From Fabrea salina (taxonomy: Eukaryota > Ciliophora > Heterotrichea > Heterotrichida > Fabreidae): DNA of 64,000 bases. Shown piece after piece: positions 1 to 64,000 of the stretch; the stretch's first letter is position 1; every line of letters starts with the position of its first letter. The position numbers and the translations under genes are program-made. The notes beneath the pieces were generated by a model. It was not told the DNA's origin. It ran no database searches and saw nothing but the letters and a program-made list of their open reading frames with translations. The DNA is taken from positions 186,001 through 250,000 of the forward strand of contig JALIHJ010000008.1 in NCBI GenBank assembly GCA_022984795.1. Reading direction: 5' to 3'.

Positions 1-830
1 GTAACCTCTGGATTGGCAAGGGGTCTTGTTCTTGCAGTGTCTTTGAATAGTCTGCAGACTGTGGACTCTTCACTGTACAACTGAAGCACACAAAGGTTAC
101 CCAGAACCTGGCACCCGACTATGTCTTGGTACGTGGAACAGTTCCTTGCTGCTTGTAGGTAGTAATAGTCAAAAGTTGCACTTGCTGACAAAGAGTAAGA
201 CCCTATACCGTCTTTGGACTCCATTGAGTAATAGTTGACAGTTCTAGCGTTTTCTTCGGGGAACTGGCTCTCAATTTCAGTAATTTCATTGGGAAGAATG
301 CAGGTATTGCCTGACTGTCTGTAGTCAACTCCGCACTTGCACTTGTAATTGTCATCAGGATCCCTAACCATTCCTGGGTGCGGACAAGGCACACACTCGT
401 GGCTTCCGGGACCTAAAAAATAACTTTGGTCAGTACACGCAACACAAGCTTTAGTTTCTCTGTAGCTGCCGTCCTCGTTGAACTCCTGAATGATTTCGTA
501 ACTAGAATAGTCACAAAGACAGTCTTGGGTTTCAGAGTCCACTGTTCCAGGGCAAGACTGGCAAATGTAACTATCTGAAGAAGCAACACGAGGAGAGCAA
601 GACTCGCACTCGAAAGAAGGAAGGTCCCTAGTGGCCTCAGTCTTGGCGGCACCAGGTGCACAGGTACAACCTAACCCGTCTTCTGTTGCTACTTGGTTGG
701 AAGGGCAGGACTGGCAGGTAAGCAGCACAGAGTCAAAGTAAGTATCTACTTCTTGGGGAGTTTGAAGGCAATCAGGGGAAAGTTCGAAACCCAGAACTAG
801 TGAAGCCAGCAGAATTTGAATGACCCGCAT
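1..830 (-). CDS. TMEM67: Meckelin (TMEM67) N-terminal part, runs off the window
   Basis: Meckelin is a membrane receptor-like protein of the ciliary transition zone (MKS complex). Reading leftward from the ATG at 830-828, the frame is open to the window edge for about 276 residues. It starts with a short hydrophobic signal peptide (MRVIQILLASLVLG) followed by a Cys-rich ectodomain full of CxxC pairs. The segment CQVLGNLCVLQLYS corresponds to the conserved CQALGNMCVMN block of animal meckelin. The transmembrane part lies outside the window. The start lies 13 bases from the start of the divergent neighbour, so both probably share one tiny promoter region. The family call is from recognition of this ectodomain pattern. 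Confidence 0.8.
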   Translation of the reverse strand, partial: MRVIQILLASLVLGFELSPDCLQTPQEVDTYFDSVLLTCQSCPSNQVATEDGLGCTCAPGAAKTEATRDLPSFECESCSPRVASSDSYICQSCPGTVDSETQDCLCDYSSYEIIQEFNEDGSYRETKACVACTDQSYFLGPGSHECVPCPHPGMVRDPDDNYKCKCGVDYRQSGNTCILPNEITEIESQFPEENARTVNYYSMESKDGIGSYSLSASATFDYYYLQAARNCSTYQDIVGCQVLGNLCVLQLYSEESTVCRLFKDTARTRPLANPEV

Positions 831-843
831 ATTTATAATCAGA

Positions 844-2037
844 ATGAGTTACAAGGAATTCATGAGTGGCAGCTTAGATGCAGAAACCAGGATGTACAAG
901 ACAATGGATATGTGTGACCAAATGGTGAGGTCTTCAATGATCAGTTCTTCGAAGTTTGAAGAAATGAGGAAAAACCTCGCCACTACTGCAGACACCATCA
1001 AAAACCTCAAACTAGAAAAAGACTCAGCGGAGAGGGCACTTAACTGTGCTTTTGCAGAGAAGAAAAAAGCTGTTTACCAACTCATAGAAGTGACAGCTGC
1101 TCTAGAAAAAATCAACAAAAAGAACAAGTCTTACAAAGACAAGATTCACTACCTAGAAAAAAGAAACCACGACTTAGAAAAAGAACTACGCAAACACACT
1201 GTAAAGAAAAGAGAACTTGAAATGAGTGACTTAAGAGTGGAGGATGTGAGTTGGAAGCAGCTCGATGAACTAAGACAAGGACTAAGGGCAGACTACCAAA
1301 CAAACGAAAACAAACAAGAACTAAGGTCTTATTCTTGGTACTTAGTTGAAAAGATGAGAGAAATTCCCTGGGTTTACCGAATGTTCAGGGACAGAGTTAG
1401 GTGTTCAAATCGGTTTTTTGAACTTATTGAAAAGCAAGCATACTGCACAGCTTTTCTTCTAGTGATGCAGTTTTTAAGAGACCTGCTGGGGTGGATTGAA
1501 ACTGCCTTTGGAAAAAACCAAGCTTTCTGTGTAGATACTCCTACTAAGGACTACGAATACTCTCCAGACAAAATTTCTATTTCCACCACCACCCAAACCC
1601 CAGACTCTGTGTCTAAAAACAACTTTGAGAACCTGATTAAAGAAACTTCAGAACTAATAACTCACCTCCAAAGCCAAGGCTCCAGACTCAGCAAACTCAA
1701 CGAGGACATTTCTCGTTCTAGGGCAGACTCCATGCTTAAACAAAGCACCTCAGAAAAAACCATAAAACCACTAGCCATTAGCTCATTGCAAAAACCAACG
1801 GACACTCCTGCTCTTTCAGATAGAACCATCCACCCTAAAAGAATTAGCTTCACCAAAGAGAGTCCTGCAAAAGAAGCTCTAGCTAACCCCTCCCAAAAAC
1901 CCAAAACTCCTAAAAAGCCACTCCAGCACAAATTCGAGGAAAAAATAATGCCACCTATAGATAAAAATGATCGCTGGAATAGCGTAAGTGACTTCTTTAG
2001 CATTGGAACTCGTGAAAGAAGTAAAACTCATTATTAG
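844..2037 (+). CDS. Coiled-coil protein, unknown function
   Basis: This 397-residue protein has no family that I recognise. Residues about 40-170 are heptad-rich, Lys/Glu-rich coiled coil. Residues about 175-250 hold a more globular part with Trp, Tyr and Cys (SWYLVEKMREIPWVYRMFRD) that could be a small helical domain. The rest is Ser/Thr/Pro-rich and probably disordered. I chose the ATG at 844 because the earlier in-frame ATG at 820 lies inside the divergent meckelin coding sequence. The stop is TAG, and the next gene converges 16 bases away. A structural cytoskeletal or ciliary role is possible but only inferred from composition. Confidence 0.7.
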   Translation: MSYKEFMSGSLDAETRMYKTMDMCDQMVRSSMISSSKFEEMRKNLATTADTIKNLKLEKDSAERALNCAFAEKKKAVYQLIEVTAALEKINKKNKSYKDKIHYLEKRNHDLEKELRKHTVKKRELEMSDLRVEDVSWKQLDELRQGLRADYQTNENKQELRSYSWYLVEKMREIPWVYRMFRDRVRCSNRFFELIEKQAYCTAFLLVMQFLRDLLGWIETAFGKNQAFCVDTPTKDYEYSPDKISISTTTQTPDSVSKNNFENLIKETSELITHLQSQGSRLSKLNEDISRSRADSMLKQSTSEKTIKPLAISSLQKPTDTPALSDRTIHPKRISFTKESPAKEALANPSQKPKTPKKPLQHKFEEKIMPPIDKNDRWNSVSDFFSIGTRERSKTHY

Positions 2038-2053
2038 CTATTTAATACATTGA

Positions 2054-2659
2054 TTAGATGAAAAGAGGTGTTTTGGAACGCTTAACAGGGGAGGGATTTT
2101 GAATCCTGCTTTTAGGTCTCACAGGAGGCTTTTTAGGTGTGTAAAAAGCAATGTTCTTTTTGTTTTCCTTAGTGGTGTTAGTAGGGTTAAGAGTTTTTCT
2201 GGGTAGTCGGGGCTTAGGTTCAAAATCAAAAACTGGAACTTCTTTTTGATTAGTTTTGCTAGGCCCCAGTATTTTGCGCATGGACTCCAGTATATCTTCA
2301 TTAGCATTATTTGTTTGAATTGTTTCTTCTAACTGTTTTGTTAGGGCTTCGTTCTTTTCTTGTTCTTTTTCAATAACTTTTTTAAGTAACTCTAGGTGGA
2401 GTCTCTTCATCTTTTCCCTGTAAGCTCGGTATTCGTAGCTTTTTTTAAGTTCTAAGTTTTCGAACTTAAGTCTTTCTCTGTCTTCAAACAGAATATCAAA
2501 TTGGGACTTAAGTTCTTCATACTGCGCATATGTGACTATACGTGAAGAGTCAACTAAGGGAGAGCTGAGTCCGCTTATCAAGTTTGAGTCGTCCATGTTC
2601 AAGATTGAAGTTGAAAAAGGAGATGATAGTTCTTCTAACGACTTTTTGCAAAAGGCCAT
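2054..2659 (-). CDS. Small coiled-coil protein, unknown
   Basis: 201 residues. The N-terminal 50 residues are Ser-rich, residues about 50-130 form a Glu/Lys coiled coil, and the C-terminal tail is basic and rich in Pro, Lys and Thr (RPKSRIQNPSPVKRSKTP), typical of a disordered, possibly phosphorylated tail. No recognised domain. The start at 2659 is 38 bases from the divergent LRR gene, and the stop faces the preceding coiled-coil gene across 16 bases. Confidence 0.65.
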   Translation of the reverse strand: MAFCKKSLEELSSPFSTSILNMDDSNLISGLSSPLVDSSRIVTYAQYEELKSQFDILFEDRERLKFENLELKKSYEYRAYREKMKRLHLELLKKVIEKEQEKNEALTKQLEETIQTNNANEDILESMRKILGPSKTNQKEVPVFDFEPKPRLPRKTLNPTNTTKENKKNIAFYTPKKPPVRPKSRIQNPSPVKRSKTPLFI

Positions 2660-2697
2660 TTAATTAGTTCTAACGATTTGGAATATGTTCTAATTTA

Positions 2698-5328
2698 ATG
2701 AACAGAGAAACGGCAAAAGAAATTCTTTACGAAAACTACGCTCACTTGTGCGCCCAAAAGTCCCTTTCACCCGATCAAAGTATATTAACTCAAGACCAAA
2801 CTGAAGATTTTGTGTTGGATCTAGATAACAAAGCTTTGGGCGACCACCACAGTGCAGCAATCTTAAGTGCTCTTAAAGTGGACGGGCACTTCAGGGAACT
2901 TAGAATGGCTGATAACTCCTTAGGACCCAACTCTATGAATGTGATAGCTGACCTTATGAAAGAGGATGCTTCTTCACTTGCCATTATTCGTCTCGAAAGG
3001 AACCAAATTACTGAAGAAAAGGCTCTGGACTTGTTGTCTGCTAAAAAAATTGCCCAAATCCAGTACAAAAGAATTTGGAAACTTTACTTAGACGAAAACC
3101 CAATCAAACCCAAAACCATTAAAAGCCTAAAGTCCAACTTTCTAAGCTCTCACAGTCCAAACCCTACAGAAGACCTAGACTTAACCTACAACGAAAGGGC
3201 CAAGATGAAGTATTTAGGAGACGACAGCTTTAAAAAAGAAATCAGAAACATGATTGAAAACTCCCAACAACCTGAAAGCAGGTCCATCAGCCCTGTGAAC
3301 CAAAAGAACTCCCAAGTAGTTAACTACAGAAACACCGACCTTGAAAACGTTCCTTACCACCTCCAAAACAGCTTTACAAAAGCCTTAGCTTTAGGCAACA
3401 ACAAAATCAAAAGACTGTGCAATTTTCCAAGCTCACTTTTAAAACTTGAACTGTGCAACAACTTCATTAAGAAAATAGAAAAACTAGACTCCTGCACAAC
3501 ACTTAAAGTACTTGACCTGTCTCAAAACCAAATATCCAAAATAGAGGGTCTTCGGAACTGCAAGCATCTCCAAGAACTTAGTTTGGGGTCCAACAACATC
3601 AAACAAGTTGAAAACATTGAAATGCTGAAAAAACTTTCTAGACTGAACTTAGAAAACAACCTTTTGTCTTCTGCAGGTTCGATCAGGGCATTGTCGCTCA
3701 ACACAAGTTTGAAACTTCTGGTGCTCAAAGGCAACCCCATTTCTGTGCAGGGCAAGTACAGACCTACAATAGTAGGTTTCATACCTAAGTTGGCTTCTCT
3801 GGACTACATGCCTTTGCCCGGGAACTACTCTTCTTTCAGCAAGGCAGACTCTAACTTTTTTTCTTCTTCTATGCTTAGTTTAGACACCAAAACCTCAAAC
3901 ACTCCTAAGTACTTCAACTCTGAACAAAAACACAACTTCTACAAAGCACCTAAGTCAGACATTCGACCTAAAAAAAACCAGTCACCCAAAAAAGAAGAAA
4001 AACCCCCTGAAAGGTTTAAACCCAGCACCAACAGACAACTTTACCAGATCCGGAACTACTTTAAAAGCATTTACATCTTCAAAGGACTGCCTAACCCTTT
4101 CATTGAAGCTTTGATTAAGTCGAGTTACTACTTTGTAAAGGACTCTTCAGAAATAATCGTAAGGTACAACTCCATTGTAGAAAAAGCACTTATAGTGATT
4201 TCAGGCAAACTCAAGTACAAAAGCCAAATTTACTCGAAAGGAGAAAGTTTGTTTGTAGAAAGTTTGATACTTCCAGAACAAGCTACAGAAGACGTAGTTG
4301 TTTGTGAAAAAAGCAGGTACTTAGAACTCTACAAGTCTGACTTAGAGTCACTAGCCAGCAAAGCTACTAAATACAAAGAAATCTACACCAAAAACTACTT
4401 CAACAACCAAATAGACAAACCTTCAAAAGAAGCACAGACTTCCCAAGTTCCCAAACTGGACTTTAAAAGCTTAGGCGTGAAAGCTCTGGAAATCAAAGAC
4501 TTAGAAAAGCCCCAAAGTGCTATAAAACTTAAAGTCCAGAAAGAAATAGAAGATCTACTTAACTCTGCAGACCCCTACGACTTGTCTTTGCCTGAAACCC
4601 CTCCTTCTTATGACTACTTTAAGAACCTAGAAAACAAAGTAGACGCTCTGTACACAGTTTACGAAAAAGAAAGAAGCTTGCAAAACAGCAAAAAGAACAT
4701 TGAAAAAGAAGCCTTTGAGTTCGTAAACACCATTGAAGACAAAGGACCTGAGTTCATAGCTCTCAACAAAAGCAAGTTCAAAGAAATATCTGAACTGGTC
4801 AAACCAGAACCCAACGAAGAAAGTTTTTGGATGAAAGACTTAGTTTCTTCAATTGAAAAAGAAGAAACCAAAAAGATCCAAGAAAACCTTGAAGCCAGAG
4901 TAGCTGACCTGAAAGAAGAAGTATCCACCCAACAGTTAACTCTGTCCAACCTACTCAAGCAAAAAAACGCCAGCAAACAAAAAATCCAAAACTACAAAGA
5001 AGTTCTTGAAGAGTGCGACTTACTCAAGATGCACGAAGACCCTGCCCCCGTCATTGACGAAATATGTGGAAAGTACCTAAGCGAAGAAAGCATAAAAGAA
5101 CTTGCAGACGAAATCATGCAACTCACTTTCCGTTCTAACCAAATGAAGCAGAGCCTAATTGAAGTGTTTAAACACCTAGAAGCCGGAAACCAACAAAGAG
5201 TTTCAGAAATAGAAAAAAACATACAAAGCCTCATTCCTGAAAAAACCCCTATAGCTTACGTACCCTTGAAAATGCCTGTGTCGCCGAACGGAGACTACAG
5301 TCCTAGCGAAGTAAGTTCTGATGATTAG
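2698..5328 (+). CDS. Leucine-rich-repeat protein with a cyclic-nucleotide-binding-like fold and coiled coil
   Basis: 876 residues. An N-terminal block (about 35-140) resembles ribonuclease-inhibitor-type LRRs. SDS22-type LRRs follow at about 220-370 (LKVLDLSQNQISKIEGL, LSRLNLENNLL) with an LRR-cap-like end. After a basic linker, residues about 445-565 resemble a degenerate cNMP-binding beta roll (VIVEKALIVISGKLKYKSQIY-type pattern), but I see no clear cyclic-nucleotide phosphate cassette, so nucleotide binding is doubtful. The C-terminal third is acidic coiled coil. LRR plus coiled-coil proteins of this kind are common in ciliate axonemes and basal bodies, but the role here is inferred. Its TAG stop abuts the convergent Beclin stop with no base between. 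Confidence 0.75.
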   Translation: MNRETAKEILYENYAHLCAQKSLSPDQSILTQDQTEDFVLDLDNKALGDHHSAAILSALKVDGHFRELRMADNSLGPNSMNVIADLMKEDASSLAIIRLERNQITEEKALDLLSAKKIAQIQYKRIWKLYLDENPIKPKTIKSLKSNFLSSHSPNPTEDLDLTYNERAKMKYLGDDSFKKEIRNMIENSQQPESRSISPVNQKNSQVVNYRNTDLENVPYHLQNSFTKALALGNNKIKRLCNFPSSLLKLELCNNFIKKIEKLDSCTTLKVLDLSQNQISKIEGLRNCKHLQELSLGSNNIKQVENIEMLKKLSRLNLENNLLSSAGSIRALSLNTSLKLLVLKGNPISVQGKYRPTIVGFIPKLASLDYMPLPGNYSSFSKADSNFFSSSMLSLDTKTSNTPKYFNSEQKHNFYKAPKSDIRPKKNQSPKKEEKPPERFKPSTNRQLYQIRNYFKSIYIFKGLPNPFIEALIKSSYYFVKDSSEIIVRYNSIVEKALIVISGKLKYKSQIYSKGESLFVESLILPEQATEDVVVCEKSRYLELYKSDLESLASKATKYKEIYTKNYFNNQIDKPSKEAQTSQVPKLDFKSLGVKALEIKDLEKPQSAIKLKVQKEIEDLLNSADPYDLSLPETPPSYDYFKNLENKVDALYTVYEKERSLQNSKKNIEKEAFEFVNTIEDKGPEFIALNKSKFKEISELVKPEPNEESFWMKDLVSSIEKEETKKIQENLEARVADLKEEVSTQQLTLSNLLKQKNASKQKIQNYKEVLEECDLLKMHEDPAPVIDEICGKYLSEESIKELADEIMQLTFRSNQMKQSLIEVFKHLEAGNQQRVSEIEKNIQSLIPEKTPIAYVPLKMPVSPNGDYSPSEVSSDD

Positions 5329-6402
5329 TTACTCTTCAAGTATACACCTCCAAAGTAAGTATTTAAGATTTTGCAGCATGAACCTTAAAGCCCTGGTCCA
5401 GTTTTCTTTGTTGGAAACTTCCAAAGTTACAGGAATTCCGTCTATGCAGTTGTCTTGTATTTTGTACGGAATTGAGCACCCAGGGTCTTCTATTTCCATG
5501 TACACTGACAACTCGTACAAAGTTTCCAAAAACAACTGCTGCGCGTAGTTAAACCTCCCAATCATCTTAGTGAAAGCAGTGTCTGAACAAAACAGCTCAA
5601 ACCGGTTAACGTCTTCGTGCACAGGAGAAATCCTTGAAAAGCACCCTAGAGGGTACAGATTGCACTGGGCACTTTTGAAGTTTCTAAGCCTCGAAAGTGT
5701 AGAAAGCAAGAGTGCACACTGTCCCCAAGCTGCGTTAATTTCTTCCCAAGGAACCAACTCAGTGTCTAGTCTGCCCAGTCTCAGTCCTGATATGGTCCCA
5801 AACTGGTTTTCAGAAGAAATGTAAAATATGTCATTCAGCACGTTGACCTTTTTCAAAAGCAAAAGTTCTTCTTCTGCAATGTTAGTTCTTTGGAGTATTT
5901 CGGCGTGGTTTTCTTCGAAGTTCATCAGTTTGGATTCTAGTTTGTTGGCTTCTTCCCAAAACTCGTGTTCTTTGTGAATGACTTCAGTGAGTTCTTTCCT
6001 TAGAGACTTGAATTCTGAATTTTGGTGCTTTTCTTCTATTTTAAGTTGCATGAGTTTGTTTTCGAGTTCTTCTATTTCAGAGTCTTCAACATCTTCTTCG
6101 TTGTCCTGAGCTGCTTGAGCTGTAATTACCTCTAGTTGGTTTTCAAGCAGCTGCTTGTAGTTGCTGGACTCAGTAAGTCTTTTTTCAAGAGACTCCAAAA
6201 GTTGGTTTAAGCAGTTTTCGCACAGAGTGTTTTCTATTCCTTCTTGGGAACTTGCAAGTTCAAGAACTCTGTCACTTTTCATAACGTCTTCGTACAAGGA
6301 ACTGTCAACCTTGCTGTAGTCCTGAATTTCAAGCAAGGGTCCATCTACTTCACTTACTTGAAGAGGGTGCTTGCAAATATAACACTTAGTCACAATATCC
6401 AT
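5329..6402 (-). CDS. ATG6: Beclin 1 / Atg6 autophagy protein
   Basis: Beclin 1/Atg6 is a core subunit of the class III PI3-kinase (Vps34) complexes that start autophagosome formation and act in endosomal traffic. The 357-residue protein has an N-terminal paired-Cys segment (CYICKHPL and CENCLNQ, a likely metal-binding pair), a central acidic coiled coil (about 85-180), and the evolutionarily conserved domain with the family hallmark QFGTISGLRLGRL and VPWEEINAAWGQ. The end (NWTRALRFMLQNLKYLLW) matches the family C-terminus. I start at ATG 6402-6400 (MDIVTKC) rather than 13 codons upstream, because the divergent gene begins at 6404, leaving one base between start codons. Confidence 0.9.
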   Translation of the reverse strand: MDIVTKCYICKHPLQVSEVDGPLLEIQDYSKVDSSLYEDVMKSDRVLELASSQEGIENTLCENCLNQLLESLEKRLTESSNYKQLLENQLEVITAQAAQDNEEDVEDSEIEELENKLMQLKIEEKHQNSEFKSLRKELTEVIHKEHEFWEEANKLESKLMNFEENHAEILQRTNIAEEELLLLKKVNVLNDIFYISSENQFGTISGLRLGRLDTELVPWEEINAAWGQCALLLSTLSRLRNFKSAQCNLYPLGCFSRISPVHEDVNRFELFCSDTAFTKMIGRFNYAQQLFLETLYELSVYMEIEDPGCSIPYKIQDNCIDGIPVTLEVSNKENWTRALRFMLQNLKYLLWRCILEE

Positions 6403-6403
6403 T

Positions 6404-7481
6404 ATGTTTCGCAGAAATCTCAGAAGAGCCTTTTCTAGCAAAAGAGACCTGAATTCTTACTACAAAGTAACTGGAATTTACTTTTTGGCCGCTGGAACTT
6501 TGCTGGGAGGCTACAAAGCTTGGGACTACTCCCGTGACCCTCCTGCACAGCGCAAACACCGCACAGAACTTCTCACCCAAAAAATGAACCAAAAACCAGA
6601 GTTCCAAGGAGTGAAGAGACCTCAGAGCCAAGAAGTAATCGAAAAAGCTAAAGAAGCACTAGTTGTGGTGTTTGGCCAAGAAAATTCAGGAAAAAGCACT
6701 TTTTTAGACCAAATTGAAAACGAAGTAGGTTCTAGACCTGTTGTTAGAATCAACTGCAAAGAGTCCGTTGAAGAAACTATGAACTCCTTTAACTTTGAGA
6801 AAAAACTCAGTAAGCTATAGAAAGGCCAGAGCGAATTTAACAAGTTCCTAGAAAACATCAAAGACGCCTTAAAAAGAGTCCAGACCTTAAACCCTGTACT
6901 TATAGTAGACAACATCCACAAGTTGAACTCTGTGCTCTACGACAAACTACTATTTCTGGCAAGTAACTGGAAGAAATCTGGGACCTGTGATGTAGTTATT
7001 TCAACCAGTGATACAAAAGTAGTTTCTTGGAGTTACTCCTGTAAGTTACACTTAGACGCTAATCCCCACATAGTAGAACTCGGAAGGTTTAGACAAAGAA
7101 CAGTTCATACAAGTTTTGTCTTCCCAACCTAACTTTTCAAGTCAAGAAGCTAGCATTCTCTACGATGAGTGCGGTCCTGCACTGGACTTTGCAATTGACA
7201 TGTTTTCACAGAACAAAAACTCCCAGACTTACATTCAAGAAAAGTCCAAACTGGCAGAAGAGCACATTCAACAACTACTCAAAACCAAACCAGCACTGCT
7301 CGAAAGTGTTTACAGCACAGTTGCAGTGGTGTCTAAAGAAAGACCTTTGGGAGACACCTTTGCAGGAACTGAGGTAGCTCAAGAGTTCAAGGAAAGAGGC
7401 ATTATGCAGGAGTTCCCCAAAGGATCCACTCGCTTCAGAAACAAGTGCATGTTGAAAGCAGTTGCAAGAAGTTTAAGTTAG
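6404..7481 (+). CDS. Mitochondrial membrane-anchored P-loop ATPase (two 15-nt introns, one frame break)
   Basis: The N-terminus (MFRRNLRRAFSSKRD) looks like a mitochondrial presequence, followed by one hydrophobic span (about 20-38). A Walker A motif (VVVFGQENSGKST) and a Walker B-like strand (PVLIVDNIHKL) indicate an archaeal-ATPase/STAND-like P-loop NTPase. Two introns fit the local pattern: 6810-6824 (which contains the in-frame TAG) and 7041-7055. After removing them the frame must still move by one base near 7088 to go from HIVELGR to LDKEQFIQVL, a typical stretch for this fold. I found no GT-AG intron of 13, 16 or 19 nt that would do this. Either the consensus has one extra base or the gene is damaged. 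About 348 residues are expected. Confidence 0.6.
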
Positions 7482-7486
7482 TTTAA

Positions 7487-9349
7487 ATGGAAGACGCTTT
7501 GACAGTCGAGTTAATAGTAAGCTTTACTTAGCAAGTTTGTTCTGGAAACGAACAGATCTCAGCTTTGAGGACACTAGAAATAGCTTTTACAAACATTAAA
7601 AGACTAGACAACTTGCAGTACTGCTATAACCTGCAGGACTTAGGATTGATTTCAACCGGGCACTTAGAAAACTTGGACGCTTTAGGAAAAGTAAGTCACT
7701 CTCTTGAAACCTTAAGGATCATTAACTGCTCCATTACAATAGATCCTGCAATTTCTAGTTTGACCAACCTCAGAGAACTTTATCTGCCTAACAACCAAAT
7801 CTCTAAAATAGAAAACCTAAATTGTTGTCCTTTGCTAAGTAAACTTTGGCTTTTTTCCAACCAAATCACTAAAATCGAAAACTTAGAGTCCAACTCCAAA
7901 CTAAAACAACTTTACTTGCAAGACAACCAAATTTCAAAACTCGAAAACTTAGAAACCCTTGTAAATCTTCAAGAACTCCACATTTCCCAAAACCCCATTA
8001 GGGACTTTTCGTCCTTAAACCACTTGTCAGAACTTCCACTTTTGAAAGTGCTAGAAATAGCAGGCCATGACTTCGAACCTTGTCCAGTTTCAAAATACGA
8101 AGGCTACAGAAACTTTGTGCTGAGCACTGTAGGTTCCTACTTAGAAGTGCTGGACGGAGAACAAGTCCACTCAGTCACCAAAGAAACCGCCAGAAAAGAG
8201 TACATCCAAGAAGCCCTAAAACTCCAAGAAGAACTCGAAAGCATTGAGCACCAACACAGAACTACAATAATGCACCTCGACAGCAAAAACAAAGAAAACG
8301 AAGAACAACTTAAGTACGTGCAAAGAATGCTTGTGGAGGACCTTCACAACCTGCAGTCTGACATCGAAGAAGGCAAAACCAAAATGATGAAAGAACACCA
8401 AAGACTCAAATCTCTGAGAAACAAAAGTGAAGATGCACTTAAACAAGACTTGAAAAAAATACAAAACAAATTTAACAGTGAAGTAGACAAAATCCAAAAA
8501 GAACAAGAAGATAAACTCAAGCTTGAAAAACTCAGACAACAAGAAGCAATTACAGCTTTAGAATTTGAAGAAAAGGTTGCCCACGACTTAATTGACATTT
8601 TGTACTCCACAGAGGGCTCTGTTTTGTACATTGAGTTGTCTGAAAGTTCAAAAGAGTACAAATTCATTGAAAGTCTTGTTAAGGAAAAAAAGCAAAGTTC
8701 TGTGACTTTGCGAAAGGCCTACCAACTCTCAGAACCCCTTCAAAGAGAAACTTCTGTGGGGAAGTACTTGTTTGCTAAGCTCGACTACAGAAACCTAAAA
8801 GAAGTTATTCAAAACCACACTTGCAAAGAAGCCCTTAAGTTCCACTCAAGCTTTAGCAAGTGTCTTTTTGAAACTCCGTGCCTAGTGCTTGTAGCAAAAC
8901 CGCTTGAGTATAACTCTGAAGAGTCCCTAGAACTCCTTGAAGAAGACCTAAACAAGGTAGTTTTTGAGTACCTTTTAGTTGTAGAAACTCCAAGGTATGG
9001 GTTTACTGGGAACTTCAGAGAAGTTGTTGACGAAAGAATGCTAGCTTTTTTGTCCGAGCCCCTAGAAGTGCCCTTAGGAGCCTACAAACAACTTCAAAAG
9101 TTTGAAAGCGAAGCTTTAGAAAGGTACAACGAGCACTTAAGAAGAGTTTGGGGAGAACTAGACCCAGACTCTATGGAAAAAATTAAGGAACAAGATGAAG
9201 AAATAGGCCTTCTTATGAAAAACTCTGAAGACTTAAAGTTGCAAATTGAGTCTGAAAGAAACAACCAAATGCAGATGTTAAAGGAACTAAGAGTCAACGT
9301 GAAAGAACCCCAACTGCCTTCTTTAAAAGACTCTAGAAAAACTAAGTGA
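7487..9349 (+). CDS. SDS22-type leucine-rich-repeat coiled-coil protein
   Basis: I place the start at ATG 7487, six bases after the previous stop, with a first exon of ten codons, a 15-nt intron at 7517-7531 (GTAAGCTTTACTTAG, which holds an in-frame TAG) and one long second exon ending in TGA. The roughly 615-residue product has five or six SDS22-like LRRs (about 40-160: LYLPNNQISKIENL, LWLFSNQITKIENL, LYLQDNQISKLENL), an LRR cap (LEVLDGEQV), a long charged coiled coil (about 230-360), then a globular region and a final coiled coil. The layout recalls ciliary LRR proteins such as LRRC9, but I cannot confirm orthology. Confidence 0.75.
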
Positions 9350-9350
9350 A

Positions 9351-9635
9351 TTATATTTTGGTGTTTTGAATAGAATACAGAGAGTCTTGCCAAAACAAAG
9401 CTTCTGAAGAGTGCAAGTCCAACTGGACTTCAGCAGTTTGCTTAAGTAGTTCTCCTAAGTGAGTGTTTCTCTTTGCTCCAAAAGTGAAATGTTCTTCTTG
9501 AACTTTTTGCTCGATGTCTTGAATTTCTTTTTTAAGTGTTTCAAGGATACTTTGAGTCTTCGAAATTTGAGAAGAGTACTTTGCAGAGTTGTCTTCGTCA
9601 TTGCTGCTTCTGTGTTTAGTTTCGATTCTGCTCAT
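9351..9635 (-). CDS. Small coiled-coil protein, unknown
   Basis: A 94-residue protein that is mostly one amphipathic helix (residues about 20-75), with a polar Ser/Asn-rich start. No family recognised. Its stop faces the preceding LRR gene stop across a single base, and its start is 13 bases downstream of the stop of the same-strand sorting nexin gene. Length and ORF integrity between tightly packed neighbours support a real gene. Confidence 0.55.
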   Translation of the reverse strand: MSRIETKHRSSNDEDNSAKYSSQISKTQSILETLKKEIQDIEQKVQEEHFTFGAKRNTHLGELLKQTAEVQLDLHSSEALFWQDSLYSIQNTKI

Positions 9636-9648
9636 TAAAGTTTCTTGT

Positions 9649-11073
9649 CTAGAGTATTCGTTTATGGTGTCTTTGTAAGGAAAACACAGCTTGTTTGAGT
9701 CCCTGGACTCTTAAAGTTTCTTCTTTAGCTTCTACTGAAAGTCTAGAGCTTTCTTCTTTGTGCTTTCTAAGGGTTTTAAAGTACTTACTTAGGTGTTTGT
9801 TGAATTCTGGGAAGTCTGGGATGCTTAAGCACTGGAAAGTAGAGTTAAACAGGTTTTGCAGTGAAATTGCTGAACAGAAACTTTCAGAAAACACTTCAGT
9901 GGGCAGTTCTAGTTTAAGTAAGTTTTCTTCGATTTTAGAAATTTCGTTGTTGAAAGGAATGAGTTTTTCGTACAACAGAAACTGGATTTTGTTGTGCATG
10001 GTGGCCATGATTCTGTCGTAGGAGTCTTCTAGACTCACAAACTCCATTAACCCTTGGGTTTGGCTCATTTTGGCTTTTTCTCTTTCAAATTGTTTTTGAG
10101 GAGTTTGGATGAACACTCTGAATATTTTTGAGTTTAAAATCACAGGGTGCGCACACAGTATATTTAAGTACTTCTCCATAACTAGTCTTCTTTCTTCAAT
10201 AAATTTGGGGTCAGTTTTGTAAAAAACCTTTTTCTGGGGCAGAGGGGGGATGTTGTAGCCTTTGTAAGTTGGCAGTAAAAGGTTGTGCATCCAGTCAAGG
10301 TCTCTGAACCGCCTTTGCACTGTGAAGACACTGCTTTCTAGTCTAGACACAATAGTGTACAGGTGATAAGAAGAGCTTCCAAACCACCCACTTTCCACTA
10401 GTACAGGAGTGTTCACTACAATTTCGTTGTTCCTTTCCGAAATATACCGGGAACTGTGCTCCTCTTCTATTTGTTTCAAAGGGGAAGAGTAAATCTTAGG
10501 AATGCAAGGAAGTTTAGTTGGGGAAGTAGGCTCTTCCAAAAGGCTACACTCAGGTTGAAAGGTGTCTTCTTCGTGGGTTTCAGGAGAAACAACTGCTGTT
10601 TGGAGTGGTAGGAACTCTTTCAAAGACTTCACTGGACTGGTTTCAAGGGACTTAGCATAGCTAACCTGGGGGGCTTCTTGGTGAGTCTGTTCAACAAGAG
10701 AATCTTGGAAAGAGTTAGGTTCTTTTTGGGGAGGTTTTTCTTTGAGTATCTGTTTTCTCCCAATTAGTTTCTGTTCGACTTTGTAATTTTCTTCAGATAT
10801 CGGCAAGCCTCTTTTGCAGGCACTGCAAAGACGCATTGCAGCCATGAAGTTAGGGAGTTTAAGGTATGCTTTTTTTTCTGAAGCAATGTTCCAAATCTTA
10901 GACAGGTCTTCGTCACTTATTTTAAACTGCCTAAAAAACACAGCAGAGGTTTTTCCCATGAGTTCCCTTTCACTCAAGGGTTTCTTTTGGTCTGAAGTGA
11001 GCTTTTCAAACTCTTCAGAGTAAAGCTTTAGTTCTTTATCAGAAAAGACAAGTTCGGAAATAGGACTTTCCAT
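9649..11073 (-). CDS. EH-domain and PX-domain sorting nexin
   Basis: 474 residues. Residues about 1-100 resemble an Eps15-homology domain (SAVFFRQFKISDEDLSKIW then LKLPNFMAAMRL), which binds NPF-type peptides. A Ser/Pro/Glu-rich linker follows. Residues about 215-330 are a PX domain with the phosphoinositide-binding pattern RRFRDLDWMHNLL, a PPLPQKK loop and an arginine helix (EERRLVMEKYLNIL). The last 140 residues are helical and may be BAR-like. PX domains bind endosomal PI3P, so a role in endosomal sorting or endocytic recycling is likely. EH plus PX in one chain is unusual outside protists. Beclin, which supports PI3P synthesis, is encoded 3 kb away; I infer nothing more from that. Confidence 0.8.
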   Translation of the reverse strand: MESPISELVFSDKELKLYSEEFEKLTSDQKKPLSERELMGKTSAVFFRQFKISDEDLSKIWNIASEKKAYLKLPNFMAAMRLCSACKRGLPISEENYKVEQKLIGRKQILKEKPPQKEPNSFQDSLVEQTHQEAPQVSYAKSLETSPVKSLKEFLPLQTAVVSPETHEEDTFQPECSLLEEPTSPTKLPCIPKIYSSPLKQIEEEHSSRYISERNNEIVVNTPVLVESGWFGSSSYHLYTIVSRLESSVFTVQRRFRDLDWMHNLLLPTYKGYNIPPLPQKKVFYKTDPKFIEERRLVMEKYLNILCAHPVILNSKIFRVFIQTPQKQFEREKAKMSQTQGLMEFVSLEDSYDRIMATMHNKIQFLLYEKLIPFNNEISKIEENLLKLELPTEVFSESFCSAISLQNLFNSTFQCLSIPDFPEFNKHLSKYFKTLRKHKEESSRLSVEAKEETLRVQGLKQAVFSLQRHHKRIL

Positions 11074-11092
11074 TATATTAGTGAAATTACCA

Positions 11093-11365
11093 TCAGAGCT
11101 TCGGAGATCGCGAGCCTAGTCTAATTATAGCATACTCAAGTCTTAGCTCGTCTTCAGAGGAAGCAACATCCTGGTCTTCGCTTGGAAACTGGTACAAAAA
11201 GTTTGTGTATGACAGGTTCATTAACTGGCTTGAAGAGAGTTTAACTAGTTTAGAAGTGTGCAAGTTCCTGTGTAAGTCTTACTGGGTGTGCAGCATCCTG
11301 AGCCCGGCAGAAGAATGCATTGAGCTTAGTCTCCTGCCTAGTCTAAGCATGTTCCTTCCAAACAT
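11093..11365 (-). CDS. Small spliced gene, possible mitochondrial protein
   Basis: This gene appears only when splicing is applied. From ATG 11365-11363 the frame runs 27 codons, then a 15-nt intron at 11268-11282 (GTAAGACTTACACAG on the minus strand) with the standard A at position 10, then to TGA at 11095-11093. The 85-residue product starts with an Arg/Ser/Leu-rich, acid-free stretch (MFGRNMLRLGRRLSS) resembling a mitochondrial presequence and ends in an acidic then basic tail. It fills the gap between the carboxypeptidase and sorting nexin genes. I recognise no family. The opposite-strand ORF of 75 codons over the same place lacks an ATG and looks like a shadow. Confidence 0.6.
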
Positions 11366-11409
11366 TTTTATTATAAGTTTGCGGTACTTACTGAAGTTAG
11401 GGAACTTAG

Positions 11410-12723
11410 TTAATTCCAGGGTTCTTGGTTAACGAACTTGTAAACCATTTCTCTTGCGTTGAAGGGCTGGTCGTGAGGAGCCATGTGTCCTGACTTAAGA
11501 ATGAAAACGTAGTTCAGGTTATTGTAAGACTGTGCGTAGCCAGCAACTTCACCTTCAACTCTCCATACGTTTCTTTTTGCTTCTTGGAACTTTCTGATGT
11601 CCTTCCACTGGAGACTTTCAATCATGAGTTCAGTTCCAGGGGAGTTAACTATCAAGTCGTCTTGGCCGTTGTAAACAAGTACTCTGATGTTGTCTAGGAT
11701 GTAGGGCATCAGGTTGGCAACAGTGTGCATTATGTCGGACTTAAAGGCATTGTACACGTCATTGTTGCACTCAATCCAGTGTCTGCTAGTAGGCACGTGG
11801 AGGAGTTCTTTTGTTGCTTCTAAGTTAAGCCACTTAGACATAGCGCTCATGTCGTAATTCCCGTACTTCCTCATGTTGTAAACATTCACGCCGCCTGAGT
11901 ACTGCACAATCAAGTCATAGGACTCTTCCCAGTCAGCCTCGGCTTCCAACCACTTTCCAGCGTTGATTTTAGCCACTACCTGGTTTTCGTAACTTTCAAT
12001 GATGGTTTTTTGGTCGCTGTTGATCAGTCCAGTGTTGTAGGCGTACTCGGCGTATTTTTGGCTCTGAGTGTAGGGATCAGTCCAAGGGTCTCCCATACCA
12101 ATTCCCTTAAGAGGTAAGTGGACTCTGCCAGTAACGTTGGACCTGGCGTTGTACATGAGAACGTGGTAAGCAAGTCCAGGAACCCAGTGGCCTCCAAAAC
12201 TCTCTCCAAAGATGTAAAGGTCTCTGTCAAACCACGAAGGGTGCTTTTTGGCCAGCTTCTGCAAGAAGAAGTAAAGGTAGTCAGTGGCTTCGATGGTGTT
12301 GTTTTTCATGTCGTCAGGTTCAGCTGCATAGGAGTACCCAGCACCAAGGGGGAAGTCAATAGTCATTACGTGGAAGTCCTTGGCCCAGGTGAAGTTGTTT
12401 CTTTGGGGCTGGGAATTTTCGTCAATGTAAATAGGGGAAATTCTCTCCCAAAGCATTCCGGTTTCTCCAGAGCAGCCTGGGCCTCCTTGCAACCAGAAGA
12501 TCAAAGGAGTTTTGTCTTGGGAAATGTCTGAATCAAGCTTTTCAAACAGCCAGTAGAAAAGTCCTGAGCCACTGAGTTCGTTCATTATGATTGTTCCTGC
12601 GTAGCCTTTGGCTCCTAAGAGTTCCCAAGTGCCGTCAGTGTCTGAAACCTGCTTGACGAGCTTTTCTCTGATGGTAGCGCTTGCCAAAGCCAAAAGAGCA
12701 AGTGAAAAAATTAGTTTCACCAT
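11410..12723 (-). CDS. Serine carboxypeptidase (peptidase family S10)
   Basis: S10 carboxypeptidases remove C-terminal residues from peptides in lysosomes or outside the cell. The 437-residue protein begins with a clear signal peptide (MVKLIFSLALLALASA). It has the oxyanion block WLQGGPGCSG (about 78-86), the nucleophile motif FGESFGGHW (Ser about 175), the catalytic Asp in YNGQDDLIVN, and the catalytic His in LKSGHMAPHDQP near the end. Length is usual for the family. All catalytic residues are present, so I expect an active enzyme. The next gene upstream on the same strand ends 36 bases away. Confidence 0.93.
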   Translation of the reverse strand: MVKLIFSLALLALASATIREKLVKQVSDTDGTWELLGAKGYAGTIIMNELSGSGLFYWLFEKLDSDISQDKTPLIFWLQGGPGCSGETGMLWERISPIYIDENSQPQRNNFTWAKDFHVMTIDFPLGAGYSYAAEPDDMKNNTIEATDYLYFFLQKLAKKHPSWFDRDLYIFGESFGGHWVPGLAYHVLMYNARSNVTGRVHLPLKGIGMGDPWTDPYTQSQKYAEYAYNTGLINSDQKTIIESYENQVVAKINAGKWLEAEADWEESYDLIVQYSGGVNVYNMRKYGNYDMSAMSKWLNLEATKELLHVPTSRHWIECNNDVYNAFKSDIMHTVANLMPYILDNIRVLVYNGQDDLIVNSPGTELMIESLQWKDIRKFQEAKRNVWRVEGEVAGYAQSYNNLNYVFILKSGHMAPHDQPFNAREMVYKFVNQEPWN

Positions 12724-12759
12724 TTATATTTACTCACCAACTTCACAAAAGATAATTTA

Positions 12760-14376
12760 TCAGAAGCTAACTTTCCTTTGGGGCTGTTTGGGGGGTTCGT
12801 TTCTGACTTCATTGGTTTGTTCTTCATGCACAGAGTGGTCGCTTTCTTCGTCCTGGTAGCTGCTGTCAGACTCTCCAGCCATTGAGTCGACATGTTCAAG
12901 TTCGCTTTCGCTTTCGCTCCTCAGACTCATAACGGAGATTCCAGGTTTTTCTTTTTTTTCTTTGGGTTTGGGCACAGGATGCAGAACGTCCATATCCACA
13001 CTTCCAGAAACTATAGACCCTATTTCAGGTGCGTCACTGGAACTGTCAACTGACTCTCCTGAAGGCTTGTTAACTATTTCTTCTTCTTCCTCTTCTTCTT
13101 CAAGTGTGCTTTCTGGCAGCTCTTTCCGGTCAAAGAACCTTTTGAAAATTTCTCCCTTACTTACTTTGCTTCGAATTAGTTTCTGTGCAAGTTTGGTGCT
13201 CCAAATGTTCCGAGCTACAAAGTTAAATTCCTCGTGAACCAAAACGGTTTGTTTTCGGCTGGTGTCGTAAATTGGAACACCTTTGTAAACTTGTCTAAGA
13301 CATCTTACTATAGTTGCGTGGCACAACCCCAAAGCCCTGTCTAAGTTGGAATTGTCAACTTTAGGAATTAAGGTTTCGTCGCCTTTAGTTTGGAACCTTT
13401 TTTGGATTTCTCTGATGCTGGCGTAAGAAGCTATGTACTTGTTAAGTAAAGGGTCGAGAGTCATGTACTTGCTTCTCACAGCAAACCGTTCCATATGCTT
13501 CTTTTTGTCTTTGATAACTACTACAAACGGAATGACTGAGTCAAACCTTTTCATGAGTCTTTTCATTACGCTTACGTTTAGGTGAACACCTTCAATAACT
13601 ATACTTTCTCCACAGTTGTGGTAGTGCTCTATTACTTTTTCAAGATACTCATAAACTTTGTCACTTTGTTGCAAGTAGCCCTGAATCAAAGCTTGCTTTT
13701 CAGTAAGGCCTTGTGCGTCAACGTGCTTCCCAGCTTCATAAGTGGAACAAAATAACACTGGAAGTTGTTCTTGCGGAATAATATTCCTAAGAATATGCCT
13801 GATGGAGTCCGTGCTTAGCATACTTGAAATTCCTAGTCTGCTGGCTAGTAAACTTGAAAGGGTGCTTTTTCCTGTTCCAGAGGCTCCCCCCAAGAGAACT
13901 ATCACGCATCTGCGTTTACTCACAACATCGCATGCAATTCGAAAGTCTTCGAGGTGGTGTTCTCCTCTGTACTCGGCACTGTCAAGGGCTTCACGAGCAC
14001 ACTTTTCGAAAGCAGAAGAAGTAATGGTTACAGCGGGAATGCTAACGAAGTTCTCGCCTTCGCGGACTTTCTTTTGGGAGATTATGATGGAAGAAAGCTT
14101 GTTGAAAATAGTAGAGGTAATTGTTGAGCAGTCGTGGACCTTTACGCCCATGAACTTACAAGCGTCCCGTAGTTGTTGCCTGTTGTACTTTGAAGTGCGG
14201 AACAGACTGGGAGGAAATCCGATGAAGCACTCTGAGTGATGGCTACACTGCGTAAGTTGGAGGTCTGAAACTGTGCTTGAAAACGAGTTGTCGTCTAGCA
14301 CGTAAACTGACTCAATGAAAAAGTTGTTCTGTTGGCATCGCTCGTCTATGCACACTGAGCATTCAATCCGTTCCAT
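12760..14376 (-). CDS. LPA1-like P-loop kinase (2-phosphoglycerate-kinase-like)
   Basis: 538 residues. The layout matches the plant LPA1/archaeal 2-phosphoglycerate-kinase-like family. An N-terminal ATP-cone-like region (VREGENFVSIPAVTITSSAF) leads into a P-loop kinase with Walker A LLGGASGTGKSTLSS (about 175-190), STDSIRHILR, and a lid region with VIEGVHLN and many basic residues. In plants LPA1 affects phytic acid (inositol hexakisphosphate) levels; the substrate in ciliates is unknown. The C-terminal 120 residues are disordered and acidic (a run of seven Glu, then Ser/Asp repeats). An N-terminal Cys/His-containing segment (CSVCIDERCQ) of about 60 residues is an extra. Confidence 0.75.
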   Translation of the reverse strand: MERIECSVCIDERCQQNNFFIESVYVLDDNSFSSTVSDLQLTQCSHHSECFIGFPPSLFRTSKYNRQQLRDACKFMGVKVHDCSTITSTIFNKLSSIIISQKKVREGENFVSIPAVTITSSAFEKCAREALDSAEYRGEHHLEDFRIACDVVSKRRCVIVLLGGASGTGKSTLSSLLASRLGISSMLSTDSIRHILRNIIPQEQLPVLFCSTYEAGKHVDAQGLTEKQALIQGYLQQSDKVYEYLEKVIEHYHNCGESIVIEGVHLNVSVMKRLMKRFDSVIPFVVVIKDKKKHMERFAVRSKYMTLDPLLNKYIASYASIREIQKRFQTKGDETLIPKVDNSNLDRALGLCHATIVRCLRQVYKGVPIYDTSRKQTVLVHEEFNFVARNIWSTKLAQKLIRSKVSKGEIFKRFFDRKELPESTLEEEEEEEEIVNKPSGESVDSSSDAPEIGSIVSGSVDMDVLHPVPKPKEKKEKPGISVMSLRSESESELEHVDSMAGESDSSYQDEESDHSVHEEQTNEVRNEPPKQPQRKVSF

Positions 14377-14584
14377 GGGATTATATATGATAATGGATTA
14401 GGCAAGTTTAACCCAAAAAAGATGGATTATCTAGACTGGTTTTGTTTATAATACCTATTATGCAGATTAAATTAATTACTCAAGATTATGTTCTTTTAAG
14501 TTGCAACAAGTCTTATAAAGCAACTTTTGGTTTAGCTGTTTAGAATAACTAGCCTTTGTTTTAGGTTCCATTTTGTTGAAAAAA

Positions 14585-15580
14585 ATGCTTTTCTTGTTAA
14601 GCTTGCTAGGGTTCTTGGTTGGTGACGCAGAAAGTGCTACTTGCAAAGCTTTGTCCATGGAAGGTGGTGGAAGTCATGGAGGATACGAAGCAGGAGTGAT
14701 TTGGGGGTTGGCTAAAGGACTCCCTGATGATGAAGTGAACTGGAACGTGGTGACAGGCATTTCCACTGGAGCCATTAACTCAGGAGGAGTTGCCCAGTTC
14801 CCTATGGGACAGGAAAAGCAGATGGCTGATTTTCTTGTGAATGTTTGGTTGTCCCTTAACAACAGCGCTGTGTACGTGAACTGGCCTGGTGGGCTGGTTG
14901 AAGGATTGATCTATGAATACGGCGTCTTTAACAATGCTCCTTGCAAAGAAACCCTTAAGTACTACTACAACAAGGGGTTCCATAGGAACATTACAGTTGG
15001 AGCCACCAACTACAACGATGCAACAACAGTGCAATTCACTGAAAGATTGCTTGGAGATGAAATGCTTGAGGGAATTGTTTCTTCAGGGACTCCTCCTTTT
15101 GTCTTCCCCCACCAGCAGTTCAGAGGGTCTGTGTATGCAGACGGAGGTTGCATAGTGAACCTGGACTACTTTGCAGCAGTAGATAGGTGCAGGGAGGTTG
15201 TTGACAAGGATAGCGACATCACTGTTGACTTGATTTTTGACTTCAAACCAGCTATTCAAAACGACTCAAAGGTATTCACCACTCTAGACGTGGCTTGGAG
15301 GGTCTACTTAGAGATTCTTCCTTACAACAATGCTTTTTGGTTTTACTACTCAGCACTGAATGCTTACCCTGACGTGAACTTTAGGTACGCAATACTCCCT
15401 ACTAGTTCTATTCCGGACGGAAGAGTCCCAGATGTGCCTTTGGACTTCTCCAAGAAAGTCCTAGAAAACGAAATCAAGCTCGGCAAAGAAGACGCCCAAA
15501 AAGAAATAGACAACAAGCGGAACCCAAGAGAACTTATTGCTGAAGGCTTGAGAGAGATCAGAGAAGTAATCTATCCCTAA
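14585..15580 (+). CDS. Secreted patatin-like phospholipase, copy 1
   Basis: Patatin-like lipases cleave acyl esters of phospholipids and neutral lipids using a Ser-Asp dyad. This 331-residue copy has a signal peptide (MLFLLSLLGFLVGDAES), the oxyanion glycine block (SMEGGGSHGGYEAGVIWGL), the nucleophile motif TGISTG (Ser about 60) and the catalytic Asp in YADGG (about 186). I use ATG 14585; four codons upstream is only a TTG. It is the first of four close paralogues in the window. The 208 bases upstream, the longest gene-free host stretch here, are AT-rich and hold nothing I can name. Both catalytic residues are intact. Confidence 0.88.
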   Translation: MLFLLSLLGFLVGDAESATCKALSMEGGGSHGGYEAGVIWGLAKGLPDDEVNWNVVTGISTGAINSGGVAQFPMGQEKQMADFLVNVWLSLNNSAVYVNWPGGLVEGLIYEYGVFNNAPCKETLKYYYNKGFHRNITVGATNYNDATTVQFTERLLGDEMLEGIVSSGTPPFVFPHQQFRGSVYADGGCIVNLDYFAAVDRCREVVDKDSDITVDLIFDFKPAIQNDSKVFTTLDVAWRVYLEILPYNNAFWFYYSALNAYPDVNFRYAILPTSSIPDGRVPDVPLDFSKKVLENEIKLGKEDAQKEIDNKRNPRELIAEGLREIREVIYP

Positions 15581-15594
15581 TTTAAAATTACATA

Positions 15595-16677
15595 TTAAAT
15601 AGGAGACTGAGGTCTGTTTTGGCGAACCATAACAGTGCTTTGGTCTTCCTTAGTTATTTTTTTCCTCCTATCAAAGTAGTACTCTTTGAAGTATTCTTGT
15701 ATAGAAGACATCCTCAAAGAGCACTCTAAGTCATCTTTCCAATCAGCATTGACTTTTACTTCGAAGTTTTCATCCTCTGAAGGCTTGTAAGGGGCTTCAA
15801 GCGCTTTTTCGAAAAGTCTTTTCCAAGGAAAGTCAGCAAGCCAAGCGTGGTTTTTGACTTCCAGTGCTCCGTTGAAGCCTAGTCTGTTTTGGGGTTTTCT
15901 TTGGAGTAGTTTATTAACGAAGTCTGCGGCTTCTATGCTCCAGCCTTCAGGGATGTCGGACCTTTTGAGTTGGACTTGTCTTCCTAATATAGAATCCTTA
16001 ATTTCTTTGCGGTTTCTTCCTCTCCAAGGTCTTCTTCCAGTCATAAATTCGTAAACCAGTACGCCCAGTGCAAAGTAGTCCACTCCAATTCCGTGGTTTT
16101 GTCTGCACATTACCTCAGGTGCCATGTAACCTGGAGTACCTGAAGTGTCTCGAGAGTTGTCGCCTGAAAGCACACGTGCTATTCCAAAGTCAGTTATTCT
16201 TAAGTAGCCTTTGTTGTCCAAAACTAAGTTTTCAGGTTTTATGTCTCTGTGGATTATATGGTTAATATGTAGATACTCCAGGCCTGTAACTATACAAGCA
16301 ACAAAAAATCTTGTTTGCTCTTCATCGAAAAAACGCATGTTGCCTAAATGGTACCTAAGGTCCCCACCAGTCATGAGGTCCATCACGAGAAAAAGGTTTT
16401 CACGGTCTTGAAAAGCATACTGCATGTTGACTATAAAGGGGTGCTTGAGCACCGATAGCAACTTCTTTTCGTTAAGTACTGAGTGGACGCTTCTTTTGGT
16501 TACGATTCTCAGTTTGCACATTTCTTTCATGGCAAACTTTTGTTTGGTTTTTTTTACTTGGACTTTCCATACCTTACCAAAGCCTCCTTTGCCTATTATG
16601 TACTTAAACTCAAACAGGTTTCTAGTAATGTTTTCAGGTATTTCTTTTGAGCCTGCATTAACTCCAGCGTTTCCCAT
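15595..16677 (-). CDS. AGC-type Ser/Thr protein kinase, STK32/YANK-like, probably myristoylated
   Basis: 360 residues. The kinase domain runs from about 25 to 285: glycine loop IGKGGFGKVW, Lys51 in AMKEM, catalytic loop HRDIKPEN, DFG, APE, and an AGC-like tail. The segment LMTGGDLRYHL and the tail WKRLFEKALEAPYKPSEDENF resemble STK32 (YANK) kinases. The N-terminus MGNAGVNAGS fits an N-myristoylation site, so membrane attachment is likely. It lies convergent to patatin copy 1, 14 bases from its stop. Confidence 0.85.
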   Translation of the reverse strand: MGNAGVNAGSKEIPENITRNLFEFKYIIGKGGFGKVWKVQVKKTKQKFAMKEMCKLRIVTKRSVHSVLNEKKLLSVLKHPFIVNMQYAFQDRENLFLVMDLMTGGDLRYHLGNMRFFDEEQTRFFVACIVTGLEYLHINHIIHRDIKPENLVLDNKGYLRITDFGIARVLSGDNSRDTSGTPGYMAPEVMCRQNHGIGVDYFALGVLVYEFMTGRRPWRGRNRKEIKDSILGRQVQLKRSDIPEGWSIEAADFVNKLLQRKPQNRLGFNGALEVKNHAWLADFPWKRLFEKALEAPYKPSEDENFEVKVNADWKDDLECSLRMSSIQEYFKEYYFDRRKKITKEDQSTVMVRQNRPQSPI

Positions 16678-16783
16678 TTATATTTACATTCGATTAAATT
16701 CCTCTAAGTATGAAATTTGAAACGTAAATTGTTCTTTTCAAACTTGTAAATGTGCAGCCAGGCCAAAATGCCTTACAGTAAAA

Positions 16784-17962
16784 ATGAATCCAGGCTTTGG
16801 AGGTCAAGGGTTTAACCAGCAAGCAGGAAACCCACGAGGAAGAGGAAGGGGTGGACCTTATAGAGGTCACGCTCCTCGCAGAGGGTCCCGTGCTAAACAA
16901 GGAACTTCCAAGTTGTGCAAAAACTTCCAGAAAGGAACTTGCAACAACCCCAGCTGTGGCTTTCTGCACCAGTTCACATACGACAACAGCCTTGTCTGTA
17001 TTACAAGAATCAACGCTAACGACAGCGTTTTTGCTTCTGCCTTGATTAACGAAACACAAATTGCAGTGGCACAAAGAGGCGGAATCATCAATGTTTTTGA
17101 CCTGTCAAATGGCCAAACAGTAGGGAATTTTAAACTGGGTGCGAACATCAACGCAATGAAGTTCACACCCCCCTACAACTCTGAAAAATTCCCACACGGA
17201 GTGAGTTTTTTGTTTTGTGGTGGATTTTTAAAGAACAAAGCCCCTTACTTAGGCTGCATAAACTGCTTAACCAACGAAACTCAAGTTTTGCAAGGAGGTC
17301 ACCAGTCAGGCTCAGTAAACGCCGTTGAAATATCTAGCACTGGGCTGATTTTTTCTGCTTCAGGGGATGGAGTGGTGTGTGTGTGGTTTTTCAACGGAAG
17401 CGAAATGCAGTTTGGAATGACTTTGGACGTAGACAGGAACTTAAGCAAAGAGATCCTAAGCTTGTGCATACTCAACGACACTATTCTTGCTGGAAACAGT
17501 TCTGGATTCATTTTAGGTTGGAAATACGACTACACACAGAATGTTTCCCAATTCCAAGGAGTTTTGGAACCTCAAATGAATGCTAAAGTCAAAAGCATCA
17601 TTAGTTTCCAAGACAGATTCATCTTATGTGCTGCTGATAACGGAACTATTTATTGCTGGGATTCCCAAAAAGAATTTGCAGGGTGGCAATTTGCCAATGT
17701 TTCTGAAAAAACCCAGGTGCACCCAGAGTCCATAACCGTCACTGTTAACAGACAGAATGAAACAATTCTCTTAGTAGCTTCTTTAGGTGGGGATGTAATG
17801 GTGTATTCGGCTGCTCAAGAAGTCAAGTTCAGGTTCAAAATTTCTTTGCATGGAGCGCAAGTTAATAACATCGTTCCTTATTCTAATACTCAAGCTGGTT
17901 TCTTAGGCTTCATCACTACTTCCAAGGACGGCCAAATTGTGCTTATGAACTGGACGGGGTGA
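16784..17962 (+). CDS. CCCH zinc-finger WD40-repeat protein with RGG box
   Basis: 392 residues. An Arg/Gly-rich start (RGRGRGGPYRGHAPRRG) suggests RNA binding. A single CCCH finger follows (CKNFQKGTCNNPSCGFLH, about 46-63). From about 70 to the end a WD40 propeller is visible, with seven weak repeats (for example GSVNAVEISSTGLIFSASGDGVVCVW). This CCCH plus WD40 order is known from plant ZFWD proteins and some protists. A role in mRNA binding is likely from the domains; the target is unknown. The stop is TGA. Confidence 0.8.
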   Translation: MNPGFGGQGFNQQAGNPRGRGRGGPYRGHAPRRGSRAKQGTSKLCKNFQKGTCNNPSCGFLHQFTYDNSLVCITRINANDSVFASALINETQIAVAQRGGIINVFDLSNGQTVGNFKLGANINAMKFTPPYNSEKFPHGVSFLFCGGFLKNKAPYLGCINCLTNETQVLQGGHQSGSVNAVEISSTGLIFSASGDGVVCVWFFNGSEMQFGMTLDVDRNLSKEILSLCILNDTILAGNSSGFILGWKYDYTQNVSQFQGVLEPQMNAKVKSIISFQDRFILCAADNGTIYCWDSQKEFAGWQFANVSEKTQVHPESITVTVNRQNETILLVASLGGDVMVYSAAQEVKFRFKISLHGAQVNNIVPYSNTQAGFLGFITTSKDGQIVLMNWTG

Positions 17963-18015
17963 ATTATTTTAGTAATTTTACTTAACTTCTGGATTTTTTT
18001 ACTCAGTTAATTGAA

Positions 18016-19005
18016 ATGTTTTTTTTATTGAGTTTGCTTGTTGAAAGTGCAGCAGGTGCTACTTGCAAAGCTTTGTCCATGGAAGGTGGTGGAAGTCATG
18101 GAGGATACGAAGCAGGAGTCATTTGGGGGCTGGTGAACGGACTCCCTGACGATGAAGTGAACTGGAATGTGGTGACAGGAATTTCAACTGGAGCCCTGAA
18201 TTCAGGGGCAGTGGCCCAGTTCCCTATGGGCCAGGAAAAGGAGATGGCTGACTTTGTGGTGGGCACTTGGACACTGATTAATGGCAGTTATAACATTTAT
18301 CAAAACTGGCCTGGAGGCTTAGTTGAAGGACTACTTTTTGAATATGGACTCTTTGATACTTCACCTCTAAAAGAGTACGTCCATAGAAGATACGACAAGG
18401 GGTTTAACAGAAACATCACAGTGGGAGCCACCAACTTCAACGAAGCAACTACAGTGCAGTTCACTGAAAAGCTTCTGAAGGACGAAATGATAGAAGGGAT
18501 AGTATGCTCTGCATCCCCTCCTCCATTTTTTCCCCACCAACAATTTAGGGGCACTGTGTACGCAGACGGTGGACTGATCTTGAATTTGGACTACTTTGCA
18601 GCAGTAGAAAGGTGCAGGGAGGTTGTTGAAAAGGATAGCGACATCACTGTTGACTTAATTTTTGACTTCAAACCTTCACTGTACAACGACTCAAAGGTAT
18701 TCACCACTCTAGACGTGGCTTGGAGAGTGTACCAAGAAATTAAGCCTTACGACGGCGCTTTTTGGTTTTACTACTCAGCACTGAATGCTTACCCTGACGT
18801 GAACTTTAGGTACGCAATACTCCCTACTCATGATTTGCCCCTTGGCAACATTCCTGACGTTCCTTTGGCCTTTACTAAGAAGATAATCGACGCAGAAATA
18901 AAAAATGGAAAGGCTGACGCTGAACAAGCCATCAAGAATAAAACTGATGCCAGGAAACTCATCAATGGGGGTTTTAGAAGTAACATGGAGATAATATATC
19001 CTTAA
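18016..19005 (+). CDS. Secreted patatin-like phospholipase, copy 2
   Basis: 329 residues, same organisation as copy 1: hydrophobic leader (MFFLLSLLVESAAG), glycine-rich oxyanion block, TGISTGALNSG with the nucleophile Ser, and YADGGLILN with the catalytic Asp. Long nucleotide stretches are almost identical to copy 1 in its first quarter and in the VDLIFDFKP to DVNFRYAILPT region, while the segment between (about residues 88-130) differs strongly. That mosaic pattern suggests gene conversion. It lies 53 bases after the CCCH-WD40 gene and 64 bases before copy 3. Confidence 0.88.
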   Translation: MFFLLSLLVESAAGATCKALSMEGGGSHGGYEAGVIWGLVNGLPDDEVNWNVVTGISTGALNSGAVAQFPMGQEKEMADFVVGTWTLINGSYNIYQNWPGGLVEGLLFEYGLFDTSPLKEYVHRRYDKGFNRNITVGATNFNEATTVQFTEKLLKDEMIEGIVCSASPPPFFPHQQFRGTVYADGGLILNLDYFAAVERCREVVEKDSDITVDLIFDFKPSLYNDSKVFTTLDVAWRVYQEIKPYDGAFWFYYSALNAYPDVNFRYAILPTHDLPLGNIPDVPLAFTKKIIDAEIKNGKADAEQAIKNKTDARKLINGGFRSNMEIIYP

Positions 19006-19069
19006 CAATAAACCCTTAAGTCATTTAGTTTTTTGCTAAATCTAAATGTGATTAAATGGCTCAAGAAAA

Positions 19070-20050
19070 ATGTTTTTAGTACTGAGTTTACTCGTTGATA
19101 TTGCAGCAGGTGCTACTTGCAAAGCTTTGTCCTTGGAAGGTGGCGGGAGCCACGGTGCTTACGAAGCAGGAGCCATTTGGGGGCTGGTGAACGGACTCCC
19201 TGACGATGAAGTGAACTGGAATGTGGTGACAGGAATTTCAACCGGAGCCCTGAATTCAGGGGCAGTGGCCCAGTTTCCTATGGGCCAGGAAAAGGAGATG
19301 GCTGACTTTGTGGTGGACACTTGGACTTCCTTGAAGGGGAGTTCTAGTGTATACCAAAGCTGGCCTGGAGGCTTAGTTGAAGGGCTGTTGTTTGAGTATG
19401 GACTCTTTGACACCACACCCCTAAAGAATTACCTCAGAGCCAGGTACGTTAAAGGAATCAATAGAAACATCACCGTGGGGGCTACCAACTTCAACGACGG
19501 AAAGTTCTACCAGTTCAGCGAAACAGAAAAAGATATTCTAGAAGGAATAATATGTTCAGCTTCTCCTCCGCTATTTTTCCCCCATCAACGGTACAAAGGC
19601 TCTGTGTACGCTGACGGAGGCTGCGTAGTTAACCTAGACTACTTCGCAGCCGTGAACAGGTGCAAAGAAATAGCTGAAAAATACAGTGACATCACTGTTG
19701 ACCTAATTTTTGACAACAAACCTACTGAAATTACTAATGAAAGCCAGTTCACTACTATAGGTGTGCACAATCGAGTCAAAGAAATCCAGAACTACGACAA
19801 AACCATGTGGCTCTACTACAGGTCACTCAGCTACTACCCCGAAGTTCACTTCAGGTATGTTCTAGAACCTTCTAAAACTCTGCCAAATGGAAAGTTCAGT
19901 GAAGTGCCCTTAGATTTTAAGAAAGAAGATTTGGAGGCTGAAATCCAACTAGGCAAGGAAGACGCCAAAAGGGCTATTGAAGAAAAGCAAGACGCTAAAC
20001 TCTTCATATCTTCAGCTTTCCAAGAAACCAGAGAAGTTATTTACCCATAA
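19070..20050 (+). CDS. Secreted patatin-like phospholipase, copy 3
   Basis: 326 residues in tandem with copy 2. The leader (MFLVLSLLVDIAAG) and first quarter are nearly identical to copy 2; the last half is the most diverged of the four copies. The catalytic motifs remain: TGISTG and YADGGCVVN. It differs at the oxyanion block (SLEGGGSHGAYEAG). Its stop codon lies inside the 14-nt sequence ATTTACCCATAACT that is duplicated twice downstream around two inserted elements, so its 3' flank has been displaced from its original convergent neighbour. Confidence 0.87.
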   Translation: MFLVLSLLVDIAAGATCKALSLEGGGSHGAYEAGAIWGLVNGLPDDEVNWNVVTGISTGALNSGAVAQFPMGQEKEMADFVVDTWTSLKGSSSVYQSWPGGLVEGLLFEYGLFDTTPLKNYLRARYVKGINRNITVGATNFNDGKFYQFSETEKDILEGIICSASPPLFFPHQRYKGSVYADGGCVVNLDYFAAVNRCKEIAEKYSDITVDLIFDNKPTEITNESQFTTIGVHNRVKEIQNYDKTMWLYYRSLSYYPEVHFRYVLEPSKTLPNGKFSEVPLDFKKEDLEAEIQLGKEDAKRAIEEKQDAKLFISSAFQETREVIYP

Positions 20051-20052
20051 CT
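20039..20052 (+). repeat. Target-site duplication, copy 1 of 3
   Basis: ATTTACCCATAACT. It overlaps the last two codons and stop of patatin copy 3, so this is the original target sequence. Identical copies lie at 21036-21049 and 21396-21409. Confidence 0.85.
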
Positions 20053-20062
20053 CTGACCTTCC

Positions 20063-20080
20063 GATCGGTAACAAGATTTA
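20063..20080 (+). repeat. 18-nt direct repeat bounding the ORF, left copy
   Basis: GATCGGTAACAAGATTTA, followed by a (TTTA)n tract. An identical copy is at 21009-21026, followed by (ATA)n. A shortened relative of the tail end (AAGATTTAATAATAATAA on the minus strand) occurs in the insertion at 38869-38927. Confidence 0.85.
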
Positions 20081-20092
20081 TTTATTTATTTG

Positions 20093-21004
20093 TTATGTTA
20101 TCAAGCCCTTGGGCCTTTTTAGAGTTACAGTGAGAGGGGTTTGCTTTGCGGGTCCTTTGTTTCGCTTGCATTTCCTCTTCTTCCAGGCACAGTCGTTTGT
20201 GTTTTTTGTGTTTGTTGTTTGTCTGGTGTCTATTTTTGTGCTTCTGGGTAGTTGTGGTTCTTTCTGTTTTTGTGAGAGCTTCCTTCTTTGTTTTCTTGTG
20301 TCCAGTCTTGTTTCTTCGAAGGTTGTTTTCGTTGCTCTTGTTACGCTGGGTGTGCTGCGTTTATTGTTTTCTCCTGGTTCTTTTTCCTTTCTGTCCAGAA
20401 TTGGTTCTTCATCGTCCAGGTTTCTCATGATTGCATCGAGCAATTTGTCTTCTTTGCTTTTTTCAGTGAGAGTTTCCTTTGTCTTTCTTTGTGGATTTTT
20501 TGTTGCGAGCTCCATGTCTTCGTCCGGGTTCTCTTCCGTATTTAGCTCTAGGAGTACTTCCAGGTCCGAGTCTTCTTCTGAGTCTAGGTCTGTGTCTTCT
20601 TCCCAGCTTAAGTAAGAATCTATATCTGAGTCTGAGTTCTCCTCGAAGTCTGAGTCTTCGCTCCATTGGTCGTCTGAGTATTGCTCCTCTTCAGTTAAGG
20701 TTACAGAGCGCCGGAGGCTCCTGTATTTTCTTAAGGTGTCTAGGAAGTTAGCGAAGTAATCGCAGCCTTTTGGCCTTTCTGTGCTTTCGTCATCTGATGA
20801 TTCTGAGCACATCATTTGATCCGTTATTTTTTTGATGTGATACTTCAGTGTTGACTTGTCTATTGTTAGGAAATTCGGGTCCCCTATCAAGTGTCTACCT
20901 TCAGGGGCCACATAAGCCACGTCTTGGATTAAATCCAGGACTTGGGTCTTCGAATCAGCATTCTCGATAACGCTTGTATTCGAAATTGTTTCCCGATTTT
21001 CCAT
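20093..21004 (-). CDS. Element-borne acidic protein of unknown function
   Basis: 303 residues from ATG 21004-21002 to the TAA at 20093-20095. The first 100 residues look globular (LDLIQDVAYVAPEGRHLIGD), residues about 105-165 are very acidic with Ser/Asp/Glu repeats, and the last 130 are strongly basic. This acid-then-base layout resembles a chromatin- or nucleic-acid-binding protein, but I recognise no family. The ORF begins four bases from one 18-nt repeat and ends 12 bases from the other, so it belongs to the inserted element. The overlapping plus-strand frames are low-complexity Phe/Ser/Leu/Val strings, the expected antisense of an acidic ORF. Confidence 0.6.
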   Translation of the reverse strand: MENRETISNTSVIENADSKTQVLDLIQDVAYVAPEGRHLIGDPNFLTIDKSTLKYHIKKITDQMMCSESSDDESTERPKGCDYFANFLDTLRKYRSLRRSVTLTEEEQYSDDQWSEDSDFEENSDSDIDSYLSWEEDTDLDSEEDSDLEVLLELNTEENPDEDMELATKNPQRKTKETLTEKSKEDKLLDAIMRNLDDEEPILDRKEKEPGENNKRSTPSVTRATKTTFEETRLDTRKQRRKLSQKQKEPQLPRSTKIDTRQTTNTKNTNDCAWKKRKCKRNKGPAKQTPLTVTLKRPKGLIT

Positions 21005-21008
21005 TTTT

Positions 21009-21026
21009 GATCGGTAACAAGATTTA
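21009..21026 (+). repeat. 18-nt direct repeat bounding the ORF, right copy
   Basis: Second perfect copy of GATCGGTAACAAGATTTA, here leading into the (ATA)n tail of unit A. Confidence 0.85.
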
Positions 21027-21035
21027 ATAATAATA

Positions 21036-21049
21036 ATTTACCCATAACT
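21036..21049 (+). repeat. Target-site duplication, copy 2 of 3
   Basis: ATTTACCCATAACT between units A and B. Confidence 0.85.
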
Positions 21050-21395
21050 GGAGAGGGGTGTTTTTCTTGACGAGCTGACGTGTGTTTGTCAGCGAAGACC
21101 AAGTTTTCACCTCGCCAGGAAGGTCCGGTGTTCCCGGTACCTCCCGGTCAGAAACCTGGGGCAATCCCAAGCTTGCAGGGACTTGGTGATACCAGGTGGA
21201 AAGCTGGTAGCGGTCGACTACCTGGTAGCAGAGGTGCTACTACCCTTGCCTGCACAAGGGGAGTCACGAGGGACCTGCGAGCCCGCGCACGCCATGCTAT
21301 CAGATTAGCCGGAGGACAAGGAACACGTGGCCGCGGGCCCTACGGGGTATGGCTAGGACAGCTGACTGTGGTTTTCGAAAAACTCTTATTAATTA
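21050..21395 (+). mobile_element. SINE-like GC-rich insertion unit B (346 bp) with hairpins
   Basis: The unit is flanked by perfect 14-nt target copies and ends on the right in an AT tail (TTATTAATTA). The body is clearly more GC-rich than the surrounding genes and codes for nothing convincing. It can form several hairpins: TACCAGGT/ACCTGGTA (21190-21197 with 21220-21227), GTAGCA/TGCTAC with a GAGG loop (21225-21240) and CCCTTG/CAAGGG (21243-21260). The first two share bases and cannot both form fully. A structured small-RNA-derived retroposon is the likeliest reading. I could not match it to tRNA, 5S or SRP RNA by eye. Confidence 0.65.
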
Positions 21396-21409
21396 ATTTA
21401 CCCATAACT
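21396..21409 (+). repeat. Target-site duplication, copy 3 of 3
   Basis: ATTTACCCATAACT, followed two bases later by the stop of the convergent SUKH gene. Without the insertions the two genes' stop codons would be about 14 bases apart, the usual spacing in this window. Confidence 0.85.
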
Positions 21410-21411
21410 AT

Positions 21412-21921
21412 TTATATCCTATCTACAAGTCCATCTCCTTCGATGTACATAAAGTTGGCAAGCATGTTGTGTCTAGTGTTTGTGAGGAAGTGCCCCAGAG
21501 TGTCACCCAAGTTCTGAATGAAACCCTGTTCAGGGTGCCACTCAAACACTTGGCCAGTGTCTTTGTCCATTACAAGGAATCCTCCGTTTTTGTCTTTGGC
21601 AAAGGGCAAGTAGGTAGACTTCCAGTGCCTAGACTTGTTGAGACTAGAAAGTTCATCTTTGCAGTCCTGGACTGAAAGCAAAGTATAAGTGCCTGTAAAC
21701 ATAATTCCTCCGTCGTGTCTAAGCCACAGCTTTTTAAGTTCAGAGGGTGCATTGTAAAAAGCAGGGTCTTTGGTGTCCTCTAACTTGGGAGGAGGAGACC
21801 ACCCTGGGATATTGTTTCTGCTCCACTCTAGTATGTCCCTAATAGCTTCTTCTATTCTCCCCATGCTCAGTTCTTTAGGAGGAATATTTCCCTCCCGGAA
21901 CTCTATGACATCGGGTTCCAT
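21412..21921 (-). CDS. SMI1/KNR4 (SUKH) family protein
   Basis: 169 residues making one SUKH fold. The hallmark pieces are the Trp-bearing N-terminal helix (IRDILEWSRNNIPGW), LKKLWLRHDGG, LPFAKDKNGGFLVMD and GQVFEWHPEQG. Yeast Smi1/Knr4 regulates cell-wall synthesis; bacterial members are immunity proteins, and eukaryotic members generally act as protein-binding scaffolds. The function in ciliates is unknown. The gene is convergent with patatin copy 3 across the inserted elements. Confidence 0.8.
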   Translation of the reverse strand: MEPDVIEFREGNIPPKELSMGRIEEAIRDILEWSRNNIPGWSPPPKLEDTKDPAFYNAPSELKKLWLRHDGGIMFTGTYTLLSVQDCKDELSSLNKSRHWKSTYLPFAKDKNGGFLVMDKDTGQVFEWHPEQGFIQNLGDTLGHFLTNTRHNMLANFMYIEGDGLVDRI

Positions 21922-21971
21922 TTATAAGTGCAATTTTACTTACTGAATATTTTGGTGGATATTTGCAGTAA

Positions 21972-23213
21972 TCAACTTAATTCAGAATCAGCATCTTCTT
22001 CGAAGAAAAGCGGCCTAGAAATGTTTCTGGGGGGCTTTCTTAAAAGTTCTTCGTACTCCTTTTTAGCTTGCTCGTACTCACTTTTTTTGTCTGGAAAGTG
22101 GTACAGAAGTATTTCTTCGTAAACTAGGTCTTTAAGGTCCTTCATAGTCAGTAGTTGTCTTTCGAACTCAAAATCAAACAAAGACACTGGCTGAGTCACA
22201 GGTTCGTCTTCTGGATAGTGGAGTGCTGAAAGGTAGGGGTGGTTCAGAGCTCCTTCTATGTCAATTCTTTTGTCAGGGTTAAACGCTAGCATTTTGCCCA
22301 GCAAGTCCAAAGCCAGTGGGTTGGAATTTCTGAAAACTTGCTCAAAGGGTTTGCCTTGTCTTTTGCCCATCCGCAGTACTTTTTCTCTAGACCTTAGGTT
22401 AGGTATGGCTTGTATGTCTGCATCAGAAGGAGTCCCAATAAGGTTAAAGATAATTTCTAGTTGGTGGTTGGCGTCGTGGCCTGGAAGAATAGGCTTTCTG
22501 AGAAGGAGCTCTCCTAGAATGCAGCCCACAGCCCAGATGTCCATAGCAGAGGAGTATTTTCTGTAAGCTAGCAAAAGCTCAGGTGAGCGGTACCACCTAG
22601 TTGCAACGTAGTCTGTCATTTGAGTGGTAGTGGACTTTAGTTCCTTTATGCAAGGCCTTGCAAGTCCGAAGTCGCATATCTTCAAGTCACAGTTGGAGTT
22701 CACTAAAAGGTTTCTGGGCTTGAGGTCCCTATGCAAAATTTGAGCACTTTGCATATACTTTAAGCCGCGAAGTAACTGGTAAATGAAGAACTGGCAGTGT
22801 TCATCCGAAAGTGGTTGGGGCGACTTAATAACAGAACTCAAGTCAGTTTCCATCAGCTCGCTGATTACATAGATCTCGTCAAAAGCTTCCCTAGAAACTG
22901 GAAGTTGGATAGACTCAATAGAAATCACGTTTTCGTGGTTGAGCAGTCTTAGGATCTTAAGTTCTCTTAAAGTCCGCTTTGTGAAAGTAGAGTGTTCAAA
23001 GGCTTTTTCGATCTTTTTGATTGCAACTTCTTTCCCAGTCAGGGTATCTCTGGCCGAAACAACTACTCCGTAAGCACCACTTCCTATAGTATCGAGTATT
23101 TGGTACCGCTGGTCTAAGTTAAAAGTTGACCCCATAACACGTGTAGGCCCTGCGTTAGACGCAGAAGGTCCACCTGTTTGGGATGTTGATAAATAGTCTG
23201 GGTATTTTTTCAT
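21972..23213 (-). CDS. MAP kinase with a TDY activation motif
   Basis: 413 residues. ERK-type MAPK: glycine loop GSGAYGVV (44-51), VAIKKIEKAF, HRDLKPRN (161-168), DFG (181-183), activation lip with Thr200-Asp-Tyr202 followed by VATRWYRSPE, and the MAPK insert and common-docking acidic end (LYHFPDKKSEYEQAKKEYE). TDY in place of TEY is known in one plant MAPK group and in some protist MAPKs. The N-terminal 30 residues are Ser/Thr/Gly-rich. A MAP2K is encoded at 35123-36142, but nothing here shows that they act together. Confidence 0.93.
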   Translation of the reverse strand: MKKYPDYLSTSQTGGPSASNAGPTRVMGSTFNLDQRYQILDTIGSGAYGVVVSARDTLTGKEVAIKKIEKAFEHSTFTKRTLRELKILRLLNHENVISIESIQLPVSREAFDEIYVISELMETDLSSVIKSPQPLSDEHCQFFIYQLLRGLKYMQSAQILHRDLKPRNLLVNSNCDLKICDFGLARPCIKELKSTTTQMTDYVATRWYRSPELLLAYRKYSSAMDIWAVGCILGELLLRKPILPGHDANHQLEIIFNLIGTPSDADIQAIPNLRSREKVLRMGKRQGKPFEQVFRNSNPLALDLLGKMLAFNPDKRIDIEGALNHPYLSALHYPEDEPVTQPVSLFDFEFERQLLTMKDLKDLVYEEILLYHFPDKKSEYEQAKKEYEELLRKPPRNISRPLFFEEDADSELS

Positions 23214-23262
23214 TTATGTAGCATACTGGCAATTACTTATTAGTAGTTTCATACTTAACAAA

Positions 23263-24537
23263 TTACTTATGCTTGCGTGCAGGTGTTTTAATAGGAACTC
23301 TTCCTTTTACTTTAGGTTCTGGTTTTTTGGAAGCATTCACAATGATGGTCTTTCCTGCGACTTCGCTGGAGTTCTTCTGCAAGTTGCTTGGGATTGAAGA
23401 AGGCAAGAGGGTTTGTTCTGGAGCAGTTTGGGGTCGTTCTTGGTTTTGCTTGACTCCGTAAACAGGAGCAGGCTTCCACATGTGGTCTTTGGACTCAGCT
23501 GGAACTTTGTTGTAGATGTCGTCTAGAGGGTTAATTTCTTCCCTCTTAGTTTCTTCTTGAGTAGCTTCGGTTGTTTCGCTTTCTGAAGCTTGCTTTAGAG
23601 GGTCCTGGCCCAAGGCTATTTGGTCCACTACGGTGCTGGGATTCATGAGGTTCATTGCTTCAAAGTTCATTGCGCAGATTCCTCTCATGAAAGCATTTTT
23701 AAGGTTTTCTTGGAGACTTTCTTTGTTTGCTTGTTCTTCTGTAAGTCTGAATTCTGCGTCCTGCACTCTTCTGGTGAGGGTTTCTATTTCTTTGTTGTAG
23801 TACATACTGAGTTCTTTCTTTTCAGCTTCAATGAATTCTCTACGTTTTTGGGCTTCTTTTTGGTCATGGAAAATTCTCCACTTAGACTTCCAAGCAGAAA
23901 ACACACCTTTCATGCAGTTTTCTTTGGACTTAACTTTAGCAACTCTGCTGAGTTTTTTCTCAATTTGGGCGTTTTCGTGGAACTTAAACCAAGCCATAAA
24001 AGCTTTGCTAGATAACTTCTGGGCTTTTGCTTTAGCTCTAAGAGTACCAACCATTAACGCAAGGCCTTCTTTGTGTTGAGTGCAAGTTTTTATGGTGGTT
24101 GTTGCCTGAGCAAGTTCTTCTTTCAGGTGCTCTACTTGGTCTTGCTTGGCACTTAACTGGGCGTTGCACTTCTTTTTTTCACTTTCGATAGTAGTGACTT
24201 GTTCGTGGAGCAGCGACCTTTTGAGGGCCATAAACTCTTTTAAGCTTTCGTTCCTAAACTGAGCAATCATTGTGTCAAGACGAGTAGTGAAGTTCTGTAC
24301 GTCTTGATCAATAATTTGAGGGTGGTGGTACTTTTCTTGAGGAAGGTCATAAGCGTTGCGAGGAGAGTGATCACTTTCTTGTGGGAATTCTTCAAAAGAC
24401 TCTTGAGGCAACTCTTGGGAGAACTTTTCAAGGTTAATAGGGATTTTGGGGGACTCAGGAGGGTTGTTTTGGGCTTCTTCAACTTCTTCTAAACTTAAGT
24501 GGGAAATTCTTACTGCGCTTGATTTCTTTGGAATCAT
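23263..24537 (-). CDS. Coiled-coil protein with basic C-terminus, unknown
   Basis: 424 residues. The first 80 residues are Pro/Glu/Ser-rich. Residues about 80-290 are coiled coil, with an internal segment that repeats a Trp-containing pattern (SSKAFMAWFKFHENAQI and CMKGVFSAWKSKW), resembling Sfi1-like or IQ-like repeats of centrin-binding proteins. The C-terminal 100 residues are Pro/Lys-rich and end in a basic tail. A basal body or cortical cytoskeleton role is a guess from the AW-type repeats. Confidence 0.65.
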   Translation of the reverse strand: MIPKKSSAVRISHLSLEEVEEAQNNPPESPKIPINLEKFSQELPQESFEEFPQESDHSPRNAYDLPQEKYHHPQIIDQDVQNFTTRLDTMIAQFRNESLKEFMALKRSLLHEQVTTIESEKKKCNAQLSAKQDQVEHLKEELAQATTTIKTCTQHKEGLALMVGTLRAKAKAQKLSSKAFMAWFKFHENAQIEKKLSRVAKVKSKENCMKGVFSAWKSKWRIFHDQKEAQKRREFIEAEKKELSMYYNKEIETLTRRVQDAEFRLTEEQANKESLQENLKNAFMRGICAMNFEAMNLMNPSTVVDQIALGQDPLKQASESETTEATQEETKREEINPLDDIYNKVPAESKDHMWKPAPVYGVKQNQERPQTAPEQTLLPSSIPSNLQKNSSEVAGKTIIVNASKKPEPKVKGRVPIKTPARKHK

Positions 24538-24574
24538 TTAATATGTTTGCATGGCGGGAGTTAGCAATTTAAAA

Positions 24575-26677
24575 TTACTGAGAATTACTTATCTGTGATA
24601 AAAGGGTTTTATCTGTTTTGGTCAGCAAGTTTTGTTGGACAGACTCAAAATCAGAAGTTACTTGGTCTTTCAAAGCCCACGCAAAAGCTATTTTGTAGGA
24701 CAGTTCTGGAAAGTTTTCCTGGTTCTTTAGGTAGAATTCTTTAAAAAACTCTTTTTCGAAGTCAAGACCTAAGACTGAGAAACTTACAGCTGCGTAACTA
24801 AAGTCTTGGATTGTTTCGCAGTTGGAAATTACTTGTTTCGAAAGTTTATGAAGATTTTCAATCAGAAAAGAAGGCTGATTCTTTATGTAGGCAACAACCA
24901 GGGCATAGGGGTTGGGGTGGTACAGAGGCTTTACAGGGTACCCTAGCATTACTAAGTAGTAAGCAAGCCTACTGAATATAATGGGGTCCACTATGGAGTC
25001 TAGCAAAGAAAACAACCTGTCATGGAAAGCTGAGCTCAGTGTAGGCGAAAAGTTAGTCCACAAAAAGGGCTCAAGCTGTAAGTCCCTTCCATAGGTAGTG
25101 GCAATGTGGTACCTAGTCATTACTTCAGTAACTTTCAAAAGGTCCTGGGCTTCTTGCTGGACGCCTATGCCTTCAACAGCTAAGTGTTCGAGTTTTCTAA
25201 AGAACCCTCCGTACGAAAAACCTCCAGTGTTCATTAAGCTTTTGCCTAGTTTCCAAACTGAGTTCAAAGGAAAGTACTCGATTTCGGAGGCTCTGGTTAC
25301 TAACTTGTCCATGACTTCTTTGACTTCTTCTCTGTGAGCTACTCCTTCAGGGAGGTTTCCGAAGATGTCAATAGCTTGAACTATGCCTTTTGTGTCGAGT
25401 TCAGGAACTCCTAGGTAGTTAATAATGACCGCTGCCCTTACAAAAAGGTAGTTTGTCAAAGGAGATGCTTCAGGCGAGCTCTGAAGATAGTCTAAGATTT
25501 TAACTAGTGGAAAGGAAGGCAAGGAGTATCTAGGAATAGTGAGGTCTGTAAATCCAGAATATAGTGAGTGTGAAGAAGGTTTGGGGTTGTAAAGAGAGGG
25601 ATTAATGCTCAGAGGAGTTTCTGGAAGAGTCACAGTTTCTGCTATTTGAAGTGTGCGAGTTAAGACTCTGTCAACTAAGTCCTCATCAAGCACCTGGAGT
25701 TTTTTAAGGCCTTCAGTAGCATAAGCTAAATTCATACTGTTACACTGAGGAATTAGTTTTTTGAACTGTTCAACCAAAGGTTCAATTTTTCTTTTAAGGA
25801 AACTTGTTTTGTGTTGGTAGATGTTTCCCAAACTCCAAATTAAGTCGCAAGTTTCCTTCTTGGTTAAAGAACTGGTGTTTAGTTCCTTGAGCAGGTCATG
25901 GAAACTTTCAATGTGCTGACTTGAGTCAGAAAAAGTAGCTAGTTTCGAAAAAAACAACACACTGTTGCTAGGGTTCATTTGGAACCTTTGAGCAAAGCCA
26001 ATAGCTTCTTCTAAACTAAGCAAGTTAAAACAAATGTAGTTAGAAGCAGTAGCCTGGTCTAGTTCAGAAGGGTCAGCGGTTTTAAGGTGCACTACTCCTT
26101 TTTCAGAAACTCTGTTGGGACTGGGCATGGCAGGCAGAGTTTCTTCAACTTCTACTCCGTCTAAAAGTTGGTCTATGTTGACGTTTCCAGTGTACTTAGT
26201 GCCCAGTATAACTCTAGGGTCCCTTTTCCTGACTTCTTCAATTCTTTGTTTTTCTTTGTGGGCCCTCAAAGCCTTTTCAAAGGCCTCAGTTTCTTGTGCT
26301 AGTAACACGTTACGTCTGCTTTCAACGCTTTTGTCGAGCAGAAACAAGTTGTCCTGCAAGTACTCTTTTTGGTCTTCGACCGCAGGATTGATGCCTTGCT
26401 TAATAAGGGCTCTGCGGTAAGGTTTTTCTAAACTAGGGTCATTCGGCGAGGACAGTGAAGGAATTTTGTAAAAAGCTTTTACCTGTTGTTTAGAAGCCTT
26501 GGCCAAGTTTGAAAGTGACACATGGGGAAGTTGCCTTTTCAAGGCTTTGAGTCCTGTGCGGTGTGCAAGTCGGACATTGTGTGTAAAGCGTAGACTAGAC
26601 TTAAGGTTTTCTGGAATACGCTCGTAAGCCCTGGGTTTGTGTTTGATTTCGTTGTAAAGCCTACTGAACGAACGCAT
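24575..26677 (-). CDS. Putative mitochondrial helical-repeat protein
   Basis: 700 residues. The N-terminus (MRSFSRLYNEIKHKPRAYER) is basic and lacks early acidic residues, fitting a mitochondrial presequence. The middle and C-terminal parts consist of paired helices (for example CDLIWSLGNIYQHKTSFL and MNLAYATEGLKKLQV) that look like FASTK- or octotricopeptide-type RNA-binding helical repeats. No catalytic motif is visible. A role in mitochondrial RNA handling or the mitoribosome is an inference. Its start lies six bases from the stop of the next gene on the same strand. Confidence 0.6.
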   Translation of the reverse strand: MRSFSRLYNEIKHKPRAYERIPENLKSSLRFTHNVRLAHRTGLKALKRQLPHVSLSNLAKASKQQVKAFYKIPSLSSPNDPSLEKPYRRALIKQGINPAVEDQKEYLQDNLFLLDKSVESRRNVLLAQETEAFEKALRAHKEKQRIEEVRKRDPRVILGTKYTGNVNIDQLLDGVEVEETLPAMPSPNRVSEKGVVHLKTADPSELDQATASNYICFNLLSLEEAIGFAQRFQMNPSNSVLFFSKLATFSDSSQHIESFHDLLKELNTSSLTKKETCDLIWSLGNIYQHKTSFLKRKIEPLVEQFKKLIPQCNSMNLAYATEGLKKLQVLDEDLVDRVLTRTLQIAETVTLPETPLSINPSLYNPKPSSHSLYSGFTDLTIPRYSLPSFPLVKILDYLQSSPEASPLTNYLFVRAAVIINYLGVPELDTKGIVQAIDIFGNLPEGVAHREEVKEVMDKLVTRASEIEYFPLNSVWKLGKSLMNTGGFSYGGFFRKLEHLAVEGIGVQQEAQDLLKVTEVMTRYHIATTYGRDLQLEPFLWTNFSPTLSSAFHDRLFSLLDSIVDPIIFSRLAYYLVMLGYPVKPLYHPNPYALVVAYIKNQPSFLIENLHKLSKQVISNCETIQDFSYAAVSFSVLGLDFEKEFFKEFYLKNQENFPELSYKIAFAWALKDQVTSDFESVQQNLLTKTDKTLLSQISNSQ

Positions 26678-26682
26678 CTTTA

Positions 26683-27855
26683 TTAAAAGAAAGTGTTAAA
26701 TTGGGTGTTAGAGTGGATGGATTTAGGAACAATGCCTTTGTTTTCAAGTATTTTGACTTGTTCTTTAAGCTTGTTGGTGAGTTCTTTCGTTTCTAACAAA
26801 AGTTCTTTAAGTTCTTCTTGGCGTTCTTTTTTACTTACTTTTGCAGTGTTGGGAGGGGAGGGTTCAGGTGACTTCTCAGACTTAGGTGGCTTTTTGGGTA
26901 TGTTCATTGAAGGTTTTTGGCTGCGTTTGAGTTTCCTCCACTCTCTTAAAAAGTTTTCTAAGGTAACTTCTTCCACGAACTGGTCGTGTCGGTAAATGTG
27001 GCATTTGGTAGTTCCGTTGTCTTTTTTAATAGCTCTGTAAGTAGTGGGCAAGTTCATGCTTTGAGCTATTTCGTTGGCTTCGCCCATTTTGTGTAGGCAG
27101 TCGTACTCAAACTCCTTTTTGCACCTTTCTACGACAAGTGCAAGTTCTTTTTCTTCTTCTTTTTGTTTTTGTTTGCTTTGCTTTAGGAACTCTTTTCCTG
27201 ACTTAAGTTGTGCAGTTTTTCCTGTGTAAGCACTGATTGGTCTGCTAATTCCAGTTCTGGGGACTCTTAGCGACCCTGATTGAGGCCTTATGGACTTTTC
27301 GCTTTTTTGTTTGCACTTCAGTTTCTTAGAAAACCGAGAAGTTGAGTGCTGCAGAAGTTTTTCAGCTTCTTCTCTCAGGTGATCAGCGTTGTCGTCAAAG
27401 GGCTTTTCTGTTTGGGTGTTTATGTTGTCTGTAACTATTTTAGGGTAGATGTCTAGCATGCGCAGCAACCCAGTTTTAGCTACTCCGTTTTGTCTAAAAA
27501 CTGCCAAAATTTCGTCGTCTGTCAGCTCAATGCCTAGTTCATTAAAGCCAGATTTAAACTTTGAGAAAGAAGGGTACTCTCCCAAGACCCTGAGTAAGTC
27601 AGTTTTCTGCAATTGGTTACTTGAAATGAACTGTGCAAGTTTAGTGTAAACCTGGAAAGGAGGAATAGTAAACATCCCAACTGAAAAGTCATCGCGATGC
27701 CTAGAAGCAGTTTGAGGACGGTTGGACTGGGTCGAAATAGGCCTTGAAGAGTCTACGTGCTGTTGATAAGACTCCTGGAGTTTTTTTTCAAACTCATCGT
27801 CAGAGTCACTGTCTTCCTGAAACTCTTTTTCTAGTTCGTCACTCAAGGAATCCAT
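26683..27855 (-). CDS. Acidic/basic coiled-coil protein, unknown
   Basis: 390 residues from ATG 27855-27853; an upstream in-frame ATG lies in the divergent gene and is unlikely. The N-terminus is acidic (SDELEKEFQEDSDSDDEFE). Residues about 65-150 may be an EF-hand-like helical region (LIRVLGEYPSFSKF-type pattern without clear calcium loops). The middle is basic with coiled coil, and the end has Lys/Pro-rich and Glu-rich helices. The start codon is separated by one base from the divergent mutase start. Confidence 0.65.
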   Translation of the reverse strand: MDSLSDELEKEFQEDSDSDDEFEKKLQESYQQHVDSSRPISTQSNRPQTASRHRDDFSVGMFTIPPFQVYTKLAQFISSNQLQKTDLLRVLGEYPSFSKFKSGFNELGIELTDDEILAVFRQNGVAKTGLLRMLDIYPKIVTDNINTQTEKPFDDNADHLREEAEKLLQHSTSRFSKKLKCKQKSEKSIRPQSGSLRVPRTGISRPISAYTGKTAQLKSGKEFLKQSKQKQKEEEKELALVVERCKKEFEYDCLHKMGEANEIAQSMNLPTTYRAIKKDNGTTKCHIYRHDQFVEEVTLENFLREWRKLKRSQKPSMNIPKKPPKSEKSPEPSPPNTAKVSKKERQEELKELLLETKELTNKLKEQVKILENKGIVPKSIHSNTQFNTFF

Positions 27856-27856
27856 A

Positions 27857-29350
27857 ATGGAAAGAGTTTTAGCGGCTGCTTCAGAAGTCCCTGTTAGTTC
27901 AGGGCACATTCCTTATGGAACTGCTGGGTTCAGATGCGCTGCAACCCTTTTGCCTCATGTGTGCTTTAGAGTTGGAATAGCTGCGCTTATTCGTGCAGTT
28001 AGGCTGCAAAAGTATACTGGCGTAATGATTACAGCTTCCCATAATCCCAAGCCTGACAATGGAGTCAAGATGATTGACCACACAGGCGAAATGGTTGACG
28101 AAGAGTGGGAAAAGTTCACTGAAGAGTTTGTAAATGCCCAGAACTTTGAAGAAGTTTTAAGGCAAAACTGGACTGAAGGTGCTGGAGAAGTCTTAGTAGG
28201 TTGTGACAACAGACCCAGTTCACCCCAACTAGTGGAGTACATGAGAAAAGGAATAGAGTCTGCAGGGGGAATAATGCACTTTTATGGAGAAGTAACTACT
28301 CCACAACTCCACTACTTCACTAAAATGGCAAACCTCAGTCATTCAGTGCCTCCACTTAATTCTTACGTGGAGAGTCTTGTTGCCATCGCTAAACCCTTAC
28401 TTGAGTTAGGCGAAACTAGTTTGTACACCAACACTGTTTACGTAGATGCTTCAGGAGGAGTGGGGGACACTGTACTGCAGCAACTTAACTTTGAAAACCT
28501 AAACTTGCAAGTAGTCAACACTGACTCTGAGCTTTTAAATGAGGAGTGTGGAGCAGAGTACGCCCACAAAACTAAAAAGCTGCCTAGGAATATGCCACTA
28601 GGCGTAAAAAGTGCCAGTTTGGATGGAGACGCAGATAGACTAGTTTACTACAAAGGACAAGAAGACTTAGTTGTTTTAGGTGGTGAGAGGCTAACAGTGC
28701 TGTACGCAAAAGCTTTGAGCAAACTACTAACTTCTGAAGGAATAACCTCTAAAATCCAAGTAGTCACTACTGGGTACTCTAACGGGGCATGTCTGGACTA
28801 CTTAAACCATTGCGGGTTCGACGTAGAAATAGTTCCTACAGGTGTAAAGTTCCTCCACCACAAAGCTAAGGAATTCGACCTTTCTATTTACTTTGAGTCT
28901 AACGGACATGGAACCATTTACGCGTCTGAAAAGCAAAAAGAAGAACTCCAAAAACTAGGTGCAACTAACAGTTTGAACTTTATTTGCTTGGCAAACGACG
29001 TGGTGGGCGACTCAATAGCTGACTTGTTGCTGGCAGAGGTTTCTTTAAAGGTGTTGGGCTGGGACTTGGAAACATGGGAAAGCATATACCAAGACAAGCC
29101 CTACTTAACAATAGGAGTAACTTCTAGCATGAAAGACTCTATTAAAAACACCTGGAACCAACTAAGTGTGCTAGAGCCCCCTTCTTTAGTTGAAGGCATT
29201 GAAAGAGCCCTTCAAGACTTCAACGAGTGCAACCCTAGAGTTCTAGTGAGGCCCTCTGGAACTGAACCAATAGTGCGAATCCACGTAGAGTCCTCCAACG
29301 TGCAGGCCTGCAGTATCCTTGCAGATAAAATTAAACAACTCCTTACTTAG
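27857..29350 (+). CDS. PGM3: Phosphoacetylglucosamine mutase
   Basis: This enzyme (AGM1/PGM3) interconverts GlcNAc-6-phosphate and GlcNAc-1-phosphate on the way to UDP-GlcNAc, needed for glycoproteins, GPI anchors and chitin. The 497-residue protein carries the active-site phosphoserine motif MITASHNPKPDNGVK (Ser61), the metal-binding DGDADRL and the C-terminal phosphate-binding RPSGTEPIVRIHVE. The GYGTAGFR-type start (HIPYGTAGFR) is typical of AGM rather than phosphoglucomutase. Its TAG stop abuts the stop of the convergent HflX gene with no base between them. Confidence 0.93.
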   Translation: MERVLAAASEVPVSSGHIPYGTAGFRCAATLLPHVCFRVGIAALIRAVRLQKYTGVMITASHNPKPDNGVKMIDHTGEMVDEEWEKFTEEFVNAQNFEEVLRQNWTEGAGEVLVGCDNRPSSPQLVEYMRKGIESAGGIMHFYGEVTTPQLHYFTKMANLSHSVPPLNSYVESLVAIAKPLLELGETSLYTNTVYVDASGGVGDTVLQQLNFENLNLQVVNTDSELLNEECGAEYAHKTKKLPRNMPLGVKSASLDGDADRLVYYKGQEDLVVLGGERLTVLYAKALSKLLTSEGITSKIQVVTTGYSNGACLDYLNHCGFDVEIVPTGVKFLHHKAKEFDLSIYFESNGHGTIYASEKQKEELQKLGATNSLNFICLANDVVGDSIADLLLAEVSLKVLGWDLETWESIYQDKPYLTIGVTSSMKDSIKNTWNQLSVLEPPSLVEGIERALQDFNECNPRVLVRPSGTEPIVRIHVESSNVQACSILADKIKQLLT

Positions 29351-31078
29351 TTATCTTAGCTTTTTTCTTTTACCGTCAAAAACAGACTTGTATCTTTCTA
29401 TTGTAATGTCGTCCATGTAAACCTCCATAATTACGTTTTCCCCCTCTAAATCGTAAGGAGGCCGCCTGATGTTTAGAACTTCCGATACCCAGCCAACTCT
29501 TTCTCTGAACTCACTTAAGTGGAACTTCAAAGTAACTTTCTTTTTGCCCATGACCTTCATAGCTAAGTTGTCTAGTTCACCCATTAACTTCTGGATGTTG
29601 ATTCCGTGCAAAGCACTAATAGGCACTATAGGGTAAGTGGAGTTTTCTATTTCCTTGAAGTCCACAGGGTCTTCTATCAAGTCAACTTTGTTCCAAACTT
29701 CTATGTACTTGTTCATCCACTCAGTGGGCGGAAAGTCTATGTCTGCAAGTACTTTAAAAACTGTTTTTTTCTGGACTTCTGAGTAAGGATGGGAGATGTC
29801 CCTGATGTGTAGGATGATGTCTGCGTTGTGCACTCCTTCCAAAGTAGACTTAAAAGAGTCTACTAGTTCGTGAGGTAAGTCTGATATGAACCCTACTGTG
29901 TCCAACAAAACTGAATGCTGTCCGCTGGGAAGCATTAGTCTCCTAGCTGTAGTGTTGAGTGTTTGGAACAACAAGTTTTCGCTCAAAAGGTTTTCTCCCG
30001 TTAAAAAGTTCATAAGTGCTGTTTTGCCAGCGTTTGTGTAGCCTATTATAGCAATGGTGGGGTTGTTTTTGAGTGCAGGGTCTCTTCTTTTTCTTTTCCT
30101 TTGGTTTTCTTGGAGCCTTTCAAGTTCGTTTCTGAGTTTGGCTTCTCTGTCTTTGATGAGTCTTTTTTCAAGTTCAAGTTGTTTTTCGCCTTCTCCTCCT
30201 AGTTTGCCCGTTCCGCCTCTGCCTTTGGCTGAGATGATCTCAAGTTCTTGGAGTTGTTGACTAAATTAAAGTTACTTTTTGTAAGGACCTTCGAAAATAG
30301 ACAACAAGCCTAGTATTGTGGAGTTCTTGCCTCGCACTACACGTGACTTTATGTAGTTGAGGTAAGCTATTTCTAACTGGAGTTTGGATTCCTTTGTCCT
30401 TGCCCTTTCTGAAAATATCCTTAAAATCACTGCAAACCTGTCCACTACAGTCACTTTAAAGGGGTCTTCTGAAACCTCAGCAATGACTTTATTCCATTTT
30501 TCTTCTAAGTTTTTTTGTTGGGAAGCGTTCAGACTGTAGTTGATGAATATAAGGTCTATTCTGTTTTCTGCAATGAACTTTCCTATTTCAACGACTTTGC
30601 CTGAGCCAAAGAAGTTAGAAGACCCAGGTCTCCTAACTCTTACTGCACTGCTTTCAGCAAGCGATTCTCTTATTTCAGTGTTGGTCCACTCGTCTTCTGT
30701 TTCAGAGTCACTTTCAGAAAGCTCCATTATGAGTTTTCCCTTGTAGTAGTAACCCTTTATTCCGGTGTCTGGAACGTAAACTTTGTCCCAGTCGTAGAGC
30801 CTCTCTCCTTCAACTGTGTGAGTAGAGTACTCCAACTTAATTTTCCTTCCAAAGGTTTCTTCTTGAGTTTCCTCTACCTGGACTTCTTCGGCTTCTACAG
30901 GTTGGTTAGGTCCGTAGCACACTTGCCATCCTAAAGATTTCGCAAGTCCTATTGCTTCTTCTGCCATTGCAATTTCGCCTCTTTTTCCTCGACTGCATGT
31001 ACTTTACTGGTGCTTTAGAATGGGGTGGATCATTATGCACGACTCACCAAAGAGTCTTCTGCAGGCCCTTCTGAACAT
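29351..31078 (-). CDS. HflX-type GTPase, probably mitochondrial, three exons
   Basis: HflX GTPases bind large ribosomal subunits and rescue or split stalled ribosomes. The gene reads complement of 31008-31078, 30276-30992 and 29351-30260 with 15-nt introns at 30993-31007 (GTAAAGTACATGCAG) and 30261-30275 (GTAACTTTAATTTAG), giving 565 residues. Exon 1 encodes an Arg-rich presequence (MFRRACRRLFG) and joins in frame to EAIGLAKSLG, the HflX N-terminal domain. Motifs seen: the glycine-rich linker AKGRGGTGKLGGEGEKQLE, G1 GYTNAGKTAL, G3 DTVGFISDLPHELVDSF (the family hallmark) and G4 NKVD. An alternative start in exon 2 at 30967 would omit the presequence. Confidence 0.88.
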
Positions 31079-31126
31079 TTTTATTAAACATCTATTAATT
31101 CAAGCAAGGAAAGAAACAAGTAGTAT

Positions 31127-31208
31127 GTCAGTTTGTCCGAGTGGTTAAGGAGTGAGACTCGAAATCTCATGGGCTTCGCCCGCGCAGGTTCGAATCCTGC
31201 AGCTGACG
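31127..31208 (+). tRNA. tRNA-Ser (anticodon CGA)
   Basis: An 82-nt cloverleaf with a seven-pair acceptor stem (GTCAGTT with AGCTGAC), D arm around CCGAGTGGTTAAGG, anticodon stem TGAGA/TCTCA with loop CTCGAAA giving anticodon CGA (reads UCG), long variable arm GGGCTTCGCCC typical of type II tRNAs, and T arm GCAGGTTCGAATCCTGC. CCA is not encoded. The T run at 31209-31213 fits a Pol III terminator. The internal A and B boxes overlap the D and T arms. Confidence 0.96.
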
Positions 31209-31213
31209 TTTTT
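31209..31213 (+). terminator. Pol III terminator of tRNA-Ser
   Basis: TTTTT directly after the discriminator base of the tRNA, ten bases before the start codon of the RagA gene. Confidence 0.75.
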
Positions 31214-31223
31214 GTTATAATAA

Positions 31224-32147
31224 ATGGAAGAAGGAGACCTAAACAAGAAAGTACTTCTCATGGGCAAAAGCGGAGCAGGGAAAACTTCTATGCGGAGTAT
31301 TATTTTTGCCAACTTCATGCCCAAGGATACAATGCGACTAGGCTTCACTAACTCCATCAACGAGTCTAAAATCAGGTTTCTGGGAACTCTGTGTTTGGCT
31401 TTGTGGGATTGTGGTGGGCAAGACCAGTTCATGACTCACTACTTCGAAAGTCAAAGAGATACCTTGTTTAGGAACGTGCAAGTGCTTATATACGTGTTTG
31501 ACGTGCACTCAGAAGACCCCCGCGACATGAAGTACTACAAGAGTTGTGTAGACGCTATTCAAGAACACTCTCCCTCGGCGTATATCTTTGTGCTGATCCA
31601 CAAGATGGACTTGATTCCTTTAGAAAAAAGAGACGAAGTCTTTCAAAAGCGCAAAACAGAAGTAATCAGCAACTCCAACGACCTCAACGTGGTGTGCTTT
31701 TCTACTTCAATATGGGATGAAACACTTTACTTAGCTTGGTCACAAATAGTGCACTACCTGATTCCTAACTCTGAAGTGCTCAGCAGCAGCTTAAGGAGGT
31801 TCTGTGGCTCAACTGAAGCAGACGAAGTTGTGCTTTTTGAAAAGTCAACCTTTTTAGTGATTTCTCACTACTCCGAAAAGTCCCACAAAGACGTGCACCG
31901 TTTTGAAAAGATATCAAACATAATCAAGCAGTTCAAACTTTCTTGCAGCAAAGCTGGTGCTCGTTTTAAGTCAATGACAGTGATGAACTCTAACTTTTCA
32001 GCCTTTGTAGACGAATTCACTTCTTCGACGTACATAATGCTGATATCCTCAGACAAGTCAATACTGCCTGCCCTGACCCAGATGAACATTGAGCTGGCCA
32101 AAAAGCACTTTGAAGGCATTGTGAAGGCGTCCACAGCCGTTTCTTAA
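31224..32147 (+). CDS. Rag GTPase of the RagA/Gtr1 type
   Basis: RagA/Gtr1 pairs with RagC/Gtr2 on lysosomes and signals amino-acid sufficiency to TORC1. The 307-residue protein has G1 [15 protein letters not shown] (14-21), [17 protein letters not shown]3 [11 protein letters not shown], the strongly conserved [13 protein letters not shown] and G4 HKMD, then a roadblock-like C-terminal domain. Switch I reads [10 protein letters not shown] where RagA usually has GATIDVEH; the Thr is kept. Length matches RagA (about 313). The start follows the tRNA gene by 16 bases. Confidence 0.93.
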
Positions 32148-32148
32148 A

Positions 32149-32526
32149 CTAAAAAAGATAGTGGTAAGCTTTAAATTTCCTGTAAAATCCAGGATTAAGT
32201 GGGCGTGGAGTGTAGGACCTATTGGTGTACGGAGGAGGTTGGGAGAGCTTCAGTGCGTGTGTAGGAGGAATTACTGAGTTGATGCTTCTAGGAGGCTTGT
32301 TTTCTTTATTTACAGCACAAATCATTGTAGGTTCGGAAATAAAGTCCCAAGAAGTGGTAATTGTTGAAACTGAACGTTTCTTACTAGTGTTAGAAGTTTT
32401 AGTAATGACTATCTTTGTGAAGTTTCTGGGAGAAATCCTTGCTTTTTTGCACTTAATCTTAGGAGGAGAAGAGTTCTGGCGTATGAGTTTAGGAAGCAAA
32501 GTCTTTTTCCTGCCGCTTAAGTTCAT
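32149..32526 (-). CDS. Small basic protein, unknown
   Basis: 125 residues, rich in Lys, Arg, Ser, Thr and Pro, with little hydrophobic content; likely disordered. The end is Tyr/Pro/Arg-rich (TNRSYTPRPLNPGFYRKF). No domain recognised. The stop faces the RagA stop across one base, and the start is 73 bases from the divergent Sec61 start. Confidence 0.5.
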   Translation of the reverse strand: MNLSGRKKTLLPKLIRQNSSPPKIKCKKARISPRNFTKIVITKTSNTSKKRSVSTITTSWDFISEPTMICAVNKENKPPRSINSVIPPTHALKLSQPPPYTNRSYTPRPLNPGFYRKFKAYHYLF

Positions 32527-32599
32527 CTTGCTAATTTAAATTTAAATTTAGAATTCAAAGGCTCAATTACCCATATTTCCACGTGTGTCCATAATTAAA

Positions 32600-34024
32600 A
32601 TGAGTGAAAAACTACGGTTCCTCACACTGATCAGACCTCTGATGTGCGTGCTCCCAGAGGTCTCCAATCCCCAAAGACGCGTGCAATTCAGAGACAAATT
32701 GATTTGGACAGCCATCATTCTGTTTATTTACTTGGTTTGTTGTCAGATTCCCCTTTACGGAATTTCAACAGCTTCTCAGAACGACCCGCTCTACTGGGTT
32801 CGAGTTATCATGGCTAGTAACAGAGGCACCTTGATGGAACTAGGAATTTCCCCAATAGTCACAGCGAGTATGGTCATGCAGCTTCTTGCAGGGGCCAAAA
32901 TCATTGACGTGGACCAGTCTCTTAAAGAAGACAGAGCACTTTTCCAAGGAGCTCAGAAGTTACTTGCCATGCTCATCACCATCGGAGAAGCCGTAGCTTA
33001 TGTCGTCAGCGGCATGTACGGCAACGTGTCTGATATTGGCGTAGTTACTTCTGGGCTTATCATTGGTCAGTTGTTTTTTGCAGGAGTGATAGTGACTATT
33101 ATGGACGAGTTCCTGCAAAAAGGCTACGGTTTGGGTTCAGGAATTTCTTTGTTTATTGCAACTAACATCTGTGAAAGCATTGTGTGGCGGGCATTTAGTC
33201 CCACAACTATCACAACAGCCAGAGGAACCGAGTTCGAAGGAGCTATTATTGCTCTTTTCCACTTACTCATAACCCGTTCTAACAAAATCCAGGCTTTGAA
33301 CGAGGCTTTTTACCGTGCCCACGCACCCAACATTCTGAACTTGCTGGCTACAGTTCTGATCTTTTTGGTGGTGATTTACTTCCAAGGGTTCAAGGTGGAC
33401 CTTAGCATTCGCTCCCAAAAAGTAAGGGGACACCAAGGGACTTACCCCATCAAGCTTTTCTACACCTCTAACATTCCTATTATTTTGCAGACTGCACTAG
33501 TTTCCAACCTGTACTTCTTTTCACAGATACTTTACAGAAGGTACAGAACTTACTTCTTAGTGGCTTTGTTGGGGCAGTGGCAAGACTTAGAAGCTGGGTA
33601 CTCCATTCCTGTGGGAGGACTTGCTTACTATATTTCGCCTCCAAGGACCTTTGGCGAGATTGGTGCTGACCCTGTCCACGCTTTGGTGTACTTTGCCTTT
33701 GTGTTGGCTTCTTGTGCTTTGTTTTCCAAGACCTGGGTGGAAGTGAGTGGAAGTTCTGCAAGGGATGTGGCAAAACAGCTTAGGGACCAACAGATGTTTT
33801 TGGAAGGTCACAGGTACGAAAGCATGGTCAAGACTCTCAACAGGTACATTCCCAACGCTGCTGCTTTCGGAGGCATGTGCATTGGAGCTTTGACGATCAT
33901 GGCTGACTTACTGGGAGCTATTGGGTCTGGAACAGGGATTTTGCTTGCTGTGACCATCATCTACCAGTACTTCGAAGCCTTTGCAAAAGAGCAACAAGAG
34001 TCAGGCGGGATTTTCTTATTTTAA
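32600..34024 (+). CDS. SEC61A: Sec61 alpha, protein-conducting channel of the ER
   Basis: Sec61 alpha forms the translocon pore for secretory and membrane proteins. The 474-residue protein, with about ten membrane spans, aligns along its whole length with animal and yeast Sec61 alpha: FLVCCQIPL-type first span, [75 protein letters not shown]-type loop, [20 protein letters not shown] and [24 protein letters not shown] use ATG 32600, since the five codons before it start only with GTG and would place a non-family extension. Confidence 0.97.
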
Positions 34025-34037
34025 CTAACAGTTTATG

Positions 34038-35075
34038 TTAATCTTCGAGAAGGGGCGAGTCCAGTCCTGAGTGGTGTTTAATTGTTGGGTTAAGGTCGAA
34101 CCTAAGACACAGTGAGAAGCACTGCCCTATTAACGTAAGCAACCCCACTAAGGCTATAAATAAAGAAGTAGCTTGCCAAAACCCAAAAGAGCCACTTCCT
34201 TGAATAGCTGAAACCAAAAAGGTTTGCATAATAACTATTGCTGCCACCACTCCCGAAATGCCTTCCATAAGGGCCCTTGTCAAAAAGTAAGTCCCCAGTC
34301 CTGTGCAAAATCCTGCCAAACAACAGAAAAATTGCTCTTGCGTTGTGAAGTCAGAGATTTCTTCTAAGTTGATTAGTACTAACCACAGTAAAAAGCCTGT
34401 TGTTCCTTCGGAAGCTACACTTAGGATTCCACTGGTGTGCTGGTCGAACTTGTAGAAAGAGGAAATCTTAGCGGTAATGTACCTGCCTATGAAAAACACC
34501 AAAGCAAGGAACCCTCCCAGGTAAGAAACCCAAGTTCCCTCCAAAGGCTGTAGTAACTGGTGCAGTCCCGTCCCAACAACTATCATACAAATCCCAATAA
34601 GGTCACAAAGGGTATGGTTTTCTTCCAACCAAAGCCAACCCAACAGACCTGCTGCCACAGGACTCCAAAGTACTACTAAAGCAGGAACTCCAATTCCTTT
34701 GTTCCCGTCCAAATAAAATCCTATGTAAAAAAAAGACAAAAAGCCCAAAAAACTAAAAAGCCCTGTGAGCAGACTCCAAGGTAAGCCTTTAGGAATCTTA
34801 AATCTAATTTTGCCGTCCACGTACACAGGGTTAATGAGTGTACTGTGGTAGATGTTAGGGCAAATTCCAATAGCATAGTACATTTTGCACCAAGATGCGA
34901 AAGTTAAAACCAAGCAGAACACTAACGACCCCCCGTAAGAAAGCAGTTGGACTTCCCACATTCTTCCAGGGGCCTGTTTTTGAATGTATTCGCCTACCGT
35001 GTAGCCGATTAGTCCGATGAAACTTAGTAAATACACTTTCCAATTACTTTTAGAATATGCCTCGTCAGACTCCAT
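34038..35075 (-). CDS. Drug/metabolite-transporter superfamily membrane protein
   Basis: 345 residues with about ten hydrophobic spans in two halves, the layout of EamA-like and nucleotide-sugar-type DMT carriers. Typical pieces are GVPALVVLWSPVAAGLLGWLWLEE (an EamA half ending in the acidic loop) and ICMIVVGTGLHQLL. The substrate cannot be told. A short acidic C-terminal tail follows the last span. The stop is 13 bases from the Sec61 stop. Confidence 0.7.
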   Translation of the reverse strand: MESDEAYSKSNWKVYLLSFIGLIGYTVGEYIQKQAPGRMWEVQLLSYGGSLVFCLVLTFASWCKMYYAIGICPNIYHSTLINPVYVDGKIRFKIPKGLPWSLLTGLFSFLGFLSFFYIGFYLDGNKGIGVPALVVLWSPVAAGLLGWLWLEENHTLCDLIGICMIVVGTGLHQLLQPLEGTWVSYLGGFLALVFFIGRYITAKISSFYKFDQHTSGILSVASEGTTGFLLWLVLINLEEISDFTTQEQFFCCLAGFCTGLGTYFLTRALMEGISGVVAAIVIMQTFLVSAIQGSGSFGFWQATSLFIALVGLLTLIGQCFSLCLRFDLNPTIKHHSGLDSPLLED

Positions 35076-35122
35076 TTATAAGTTTTATAACTCATTTGAA
35101 TTCGCTAAATTAATCAATTAAA

Positions 35123-36142
35123 ATGTTCAGACCAAGAAATCTTCAACTAGACAGTGAATCCGAACACACCATGGAAGAAGACTCCTTGTCAGTAGACGTG
35201 AACACAGAAGGCCTCCGCTTCAGGAAAATTGACCTTGAAATAGGCAAAGAAGGCATAACTAACTATTCAACCGGTGTTAGTTTAGCCCTGAACCCCGCAG
35301 AAATTGAAACAGGCCAAGTCATAGGGCACGGGTCAAGTGGAGTTGTTTTTGCAGCAAGGCACATTCCTAGTGACACCTTAATTGCCCTTAAGTCAATCAA
35401 CATCTACGAACGTGACCGCAGGAAACAGTTGGAAAACGACCTTAAAGCCCTAGACGACTTTTCTTGTCCCTACTTGGTTTCTTACTACGGAGCGTTTTTT
35501 TCAGAGGGAGTAGTCAAGGTGTGCATGGAACTTATGGAAGTCGGCAGCACTCGCAGAATTGTAAACGCCTTGGCTGGAAGGCCTGAGCCAGTACTGCCTG
35601 AAGAGATTCTTTACTGCATTGCTAAGCCTATTTTACTGGGACTTAATTACTTGCACAGAGAGAAGCACATGGTCCACAGAGACATCAAGCCTGAAAACCT
35701 GCTCATTAATTCAAGGGGACAAGTCAAGCTGTCAGATTTTGGCATCTGCAGAGAATTGGCTAACTCAGCTGCGCTTTGCAACTCGTTCGTAGGAACTTTT
35801 ACTTATATGTCGCCAGAAAGGATATTTAGGTCTTCTTATGCTTACCCAGGCGACATTTGGAGTTTTGGCCTAGTGCTTATGGAGCTGCTAAAGGGAGAGT
35901 ACCCTTACTCTAAAGCAAGTACATTTCTCGAAATGGTGGAAACTCTCCAAAGAGAACCCCCTCCTTTCCTGCCCAACAATGGACTTTACTCTCCTGAACT
36001 AGTGGACTTCTTAAGCAGGTGTCTGCAAGCAGTCCCTGAACAAAGAGCTTCTTGTGAAGAACTGCTGAACCACCCCTGGATGCAGAGGTACAGAGGAGCC
36101 CATATTGACTTTTTGGGGTGGCTTAAGGGCGTTTTGTTGTAA
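35123..36142 (+). CDS. MAP kinase kinase (MAP2K/STE7-like)
   Basis: 339 residues. Kinase domain from about 62 to 325: glycine loop IGHGSSGVVF, Lys90 in IALKSI, HRDIKPENLL (185-194), DFG (205-207), and the MAP2K-type lip ANSAALCNSFVGTFTYMSPER with the Ser pair expected to be phosphorylated by a MAP3K. The Gly/Thr/Tyr-Met-Ser-Pro-Glu-Arg segment is diagnostic for the MAP2K family. The N-terminal 60 residues are acidic and may hold docking sites. A MAPK is encoded 12 kb to the left. Confidence 0.9.
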   Translation: MFRPRNLQLDSESEHTMEEDSLSVDVNTEGLRFRKIDLEIGKEGITNYSTGVSLALNPAEIETGQVIGHGSSGVVFAARHIPSDTLIALKSINIYERDRRKQLENDLKALDDFSCPYLVSYYGAFFSEGVVKVCMELMEVGSTRRIVNALAGRPEPVLPEEILYCIAKPILLGLNYLHREKHMVHRDIKPENLLINSRGQVKLSDFGICRELANSAALCNSFVGTFTYMSPERIFRSSYAYPGDIWSFGLVLMELLKGEYPYSKASTFLEMVETLQREPPPFLPNNGLYSPELVDFLSRCLQAVPEQRASCEELLNHPWMQRYRGAHIDFLGWLKGVLL

Positions 36143-36151
36143 TTAGTAAAT

Positions 36152-37546
36152 ATGAGTAGCAAAGTTAGTGCAGATAGTAGTTGTGACCGAGGAATTGAAG
36201 TTGAAAAGCCTAAGTATTTGGCTTCTCAAGGTTTAAAAGCCCTAGGAATCCACTTTACTCACCTGGTGCTAGGCCCTTTGGGGTTTTTACCTATGAAGCT
36301 TGGAAAGAACTTGTCTAGGAATATGTTTTTTAGGTGGTGCAAAGTTTACTTTATCTATGAGTTCCCGGGCTGGGTCTGGGTAGTGCTAACGGTGCTTGCA
36401 GCTTACTACTCAGAAAACATTGAAACCCTACTTAACCTGATTATAGGAACTGGTTGCGTGATACTTATCAGAACTACTCTAGTGTCTCTGAAGTATGGGT
36501 ATTACAGTAAGTACTTCTGGGAACAGATGAAAAATGAGTTAATTGATCCCAAAGTTACACTTAAAAACTTTTTGTTGAATTCTTGGGTCAACGTTTCAAA
36601 AGAAGTTGCTGATAAAGAAATCATTCTTGAACTCAAAAACCTAGAGGCTGAAAACATGATACTTAAACTGAAAAAGGAGTTGTGTCCAGATGGCATAACT
36701 ACCTGCATTCCAGTAGTTCATGCTTCAAAGTTGATAGTTAGCAAACTCCCCAAAACTAAAAGCAAACTAGACTTTTGGTGCATAAAAGCTTTTTCAGTTT
36801 TGTATGCACTGAATCCTTTTTTGCTAGAAATATATAAGTCAGGTTACAGTTTTGAACTTAACTCCATTTACATAATCTACTCGGTTGTTTCTGCTTTAAT
36901 AGCTTTTATTCACTGTGATGCACTTCTTAGTTTCTTGTTAACGGGGGCTTATGACTTCAGAAGGAAGAAGTTACTTATGGACGAGTGTTCAGATTTGGTC
37001 ACAGTAAACTCTGCCCTAGAAGTAGTTCTGGACCTTGAGGACAGTTCAACTGTTCAGTCTTGGTACTTTCTGAGAAGGGCTTTTTTGGACTTTGGAAGAA
37101 AATTCACTCTAAGGATATTTCTGTACTTTTCTTTGATTTTGCCACTGTGCATATTCATAATACTGTTGCTGATTCTCCAGATTTTCAATGTAGTGGGGAA
37201 CGACTTAAACATTTACTTTGCATCTTGCTTTTTACTGCTGTTAGGAGTGTTTATTGTACTGCTCAAAACTTCCCTAGAAGCAGTTAAGGTAAATGAGTAT
37301 TTTGGCGTGCACAAAGACATTTTACTGCAAATGGTTTCTGTTAAGGTAAGGCAGCACTTACTTAACTTAGAACCTATTCAGAACTTTTGTGGCAATATTA
37401 ACTTTTTGATCAGAAAACTTGACGAAGACGAAATACTCAGACCTGAAAAAATCTTAGGCGTCACCATTAACTCAGAGTTCATGTCTAAACTTCTAGCAGC
37501 AGGGCTAAGTGGTTTGTTTGCGTTCTTTCAGCAACTTTTAAGGTAA
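36152..37546 (+). CDS. Multi-span membrane protein, unknown
   Basis: 464 residues with about six hydrophobic spans: two near 80-115, one or two near 225-260, and two near 315-365 (FTLRIFLYFSLILPLCIFIILLLILQIF), plus a hydrophobic C-terminal end. No known motif. It starts nine bases after the MAP2K stop on the same strand, close spacing that occurs throughout the window and is not evidence of co-transcription. Confidence 0.6.
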   Translation: MSSKVSADSSCDRGIEVEKPKYLASQGLKALGIHFTHLVLGPLGFLPMKLGKNLSRNMFFRWCKVYFIYEFPGWVWVVLTVLAAYYSENIETLLNLIIGTGCVILIRTTLVSLKYGYYSKYFWEQMKNELIDPKVTLKNFLLNSWVNVSKEVADKEIILELKNLEAENMILKLKKELCPDGITTCIPVVHASKLIVSKLPKTKSKLDFWCIKAFSVLYALNPFLLEIYKSGYSFELNSIYIIYSVVSALIAFIHCDALLSFLLTGAYDFRRKKLLMDECSDLVTVNSALEVVLDLEDSSTVQSWYFLRRAFLDFGRKFTLRIFLYFSLILPLCIFIILLLILQIFNVVGNDLNIYFASCFLLLLGVFIVLLKTSLEAVKVNEYFGVHKDILLQMVSVKVRQHLLNLEPIQNFCGNINFLIRKLDEDEILRPEKILGVTINSEFMSKLLAAGLSGLFAFFQQLLR

Positions 37547-37564
37547 CTTAACCAACACTAATAA

Positions 37565-38863
37565 ATGGAAGAGCTCAACCTTGAAAACAAACAACAGCTT
37601 TTATACTTATTAGCTAAAGCTTCAGTCTTCTGCAGAAACTTGCCAGAACTCCAAACAATCACTGAGTCTCACTTCCAAGACCAAGACGCTCAGAAGGCCT
37701 CAGTAGTCTTCAACAAAGTCCAAGAAGAGTTCCAATCCTTCCTGACAGAACTTAGCAATTCTAAGAGCTTAGAATCTAGTGAAGCAACTCACGGTGCTGA
37801 CCCTTCCCGAGTTTATATAGACGGGTGCTGGGACATCATGCACAGCGGACACTTTAATGCCATCCGTCAAGCCAAGATGCTAGCTAAAACCCTAGTTGTT
37901 GGAATCCACTCTGACGAAGAGATTACTCGCAACAAAGGTCCCCCTGTAATGAGCATGCACGAAAGAGTAGCCATGTTAAGAGCCTGCAAATGGGTTGATG
38001 AGATAGTAGAAAACGCCCCTTATAGTCCTAACATAGAGTTGCTGGACAGACTAAACTGTCTATACATCGCTCACGGAGACGACATAGCAATTAACTGCGA
38101 CGGACACGATGCCTACTCAGAAATAAAAAATGCAGGCAGGTTCAAAATCATCAAAAGAACAGAAGGAGTTTCAACTACAACTCTAGTGGGCAAACTGATC
38201 CTTATGAACAAAGACCACCTTGCAAGTTTCCCAGAACCCATGGTTATCAACGAAGTCAAAAGTAACTTTTTAGCTACTTCACGAAGGATCACTGAGTTTT
38301 CAAACAAAACCAGAAAACCCAAAGGAAGTGTGGTGTACGTAGACGGAAGCTTTGACCTTTTCCACATAGGCCACATTGAAACCCTTAAAAAAGCCAAGAG
38401 TCTAGGGAACTTTTTGATAGTGGGAATTCATGACGACCAAACTGTGAACGAACACAAAGGGTCTAACTTCCCAATAATGAACTTGCACGAGCGCGTTCTT
38501 AACGTGTTGGCCTGCAAGTACGTAGACGAAGTAGTCATTGGGGCTCCTTGGATTATAACAGAAGACCTCATTAAAAGTCTGAACATTTCTTATGTAGTAC
38601 AGGGCTCTGTGTCTAAGCTCGACCCTAGCATGTCTGAATTCCGCAAACTTAGTTTAGGTTCAGTGAGTGACAGTGACCCATTCGGAGTTCCCAAGAAACT
38701 GGGGATTTTCAGAGAAGTTGTGAGCGAAAGAGAAATTGAAACCAGTCACATCATACAAAGAATCATAGACAACAGACTCACTCACTTGAACAAGTACATG
38801 AGGAAAAGTGTAAGTGAACAGAAGTACTACGACCAAGAAAAAGAATTCGTAGAAGAAATCTAA
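37565..38863 (+). CDS. PCYT2: CTP:phosphoethanolamine cytidylyltransferase
   Basis: This enzyme makes CDP-ethanolamine, the regulated step of the Kennedy pathway to phosphatidylethanolamine. The 432-residue protein contains two cytidylyltransferase folds, as in animal and yeast ECT. The first (about 82-215) has YIDGCWDIMHSGHF with HSGH and the RTEGVSTTTLVGK signature; the second (about 255-390) has VDGSFDLFHIGH. The first 80 residues are an extra helical N-terminal extension that animal enzymes lack. Its last codons and stop are duplicated 74 bases downstream as a target-site duplication of an inserted element. Confidence 0.93.
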   Translation: MEELNLENKQQLLYLLAKASVFCRNLPELQTITESHFQDQDAQKASVVFNKVQEEFQSFLTELSNSKSLESSEATHGADPSRVYIDGCWDIMHSGHFNAIRQAKMLAKTLVVGIHSDEEITRNKGPPVMSMHERVAMLRACKWVDEIVENAPYSPNIELLDRLNCLYIAHGDDIAINCDGHDAYSEIKNAGRFKIIKRTEGVSTTTLVGKLILMNKDHLASFPEPMVINEVKSNFLATSRRITEFSNKTRKPKGSVVYVDGSFDLFHIGHIETLKKAKSLGNFLIVGIHDDQTVNEHKGSNFPIMNLHERVLNVLACKYVDEVVIGAPWIITEDLIKSLNISYVVQGSVSKLDPSMSEFRKLSLGSVSDSDPFGVPKKLGIFREVVSEREIETSHIIQRIIDNRLTHLNKYMRKSVSEQKYYDQEKEFVEEI

Positions 38864-38868
38864 TAAAT
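38854..38868 (+). repeat. Target-site duplication, left copy
   Basis: AGAAATCTAATAAAT, covering the end and stop codon of the cytidylyltransferase gene; repeated perfectly at 38928-38942. Confidence 0.85.
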
Positions 38869-38927
38869 TATTATTATTAAATCTTTTAATTTCTTCCCTT
38901 ACTTCCTTCCGGGGGGGGGTGGCCCCC
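38869..38927 (-). mobile_element. Short retroposon-like insertion (59 bp), tail on the left
   Basis: The inserted piece starts with (TAT)n and AAATCTTTTAATTTC and ends in a run of nine G, then TGGCCCCC. Read on the minus strand it ends AAGATTTAATAATAATAA, the same last 18 bases as unit A at 20053-21035. The 15-nt duplications on both sides show insertion. It is probably a heavily 5'-truncated member of the same family. Confidence 0.7.
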
Positions 38928-38942
38928 AGAAATCTAATAAAT
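38928..38942 (+). repeat. Target-site duplication, right copy
   Basis: Second perfect copy of AGAAATCTAATAAAT, followed by the 5' flank of the next gene. Confidence 0.85.
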
Positions 38943-38952
38943 AAACTTAAAA

Positions 38953-39195
38953 ATGACAGACTTGGAAATCAACCAGATACTGGACAAAGCCACCCAAGAA
39001 GTTAAGCAAGAGCCCACGCACATCGAACCCTTGATAGAAGAACTAAAAACTGAAGTCAAGTCAATGCTTGTTATGTACAAAATAAAAAAGAACGAAGCTC
39101 GTTACCAAATTTCGCGGCAAGTACAAGAAATGCTTTTAGCTCTGCCACAAGCTACCAAAAACACCAAACTGTCAGACTTTATAATTAACTCTTAA
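38953..39195 (+). CDS. Small helical protein, unknown
   Basis: 80 residues, nearly all predicted helix and rich in Glu, Lys and Gln (MTDLEINQILDKATQEVKQE start). No recognised family. It starts ten bases after a target-site duplication, so its promoter region was shifted from the cytidylyltransferase stop by the 74-bp insertion event. Its end overlaps the convergent gene by four bases. Confidence 0.5.
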   Translation: MTDLEINQILDKATQEVKQEPTHIEPLIEELKTEVKSMLVMYKIKKNEARYQISRQVQEMLLALPQATKNTKLSDFIINS

Positions 39196-40542
39196 TCACA
39201 ACCGTTCTGGAGCTTGATAATGATCTCTTTGGTTTCAAGTCTCAAAGGCAAGCTTGGAATGTAGTGTTTGAAGGCCTCACCTAACTTGATAATGTTTTTG
39301 GAAAAAACTGTTTCGAACTCTGCTGAGTTGATTTCGGAATCTTTTTGTTTGTAGTAAGCCAAGTTACTGAGTGCTTGGGACTTTGCATCTAAAAGTTTGG
39401 CCACTGACTCGTCTTTTAGGGTGTACTCTGTGCTCAGCATAAAGTTAGTTAGTGTGTTGGAAGCTAGTACTCCACTGATCAGCATCTTGAAAGTTTGGTT
39501 GCGGAACCTGCATTCAAAAGGTTCGTTGAAAGTGTAGTACAAAAAGGTAAGCTATTTTCTGTAAGCCTTGGTTTAGCTTGGGAAGGTGCTCTAGACTAGG
39601 CATTTCTAAAGTGCTTGCTTTTCTAGAGTCAAAGGTCCTTAAGTGCTCAGAAATGTCTTCTATCTTTTTAATAGCTTTTTCAAACACCACTTGCCACTGG
39701 TCTGGGTTCACTATTAGAATTAAGTTTTTTCTGATTTCATCGTTAAACGAAACGTCAAGTAAGTCCTGGAAGCACTGGAACTGGGTTTCTTCGCTTTCTG
39801 AAACCAAGCCACTCACTGAAAGTTGTTCTCCCAAAGAGTTGATGTCTCCCAAGTAAACCCGCTTTGCAATAAAGTTCTTCCCCATCTGAGTTACTAGTGT
39901 TTCTACTAAGTTAATAATTGCTCCTAAACCCCAGTATAGGTGTATTTGCGAAAAGTCTGTTCTGTAGTCATGCATAACTACCCAAGCTACTGAAGACAAG
40001 CACAGAGAAACCAAACTCATAGCTGAAGCTTTTATCATGCAAGAAGGAACTTGAGAAACCAACCAGTGCATGCGCCCATAGTAAGGAATGTACCAAATCA
40101 AAAGGTACTCGTGCCTCATGATATAACAAAGTGCCGAAACCAACCCTGACACTGCACCTAGGGTGTTGAGCCAGGACTCTGAAAGTCTGTTGTACCCTAA
40201 GCAGTAAGCAAGTTCTTTAAAAAGAGCGGGGTACAGCACCATACCTCCTACCAACAGCCCATGGAAGCCTCCTATTTGCGTGAAGAGTTTCCTCAACTCG
40301 TCAGTGTACTTGCAGCCTTCAGGAAAATTCTTGAAGTTCCAAACTTTAATTGCAGCTAAAAATCCTAAAAGACTTAGGAACCTTAAGAACAGAGTAAGGT
40401 TTGGTTGTGAGGGTGAGTACCCCAAAATCAAAGGACTTAAGTACACAGTTCCGTAAGCTAAAGGAGCACTCCAGGCTATGAGTGCACAGCACCTCCATTT
40501 GTAAGCTACTTGGATTGTATCCTCACAAGCTGTGTCTTTCAT
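39192..40542 (-). CDS. Possible Ndc1-type nucleoporin, multi-span membrane protein with a frame break
   Basis: Two overlapping ORFs read as one protein of about 449 residues if one base in the TTTTT run near 39548 is discounted: QKIAYL then LYYTFNEPFECRF. The first 220 residues contain about six membrane spans; the rest is soluble and helical. Six N-terminal spans followed by a soluble half is the layout of Ndc1, which anchors nuclear pore complexes, and the ending resembles its C-terminal region, but similarity is weak. No intron of suitable length with GT-AG ends bridges the break. A homopolymer consensus error is likeliest. Confidence 0.5.
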
Positions 40543-40596
40543 TTTGAATTTAATTCTAAGTCAGCACCTAGAATCATGATTCATATTTACTTTATA

Positions 40597-40842
40597 TTAG
40601 TTTCGAGTCTCTTCGCTGAAAGAGAATTCCGGTAGTGGTAGTGGATCTAAATAACTGTTGTCAAATTGTGAGTCACTTATACTTTCTCTGCATATGATGC
40701 TTCTGTCTTGCTGGTCACTCAAACTGGGATTTTGGATTATGCTTTTTCTGTCTTTAGTTGACCTTTTTGAATTTAAAGTTTCAGTGTCTTCGTTCAGTAT
40801 TGTGATCTCTCCTCCGATTACACTAACTTGGCAACACCCCAT
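40597..40842 (-). CDS. Small N-terminally acylated protein, unknown
   Basis: 81 residues beginning MGCCQVS: Gly2 fits N-myristoylation and Cys3-Cys4 fit palmitoylation, so the protein is probably membrane-bound. The rest is Ser/Asp/Glu-rich and likely disordered. No domain recognised. Confidence 0.55.
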   Translation of the reverse strand: MGCCQVSVIGGEITILNEDTETLNSKRSTKDRKSIIQNPSLSDQQDRSIICRESISDSQFDNSYLDPLPLPEFSFSEETRN

Positions 40843-40865
40843 TTGTTAGAAATAAAACGAATAGT

Positions 40866-41768
40866 TCAAAAGTTATGATTATTTCTAGGTTTAGCAAGTT
40901 GCACTTGTCTGGGAGTAAGCTTTACAAGTTGACTAGGATTGGGACTTAGGTCTTTTCTAGGCTGCAGAAAGGCCTTTCTGATGCTTAGTAGTTTGCTTTT
41001 GGACTTTTGCTTGTTGGCTGTTTTGGGTATGGACTCTTCCCTTTGTTTTATTTGCTGAGCAACTTTTTTTTTGTGTTTTAAGAAGCTTTCGGCTAAGTTT
41101 TTGTCTTCTCCCCCAATGGTTGCAGTCCAGGGAGCCCTAGGTTCTATACAATAAGTAGTTTCTGTTTGCTGCAGAAAATCTTGGGTTGGAACTATTTGGG
41201 TGCTTGTGTCTTTTTTTAGGGAGTTTTTGGGGACTGAAACTTGCTCAGAAGACTGTGTTGCAGTAAATGTTTTTTTGGGAGTGCTGAAAAGAGAGGGAGA
41301 GTTCCTAGTAGTTGTTTGGGCTCCTAAAGGGTGCATATGTGGTGTGAACACTGGGAAGTACTGAGGAACTGGCAGGATAAAGGGAGTTTGGGGTTTTTGT
41401 GGCTGGGGAGAGTTACGAGGACTGGGTTTAGTAGATTGTTTGCAACTAAAAAGAACTTTGGACTTGGTTTGTTGAGGTTTGCTTTGGGAGTCCTGGCTCC
41501 TGGATAGTTTGGAAGGTTTGGGTTCTCTAATCCATGTTGTAGGGTTAACGATCCCACCACTGCTTCCTAAGTACACTTTAGTAGAAGACCTTGGCATTTG
41601 TTTACTTTTACTTTTGAGTAGTTTATCGAAGGGGGACTTAGCTAGTTCAGGTGCTACTAAATCAACTGTTGAGACAGAAGACTGCATTTCTTGCAAGTTC
41701 CTTTGTTTAGTAGGTGTTTTAACTGCTTGTTTAGTTAGAATCTCAGGAATTACAAGGTCTTTGAACAT
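40866..41768 (-). CDS. Disordered basic Ser/Pro/Lys-rich protein, unknown
   Basis: 300 residues rich in Lys, Ser, Thr, Pro and Gln, with many SP/TP sites (AVKTPTKQR, KPSPRNSPQPQKP). One short region near 90 has Trp and Gly residues (SSGGIVNPTTWIREP), perhaps a docking motif. Possibly microtubule-associated from composition, but unproven. The start lies seven bases from the left target-site duplication of the next insertion. Confidence 0.6.
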   Translation of the reverse strand: MFKDLVIPEILTKQAVKTPTKQRNLQEMQSSVSTVDLVAPELAKSPFDKLLKSKSKQMPRSSTKVYLGSSGGIVNPTTWIREPKPSKLSRSQDSQSKPQQTKSKVLFSCKQSTKPSPRNSPQPQKPQTPFILPVPQYFPVFTPHMHPLGAQTTTRNSPSLFSTPKKTFTATQSSEQVSVPKNSLKKDTSTQIVPTQDFLQQTETTYCIEPRAPWTATIGGEDKNLAESFLKHKKKVAQQIKQREESIPKTANKQKSKSKLLSIRKAFLQPRKDLSPNPSQLVKLTPRQVQLAKPRNNHNF

Positions 41769-41775
41769 GCTTATA

Positions 41776-41793
41776 TTAATTATGAAACTTCTG
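41776..41793 (+). repeat. Target-site duplication, left copy
   Basis: TTAATTATGAAACTTCTG; a perfect 18-nt copy follows at 41942-41959. Confidence 0.88.
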
Positions 41794-41941
41794 CTGACGT
41801 ACCTGGAAGATCGATTTAATGGCGGCGCAGGTCCAATAAAAACCGTCAGGCCCAGACCCTTATACTCGTATGCATAGCGGTAATGGGGGGGGGGGGGGGG
41901 GGGTTTGGGTTTTTGGGGGATCCAAGAGAATTTAATTTAAT
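41794..41941 (+). mobile_element. SINE-like insertion (148 bp) with a 19-G tract
   Basis: Between perfect 18-nt duplications lies a non-coding body (starting CTGACGTACCTGG), a run of 19 G at 41885-41903, GTTTGGGTTTTTGGGGG, and a (TTTAA)n tail on the right. Polarity by tail is plus. It sits between the start of one gene and the stop of the peptidase gene; without it the gap would be about 23 bases, normal for this window. The exact length of the G tract is doubtful. Confidence 0.75.
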
Positions 41942-41959
41942 TTAATTATGAAACTTCTG
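41942..41959 (+). repeat. Target-site duplication, right copy
   Basis: Second perfect copy of TTAATTATGAAACTTCTG, ending at the base before the stop codon of the minus-strand peptidase gene. Confidence 0.88.
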
Positions 41960-44319
41960 TTAGTTAGTTTTATTGTAATGAATAGACTCAGATAAGAGAA
42001 AAGAAAACTCTTCAGCGTATTTGTGAGCAGCTGGCGTCCATGTGGGGTACTCTTTGTAAAGTATTAAGTTCCCGTAACTGTTAGGAATCTCCCTTAACTT
42101 AGCTACAAACTTCATAGCGTGAAAAGCACACTCGTGGTCAAAGTCAGTTGTGATGAGTAAGTGCGACATGTCTTGCAAAGGAGTGGGCTGGTGGTAAGGC
42201 GAATAGTTTTTGATCTGGCTGTAGTTTTCTGAGTCGTACAGTGACCCAAATTCTGTCGTAGTTCTTCTGTGCTTAACGTAAGAAATCAAGTCCAGAATAG
42301 GGTTCCTCAGCACTACTCCTGAGTATAAGTTAGGCTCTTTCATCACTACAGAAGCAGCTGTGAGTCCCCCACTAGGACCTTCTCCAAATACACAAAGGTG
42401 CCTTGCTATCTTTTCACCCACCAAACTCACTGAAATGTCCAAAAGGTCCTGGAAGTGCCTTTTCTTGTTTAACCCAACACCTGACTTATACCACTCCAGG
42501 TTTAAGTCAGGCGAACCCCTTATGTGTGGAATAGCCCAAACAACGCCTCGGTCAAGCATACTCAGCCATTTGTAGTCCAAAGTAAACTTATGCCAGTTCT
42601 CGGTGTCGCCTCCAAAGGTGTGGAGCACCATAAAGTTGTCTCCACTTTTCACAAACTTCTTGTTGTAAACAAGAGTTAAGGGTATTCTTTCTTGGTCGTT
42701 TGCAGGCAAAACTATCCTTTCAGAAGTGTAGTCACTTAAGTTCACTCCCTTGATGTACTCTTCTAAGTCTTCTAAGTCATTTTTTCTGGAGTTTAAGTCG
42801 TAGTTCAGTATTTGGTTAGGAGAGTGGAGAGTCGAAAGCTTGTATTTAAAAGTTTCAGAAAAGTAGTTTTGGCTCTCGGGGAGCAAGTGTATTCTGTAAG
42901 ACTTGTTGTTAGCTATCTTAAGATGTCCTTCGTAGTCTGAGTAAGTAACTAGGTCCTTATCTCCACTTTCTAAGTTTTGCACTTGAATGTACTGAAGCGA
43001 GGTTTCTGTGTCTGTCAGAATCTGAACTAAGTGCTTGTGAAAAGACTCCATGTGCTCAATCAAAACGTTGTTGTCGTGGGACAAGTAAACTTCAGCTCCC
43101 AAAAAGTCGCCTGTCAACTCAGTGGACTCAGAGAGTTGGGGAGGCTCTTGAGGTGCTGCGTAGGAGTTGTAGGGAGGAATCTTTACTTTAAGGATTTCTC
43201 CGTTAGGTTTTTCTTGAGTCACAACTAGTATGTAGAACTCTTCTTCTTGCTGTTTAACTGTGTAAAACACTCCTTCTTTCCTTTCCTGAACAATCAAAAA
43301 GTCTTTTTCTGGAGAGTTGCTGGGCTTGAACCTAAACTCACTAGCTTGCAAAGCAGGGTCAGTGGCAAGGTTGTCTGACCTAATCAGCACGTACTGCCCA
43401 CTAAGAGTGGTTCCCAGTTCTACGGTGAAGTTAGGGTCCTTTTCTTCGTACTCAACTCTGCTGGGCAAAGAACTTTGTTTGGCGATCTTCAACTTGGTTT
43501 CTTGCAGAATGTATTCTTCTTCAGTCAAGGCAGGGTTTAAGTCAACTCTTACTACCCTTTTGCCCTTGCCTGTGAGTTTGTCCTTTTCTACGTAGTAAAG
43601 ACCGTGGACCTCATCAAAAACACAGAACTCGTCCACGTTCTGGGCGTAAAATCCCTTCATTTCTTGGTTTTCTAAATCTTTTACAATGATTCCTACTGTG
43701 TTTTCGAGTTGCAAACTCACAGCAATGTACCTGTGGTCATGACTGAACTCAGTGTTTAGGATCTCAACGGGTTGATTCCCCAGCAGTGGATGTTTAGCAA
43801 TATCTTTTTCAGACAAGACTTCTTGGGTTTCTTCGCCTTTTTTGCGCACTAAACTGTCGCCTTCGACACAATAAACAAAGCTACATAAATCTTACACCCT
43901 CCTTTCTCTAAGTTCTGATTGTTTCTTTCAGGTTTTCTTTCTCTGAACTCCCTGAGCAAGTCTTGGCCTAAGTAAAAGTTCTTAGCTAGGTTAGCTTCTG
44001 TGTAGTGGACTTCTTGTTGCAGCCAGTCTTCAAGTTGGGTGTAGTTGTCTTCGTTTTCCATCCAAGCAAAGTTATCCACAATAGTTTCTTGTGGAAGTTC
44101 TACTGAGATGGTTTTTGGTTCAGGAACAGGAGGCTCCAGAGTGTAAGCTAGGTTTTTCAAGAACTTCACTGGAGATCGCACTTTGGGCAAGAACCCTTTG
44201 GAGTGGTTTAGTTTGTCAAAAAATTCTTTTTCAGCTTTGAGTTTTTCTTCAGGAGTCAGTTTGCGGTAACCCTCTCCTCTACCCTGCATAAACACACTGC
44301 GAGTGATTCTTCTTAGCAT
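41960..44319 (-). CDS. Prolyl-oligopeptidase-family serine peptidase (oligopeptidase B/PREPL-like), spliced, mitochondrial-like leader
   Basis: Two ORFs form one protein of about 780 residues. The N-terminus (MLRRITRSVFMQGRGEGYRK) looks like a mitochondrial presequence; DNFAWMENEDNY and KGG...VYCVEGDSLVRKKGE match the oligopeptidase B start. A beta-propeller-like region follows, then the alpha/beta-hydrolase with WAIPHIRGSPDLNLEWY, the nucleophile region VFGEGPSGGLTAASV and the end DFDHECAFHAMKF. The usual GGSAGG nucleophile reads GPSGG, so Ser is kept. An intron pattern GTAAGATTTATGTAG lies at 43881-43895. The frame still needs a shift of one or two bases, so either the intron is 17 nt (43881-43897) or one base is missing nearby. 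Confidence 0.78.
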
Positions 44320-44327
44320 ATTTATTA

Positions 44328-46109
44328 TTACTCTTCTTTTTTGGACTCTTCTTTTGCTTGCTGTTTTTTGGCCTTTTTAGCTGCCCGGGCTTGTTGTTTC
44401 TTAGAAAGCTTTTGCTCACTTCCTTGGGCAGTAGACTTAGGGTCGACTTTGCTCCCAAGCGAAGACATTCCTTTGGTTTTTCCATCAGGGATGAAGATCA
44501 TGTTCACTGAGCTTTCGGACTGGGAGTCTATGATGTAGAATCCTCTTCGCTCGAGTTGGAACACAGAGTTTGGAGCTAAGTTCCTTAAGTCAGGACTTCC
44601 GAAAGCTTTAGTTTCAAACTTGGAGTTGTGGTTTATGAGCTCGTCAAAGTTGTCTGTTTCCTCAACTTTAGCTTTGGTGATGAGCACGTCGAACTCAATG
44701 AGGTTCAAAGGAGAAAGTAGTTCTTCTACTGCAGACAACCAAGTTAGTTTTTTGGTTTTTTTAAAGTCTTTGTCTTCAAGAGTCAGTCTTCCCGTAAGTT
44801 TGAGTTTAACTGGCTGCCCTTTAAACACTTCAGAAGTTTCAGTGTCAATTAAGTCTATCACTGCATTCCCCCACTTCATAAAGGTAACTTTTTCGCCTGC
44901 TTGGATGTTTTTGGCGTCGTCGTATTCAACTAGCACTTGTTTGTAGAAAGTAACTTTGGTGTTGCCTAAGTCTGAGTTTTTTTGGTGCAAAGGGTGCTCT
45001 TCTTGGTAGTGCTCTTCAGGTCCGTTAGTGAACTCTACCAAACAAAAGTTTTCAGAAGATATAGCAGTGTACCTGGGTGCAATGGGGTCTATGAGTTGTT
45101 TGTTTTTAGACCACAAAACAGACCAGTCCATCAGCACAGTATTTCTGCTAGGGCCTTGTTCAAGCATGAACTCTTTTAAAGTCTGGACCTGCAAACCTCT
45201 TCTAAGAATCCCCTGCACAGTTGGGAACCTTGGGTCAAACCATCCCTCCACTACTCCGGTGTCTACTAGTTTCTGGAGTTTCCTTTTGCTGAGCACAGTG
45301 TTCACCAAGTTAAGTCGTGAGTAGTCAAAGATTTCTAAGTCCCTCATGTCTAAAGCTTTTAAAATCCAGTGGTACATAGGGTTTCTGTCGTTAAACTCAC
45401 TTGAACGCAAACAGTGAGTGACTCCTTCTAAACTATCTACTATAGGACAAGCAAAGTCATAAGTAGGGTAAACCTTAAAAGCATCCCCTGTTCTAATGTG
45501 CTTTGCGTCAGTAAACCGGTAAAACACAGGGTCTCTCATGCACTTGTTTTTGTCGTCCACACTGATTTTGCCTCTGACACAGTAGTCTGGTTGGTTTCCC
45601 TGTATGAATTCTTTCCAAATAGCTAAGTTCTCTTCAACAGAAGTGTTGCGGCAAATACTTTCAATGCCTTCATTGCGTTGTCTACGCATTTCCTCTACCG
45701 AAGTGTTGTCCATGTAAGCCTTGCCTTCACTTATAAGTTTTTCACACATTTCAAGAATCTGGGCAAAGTAGTCTGAAGTGTGAGTTTGGACGTCTGGAAA
45801 GATCTCAAGGTTCTCAAGGTCCTTTAAAATGTTGTCTACGAATTCTTGGGTTTCCTTGACTGGGTTTGTGTCGTCAAAGCGCAGAATCATTTTGCCTTTG
45901 TACATCTTGGAGTAGTGGTAGTTAAGCATTGCAGCTTTGATGTGTCCAATGTGCAAGTACCCACTTGGCTCTGGAGGGAACCTAGTCACGACTTGTCCCT
46001 CTACTGCGTTTTTGAGCACGCCTTTGTAGTTTTCGTACAGCTGGGCTGTTCTGTCCGCACACTCCATATTTGTAAGAGTCCGTGCAGTCTTTAAAGTCTT
46101 TAATAACAT
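44328..46109 (-). CDS. Glutamyl-tRNA synthetase, cytosolic type
   Basis: Charges tRNA-Glu with glutamate. 593 residues of archaeal/eukaryotic-type class I synthetase: RFPPEPSGYLHIGHIKAA with a perfect HIGH box, ILRFDDTNPVKETQEF, YPTYDFACPIVDSLEGVTH, the KMSKS-equivalent TVLSKRKL and DPRFPTVQGILRRG, then the beta-barrel anticodon-binding domain and a Lys/Ala-rich tail. Compared with GlnRS, the VDSLEGVTHCLRSSEFNDRN segment fits GluRS better. The start may be 46109 or the internal ATG at 46067 (MECADRTAQ); the first 14 residues (MLLKTLKTARTLTN) could be a leader for a second, organellar form. Confidence 0.9.
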   Translation of the reverse strand: MLLKTLKTARTLTNMECADRTAQLYENYKGVLKNAVEGQVVTRFPPEPSGYLHIGHIKAAMLNYHYSKMYKGKMILRFDDTNPVKETQEFVDNILKDLENLEIFPDVQTHTSDYFAQILEMCEKLISEGKAYMDNTSVEEMRRQRNEGIESICRNTSVEENLAIWKEFIQGNQPDYCVRGKISVDDKNKCMRDPVFYRFTDAKHIRTGDAFKVYPTYDFACPIVDSLEGVTHCLRSSEFNDRNPMYHWILKALDMRDLEIFDYSRLNLVNTVLSKRKLQKLVDTGVVEGWFDPRFPTVQGILRRGLQVQTLKEFMLEQGPSRNTVLMDWSVLWSKNKQLIDPIAPRYTAISSENFCLVEFTNGPEEHYQEEHPLHQKNSDLGNTKVTFYKQVLVEYDDAKNIQAGEKVTFMKWGNAVIDLIDTETSEVFKGQPVKLKLTGRLTLEDKDFKKTKKLTWLSAVEELLSPLNLIEFDVLITKAKVEETDNFDELINHNSKFETKAFGSPDLRNLAPNSVFQLERRGFYIIDSQSESSVNMIFIPDGKTKGMSSLGSKVDPKSTAQGSEQKLSKKQQARAAKKAKKQQAKEESKKEE

Positions 46110-46116
46110 TTACAAG

Positions 46117-46656
46117 ATGCTAAGAATCTCAGCTAGACAAATCCCTTCTTTAGACCTTCCTATAGTGAAATACGACAGTTTTGAAGACCTTTACCAAGTA
46201 TCTTTTGCCCAGAATACACTTAAGTTGTTTAAGTCTAAGTCTTTGCTGCTAGGCATCCCGGGGGCCTTCTTCCCAAGTTCCCAACACAAACTAGTCCCTG
46301 AGTACATCAAGTACTTCAATGAACTCAAAGCACTGTGTGGAGTCTCTAGAATTTTTTTGTTAAGTGTAAACGACCCCTATGTGCTCCAAACCTTTGCAGA
46401 AGAAATCGACGCTGAGGAAAAGGTTACTTATGTAAGTGACTTCAAAGCAGAGTTAACGAACCACTTCAAAACAGGAAGCGAACTTAAAGGGGTGGGGTTC
46501 AGGAGCAAAGCTTTTAGGTGCATTGTGGAAGCTGGAACTATTACTCATTGGGCTTGCGAAGAAGACTGGAAAATCACGAGTGCCACAAGGGTTTACTCTT
46601 TTTTAAGAGAAGTTTCTCCTTACTTGCCCTACCCCAACACAGTTTATGATAATTAG
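46117..46656 (+). CDS. Peroxiredoxin-5-like protein lacking the peroxidatic cysteine
   Basis: 179 residues with a Prx5/AhpC-type thioredoxin fold: SKSLLLGIPGAFFPSSQHKLVPEYI followed by SRIFLLSVNDPYVLQTFAEE. Active Prx5 has PGAFTPGCSKTHLPGF, with the peroxidatic Cys; here the aligned residue is Ser and no Cys is near. The N-terminus (MLRISARQIPSLDLP) could be a short mitochondrial leader. The fold is preserved over the normal length and the frame is intact, so a non-peroxidase role, or a binding role, is likelier than recent decay. Start codon is seven bases from the divergent GluRS start. Confidence 0.75.
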   Translation: MLRISARQIPSLDLPIVKYDSFEDLYQVSFAQNTLKLFKSKSLLLGIPGAFFPSSQHKLVPEYIKYFNELKALCGVSRIFLLSVNDPYVLQTFAEEIDAEEKVTYVSDFKAELTNHFKTGSELKGVGFRSKAFRCIVEAGTITHWACEEDWKITSATRVYSFLREVSPYLPYPNTVYDN

Positions 46657-46657
46657 A

Positions 46658-47645
46658 TTAAGGATAAATTACTTCGTTGTTTCGTCTAAACTCCTCAGCA
46701 ATTGCCTTTCTGGGATCTTCCTTGTTGTTGATTGCTCTTTGAGCGTCCGTTTTTCCCAATTTAACTTCTTGTTCTAGAATTTTTTTAGAAAAGTCCAAGG
46801 GGACTCCTGGCACATACCCATCAGGTATAAACTGGGTGTTAAATATTGTATACCTAAAGTTCACGTCAGGGTAAGCATTGACTGCTGAGTAGTAAAACCA
46901 AAAAGCGCCGTCGTAAGGCTTAATTTCTTGGTACACTCTCCAAGCCACGTCTAGAGTGGTGAATGACTTGGTGTCGTTATACAGGGCAGGTTTATGATCA
47001 AAAATTAAGTCAACAGTGATGTCGCTATCCTTGTCAACAACCTCCCTGCACCTTTCTACTGCTGCAAAGTAGTCCAGGTTCACTATGCAACCTCCGTCTG
47101 CGTACACAGACCCTCTGAACTGCTGATGGGGAAATATAAAGGGAGGAGTTCCTGAAGAAACAACCCCTTCTAGTATTTCATCTCCAAGCAGTCTTTCACT
47201 AAACTGCATTGTTGTTGCATCGTTGAAGTTGGTGGCTCCAACTGTAATGTTCCTATTTATTCCTCTGTTGTAGTAGTACTTAAGGGTTTCTTTGCAAGGA
47301 GCATTGTTGAAAATGCCGTATTCATAGATCAATCCTTCAACCAGCCCACCAGGCCAGTTAACGTATATAGCGCTGTTGTTAAGGGACAACCAAACATTCA
47401 CAAGAAAATCAGCCATCTGCTTTTCCTGTCCCATAGGGAACTGGGCAACTCCTCCTGAGTTAATGGCTCCAGTGGAAATGCCTGTCACCACGTTCCAGTT
47501 CACTTCATCGTCAGGGAGTCCATTTAGCCAACCCCCAAATCACTCCTGCTTCGTAAGCACCGTGACTTCCACCACCTTCCATGGACAAAGCTTTGCAAGT
47601 AGCACCTGCTACGCTTTCAACAAGAAGACTAATCAAAAAAATCAT
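46658..47645 (-). pseudogene. Patatin-like phospholipase copy 4, one-base frame break
   Basis: This inverted copy lies 27 kb from the other three. From ATG 47645-47643 it encodes a leader (MIFLISLLVESVAG), the glycine-rich block and EAGVIWGLAK, then one extra base near 47522 (AAATGG where copy 1 has AAAGG) puts a TGA in frame. After that base the frame runs intact to the end, keeping TGISTG and YADGG. Most of the first two thirds is almost identical to copy 1 at the nucleotide level, whereas VAWRVYQEIKPYDGAFWFYY matches copy 2. The intact remainder suggests either a very recent break or a consensus error. Confidence 0.7.
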
Positions 47646-47674
47646 TTAACAATTTATTCACCAGCACACAAAAC

Positions 47675-47691
47675 TAAAAAAAATGGAGTTA
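47675..47691 (+). repeat. Target-site duplication, left copy
   Basis: TAAAAAAAATGGAGTTA, repeated perfectly at 48060-48076. Confidence 0.85.
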
Positions 47692-48059
47692 GGGAGCAAA
47701 CACCCCCTCAAAAAAATAAAAAACACCAACCCACCCCCACCATCAAACAAAAAGAAGAAGGGGAGCAAAAAAAAAAACCCCCCCCCCCAAACCCCCTTAA
47801 AAAAAAAAACCCCCCCACACCCCCAAAAAACCCCCCAAAAAGACAGCGCCCTCCCCCCCCCCCCCATATTTTTTTCCCTTAAACACCCCCAAAACCCCCC
47901 GGCGCCACGGGGGGGGAAGGCGCGCGCGCGGGCCACCCCGCCCAAACCCTCCCCGGCCGGGGTTTCCAGGAGAAGAAACAACACCCCAAACCGCCCCCCC
48001 GGAGCCCCCCTTCCCCCTCTGGGGGGGGGGGGGGGGGGGGAGCTAACGTAATAATAAAA
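47692..48059 (+). mobile_element. SINE-like insertion (368 bp) with long C and G homopolymers
   Basis: Between perfect 17-nt duplications is a body made largely of A and C homopolymer blocks, then GC-rich sequence (GGCGCGCGCGCGGG, CCCCGGCCGGGG), a run of 20 G at 48021-48040, and a short tail AATAATAAAA on the right. Overlapping ORFs on both strands are low-complexity and meaningless. The duplication shows that something inserted here, but the body has the look of poorly resolved consensus sequence, so its internal bases should not be trusted. No other content seen in this gene-free stretch. Confidence 0.6.
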
Positions 48060-48076
48060 TAAAAAAAATGGAGTTA
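48060..48076 (+). repeat. Target-site duplication, right copy
   Basis: Second perfect copy of TAAAAAAAATGGAGTTA, three bases before the stop of the senescence-domain gene. Confidence 0.85.
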
Positions 48077-48079
48077 CCG

Positions 48080-49120
48080 CTAGTCATACTTAACTTGAAT
48101 GTCTGATTCTTCCTTTGCTTCTTCTTCGTACATTATCATCCTAACTCCTGTTTCTTTAGCTGTTCTTTTAACAAGTTTTTTGAACCCAACCTGCCTTGCA
48201 CTTCTGTAAACGTTCCCAGCATTAGAAACACAGGTAATTCCGTCTTCAGCAAACTTAGCAGCTTCTTCTCCGTACCTGTGTTCAACAACGTCCACAGCAG
48301 CTTCTTTGCTGCTGCTCAGCAGAATTACAAGTGACTCTTCAAGTCCGTCATAAATGGTAACAGCAGCTTGTATTCCTACCCTTCCGACTTCTTTAGCTTT
48401 TTGGTAGTAGTTAGACCTTGTGAACTTCTGAGCTTTGGAGTTCGAGCTTAATTTGGCAGAGATGTAAGTGCCTAGGGCAGAAGCTGAACTTATGACCCCT
48501 GTCACTAAAGACCTTGAAAGCACTACTGCTGCCCCTGTTGAAGCCTTTACTTTTGAGAGAGTGTTTTTGGTTTTTTCTGAGATTTGGGTGGGATTTTCCT
48601 TCTTTTTTATCTTAGTTTTCAAATAAGCCCCACCTTTTTTAATGCCCTTTGAAGTAAACTTAGCTGCACTGACAAGGCCTGAACTTACTTTGGTGCTGCC
48701 TTTTAGGACAAGTTCTGAGAACCTTCTGAACTTAGTTCTTTGAGGAGCTAACTCGATGTCAGTAGACTCAATGTCTTCAGGAGGGGACCTATCTTGAGCC
48801 CTCACAAATTCAGTGCTTTCTTGAAAAACACTCTCTAAGGCTTGGAGTATTTCGGTTTCTGTTTCTTGAGAAATAACTACTCCTAAGTAAGTGTTGAAGT
48901 GTGGAAAGCTGTAGTGGCACAAATCACTTGACATCACAGGAAGTTGTCTTTGTAGAGAAATTTGAAAATCCTCCAGTGCCAGAATATATAGGTTTTCTGA
49001 GTCCACGTAAAACAGTTCCAAGTCTCCTGTTAACAGTAGAGTTTTAGTGTCTTCTTGTATTGAGTACAACTGAGCATTTGGGATACTCAGTACAGCCTCA
49101 GCATTCAGATTGCTTTCCAT
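48080..49120 (-). CDS. Senescence/spartin-domain protein (ERD7-like)
   Basis: 346 residues from ATG 49120-49118 (MESNLNAEAVL). The N-terminal half is a pleckstrin-like beta domain (LLLTGDLELFYVDSENLYIL), the C-terminal half the Ala/Gly/Ser-rich helical senescence domain shared by plant ERD7 and animal spartin (LVSAAKFTSKGIKKGGAYL, VLSRSLVTGVISSASALG). Spartin binds lipid droplets and aids their turnover by lipophagy; plant ERD7 binds membrane lipids. Seven bases away on the other strand begins a hormone-sensitive-lipase-like gene, so two likely lipid-droplet proteins share one tiny promoter region. Confidence 0.8.
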   Translation of the reverse strand: MESNLNAEAVLSIPNAQLYSIQEDTKTLLLTGDLELFYVDSENLYILALEDFQISLQRQLPVMSSDLCHYSFPHFNTYLGVVISQETETEILQALESVFQESTEFVRAQDRSPPEDIESTDIELAPQRTKFRRFSELVLKGSTKVSSGLVSAAKFTSKGIKKGGAYLKTKIKKKENPTQISEKTKNTLSKVKASTGAAVVLSRSLVTGVISSASALGTYISAKLSSNSKAQKFTRSNYYQKAKEVGRVGIQAAVTIYDGLEESLVILLSSSKEAAVDVVEHRYGEEAAKFAEDGITCVSNAGNVYRSARQVGFKKLVKRTAKETGVRMIMYEEEAKEESDIQVKYD

Positions 49121-49127
49121 TATAAAA

Positions 49128-50813
49128 ATGAATGACTTGTTTGAGACTGTGGTTGAAAGAATCCCTTCAATAATTAGAGCCTCAAGGAAAATAAAGGACC
49201 CTAACTTAAAAGGATTCATTTCTGAGTTGCTGTACCACTTAAACCAAATCAACACTACTCTTTCAGAGAACTACAGCACTTCTAACGGAGAACTCAACCC
49301 TATTTCTTCATCAGTAATTTTAGAACTTCTCAACTCTTACCTCAAAAGCATTGCTTCTCTCATAGAAAACCTCAAGGACTCTACTAAGTCTTCCCGGAAA
49401 CTCAGAATTTTCGCCTCTAAACTCCAAACTATTAACGAGTACCTTGAGTTTGGCTTGAAATTCGACAAAGAGGACCTTTTGTGCTTAAACACTGAAGACG
49501 AAAGGTGGAAAAAACTAGGACAAGTTATAGAGTATGTCAAGTTAGCAGAAGACCTGGAAGCCCAAACCAGCAGGTTTTTGGCCAACGTAGCTAAAGGACA
49601 GGCTTTCATCAGCAGAGGGCTCAAAGAACCCACTAAATTCAGAAAAAGGCTCATGGTAGGGCTTTACATGATATGGTATGGCCTTCAAAAAACCAAAGCT
49701 ATAGAAGAAACTGAGTACTTTTACTCCAAACCTAACGCTGCAGCTGCAAAGACTGTGTGGAACATGCTAGATAGTACTTTAGGGGGTTTGCATAAGGTAA
49801 CTCTTCCTTCCATAAAGTTCAACAAGGTGATTTTCCTGCCCAGACTGGCTAGGGAAGTTACATCTGACGAACTAGTTTCAGTCAACCTTAAAAACTCTGT
49901 TCACTACGTAGACCAAATACACAACGAACCTATCATAGGGGGTTCTAGGTTCACTCTGGAGCGGGACGAAGGCAAAGTAAGAGTACCTGTTAGGGTGCTT
50001 TCGCCTGGACCTATTAATCAGATTTCTCCAAAGTCTTCAAGTACTTGCTTTTGCGTTCCTGACTCTGAAGTTCACTTTGACAAGCTTGTTCTGCATATAC
50101 ACGGAGGAGGGTTCATATCTATGTCTTCAAGCTCCCACCAGTCCTACACCAGAAACTGGGCCAATGCTCTTGGGTTTCCTGTGTTCTCGATTGACTACAG
50201 ACTATCTCCTGAGCACAAGTTCCCTTCCGCTTTGGACGACTGCTGGCAAGCTTACTACTGGCTTGTTAACTACTCAAGTAAGTTCTTAGGAATCAAGGAC
50301 CCTAAAATCATACTAGCAGGGGACTCTGCAGGAGGCAACTTAGCAGCTGCACTTACTATAAAGTTGATCTCTGCGGGTTACAGAGTTCCTGATGGTTTGT
50401 TTTTGGCCTACCCAGCTGTGAACCTTATAAAAGAAAGGTTTAGTTTTTCTTTAGTGCAGAGTTTAGACGACATGCTAGTGCCTCATACCTTTTTGAAGCT
50501 GTGTTTAGAATCCTACCTAGAAGACTCCAGCGCTGCAGAGCATAACCCCTTGATCTCTCCTTTGGTAGCTCCAGACGATGTGCTAGAAATGTTTCCTCCA
50601 GTCAGAATGATGGTGGGGACTAAAGACCCCTTGCATGACGATGTGTTGAGGTTTTGCGAAAGGCTTTTGGACTGTGGAGTCGATGTAGGACTGAAAGTCT
50701 ACGAAGGGTTAATTCACGGAGGGTTGAATTTTTGCATAAAGGGAGGAATTCCTGCGTGTCAAAACTTCGTACAGGACAGTATAGAGCTTTTGAGACAGCT
50801 TTCAGAAATATGA
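49128..50813 (+). CDS. Hormone-sensitive-lipase-type alpha/beta hydrolase
   Basis: 561 residues. The first 280 form a helical N-terminal domain like that of hormone-sensitive lipase (ERIPSIIRASRKIKDPNLKG), and the rest is the catalytic domain: oxyanion LHIHGGGFISMSS (HGGG about 325), IDYRLSPEHKFPSALDD, nucleophile LAGDSAGGN (Ser about 400), Asp in VGTKDPLHDD and His in EGLIHGGLNF. Such enzymes hydrolyse diacylglycerol and steryl esters, usually at lipid droplets. All catalytic residues are present. I start at ATG 49128; the codons before it overlap the divergent gene. Stop is TGA. Confidence 0.9.
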   Translation: MNDLFETVVERIPSIIRASRKIKDPNLKGFISELLYHLNQINTTLSENYSTSNGELNPISSSVILELLNSYLKSIASLIENLKDSTKSSRKLRIFASKLQTINEYLEFGLKFDKEDLLCLNTEDERWKKLGQVIEYVKLAEDLEAQTSRFLANVAKGQAFISRGLKEPTKFRKRLMVGLYMIWYGLQKTKAIEETEYFYSKPNAAAAKTVWNMLDSTLGGLHKVTLPSIKFNKVIFLPRLAREVTSDELVSVNLKNSVHYVDQIHNEPIIGGSRFTLERDEGKVRVPVRVLSPGPINQISPKSSSTCFCVPDSEVHFDKLVLHIHGGGFISMSSSSHQSYTRNWANALGFPVFSIDYRLSPEHKFPSALDDCWQAYYWLVNYSSKFLGIKDPKIILAGDSAGGNLAAALTIKLISAGYRVPDGLFLAYPAVNLIKERFSFSLVQSLDDMLVPHTFLKLCLESYLEDSSAAEHNPLISPLVAPDDVLEMFPPVRMMVGTKDPLHDDVLRFCERLLDCGVDVGLKVYEGLIHGGLNFCIKGGIPACQNFVQDSIELLRQLSEI

Positions 50814-50836
50814 ATTCATAATTAATCTTTGATAAT

Positions 50837-51325
50837 ATGTACTCAGTAGTAAACCTAGAGACTTCTTACAAGTTCACCAACTACAAGTCCTATGCTCAAC
50901 TCACTCGTCAAAGGATACACTCAATTCTTAAAAGCAAGCAAACAAACCTAGACAAGTTGATTAAGTTCAGTCACTCAAGGAAACAAAGCAACTCGCATGC
51001 TGAACTAAGAGGACTCAAGCCCGAACTTCCGAAGCAGAGTCCTGAACTAAAGCCTTTTCTTAGGCGCGCTAAAAAGCCAACAAAACTACCAACAGAAATA
51101 ACGCCTAAATCCCAAAAAAAGTTTAACTTCTTTCCAGAAAGAAGCATTAGGAACTCTAAACAAATCTCAATCAAAAACAAAAGGTACAGCAAGTCAACTA
51201 AAAAGCCAACTATTCAAGAAGTTGAAAAAAGCCATAAAAGAAGCTCAAGTGGGTCTCTGTTGCAAGGAAACTTAAGTCCTTGGAACACAGAAATCATAAG
51301 TCCCCTATTGCCTAAGTACGTTTAA
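50837..51325 (+). CDS. Basic disordered protein, unknown
   Basis: 162 residues, Lys/Ser/Thr-rich with a Tyr-bearing start (MYSVVNLETSYKFTNYKSY). No domain seen; likely a disordered cytoskeletal or nucleic-acid-binding protein. It starts 23 bases after the lipase stop. Confidence 0.5.
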   Translation: MYSVVNLETSYKFTNYKSYAQLTRQRIHSILKSKQTNLDKLIKFSHSRKQSNSHAELRGLKPELPKQSPELKPFLRRAKKPTKLPTEITPKSQKKFNFFPERSIRNSKQISIKNKRYSKSTKKPTIQEVEKSHKRSSSGSLLQGNLSPWNTEIISPLLPKYV

Positions 51326-51339
51326 GTAACTATATAAAG

Positions 51340-52332
51340 ATGGGCCAAGCTAATTGCTCTTCTTGCAACTGTACAAATAAAGATCAAGAAGTAAACTTTG
51401 AAATCCAGTCCTCTGAAAAGTCAGAAGTGTCCAAAGCTATTATACTTTCTCCTAGAAGTCTTACTGTATCTAACAGTATAATAGTCCCTAAAATAGTTAA
51501 GTTGCAAGCCTTGTGGAGGGGGTACCAAGCACGCAAGGTCTTCAGCCAACTACTAGACTCTAAAAAACGTTCTAATTTCTACGAAGAAATTACTAGAAGT
51601 TCCTTACTAGAAACAACGCGCGTTTACAAAGATGCTTTTACTTTCGAAAGTGGAGCTGTTTACGCGGGGCAGTGGCTAGGCAAAAACAGAGACGGACATG
51701 GAATCCAAACCTGGCCAGACGGAGCGAGATACGAAGGATTCTGGAAAGACGACAAAGCCAATGGACACGGGAAGTTTTGGCACATTGACGGAGACATATT
51801 TGAAGGCAACTGGGTTAACGAAAAAGCTAGCGGGAAAGGAGTTTACAACCACAAAGACGGCGCAAAGTATGAAGGCGACTGGAAGTCAGACATCCAAGAA
51901 GGATTTGGAGTTGAGTACTGGTCTGACGGAAGCAAGTACGAAGGTTTCTACAAAGCAGGCAAAAAGAACGGCTTTGGGAAGTACACTTGGGGCGACGGAA
52001 GCACTTATGTAGGCAGTTGGGTGCAAAACAGAATTACGGGTAAAGGAGTATACATCTGGTTAGACGGAAGGAAGTACGAAGGTGACTGGCTCAACAACAA
52101 CATGCACGGAAAAGGAGTCTACACTTGGAAAGACGGAAGGAGGTACGAAGGCGAGTATAAGTTTGACAAGAAGCACGGCTACGGAACTTATCAGTGGGCA
52201 GACAAAAGGTGCTACGCTGGAGAGTGGCGGAACGGTAAAAGGCACGGAAAAGGAACTATGAGTTTCCCTGACGGAAGAGTAGTTAAAGGAGTGTGGAAGG
52301 ACGGAAACCAAGTGGAGGAACTGAATATTTAA
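51340..52332 (+). CDS. MORN-repeat protein with acylated N-terminus and IQ motif
   Basis: 330 residues. MGQANCSSCNC suggests myristoylation at Gly2 and palmitoylation of nearby Cys, so cortical membrane binding is likely. An IQ motif (VKLQALWRGYQARKVF, about 50-65) would bind calmodulin or centrin. Residues about 105-330 hold nine MORN repeats of the pattern YEGxWxxxxxHGxGxxxxxDG, which bind membranes or act as scaffolds in ciliate cortex, basal bodies and radial spokes. I infer a cortical scaffold. Confidence 0.85.
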   Translation: MGQANCSSCNCTNKDQEVNFEIQSSEKSEVSKAIILSPRSLTVSNSIIVPKIVKLQALWRGYQARKVFSQLLDSKKRSNFYEEITRSSLLETTRVYKDAFTFESGAVYAGQWLGKNRDGHGIQTWPDGARYEGFWKDDKANGHGKFWHIDGDIFEGNWVNEKASGKGVYNHKDGAKYEGDWKSDIQEGFGVEYWSDGSKYEGFYKAGKKNGFGKYTWGDGSTYVGSWVQNRITGKGVYIWLDGRKYEGDWLNNNMHGKGVYTWKDGRRYEGEYKFDKKHGYGTYQWADKRCYAGEWRNGKRHGKGTMSFPDGRVVKGVWKDGNQVEELNI

Positions 52333-52336
52333 TGTG

Positions 52337-53341
52337 CTATTGTCGTTTGTCTATTAGTATTTCTAATAACTTCCAGGCTTTTTTCAGTTCGGTTTTCATT
52401 CTTGAGTTTTCCTCTTTGAGTTGCGAAATGGAGTTTTTGAGTTCTAAGATTGAGCTCCTTTGTATCTCGACTTTGTACTCATTTTGCTGTTCCTCATGGG
52501 AAGCTCTTCTGAATAGTTTGCGGAAAGAGTCACTTTCAAGAGAAGTAAAGGCCTTTTGTTTATCTTCGTAAGTGATTGTTTGACCGTTGAGTTGTTCTAA
52601 ATTTAACTTTGCTACTAGAAAATAGTCAACTTCTTTTATGTTGTAAAAAGGATTATTGTGTATTTTAAGTCTGGATAACTCAGGCAGCATCTCAAGAGTA
52701 AAGAGTATTCTTTCGAAGAAGAAAAGCAAGTTACTGTGGGTGTTAAGTTGTACTAATTTTCTAAAAAAACTCAGTTGTGAAATGTCTTTAATTCTGTTGT
52801 TGTTGAGTTTAAGTACTTTTAAGTTTCTGAGTTTAACTAAAGGAGAAAGGTCTTCTAAAAAGTTGTGGGAAGCGTTAAGTTCTTTTAAGTTAGTGCATTC
52901 AGAAATACCTTTAAGATCTGTAAGGTAGTTTCTAGAAATCACTAACATTTTCAAGTTGAAAAACCTACAAAGACTTAGAGTCTCGTTGGATTGGAAGTTT
53001 TGTATGCCTTGGTTTTCTAGGTTGAGCTGTATATGATTTACCACGTATACATCTCCAACGTGATTGGCTTTTGCCATTTTGAGTACTGACTTGTCAGAAA
53101 GCTTTCCAATATTGCTTAGTGGGTTTTCAGGTAGGTTTAGTGACGAAATTAAAGCTGACAAATCAGGATCTGATTGATGAGTCGGAAAAGACAACTCAGC
53201 ATTTTGAGGAGACAACTCAAGATCCGTCAGAAATAAAGGAGAGTTCCCTAGACTTATGTGCCTGCTTTCTATGTGCTTTTCTAGTGTTTCATGGGAATTA
53301 AATCTTTGATCGTCAAATGGACACACATAAAGATCTGTCAT
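52337..53341 (-). CDS. LRR protein with N-terminal zinc-finger-like motif and C-terminal coiled coil
   Basis: 334 residues. The start (CPFDDQRFNSHETLEKHIESRH) resembles a zinc finger with one Cys and three His, a variant that may not bind zinc in the usual way. SDS22-type LRRs fill about 120-235 (LKELNASHNFLEDLSPL, LKVLKLNNNRIKDISQL) with a cap (LNLEQLNGQTI), and the last 60 residues are coiled coil. The family is unknown; zinc-finger plus LRR is rare. Confidence 0.7.
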   Translation of the reverse strand: MTDLYVCPFDDQRFNSHETLEKHIESRHISLGNSPLFLTDLELSPQNAELSFPTHQSDPDLSALISSLNLPENPLSNIGKLSDKSVLKMAKANHVGDVYVVNHIQLNLENQGIQNFQSNETLSLCRFFNLKMLVISRNYLTDLKGISECTNLKELNASHNFLEDLSPLVKLRNLKVLKLNNNRIKDISQLSFFRKLVQLNTHSNLLFFFERILFTLEMLPELSRLKIHNNPFYNIKEVDYFLVAKLNLEQLNGQTITYEDKQKAFTSLESDSFRKLFRRASHEEQQNEYKVEIQRSSILELKNSISQLKEENSRMKTELKKAWKLLEILIDKRQ

Positions 53342-53384
53342 TTAATTAATTAATTCCGAAGTTTTTTCAAATTTATTTCTGGAT

Positions 53385-56300
53385 TTAATTGAAGTCAGTT
53401 TGTGATTCTGAGGTGATTTTTTTCTTCCTAAAGAACTCCAGCTGATTGCCAGTTTCGTTGTTCAAAACTCCATTCGTCGCGTGTAGTTCTGAAACAATAT
53501 CTGTTTGGTTTCTGGACTTTAGTTTGTTAATAGCTGATCTTAGTAAAATCAAGATTGGAGCTATTGCATGAACTGCTATAATTCCTAGTGTTATGTAGAT
53601 AATGCAGTCTTGGATTTCTACTTCGTAAGGTTTACTTTCTGCCAGAAAGTAATTTACCAGTCCAAACACCAGAAATATTCCGATTTCAGCAATGATGTTT
53701 GAAACCTGCAGAATGTATTCAGCGTAAGGCTTAACAAGTGCCAGATAGTTCAAAAAGCCCAACATCAACCCTATGTTTATCAAAGACTGGAGAGCTGGGA
53801 ACTCACTCATAAACATTAAGTTTAATGAATACAGCAGTCTTCTTAACATAAAAAAGATGTAAAAGTATCTAGAAAACTTACTATCAATTCTGAATTCGTA
53901 AAACACAGACCCGAACATTCTGTAAAAAGTTGATTCTTCGCTGAGCTCTAGTATTTCTATAGTTCTGTTTTCAATGAACCTAAAAATAACCAAAGGCGAA
54001 ACCACTAAGCCAAAACTGACCACCCCATTCAAAAATAAGTTGAAAACCTCAACAACTTTTTGAACAGAAAAGTTCCAGAACTGAACTATAACTACTACAC
54101 AGAGTTCTAAGTAGGACTCTATCCAGAACCTAATGAGCACTCGGTATCTGTACTTCTGGAGAATTCTTATAAATACTTTCTTAAGGAGTCCTGCTTTCCA
54201 TAAACACCAAATAACAGGGTACATTCCTAGAATAGCCACAAAGTTGCAAAGTAGGCTTCCTGCGTTAACTAGGAGCAAGCTAGACTCATAGCCGTAGTTA
54301 AAAGATAGCTGGTGCTGGTTGGGGTCTCCGCTCAAAAAGAACTTAAAAAAGTTAGGAATGAATCCTATGTCGTTAAAAGAAGTAAAGAACCCAAAAAGAG
54401 TTGGAGTTATTACGTTGTTGCAGACAGGAATGAAAGCTAGTATTTGGATAGTGTTCACGAGTGACCATAAGTTTGAAAGATTCTGCCTTATAATTCCAGT
54501 CCCCAGGGATACTCCTAATGCCACGGTCACTATGAAGTTACCTAACTCAGCTCCTTGTTTTATTTGTTCTTTTTGAGGGTCGTACTCATAAAGGGTTCCA
54601 TTTAGAGTTTGGTTGAACAGGAACTTCAGCTCTGTGCTTCTGATTTCTGACACAAACTTTAGGTTAAAAGGGTGATTTTCTTCTACATAGTCTTTGAAGT
54701 CCAGAGTGATGGTGTAAATGAACTTAGATGTTTCTTCCATCAAGTAGGTGTACTTTATGTCTCTGTTTTCTAAAAGAACCAAGTAGTCTTCAGTGTCTAG
54801 AGGTTTGTTTAGTGGACTTGTGAAACTTAGTTCCAGGTTGTTTTTCTCTTTTACTTCTAAGTCTGCGTAGAAGTACTCTTTTTCGCAGGTGTTGTCTTCT
54901 CTTTTGAAGCCATCGTTGCATTTACAAGTAGAGTCTTTGGCTAAGGAAGCGTTTTCAATACAGGTAATGCACACCTCTGCAGACTGGCAAGTTTCACACA
55001 AGTTAGTGCATTCCAAGCACTCAGAGTCTAAGTAAGTTCCTTCAGGACATTCCACACAGGACTCAACTGGCTCTTCCCAGTAGTAGGGGTGGTAGCACTT
55101 ACAGTCATTAGAGTCTGATGCATGTTCAATACACTCAGAACAACTTCCTTGGTAGTCAGAGCACTTGTAGCACTGTCTATCTTCACAAAGGTTGCAACTA
55201 GTGTCTTGTCTCACGCAGCCGTGAAACTTACACTGAGGGTTGCACTCTACACACTGGGTTCCGTTCCAGTAAGTTTCTATTCCGCAGTTAGGCAGGCAAA
55301 CTCCTTCTAACTCCACTGGACAGTGAGTGCAGTTCAAGCACTGAGTCTCTACTGGAGGGTCTATGGGTGAGTTGTAGATTTTAAAGTCCCACAAAAAGCC
55401 CTTGAAGTTAGAGTTCTTTCCTCCTAGAGTAAAACTAGAAGGAGTTTCTTCAAAGAGCCCACTTGTTTCCAAAGAAACCTTAGTTGAGTTAGTCCACAGC
55501 TCTACTTTGTATTGCTCAGAACTAATGTAAGTTTTTACTCCAACTAAGTTCCAGACTGAGTCATCTAGAACAGGTCCTTCCAAAGAGACACTTCCTGAGC
55601 TCAACTCTAAGTCTAACTTGGGAGAGTAGTTTTCAATGGAGAGTTGCAGCTTTTCTCTGGAAAAAAGAGTACCTGACTCATTCAAAGGCCTAACCCAAGT
55701 AGCAATACTGAAGGAAGGAGAAAGCAGAAGTGGATCGCTTGACTGCATGAAAGAGGTTCCTCTAAAGTAGTAGCCTCTGTCCTTGGAGGCGTATGGGTCA
55801 AACTCTCCATACTCTGGATAAAACTTGTTGTCTTCTCCAGTTGTCACAGGAATTGAGTTTCTAAGGTCGTACACAGTGTCTTCGATTTTGTTGGGATTAA
55901 GGTGAAACACAAACTCAGACTCAACTGTAGAACCACTTGAGGAACAGGAGTAGCCCTTAGGACACTCAGTCACACAAACACTCTGAACTAAGTAGTAGCC
56001 ACTTGAACACTCCAAGCAACTGCACAAACTGCTGGATGAACACTTTTCACAGTTAGCAGTGCACTTGGAGCAAACGCCGTTGTTTTTGAAGTAGGTAGAG
56101 TCGCACTCACAGGTTCCTAAATGCTCGGTAGAGTTTTCTTTGCAATTCACGCATTCTGCTCCATAGCCTGTGCACTCATTGCAGATTTGTTCCTGGCACA
56201 AGTTGCAGTTCTCGGGTCTCACACATCCATAAGGGCAAGTTCCACAAGTGCTGCAGGAGTTATAATCACCACCTGTCCAGTGTTCGTCTATGTCACATGA

Positions 56301-57920
56301 AACAATGCAATCTCCGGTAGAGCTAGGACACACTGTGCAACCTTCAGAACAAGTGCTTGTCATAATGCTAGCAGCATTGTGTTTCTCATTGTAGATTCTT
56401 AGTTCGTACAAGAACCCTTTGAAGTAGTTTTCATGCGAAACCTTAGCTCCTAAAGCTATTTGGAAGCTTGACTGGGAATCGTAGTACCAGGACTTTTCAG
56501 TTGACTCTAGCTCCACTCCTCCGTCTAGATTAGTGCCTAGCTCAGTTGTGAAGTGGTGCTCTGGTTCTTTGACATAGGCCTTTGCCCAAAGGAAGTTCCA
56601 AGTTTTAGGAGTAATGGAACTACTAGAAGTGTGCTCTAGACTCTCAAGGTTCTTCAGTAGCACTTTGAGTCTGGGTTTTCCAGAGTCTAGAGCAAACTCT
56701 ACTAATTCACTTCCGTCTTCTTTGGAAAACAAAACTTGGGTGTCTGAACCAGAGTCTGGATGCACCCAGGCAGTCAAAGTGAAGTGAGGAGCCAGTGTAA
56801 GTCCAGAAAAGCTCATATAAGAAGAGCCAGTAAAGTAGTACCCTCTCATATAAGCAGCCCATGGATCACTGGGTTTGTAGTTAGGGTAGAAAGAAGAGTC
56901 TTCTCCAGTGGACACAGGAATACTGTTAATGTTGTCGTAGACTGTATCCTTGATTTCATGGGGAGTTAAGTGGAACACAAAAGCTGAGTCTTTCAAGCAC
57001 TCTTTGGAGCTTAAAGAGAAACCACTTGGACAAAAGTCTTGGCATACGTTTTGGATGTAGTGGCATTCCTGAGTCAAGAATGCCATCCATGATACTATTT
57101 CAGTTGTATGGCCTCTTTCTGAGTCACTAACCTGATCTTCCTGCACATGAAACCAAACTTCGTCGTTAGAATCGCTAAGGTAGCCTCTTATGTATCCTCC
57201 ATCAGGTCCAAAAAGACTATTCAAAGAAGCTACTGGAGTAGGCACTTCAGAGTACAGATAACTAGTCTGCACAGTGAATTTTGCATCGCTAACCTTCCTT
57301 CCGGTTCTTCCAAACTCAACTTTAGACCCAAAGTCATACTCTCCAGCTGGAATTGCAATCCAGCCTATTTCTTCACTCGAACTGATGGAATCCTCAGTCT
57401 CCAAGTTATCCAATCCGATTTCAAAACTTCCAGCACTATGGTTTATAATCGTAGTAGTTATCATTCCAGGATTGTTTTCAGTTTGCGCAAACGCCAGCAA
57501 CACAGGTTCAGAAGAATAAGGTGGTGAAAAGTTCACAGTTTGGTAATTGCGACTTCCACTCAGTGTGATCTTTCCACCCTGCATTCCACTTGGAAGGTTA
57601 CTTAGGTCCACTGCAAAGTACCCAATATCCTCAGCTGGGTGGTTTTCCTTGTTAGGACCGTTAAGTGCAGGCTGGACGAAAACATTAAACCCGTTAGAGT
57701 CAAGGTTACTTACTCTACAAGTAACAGACTCATCCCCATTGTGAGTAGTTACCATTGCCACTACCAAAGGATCCCCAAAGCTTTCATAGAAGCTCACCAG
57801 AGTAGGTACTCCAACTCCAGAACCGTCAGTTCCAGCACCAACCACTTTCCCGTACTGGACTCTTGGAGTCGCTGAAAGCACTTTGCTTAGCATAAACAAA
57901 GTCACTAAAAACAGCATCAT
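53385..57920 (-). CDS. Large surface protein: lectin-like, LamG-like and Cys-rich repeats, multi-span C-terminus
   Basis: About 1511 residues. I start at ATG 57920, giving a signal peptide (MMLFLVTLFMLSKVLSATPR); an ATG 37 codons upstream would overlap the divergent taxilin gene. Early residues repeat a pattern like H-type lectins (VSFYESFGDPLVVAMVTTHNG, VNFSPPYSSEPVLLAFAQ, about every 110 residues). Two concanavalin/LamG-like domains follow (MSFSGLTLAPHFTLTAWV and MQSSDPLLLSPSFSIATWV), each followed by EGF/furin-like CxxC arrays. The last 420 residues carry about eight membrane spans. Comparable Cys-rich multi-span surface proteins are abundant in ciliates; the ligand is unknown. Confidence 0.75.
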   Translation of the reverse strand: MMLFLVTLFMLSKVLSATPRVQYGKVVGAGTDGSGVGVPTLVSFYESFGDPLVVAMVTTHNGDESVTCRVSNLDSNGFNVFVQPALNGPNKENHPAEDIGYFAVDLSNLPSGMQGGKITLSGSRNYQTVNFSPPYSSEPVLLAFAQTENNPGMITTTIINHSAGSFEIGLDNLETEDSISSSEEIGWIAIPAGEYDFGSKVEFGRTGRKVSDAKFTVQTSYLYSEVPTPVASLNSLFGPDGGYIRGYLSDSNDEVWFHVQEDQVSDSERGHTTEIVSWMAFLTQECHYIQNVCQDFCPSGFSLSSKECLKDSAFVFHLTPHEIKDTVYDNINSIPVSTGEDSSFYPNYKPSDPWAAYMRGYYFTGSSYMSFSGLTLAPHFTLTAWVHPDSGSDTQVLFSKEDGSELVEFALDSGKPRLKVLLKNLESLEHTSSSSITPKTWNFLWAKAYVKEPEHHFTTELGTNLDGGVELESTEKSWYYDSQSSFQIALGAKVSHENYFKGFLYELRIYNEKHNAASIMTSTCSEGCTVCPSSTGDCIVSCDIDEHWTGGDYNSCSTCGTCPYGCVRPENCNLCQEQICNECTGYGAECVNCKENSTEHLGTCECDSTYFKNNGVCSKCTANCEKCSSSSLCSCLECSSGYYLVQSVCVTECPKGYSCSSSGSTVESEFVFHLNPNKIEDTVYDLRNSIPVTTGEDNKFYPEYGEFDPYASKDRGYYFRGTSFMQSSDPLLLSPSFSIATWVRPLNESGTLFSREKLQLSIENYSPKLDLELSSGSVSLEGPVLDDSVWNLVGVKTYISSEQYKVELWTNSTKVSLETSGLFEETPSSFTLGGKNSNFKGFLWDFKIYNSPIDPPVETQCLNCTHCPVELEGVCLPNCGIETYWNGTQCVECNPQCKFHGCVRQDTSCNLCEDRQCYKCSDYQGSCSECIEHASDSNDCKCYHPYYWEEPVESCVECPEGTYLDSECLECTNLCETCQSAEVCITCIENASLAKDSTCKCNDGFKREDNTCEKEYFYADLEVKEKNNLELSFTSPLNKPLDTEDYLVLLENRDIKYTYLMEETSKFIYTITLDFKDYVEENHPFNLKFVSEIRSTELKFLFNQTLNGTLYEYDPQKEQIKQGAELGNFIVTVALGVSLGTGIIRQNLSNLWSLVNTIQILAFIPVCNNVITPTLFGFFTSFNDIGFIPNFFKFFLSGDPNQHQLSFNYGYESSLLLVNAGSLLCNFVAILGMYPVIWCLWKAGLLKKVFIRILQKYRYRVLIRFWIESYLELCVVVIVQFWNFSVQKVVEVFNLFLNGVVSFGLVVSPLVIFRFIENRTIEILELSEESTFYRMFGSVFYEFRIDSKFSRYFYIFFMLRRLLYSLNLMFMSEFPALQSLINIGLMLGFLNYLALVKPYAEYILQVSNIIAEIGIFLVFGLVNYFLAESKPYEVEIQDCIIYITLGIIAVHAIAPILILLRSAINKLKSRNQTDIVSELHATNGVLNNETGNQLEFFRKKKITSESQTDFN

Positions 57921-57934
57921 TAAACTATATAATA

Positions 57935-58909
57935 ATGGAAGACTTGCAGAAAGTAGTTTCAGAGAGACTATCGCAACTACAGGTTTCAGAAGAATCTTCA
58001 GAAGAACTAGCAGAAGTTCTGAGTAAGCCATAATTAGGAAAGCAACTCAGTGAAAAGCTCGAAGAAGTCAAATCCATCTACGAAGGCGAAGGATCCCTAG
58101 ACGAAAAGTCTAAGATCCTCTACGGAAAACTCTACACGCAGGCACACCTGACTAAGCGACTGGAAATGGAAAACACAAGTATACGGAAGAAACTGAGTAA
58201 CTTTTCCCGCGAAAAAGAAAACTTGATTAACGAAGTAAGCAACGAAAGAGAGATGAAAGAACGCTTAGAAGCTTACTGTCGAGAAATCCAGAAACAAAAC
58301 AAACAAATCAACGAAGAGTACCAACAAATGATGACAGACGAACAGTCAAAAAAGGAACACATTAACGAAAAACTAGAAAAGTCTTTGGGCGAACTCAAGC
58401 AAAAGTGCGAAGAAAGCGAAAAAGAAAAAGAAGAACAAAGCAAAATCAACGAAAAGTAAAGTATACTTAGTCTCATAGAACAAATGAAAGAACTCTACAA
58501 CTCTGCCGTGTCAAGAGACCAAGAGTTCGAACAACAAATTATGCAAAAAAACATCGAAGCCCAAGTACTCAAAGTACAAGCAGAAAGTAAGTCCAGCCTC
58601 AGCAAAGTAGACCTCAAGTCGCAATTAGAACTCTATAAAGAACGCTACGAAGACTTTAAAAGCTCTTACCAGCAGTCTTCAGAGCACTTCCAAATCCTCA
58701 ACAAAGAAATTGACAAAATGCAAAATTTAATCGACCAAGAACAAGACTACCACAACTCCAACAAACAAAAAGCTGACAACTACGACGTACAAGTACTCCA
58801 ACTCTTCCAGCAAAACGAAACCCTCAAAGAAGAAATTTCCCAACTCGAAAAACAAAAACACTCTCTGAAACAAGAATGCAATTCTCTGTTAGCTGCAAGT
58901 AAGAAATAA
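57935..58909 (+). CDS. Taxilin-family coiled-coil protein, three exons
   Basis: Taxilins are long coiled-coil proteins that bind syntaxins and act in vesicle traffic and at centrosomes or basal bodies. The gene has 15-nt introns at 58023-58037 (GTAAGCCATAATTAG) and 58456-58470 (GTAAAGTATACTTAG), each holding an in-frame stop. The 314-residue product shows the family blocks LEAYCREIQKQNKQINEE and LYKERYEDFKSSYQQSSEHF followed by LNKEIDKMQ. It is shorter than animal alpha-taxilin (about 550) because it lacks the disordered ends. Start codon is 14 bases from the divergent surface-protein start. Confidence 0.87.
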
Positions 58910-58915
58910 ATTAAA

Positions 58916-59557
58916 ATGGCGCAGTACGGGAAACCTGAATACTGGGAAGAACGGTATACAAGGGACACCGAGCCCTTTGACTGGTACCAAAGGTGGAGTG
59001 GCATCAAAGACATCATCACCCAGTACGTGCTTCCTACCCACCAAATCTTGCATCTAGGATGCGGGAATTCTCGCCTTTCAGAAGAAATGTACGACGACGG
59101 GTACATCAACAGCATCAACGTAGACATCAGCCAAGTAGTCATTAAAGCTATGCAAGACAAGTACAGGGACAAGCAAACTATGCGCTTCCTCCATATGGAC
59201 ACTCGCAATCTAGAATTTGACGAAGCCACTTTTGACGCTGTCATTGATAAAGGAACACTAGACTCACTGCTCTGCGGAGAAAACTCCACTGCACACGCCA
59301 ACAAGATGATTTCTGAAGTATACAGAGTGCTTTCGCCCACTGGAGTGTACGTAGTTGTTTCGTACGGACAACCGCCTAATAGATTGATCTTTTTGGACAA
59401 GCCAGATTTGTACAACTGGGACGTCGAAGTCAAAACTGTAGCTAAACCAACCATTGCAAGCACTGCACCTTTAGCCACTGACGATAAGGACATGCCCAAC
59501 GTGCACTACATTTACTTATGCAAAAAACGCGGGGGACGTGAAGCACCCAGGCAATAA
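58916..59557 (+). CDS. EEF1AKMT4/METTL13-like class I methyltransferase
   Basis: 213 residues. SAM-dependent methyltransferase close to the N-terminal domain of METTL13 and to EEF1AKMT4, which methylate lysines of elongation factor 1A: YWEERYTRDTEPFDWYQRW, motif I ILHLGCGNSRLSEEM, VDISQVVIKAMQ, and FDAVIDKGTLDSLLCGE. This family's DxGTLDxL motif replaces the usual post-motif II sequence. The substrate is inferred from family only. It begins six bases after the taxilin stop. Confidence 0.88.
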   Translation: MAQYGKPEYWEERYTRDTEPFDWYQRWSGIKDIITQYVLPTHQILHLGCGNSRLSEEMYDDGYINSINVDISQVVIKAMQDKYRDKQTMRFLHMDTRNLEFDEATFDAVIDKGTLDSLLCGENSTAHANKMISEVYRVLSPTGVYVVVSYGQPPNRLIFLDKPDLYNWDVEVKTVAKPTIASTAPLATDDKDMPNVHYIYLCKKRGGREAPRQ

Positions 59558-59559
59558 TC

Positions 59560-59964
59560 TTAACTAACATTACTATTTTTGAGTTTGGTGTATTCTTTGG
59601 AGAACTCAGACTTTTCGGACTTTATTTGTGAAGCTGTCATGAGAGGCGCAGGGCGGATGCCTCCTACTTCAAGTCCTTCTTGAGAGCAAAGGTAGTTGTA
59701 GAACCTTTCTAGTTTTTCTGGGTTGTCTTGGTAAGGCAAGTTGGACCTGTTTAGCAAGGACCCTGAAGGCTGGGAGCTTTTGACGAATTTTTTTAAACTT
59801 TTAATTCTTTGGAAGTCAGAGTTGCTTAAGAACTTGGAAAACAAGGGTTCTGGTTGCTTTTCGGAGGTTTTTTTCTTTTTTTGGGGTTGAGTGTGTTCTT
59901 TGGACTTATTAGTTCTTTTCTTGTTAGTTTTGTGTTGAGTTTGGTTGTACTCAGTGGTTTTCAT
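59560..59964 (-). CDS. Small basic protein, unknown
   Basis: 134 residues. The N-terminal 45 are a Lys/Gln/Thr-rich basic stretch (QHKTNKKRTNKSKEH) that could bind RNA or act as a nuclear signal; the rest is more mixed (LNRSNLPYQDNPEKLERFYNYLCSQ-type helix). No family recognised. Its stop is two bases from the methyltransferase stop. Confidence 0.5.
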   Translation of the reverse strand: MKTTEYNQTQHKTNKKRTNKSKEHTQPQKKKKTSEKQPEPLFSKFLSNSDFQRIKSLKKFVKSSQPSGSLLNRSNLPYQDNPEKLERFYNYLCSQEGLEVGGIRPAPLMTASQIKSEKSEFSKEYTKLKNSNVS

Positions 59965-59972
59965 AGTTATAA

Positions 59973-61283
59973 ATGTCAGAAAGCTATGAAGACTCTATGA
60001 ACTTTTCTAGGTTTTTGTGTGCTATTTGTAAAAAGCCTACTTTGATGTGCTGTTCAGGCTGCAAGTCAGTGTTTTACTGCAGTGAAGCACATCAAGTAGA
60101 GCACTGGATAACTCACGCGTCTGAGTGTTCTTACTCTGAAAAAAGCAGTGAGTACCAAGACTCCTTTAGTGTAGCAGAGGAACCAAAAGTCCCTCACCCT
60201 GCCCCAGACAACACCTTTGTTGCAGACGAAGAAGTCTACACTAGTCGCTACAAAATCCGGAAAGAAATCTTGAGTCTCTACTCACAGGAAAACTACAGCT
60301 TAGCTCTACCTAAAGCTCGTTCCTACTTCACTAGAGTACTTGCAGAGTACGAAAGGAACTCTTACTTTGACATTTATGACTTACTTAGTGACGGAGTTTT
60401 ACTTAGCAGAGGGTACATTTACTGTGGAGAGTTAAACCAAGCTAGACAAATCCTGCTTCAAGTTTACGCACTTATGATTTCGCACTCATCTTCACACCAG
60501 TTTTCCAATACTTCTAATTTCAAAACAGACGAGGCAAAGGGCGAAAAAGTCAACCTTACTTACTCACAACTCAAAACCAAAACAAGTGCTTACAGTGTTT
60601 TAGGAGCCTTACTCTGTGCCTGCGGAGACACCATAAACGCAGAGAAGATGTATGTCCAGTACACTAAGTTATTTGAAGTTTACCTGAATTCAGACTCCTT
60701 AGAAACCTCCAACTGTTACTTTATGCTAGGTTTGTTCTACAAGAACCAAGGGCTCCTCCAAAAGTCTTTAGCAGCTTTCCGCAAAAGCTTAGAAGTCCGC
60801 ATACAGCACTTTGGCGAGTCCCACGAAACAGTTGCTGACTGCTACTTCAACATAGGACTCCTGTACAAAGCCCAGTCTTTCAGCAACAAAGCTCTAGCTT
60901 CTCTTCAAAAGTCGTTAATGATCAGAACTGAAAGGTGCTCTGAAAAGTCACTTCCAGTAGCAGATGTATTGGAAGCCCTAGGTGCCCTTTACATGTCCAC
61001 ACAAGACTACAAGTCAGCTTACGAAAAACTAGCAGAAGCCTACAATATAAGAAAAAGCCTACTTAAGCACTGTCCAGACCACTCTGACCTGCACCGCACT
61101 ACTTCTTTGCTCAGTGAACTTCACTCTTTAGTTGAACAAGAGTCATCTAAGGAACACTACAAACGAGCTGAAATGAGTATGTTCAACCCTATATTCACTC
61201 CCGACACTTCACCAATAAAAACTAGTGAGTCTGCAAGTTTTCCTTTTCAAGAAAGTTTAGGTGAATCTCCTGTGAAAGACTAA
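59973..61283 (+). CDS. MYND zinc-finger TPR protein
   Basis: 436 residues. A MYND finger at 16-52 (CAICKKPTLMCCSGCKSVFYCSEAHQVEHW with seven Cys and one His in the family spacing) mediates protein binding. From about 100 to 380 there are TPR repeats of the kinesin-light-chain type (LAAFRKSLEVRIQHFGESHETVADCYFNIGLLY). The end is Ser/Pro-rich. MYND-TPR proteins without a SET domain are known from ciliary assembly factors, but I cannot assign this one. Confidence 0.82.
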   Translation: MSESYEDSMNFSRFLCAICKKPTLMCCSGCKSVFYCSEAHQVEHWITHASECSYSEKSSEYQDSFSVAEEPKVPHPAPDNTFVADEEVYTSRYKIRKEILSLYSQENYSLALPKARSYFTRVLAEYERNSYFDIYDLLSDGVLLSRGYIYCGELNQARQILLQVYALMISHSSSHQFSNTSNFKTDEAKGEKVNLTYSQLKTKTSAYSVLGALLCACGDTINAEKMYVQYTKLFEVYLNSDSLETSNCYFMLGLFYKNQGLLQKSLAAFRKSLEVRIQHFGESHETVADCYFNIGLLYKAQSFSNKALASLQKSLMIRTERCSEKSLPVADVLEALGALYMSTQDYKSAYEKLAEAYNIRKSLLKHCPDHSDLHRTTSLLSELHSLVEQESSKEHYKRAEMSMFNPIFTPDTSPIKTSESASFPFQESLGESPVKD

Positions 61284-61298
61284 CACATGTTATTTAAA

Positions 61299-61559
61299 TT
61301 ACCAGTCCAGGTGTATGTGCGAGTTGTCGCAGTAAGGCTTTGTGCAGCTTTTGTTGCATCCACACATGTAATAAGTCTTGGTTTCTTCAGGTTTGAATAT
61401 CATAGGCCTAATCCTTCTTCTGCCATGTGAGCCGTCGCAGAAAGGTTGCCTTTTAGAAAGACCACAAGTGCACAGAAAATAAGTCTTCCCTTTTTCTAGT
61501 TTTGCGGGATACGGACCTGGGTGGCTGTCTGAGAAGTCTTTGTCTTCTTCTGGCTCCAT
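61299..61559 (-). CDS. Double-CDGSH iron-sulfur protein (CISD3-type)
   Basis: 86 residues with two CDGSH 2Fe-2S motifs: C30-x-C32...C41-D-G-S-H45 and C66-x-C68...C77-D-N-S-H81. Two motifs in one chain is the mitochondrial MiNT/CISD3 type, a soluble matrix protein. All eight cluster ligands are present. A presequence is not obvious at the start (MEPEEDKDFSDSH). Confidence 0.88.
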   Translation of the reverse strand: MEPEEDKDFSDSHPGPYPAKLEKGKTYFLCTCGLSKRQPFCDGSHGRRRIRPMIFKPEETKTYYMCGCNKSCTKPYCDNSHIHLDW

Positions 61560-61575
61560 AGTGTACTTAAAATTA

Positions 61576-62373
61576 ATGTATTACTGGGTTTTTTTACTCT
61601 GCCAAAGTGTTTTTGCTCAAAATGAGTTTGTAGTTGGAGGCAAAATACACCTGGACTCTAACGAAGACTGCTACAGTATTGAGTACCGAGCTAACTACAA
61701 GCCTTTAGAAATAAGCATTGATTCTCATGGTGAATTTCCTTACAGCATTATGATTACTGAACAGAAACTTGACCGCTGTGCTGTTAAGTGCCCAGGCAAT
61801 GCTACTTACTGCTCCTCTTTAGAGTCTAAAAAGTTCCGAGACACAGTGTATGTTTGCACAGACTTTGTTTATGTGCACATCGCCAAAGGCAAATCCGAGA
61901 GAATAAACGTGGACTTAACTACTGAGTTTTTAAAAGACGTACCTTGTCAGGGGTTTGAAAGGTCAACTAGTAACTTTTGCCTGATGCTTTCTTCTGAGGA
62001 GTGTATGGAGCAGTGCTCAGCTGGATGTGGACTACTTCACTGCATGTTAGGACGGCAAGAAGCCTTTAGTATGTGTCTTCCATACAACACACTTGAAGAA
62101 GAAAAAGAAACACGCTGCAAAAGTTATGAAGGAGTCAGAGAAACTCGCTGGGAAAGTTGCATGGACGAGGACTCTTCAGGAGACACTTTGTGGATTATTT
62201 TAGGAGTCCTTGCAGGAGCAGGTTTGGTGATTTTTGTGGTGTCGGTGGTTCACTACAGGTACATGCTGAAGAATTATGGAAGGCCACCTTACAGGATTCC
62301 AGGGTGGTGTCCAGATGCTTTGTACCCTAGACTCCCTGCTTATGAAGGCGAAGCTTTAAGGGTAATGCAATAA
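61576..62373 (+). CDS. Secreted/type I membrane Cys-rich protein, unknown
   Basis: 265 residues from ATG 61576 (MYYWVFLLCQSVFAQ, signal peptide). The ectodomain has about 14 Cys, several paired closely (CAVKCPGNATYC, CMEQCSAGCGLLHC), and one membrane span near 220-242 (WIILGVLAGAGLVIFVVSVV), leaving a short Pro/Tyr-rich cytoplasmic tail. No family recognised. Stop is one base from the convergent gene. Confidence 0.65.
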   Translation: MYYWVFLLCQSVFAQNEFVVGGKIHLDSNEDCYSIEYRANYKPLEISIDSHGEFPYSIMITEQKLDRCAVKCPGNATYCSSLESKKFRDTVYVCTDFVYVHIAKGKSERINVDLTTEFLKDVPCQGFERSTSNFCLMLSSEECMEQCSAGCGLLHCMLGRQEAFSMCLPYNTLEEEKETRCKSYEGVRETRWESCMDEDSSGDTLWIILGVLAGAGLVIFVVSVVHYRYMLKNYGRPPYRIPGWCPDALYPRLPAYEGEALRVMQ

Positions 62374-62374
62374 G

Positions 62375-63079
62375 TTACTTTCTTATTTCGTAAAACCTGT
62401 CTTTGAAGTAGTTAACTCTGCCAATGTTCATGCCTGTGTTAATATAGACTCCGTTGGTAACATTGGCCACAATTTCTTCGTTGACGTAGTTAGGTTTCCT
62501 GTGGACTATGAAGAACCTGAACTGGCCCATACTTAAGTACAGAGGAAGTAACTGGGAAAAGTCTTCTTCAATGTAAGCTATCATGTTTTTGGGAACAGGG
62601 TGCAAACTCCACATGTGCATAAGTATTGGGGTCCTTTGAACCTTGAACTCACTGATGTCGTACACTTTGCTTCTGCTTAGAAAAGGGGCGAACTTATAAG
62701 TGAGTTCCACTTGCCTGCCTGAGTCCAGCAGGTGCATGTGTGTAAGGACTCTAGCCCCCAACAAAGCGTGAGTCCCTGCTACTAGCCCTGTGGTTCCAAG
62801 GACCAGTGAGATCATTATAGTGAAGTCCAGCAAAGCATTAGAAGTTACTACTGCTGAGAGCCCCACTACGGCTGAAAACAACTTGGGAAGGTACATTGCT
62901 TTAAGAGTTCGGTTGGTGTTTTGGTAAATAAGGCACTTGGAGTTTTCAAAGCTGAGGGACTGTTTAGGTGTGTACATGTACTGTTTGGAAGAGTCTAGGT
63001 AAAACTCCCTGCCTAGTTTTTTGGGCTTTACTTTTGAGTAGGGGTCGTTTGTGAACTTCCTAAATGTGTTTCTTAGCAT
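62375..63079 (-). CDS. Two-span mitochondrial membrane protein, TMEM186/TMEM70-like
   Basis: 234 residues. A basic start (MLRNTFRKFTNDPYSKVKPKK) fits import into mitochondria. Two spans lie at about 65-85 and 88-110, followed by a soluble beta-rich domain. This layout occurs in TMEM186, TMEM70 and TMEM223, which help respiratory complex assembly. The resemblance is one of layout and a short segment (ILMHMWSLHPVPKNMIAY); orthology is not shown. Confidence 0.55.
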   Translation of the reverse strand: MLRNTFRKFTNDPYSKVKPKKLGREFYLDSSKQYMYTPKQSLSFENSKCLIYQNTNRTLKAMYLPKLFSAVVGLSAVVTSNALLDFTIMISLVLGTTGLVAGTHALLGARVLTHMHLLDSGRQVELTYKFAPFLSRSKVYDISEFKVQRTPILMHMWSLHPVPKNMIAYIEEDFSQLLPLYLSMGQFRFFIVHRKPNYVNEEIVANVTNGVYINTGMNIGRVNYFKDRFYEIRK

Positions 63080-63110
63080 ACTGTTATTACTTATTAAAAT
63101 TACTTGTTAA

Positions 63111-63605
63111 ATGGAAGAAGTAGGTAAGGTAGCTAGCAGTCGTCAAGCAAGTCCACAAAGTCCTCCAAAGAGTCCTTCTAAAATAGTTCCACAGAGTTTA
63201 AACCAACCTTTTAGTTTGTCTGATTCAAGTGAAGAAGAATTATTAGACTTTGTTTTGTCGGCGGATCCACAGACTCCAAAGTTTGAAATTGAAAGTTACT
63301 TAGAAACTGAATCCCCTGAGTCCTCACAAAACTTCGAGTACTCTGCATCAGAGATTTCAAACGGGTCATTCAAAAGTCCGTCAGAGTCCCTTTCAGAAGA
63401 CTTTTCAGCTTTGCTGTCTTCCAAAAGCCACAAGTCAAAGTCTTTTTGTGCCAGAGACGAAGAAACTCTTACTTCTTTGAGTTCATCCAAAGAACTCCCA
63501 GATGTCCAACACACTCTTCAAAAGATGAACCAAAACCCTTTAACCGAATTCCAGTTCAAAACTAAAGAGTCAGACTGTAAATGCAATGCTTGTAGTTTAA
63601 TGTAA
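63111..63605 (+). CDS. Ser-rich protein ending in a CaaX box
   Basis: 164 residues, acidic and Ser-rich throughout (KSPSKIVPQSLNQPFSLSDSSEEELLDF). The end, DCKCNACSLM, has a CaaX box (CSLM, predicted to be farnesylated) with two more Cys just before it that could be palmitoylated, so it is probably anchored at a membrane. No domain recognised. Confidence 0.6.
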   Translation: MEEVGKVASSRQASPQSPPKSPSKIVPQSLNQPFSLSDSSEEELLDFVLSADPQTPKFEIESYLETESPESSQNFEYSASEISNGSFKSPSESLSEDFSALLSSKSHKSKSFCARDEETLTSLSSSKELPDVQHTLQKMNQNPLTEFQFKTKESDCKCNACSLM

Positions 63606-63631
63606 ATATTTTGGTCTTAGTTCTGATAAAA

Positions 63632-64000
63632 ATGCTCTCCAATATTGCAAGGTCTGCTTCTTCGCTGTTCAAAAAGCCTCGCAACTCCAAGTTCAAGTCT
63701 TTGCAAGACCAAGACATTAAGTTTTTTGAGTCAGTTATGCCTAAAAGTTGTTTGCTCCAAGAAGACTTGGACTCTTATAATGAAGATTGGCTAGGAATCT
63801 GTAAAGGCAACTCTTCTTTAGTCATTAAGCCCAAAACCACCCAGCAAGTCCAAGAAGTACTTAAGTACTGCAACCAGAACATGCTAGCAGTGGTTCCTCA
63901 AGGAGGCAATACTGGCCAGGTTGCTGGAGGAGTGCCCATTCACGATGAAATAGTTCTGAACCTTTCGAACATGAACAAGATCAACAAAATCGACCAAGAC
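63632..64000 (+). CDS. D2HGDH: D-2-hydroxyglutarate dehydrogenase, N-terminal part, runs off the window
   Basis: Oxidises D-2-hydroxyglutarate to 2-oxoglutarate in mitochondria, passing electrons on through its FAD. The first 123 residues are present. A basic leader (MLSNIARSASSLFKKPRNSK) is followed by the FAD-binding (PCMH-type) start: DWLGICKGNSSLVIKPKTTQQVQEVLKYC and the flavin loop VVPQGGNTGQVAGGVPIHDEIVLNLSNMN. The PQGGNTG motif separates it from D-lactate dehydrogenase less cleanly, but the DWL and MNK context favours D2HGDH. Confidence 0.85.
   Translation, partial: MLSNIARSASSLFKKPRNSKFKSLQDQDIKFFESVMPKSCLLQEDLDSYNEDWLGICKGNSSLVIKPKTTQQVQEVLKYCNQNMLAVVPQGGNTGQVAGGVPIHDEIVLNLSNMNKINKIDQD

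Follow-up and report, generated by a model that had tools for sequence, protein, structure and literature searches.

The macronuclear genome of the heterotrich ciliate Blepharisma contains APE-type non-LTR retrotransposons that carry an RVT_1 domain and an APE-type endonuclease, as described in passages of PMC9942856. Some of its LINE families include many copies above 97% identity (passages of PMC9942856 and PMC9942806), and its telomere repeat is CCCTAACA, according to a passage of PMC9942806. In human NF1, three L1 endonuclease integration sites were each used twice by independent insertions; the duplications of one Alu pair were equal in size, and in one pair a single cleavage site served on both strands (passages of PMC3219598). 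The L1 consensus cleavage site is given in the same passages as AA-TTTT. In toothed whales, independent SINEs are found at the same position within 1 nt, with 37 cases and a frequency of 0.18-0.29% in the relevant part of PMC10531181.

This report describes a locus of Fabrea salina that holds three insertions: two related short elements on one 14-nt target, one of which carries a third element in its tail. The window, which is the whole 64,000-nucleotide stretch that was analysed, corresponds to contig C81, positions 186001-250000, of an assembly of 18,328,466 bp in 103 contigs. The insertions lie between a patatin-like phospholipase gene and a SUKH (SMI1/KNR4) gene, and the features of the locus, in window coordinates, are as follows.

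19070..20050, plus strand: patatin-like phospholipase gene (Pfam PF01734, E 3.5e-21), whose final codons, stop included, fall within the first target copy
20039..20052, plus strand: left target copy (ATTTACCCATAACT), adjoining the original left flank GAAGTT
20053..20080, plus strand: left piece of a 37-nt, 5'-truncated B retroposon (CTGACCTTCCGATCGGTAACAAGATTTA), with the 3' end of other B copies
20063..20080, plus strand: left copy of the nested duplication GATCGGTAACAAGATTTA, from the insertion of C
20081..21008, minus strand: element C, full-length relative to other copies, with its 5' end at 21008, an (AAAT)n tail from 20081 and its own duplication
20093..21004, minus strand: 303-aa ORF of element C (no Pfam match, one MGnify relative)
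21009..21026, plus strand: right copy of the nested duplication GATCGGTAACAAGATTTA
21027..21035, plus strand: remainder of the tail of the B copy (ATAATAATA)
21036..21049, plus strand: middle target copy (ATTTACCCATAACT)
21050..21395, plus strand: A retroposon with tail TTATTAATTA, known from its three genome copies, alignment to B and RNA fold
21396..21409, plus strand: right target copy (ATTTACCCATAACT), adjoining the original right flank ATTTATATCC
21412..21921, minus strand: SUKH gene (Pfam PF09346, E 1e-9)

The initial annotation had described a 14-mer that occurs three times and brackets bodies of 983 and 346 bp, both with A/T simple-sequence tails on the right, and both observations were borne out. 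The three copies of ATTTACCCATAACT are exact; in 100 shuffles of the window, three matches never occurred even with up to 2 mismatches allowed (mean 0.37), and the only exact matches in the 18.3-Mb assembly are the three in the window (0 for the 14-mer read backwards). The right ends of the bodies are the A/T simple sequences AATAATAATA (983 bp) and TTATTAATTA (346 bp). Because both tails end in A/T, the exact repeat that flanks A can be extended leftwards to 16 nt (TAATTTACCCATAACT). When the inserts and two target copies are removed, the patatin and SUKH stop codons lie 4 nt apart and not about 14, as first estimated; a 4-nt gap also separates another convergent gene pair of the window (52332/52337). 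The locus was read from assembled sequence, in which two repeat copies might have been joined at the 14-mer. An artefact of this kind is hardly credible: the 14-mer has no other exact match, so no other assembled locus supplies the junctions, and the nested element C carries a perfect duplication of its own.

The 983-bp body is a composite in which a 37-nt B copy is split by element C (37 + 928 + 18 = 983). The B 3' end is made up of the left 28 nt and the right 27 nt of the body, with minus-strand C between them, and around C lies a second, nested duplication, the 18-nt GATCGGTAACAAGATTTA. This nested duplication rules out the 983-bp body as a single unit. Two target-sharing insertions stand, as the initial annotation had proposed, but its two units become three insertions. 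Its description of the two bodies as unrelated is too simple: A and the outer part B are related families, 73-81% identical in the matches found, and C is a third element that forms the bulk of the larger body. One insertion event with template switching was also rejected, since the middle target copy could presumably have come from neither RNA.

Elements A and B are short dispersed copies, each family with a common 3' end and tail and no recognised reverse transcriptase (RT) coding. There are three copies of A in the genome; the other two, at C29:174232 and C16:16300, have the same right end, are 5'-truncated further than the A copy of the window, and carry duplications of their own (16 nt and 15 nt). 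The similarity search with B gave 19 rows, comprising 15 B copies outside the window, the B tail in the window and the three A copies. Ten B copies are 99-100% identical to the copy on contig C68, and four are divergent (77-86%). The longest B copies seen are those on contigs C68 and C48, and alignment to B shows that window A lacks about 95 nt found at the 5' end of the longest copies. Duplications were kept for all three A copies and for 12 further B copies. The two families differ at their 3' ends: B ends in CTGACCTTCCGATCGGTAACAAGATTTA followed by (AAT)n, whereas A ends in GGTTTTCGAAAAACTC followed by a TTAA-type tail. A genome-wide pattern search for these ends, with up to 3 mismatches, found no LINE with the 3' end of A or B. 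All three matches to the A end are A copies, and 14 of the 15 matches to the B end are B copies or the split copy of the window; the other is a 3-mismatch site without such context, and the backwards control gave one match.

Window A (21050-21409) is predicted to be strongly folded as RNA (z-score -3.7). Rfam gave no match up to E 5 inside A or full-length B, and the weak matches in the scanned stretch (E 1.2 and 4.4) fall in element C and the patatin gene. A derivation of A and B from tRNA, 7SL, 5S or another described structured RNA was set aside for lack of any Rfam match, and for the same reason the families are called SINE-like here and not classic SINEs. In an RNAalifold comparison of A, B and divergent B, 3 of 49 pairs changed on both sides, and the covariation term was positive, which is unfavourable, so that a conserved structure is unsupported. 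A hairpin of different sequence is predicted at the corresponding place in A and B (z -1.6 and -2.9) and lends such a structure weak support at most. The 3'-end folds of A and B are no better than those of shuffles; elsewhere, 3'-end folds score z -1.5 in element C and z -1.2 in LINE2, and the LINE1 piece was folded without its stem. Tentatively, and with some doubt on our part, A and B might be one structured RNA lineage of about 440 nt that exchanged its 3' stretch and tail unit (TTAA versus AAT) for LINE copying; insertions would open spacers, tails would offer nick sites, and retroposons would seed more of their kind and pile up in a few permissive gaps.

Element C is about 930 bp long and is inserted on the minus strand, opposite to the orientation of B. 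The copies at C32:89165-90097 and C45:196701 are 99.7% identical to that of the window, and the copy on contig C54 is 99.8% identical to it. The ends of the longest other copies coincide with those of the inserted part or differ from them by a few bases. The ORF begins 4 nt inside the 5' end, reaches the tail, and is acidic by inspection. Among 12 aligned copies, seven reach the start codon; in four of these the ORF is open to the end (303 aa in the window and L014, 291 aa in L016 and L017), and in L015, L018 and L019 it is disrupted. A database search with the ORF gave, among 753 candidates, one relative (MGnify) at E <= 0.001, with 65% identity over half of the query. Non-autonomous elements of the half-LINE type are known (HAL1 and similar). 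Element C resembles the HAL1 type in having an ORF without a recognised RT together with a LINE-like 3' end: C and LINE1 both end in GGCCC..GGGC followed by an (AAAT)n tail. It differs in that tblastn of the C ORF gave no hit in the LINE1 copy of contig C51, so that C as ORF1 of LINE1, and its derivation from that LINE, are unsupported.

Several further copies have structures of their own. In L031 (C19:174967-175770), a degenerate stretch like the 5' end of C leads into LINE2-like sequence of the same orientation, which hints at a longer joined element. The C copies L023 (C52:62556-64711) and L024 (C35:1191-3350) lie in a duplicated block in which the sequence 5' of one copy matches that 3' of the other, and vice versa; the flanks seem swapped, as after recombination between two insertions. 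L008 (C48:214046-214438) and the C copies L018 and L019 have many small deletions or insertions relative to their relatives, which may be decay or sequencing error.

RT-bearing LINEs are present in the genome. RVT_1 has five matches, four of them over the cut-off: LINE1 on contig C51, three LINE2 copies, and one on contig C18 that by eye resembles a telomerase-type host gene. The LINE1 match has an E-value of 1.3e-39, and the element has a 16-nt duplication. A further segment of LINE1 resembles, by eye, an APE-type endonuclease (GDFN...IDH); this 136-aa piece has no Pfam hit, and many relatives of the LINE1 RT piece among the matches listed carry PF03372/PF14529. Two in-frame TGA codons interrupt the frame of the contig C51 copy; one separates the endonuclease-like segment from the RT segment. 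This near full-length copy (L043/L095, C51:172539 to about 176150) splits a host gene. A full-length LINE2 was sought on contigs C92 and C7; the C92 copy lacks its 5' part up to about position 330 of the library piece, and the C7 stretch holds host-type ORFs across most of its 4 kb. At L086 (C81:111200-111700), two opposite LINE2 ends, both from internal position 952 of the library piece, lie 60 bp apart, and a further LINE2 fragment sits beside one of them, as after internal deletion. A LINE1-like 3' fragment (L041, C2:1-1147) adjoins telomere-like CCCTAACA repeats, and several other copies lie near contig ends; CCCTAACA-type repeats were seen at two contig ends, the start of C2 and the end of C8.

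The initial annotation had inferred retroposition and had looked to a genome search for other copies that share a right end and tail in differing duplications. Such copies are found for every part of the locus, and retroposition is well supported: many copies are truncated at the 5' end, each family has its own right end, A/T tails are present, and the duplication changes from one site to the next. Target site duplications of 12-18 nt were kept at 45 sites among 69 copies tested, with the shared target of the window counted once. The automatic test had found a repeat of at least 12 nt between the ends of 47 of the 69 copies, two of them trivial (split B pieces, overlapping end windows); repeats of at least 12 nt were shared by 70 of 4588 cross-contig control pairs (1.5%), and with flanks only the count was 34 of 69 own pairs versus 4 of 4588 crossed pairs. 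The 24 copies without an accepted duplication include two pieces of the B copy of the window, two LINE2 copies whose 5' end falls outside the library piece, duplicated-block copies (C9/C12, C35/C52), the contig C51 LINE1, whose 16-nt duplication was detected separately, and copies with short, off-place or no repeats; library-piece cuts or duplicated blocks explain some of the 24 and not others.

In a genome that looks ciliate-macronuclear from its CCCTAACA-type ends, one might suspect the bodies to be internal eliminated sequences that were retained, or DNA transposons between direct repeats, and eliminated sequences of Blepharisma are bounded by direct and inverted repeats in a passage of PMC9942856. 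This reading is highly improbable in view of the truncation of copies to many lengths at the 5' end, the fixed 3' ends, the A/T tails and the differing 12-18-nt repeats. An inverted-repeat scan detected none in the 983-bp body and, in the 346-bp body, one internal 11-nt pair away from the ends, and terminal inverted repeats at either body were thus rejected.

The duplications are 15.6 +/- 1.5 nt long (45 sites; class means 15.3-15.8), and the nick falls in a motif of TT followed by A/T-rich sequence, with T at -2 in 31 of 45 sites, T at -1 in 38 of 45, and A/T at 0 and +1 in all 45. In each class of 15 sites (A+B, C and LINE2), T stands at -1 in 12, 12 and 14 sites, respectively, and A/T at 0/+1 in all 15; the agreement between classes also holds without the two sites of the window. 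The maximal-extension rule biases the base just before the nick, and a random-position control under the same rule lacks the motif. Judged from the target sequences, a motif common to A+B, C and LINE2 sites is as expected of an APE-type LINE endonuclease. The shared target has a score of 7.25 bits, higher than 99.6% of the spacer positions of that strand, and the B tail offers nick sites of 7-8 bits; in both cases this locus is one of the 45 sites behind the profile. The nick of C in B scores 8.06 in a 17-nt reading versus 4.35 in the maximal 18-nt reading, its position being ambiguous within A/T tails. Site-specific LINEs of the R1/R2 kind insert into one conserved target sequence. Here the 45 sites vary in sequence and no further exact match to the 14-mer exists, so that site-specific insertion into it was rejected; the site preference suggested initially thus applies to the motif and the narrow nick spacing and not to the 14-mer.

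Three separate events of target-primed reverse transcription very probably built the locus, and the repeated use of one target that had been proposed is supported. An APE-type LINE endonuclease would nick the bottom strand between GAAGTT and ATTTACCC and the other strand about 14 nt away; within the GAAGTTATTTACCC target, the bottom-strand nick would fall between TT and AT. Because no LINE with the end of A or B was found, only the shared motif points to the mobiliser of A and B. At this target, a SINE-like RNA of one family would have been copied in, leaving the 14-nt duplication, and an RNA of the second, related family would have followed later. With A first, B would have used the intact left-hand nick site again; with B first, A would have primed at or just inside the end of the B tail, sharing the second nick. 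Separately, C RNA would have primed from the tail of B itself, splitting B and leaving the nested 18-nt duplication. The left duplication copy restores the first-nick site (GAAGTT followed by ATTT, 7.25 bits), and the junction of B tail and target, between ATAATAAT and AATTTACC, is a further site (7.12 bits) that implies a 15-nt duplication. Since the duplication rebuilds the nick site and the tails add new ones, re-use in either order needs no special site specificity.

Alternatively, one allele or macronuclear copy might have had B between two targets and another A between two targets, with an unequal exchange in the 14-nt repeat bringing both into one chromosome. With three identical target copies, the product would look alike; this route still needs two insertions at one target, plus a crossover in only 14 nt of homology, and nothing in the sequence calls for it, which makes it improbable. 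The number of same-nick pairs expected among 92 insertions from the motif is 0.016 over all positions and 0.11 in spacers only, by a profile that includes this locus; requiring equal duplication length cuts the expectation about fourfold (0.25 used; observed lengths give 0.22). Coincidence is therefore uncommon, not extreme, before local clustering is considered. The mechanism is ordinary, and the record is unusually clear.

Clustering is seen across the genome. The census holds 92 rows (among them A 3, B 16, C 24 and LINE2 41), leaving out nine short 3'-end matches (41-79 bases), one adjoining fragment and some fragments beside listed copies; three duplicated-block rows were then dropped, giving 89. 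Fourteen pairs lie within 1 kb, whereas 2000 uniform placements gave 0.54 on average and never more than 5. The independence of two of these pairs (C19; C81:111345/111483) is uncertain and three are those of the window, so that nine remain. If insertions survived only in spacers, about 1.2 same-spacer pairs would be expected, with spacers estimated from the ORFs of this window only. On contig C55, the 3' end of a LINE1 copy contains a LINE2 of opposite orientation, just as B contains C here, and on contig C43 LINE2 and B abut on opposite strands with nick sites at most 2 nt apart. Such clustering would be expected if tails and opened spacers served as new targets; selection for harmless places would also bring insertions together, and the data are compatible with both.

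Compared by description, the F. salina genome resembles that of Blepharisma in having somatic LINE copies with RVT_1 in a heterotrich with CCCTAACA telomeres. The two differ in that the word SINE is absent from the main text of PMC9942856, and the passages of PMC9942856 and PMC9942806 on these elements describe no shared target. Among the literature matches listed, none reports SINE-like elements in a ciliate macronucleus by title or abstract, in a coverage that leaves out most subscription journals, and no description of families A, B or C was found among them. SINE-like elements would be added to heterotrich macronuclear genomes, from which LINEs have already been reported. The roughly 90 catalogued insertions in 18 Mb of closely packed genes form a compact test bed for endonuclease preference versus selection for harmless sites in where retroposons survive. 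In NF1, as covered by the passages of PMC3219598, double use of a site occurs in different people, whereas the F. salina insertions are stacked in one chromosome. The whale insertions are in different species, and their associated autonomous element is the whale LINE1 (same part of PMC10531181). Double target use is thus inferred across individuals or species in the passages of PMC3219598 and PMC10531181, whereas here two hits on one target, together with a nested third, are preserved in one chromosome.
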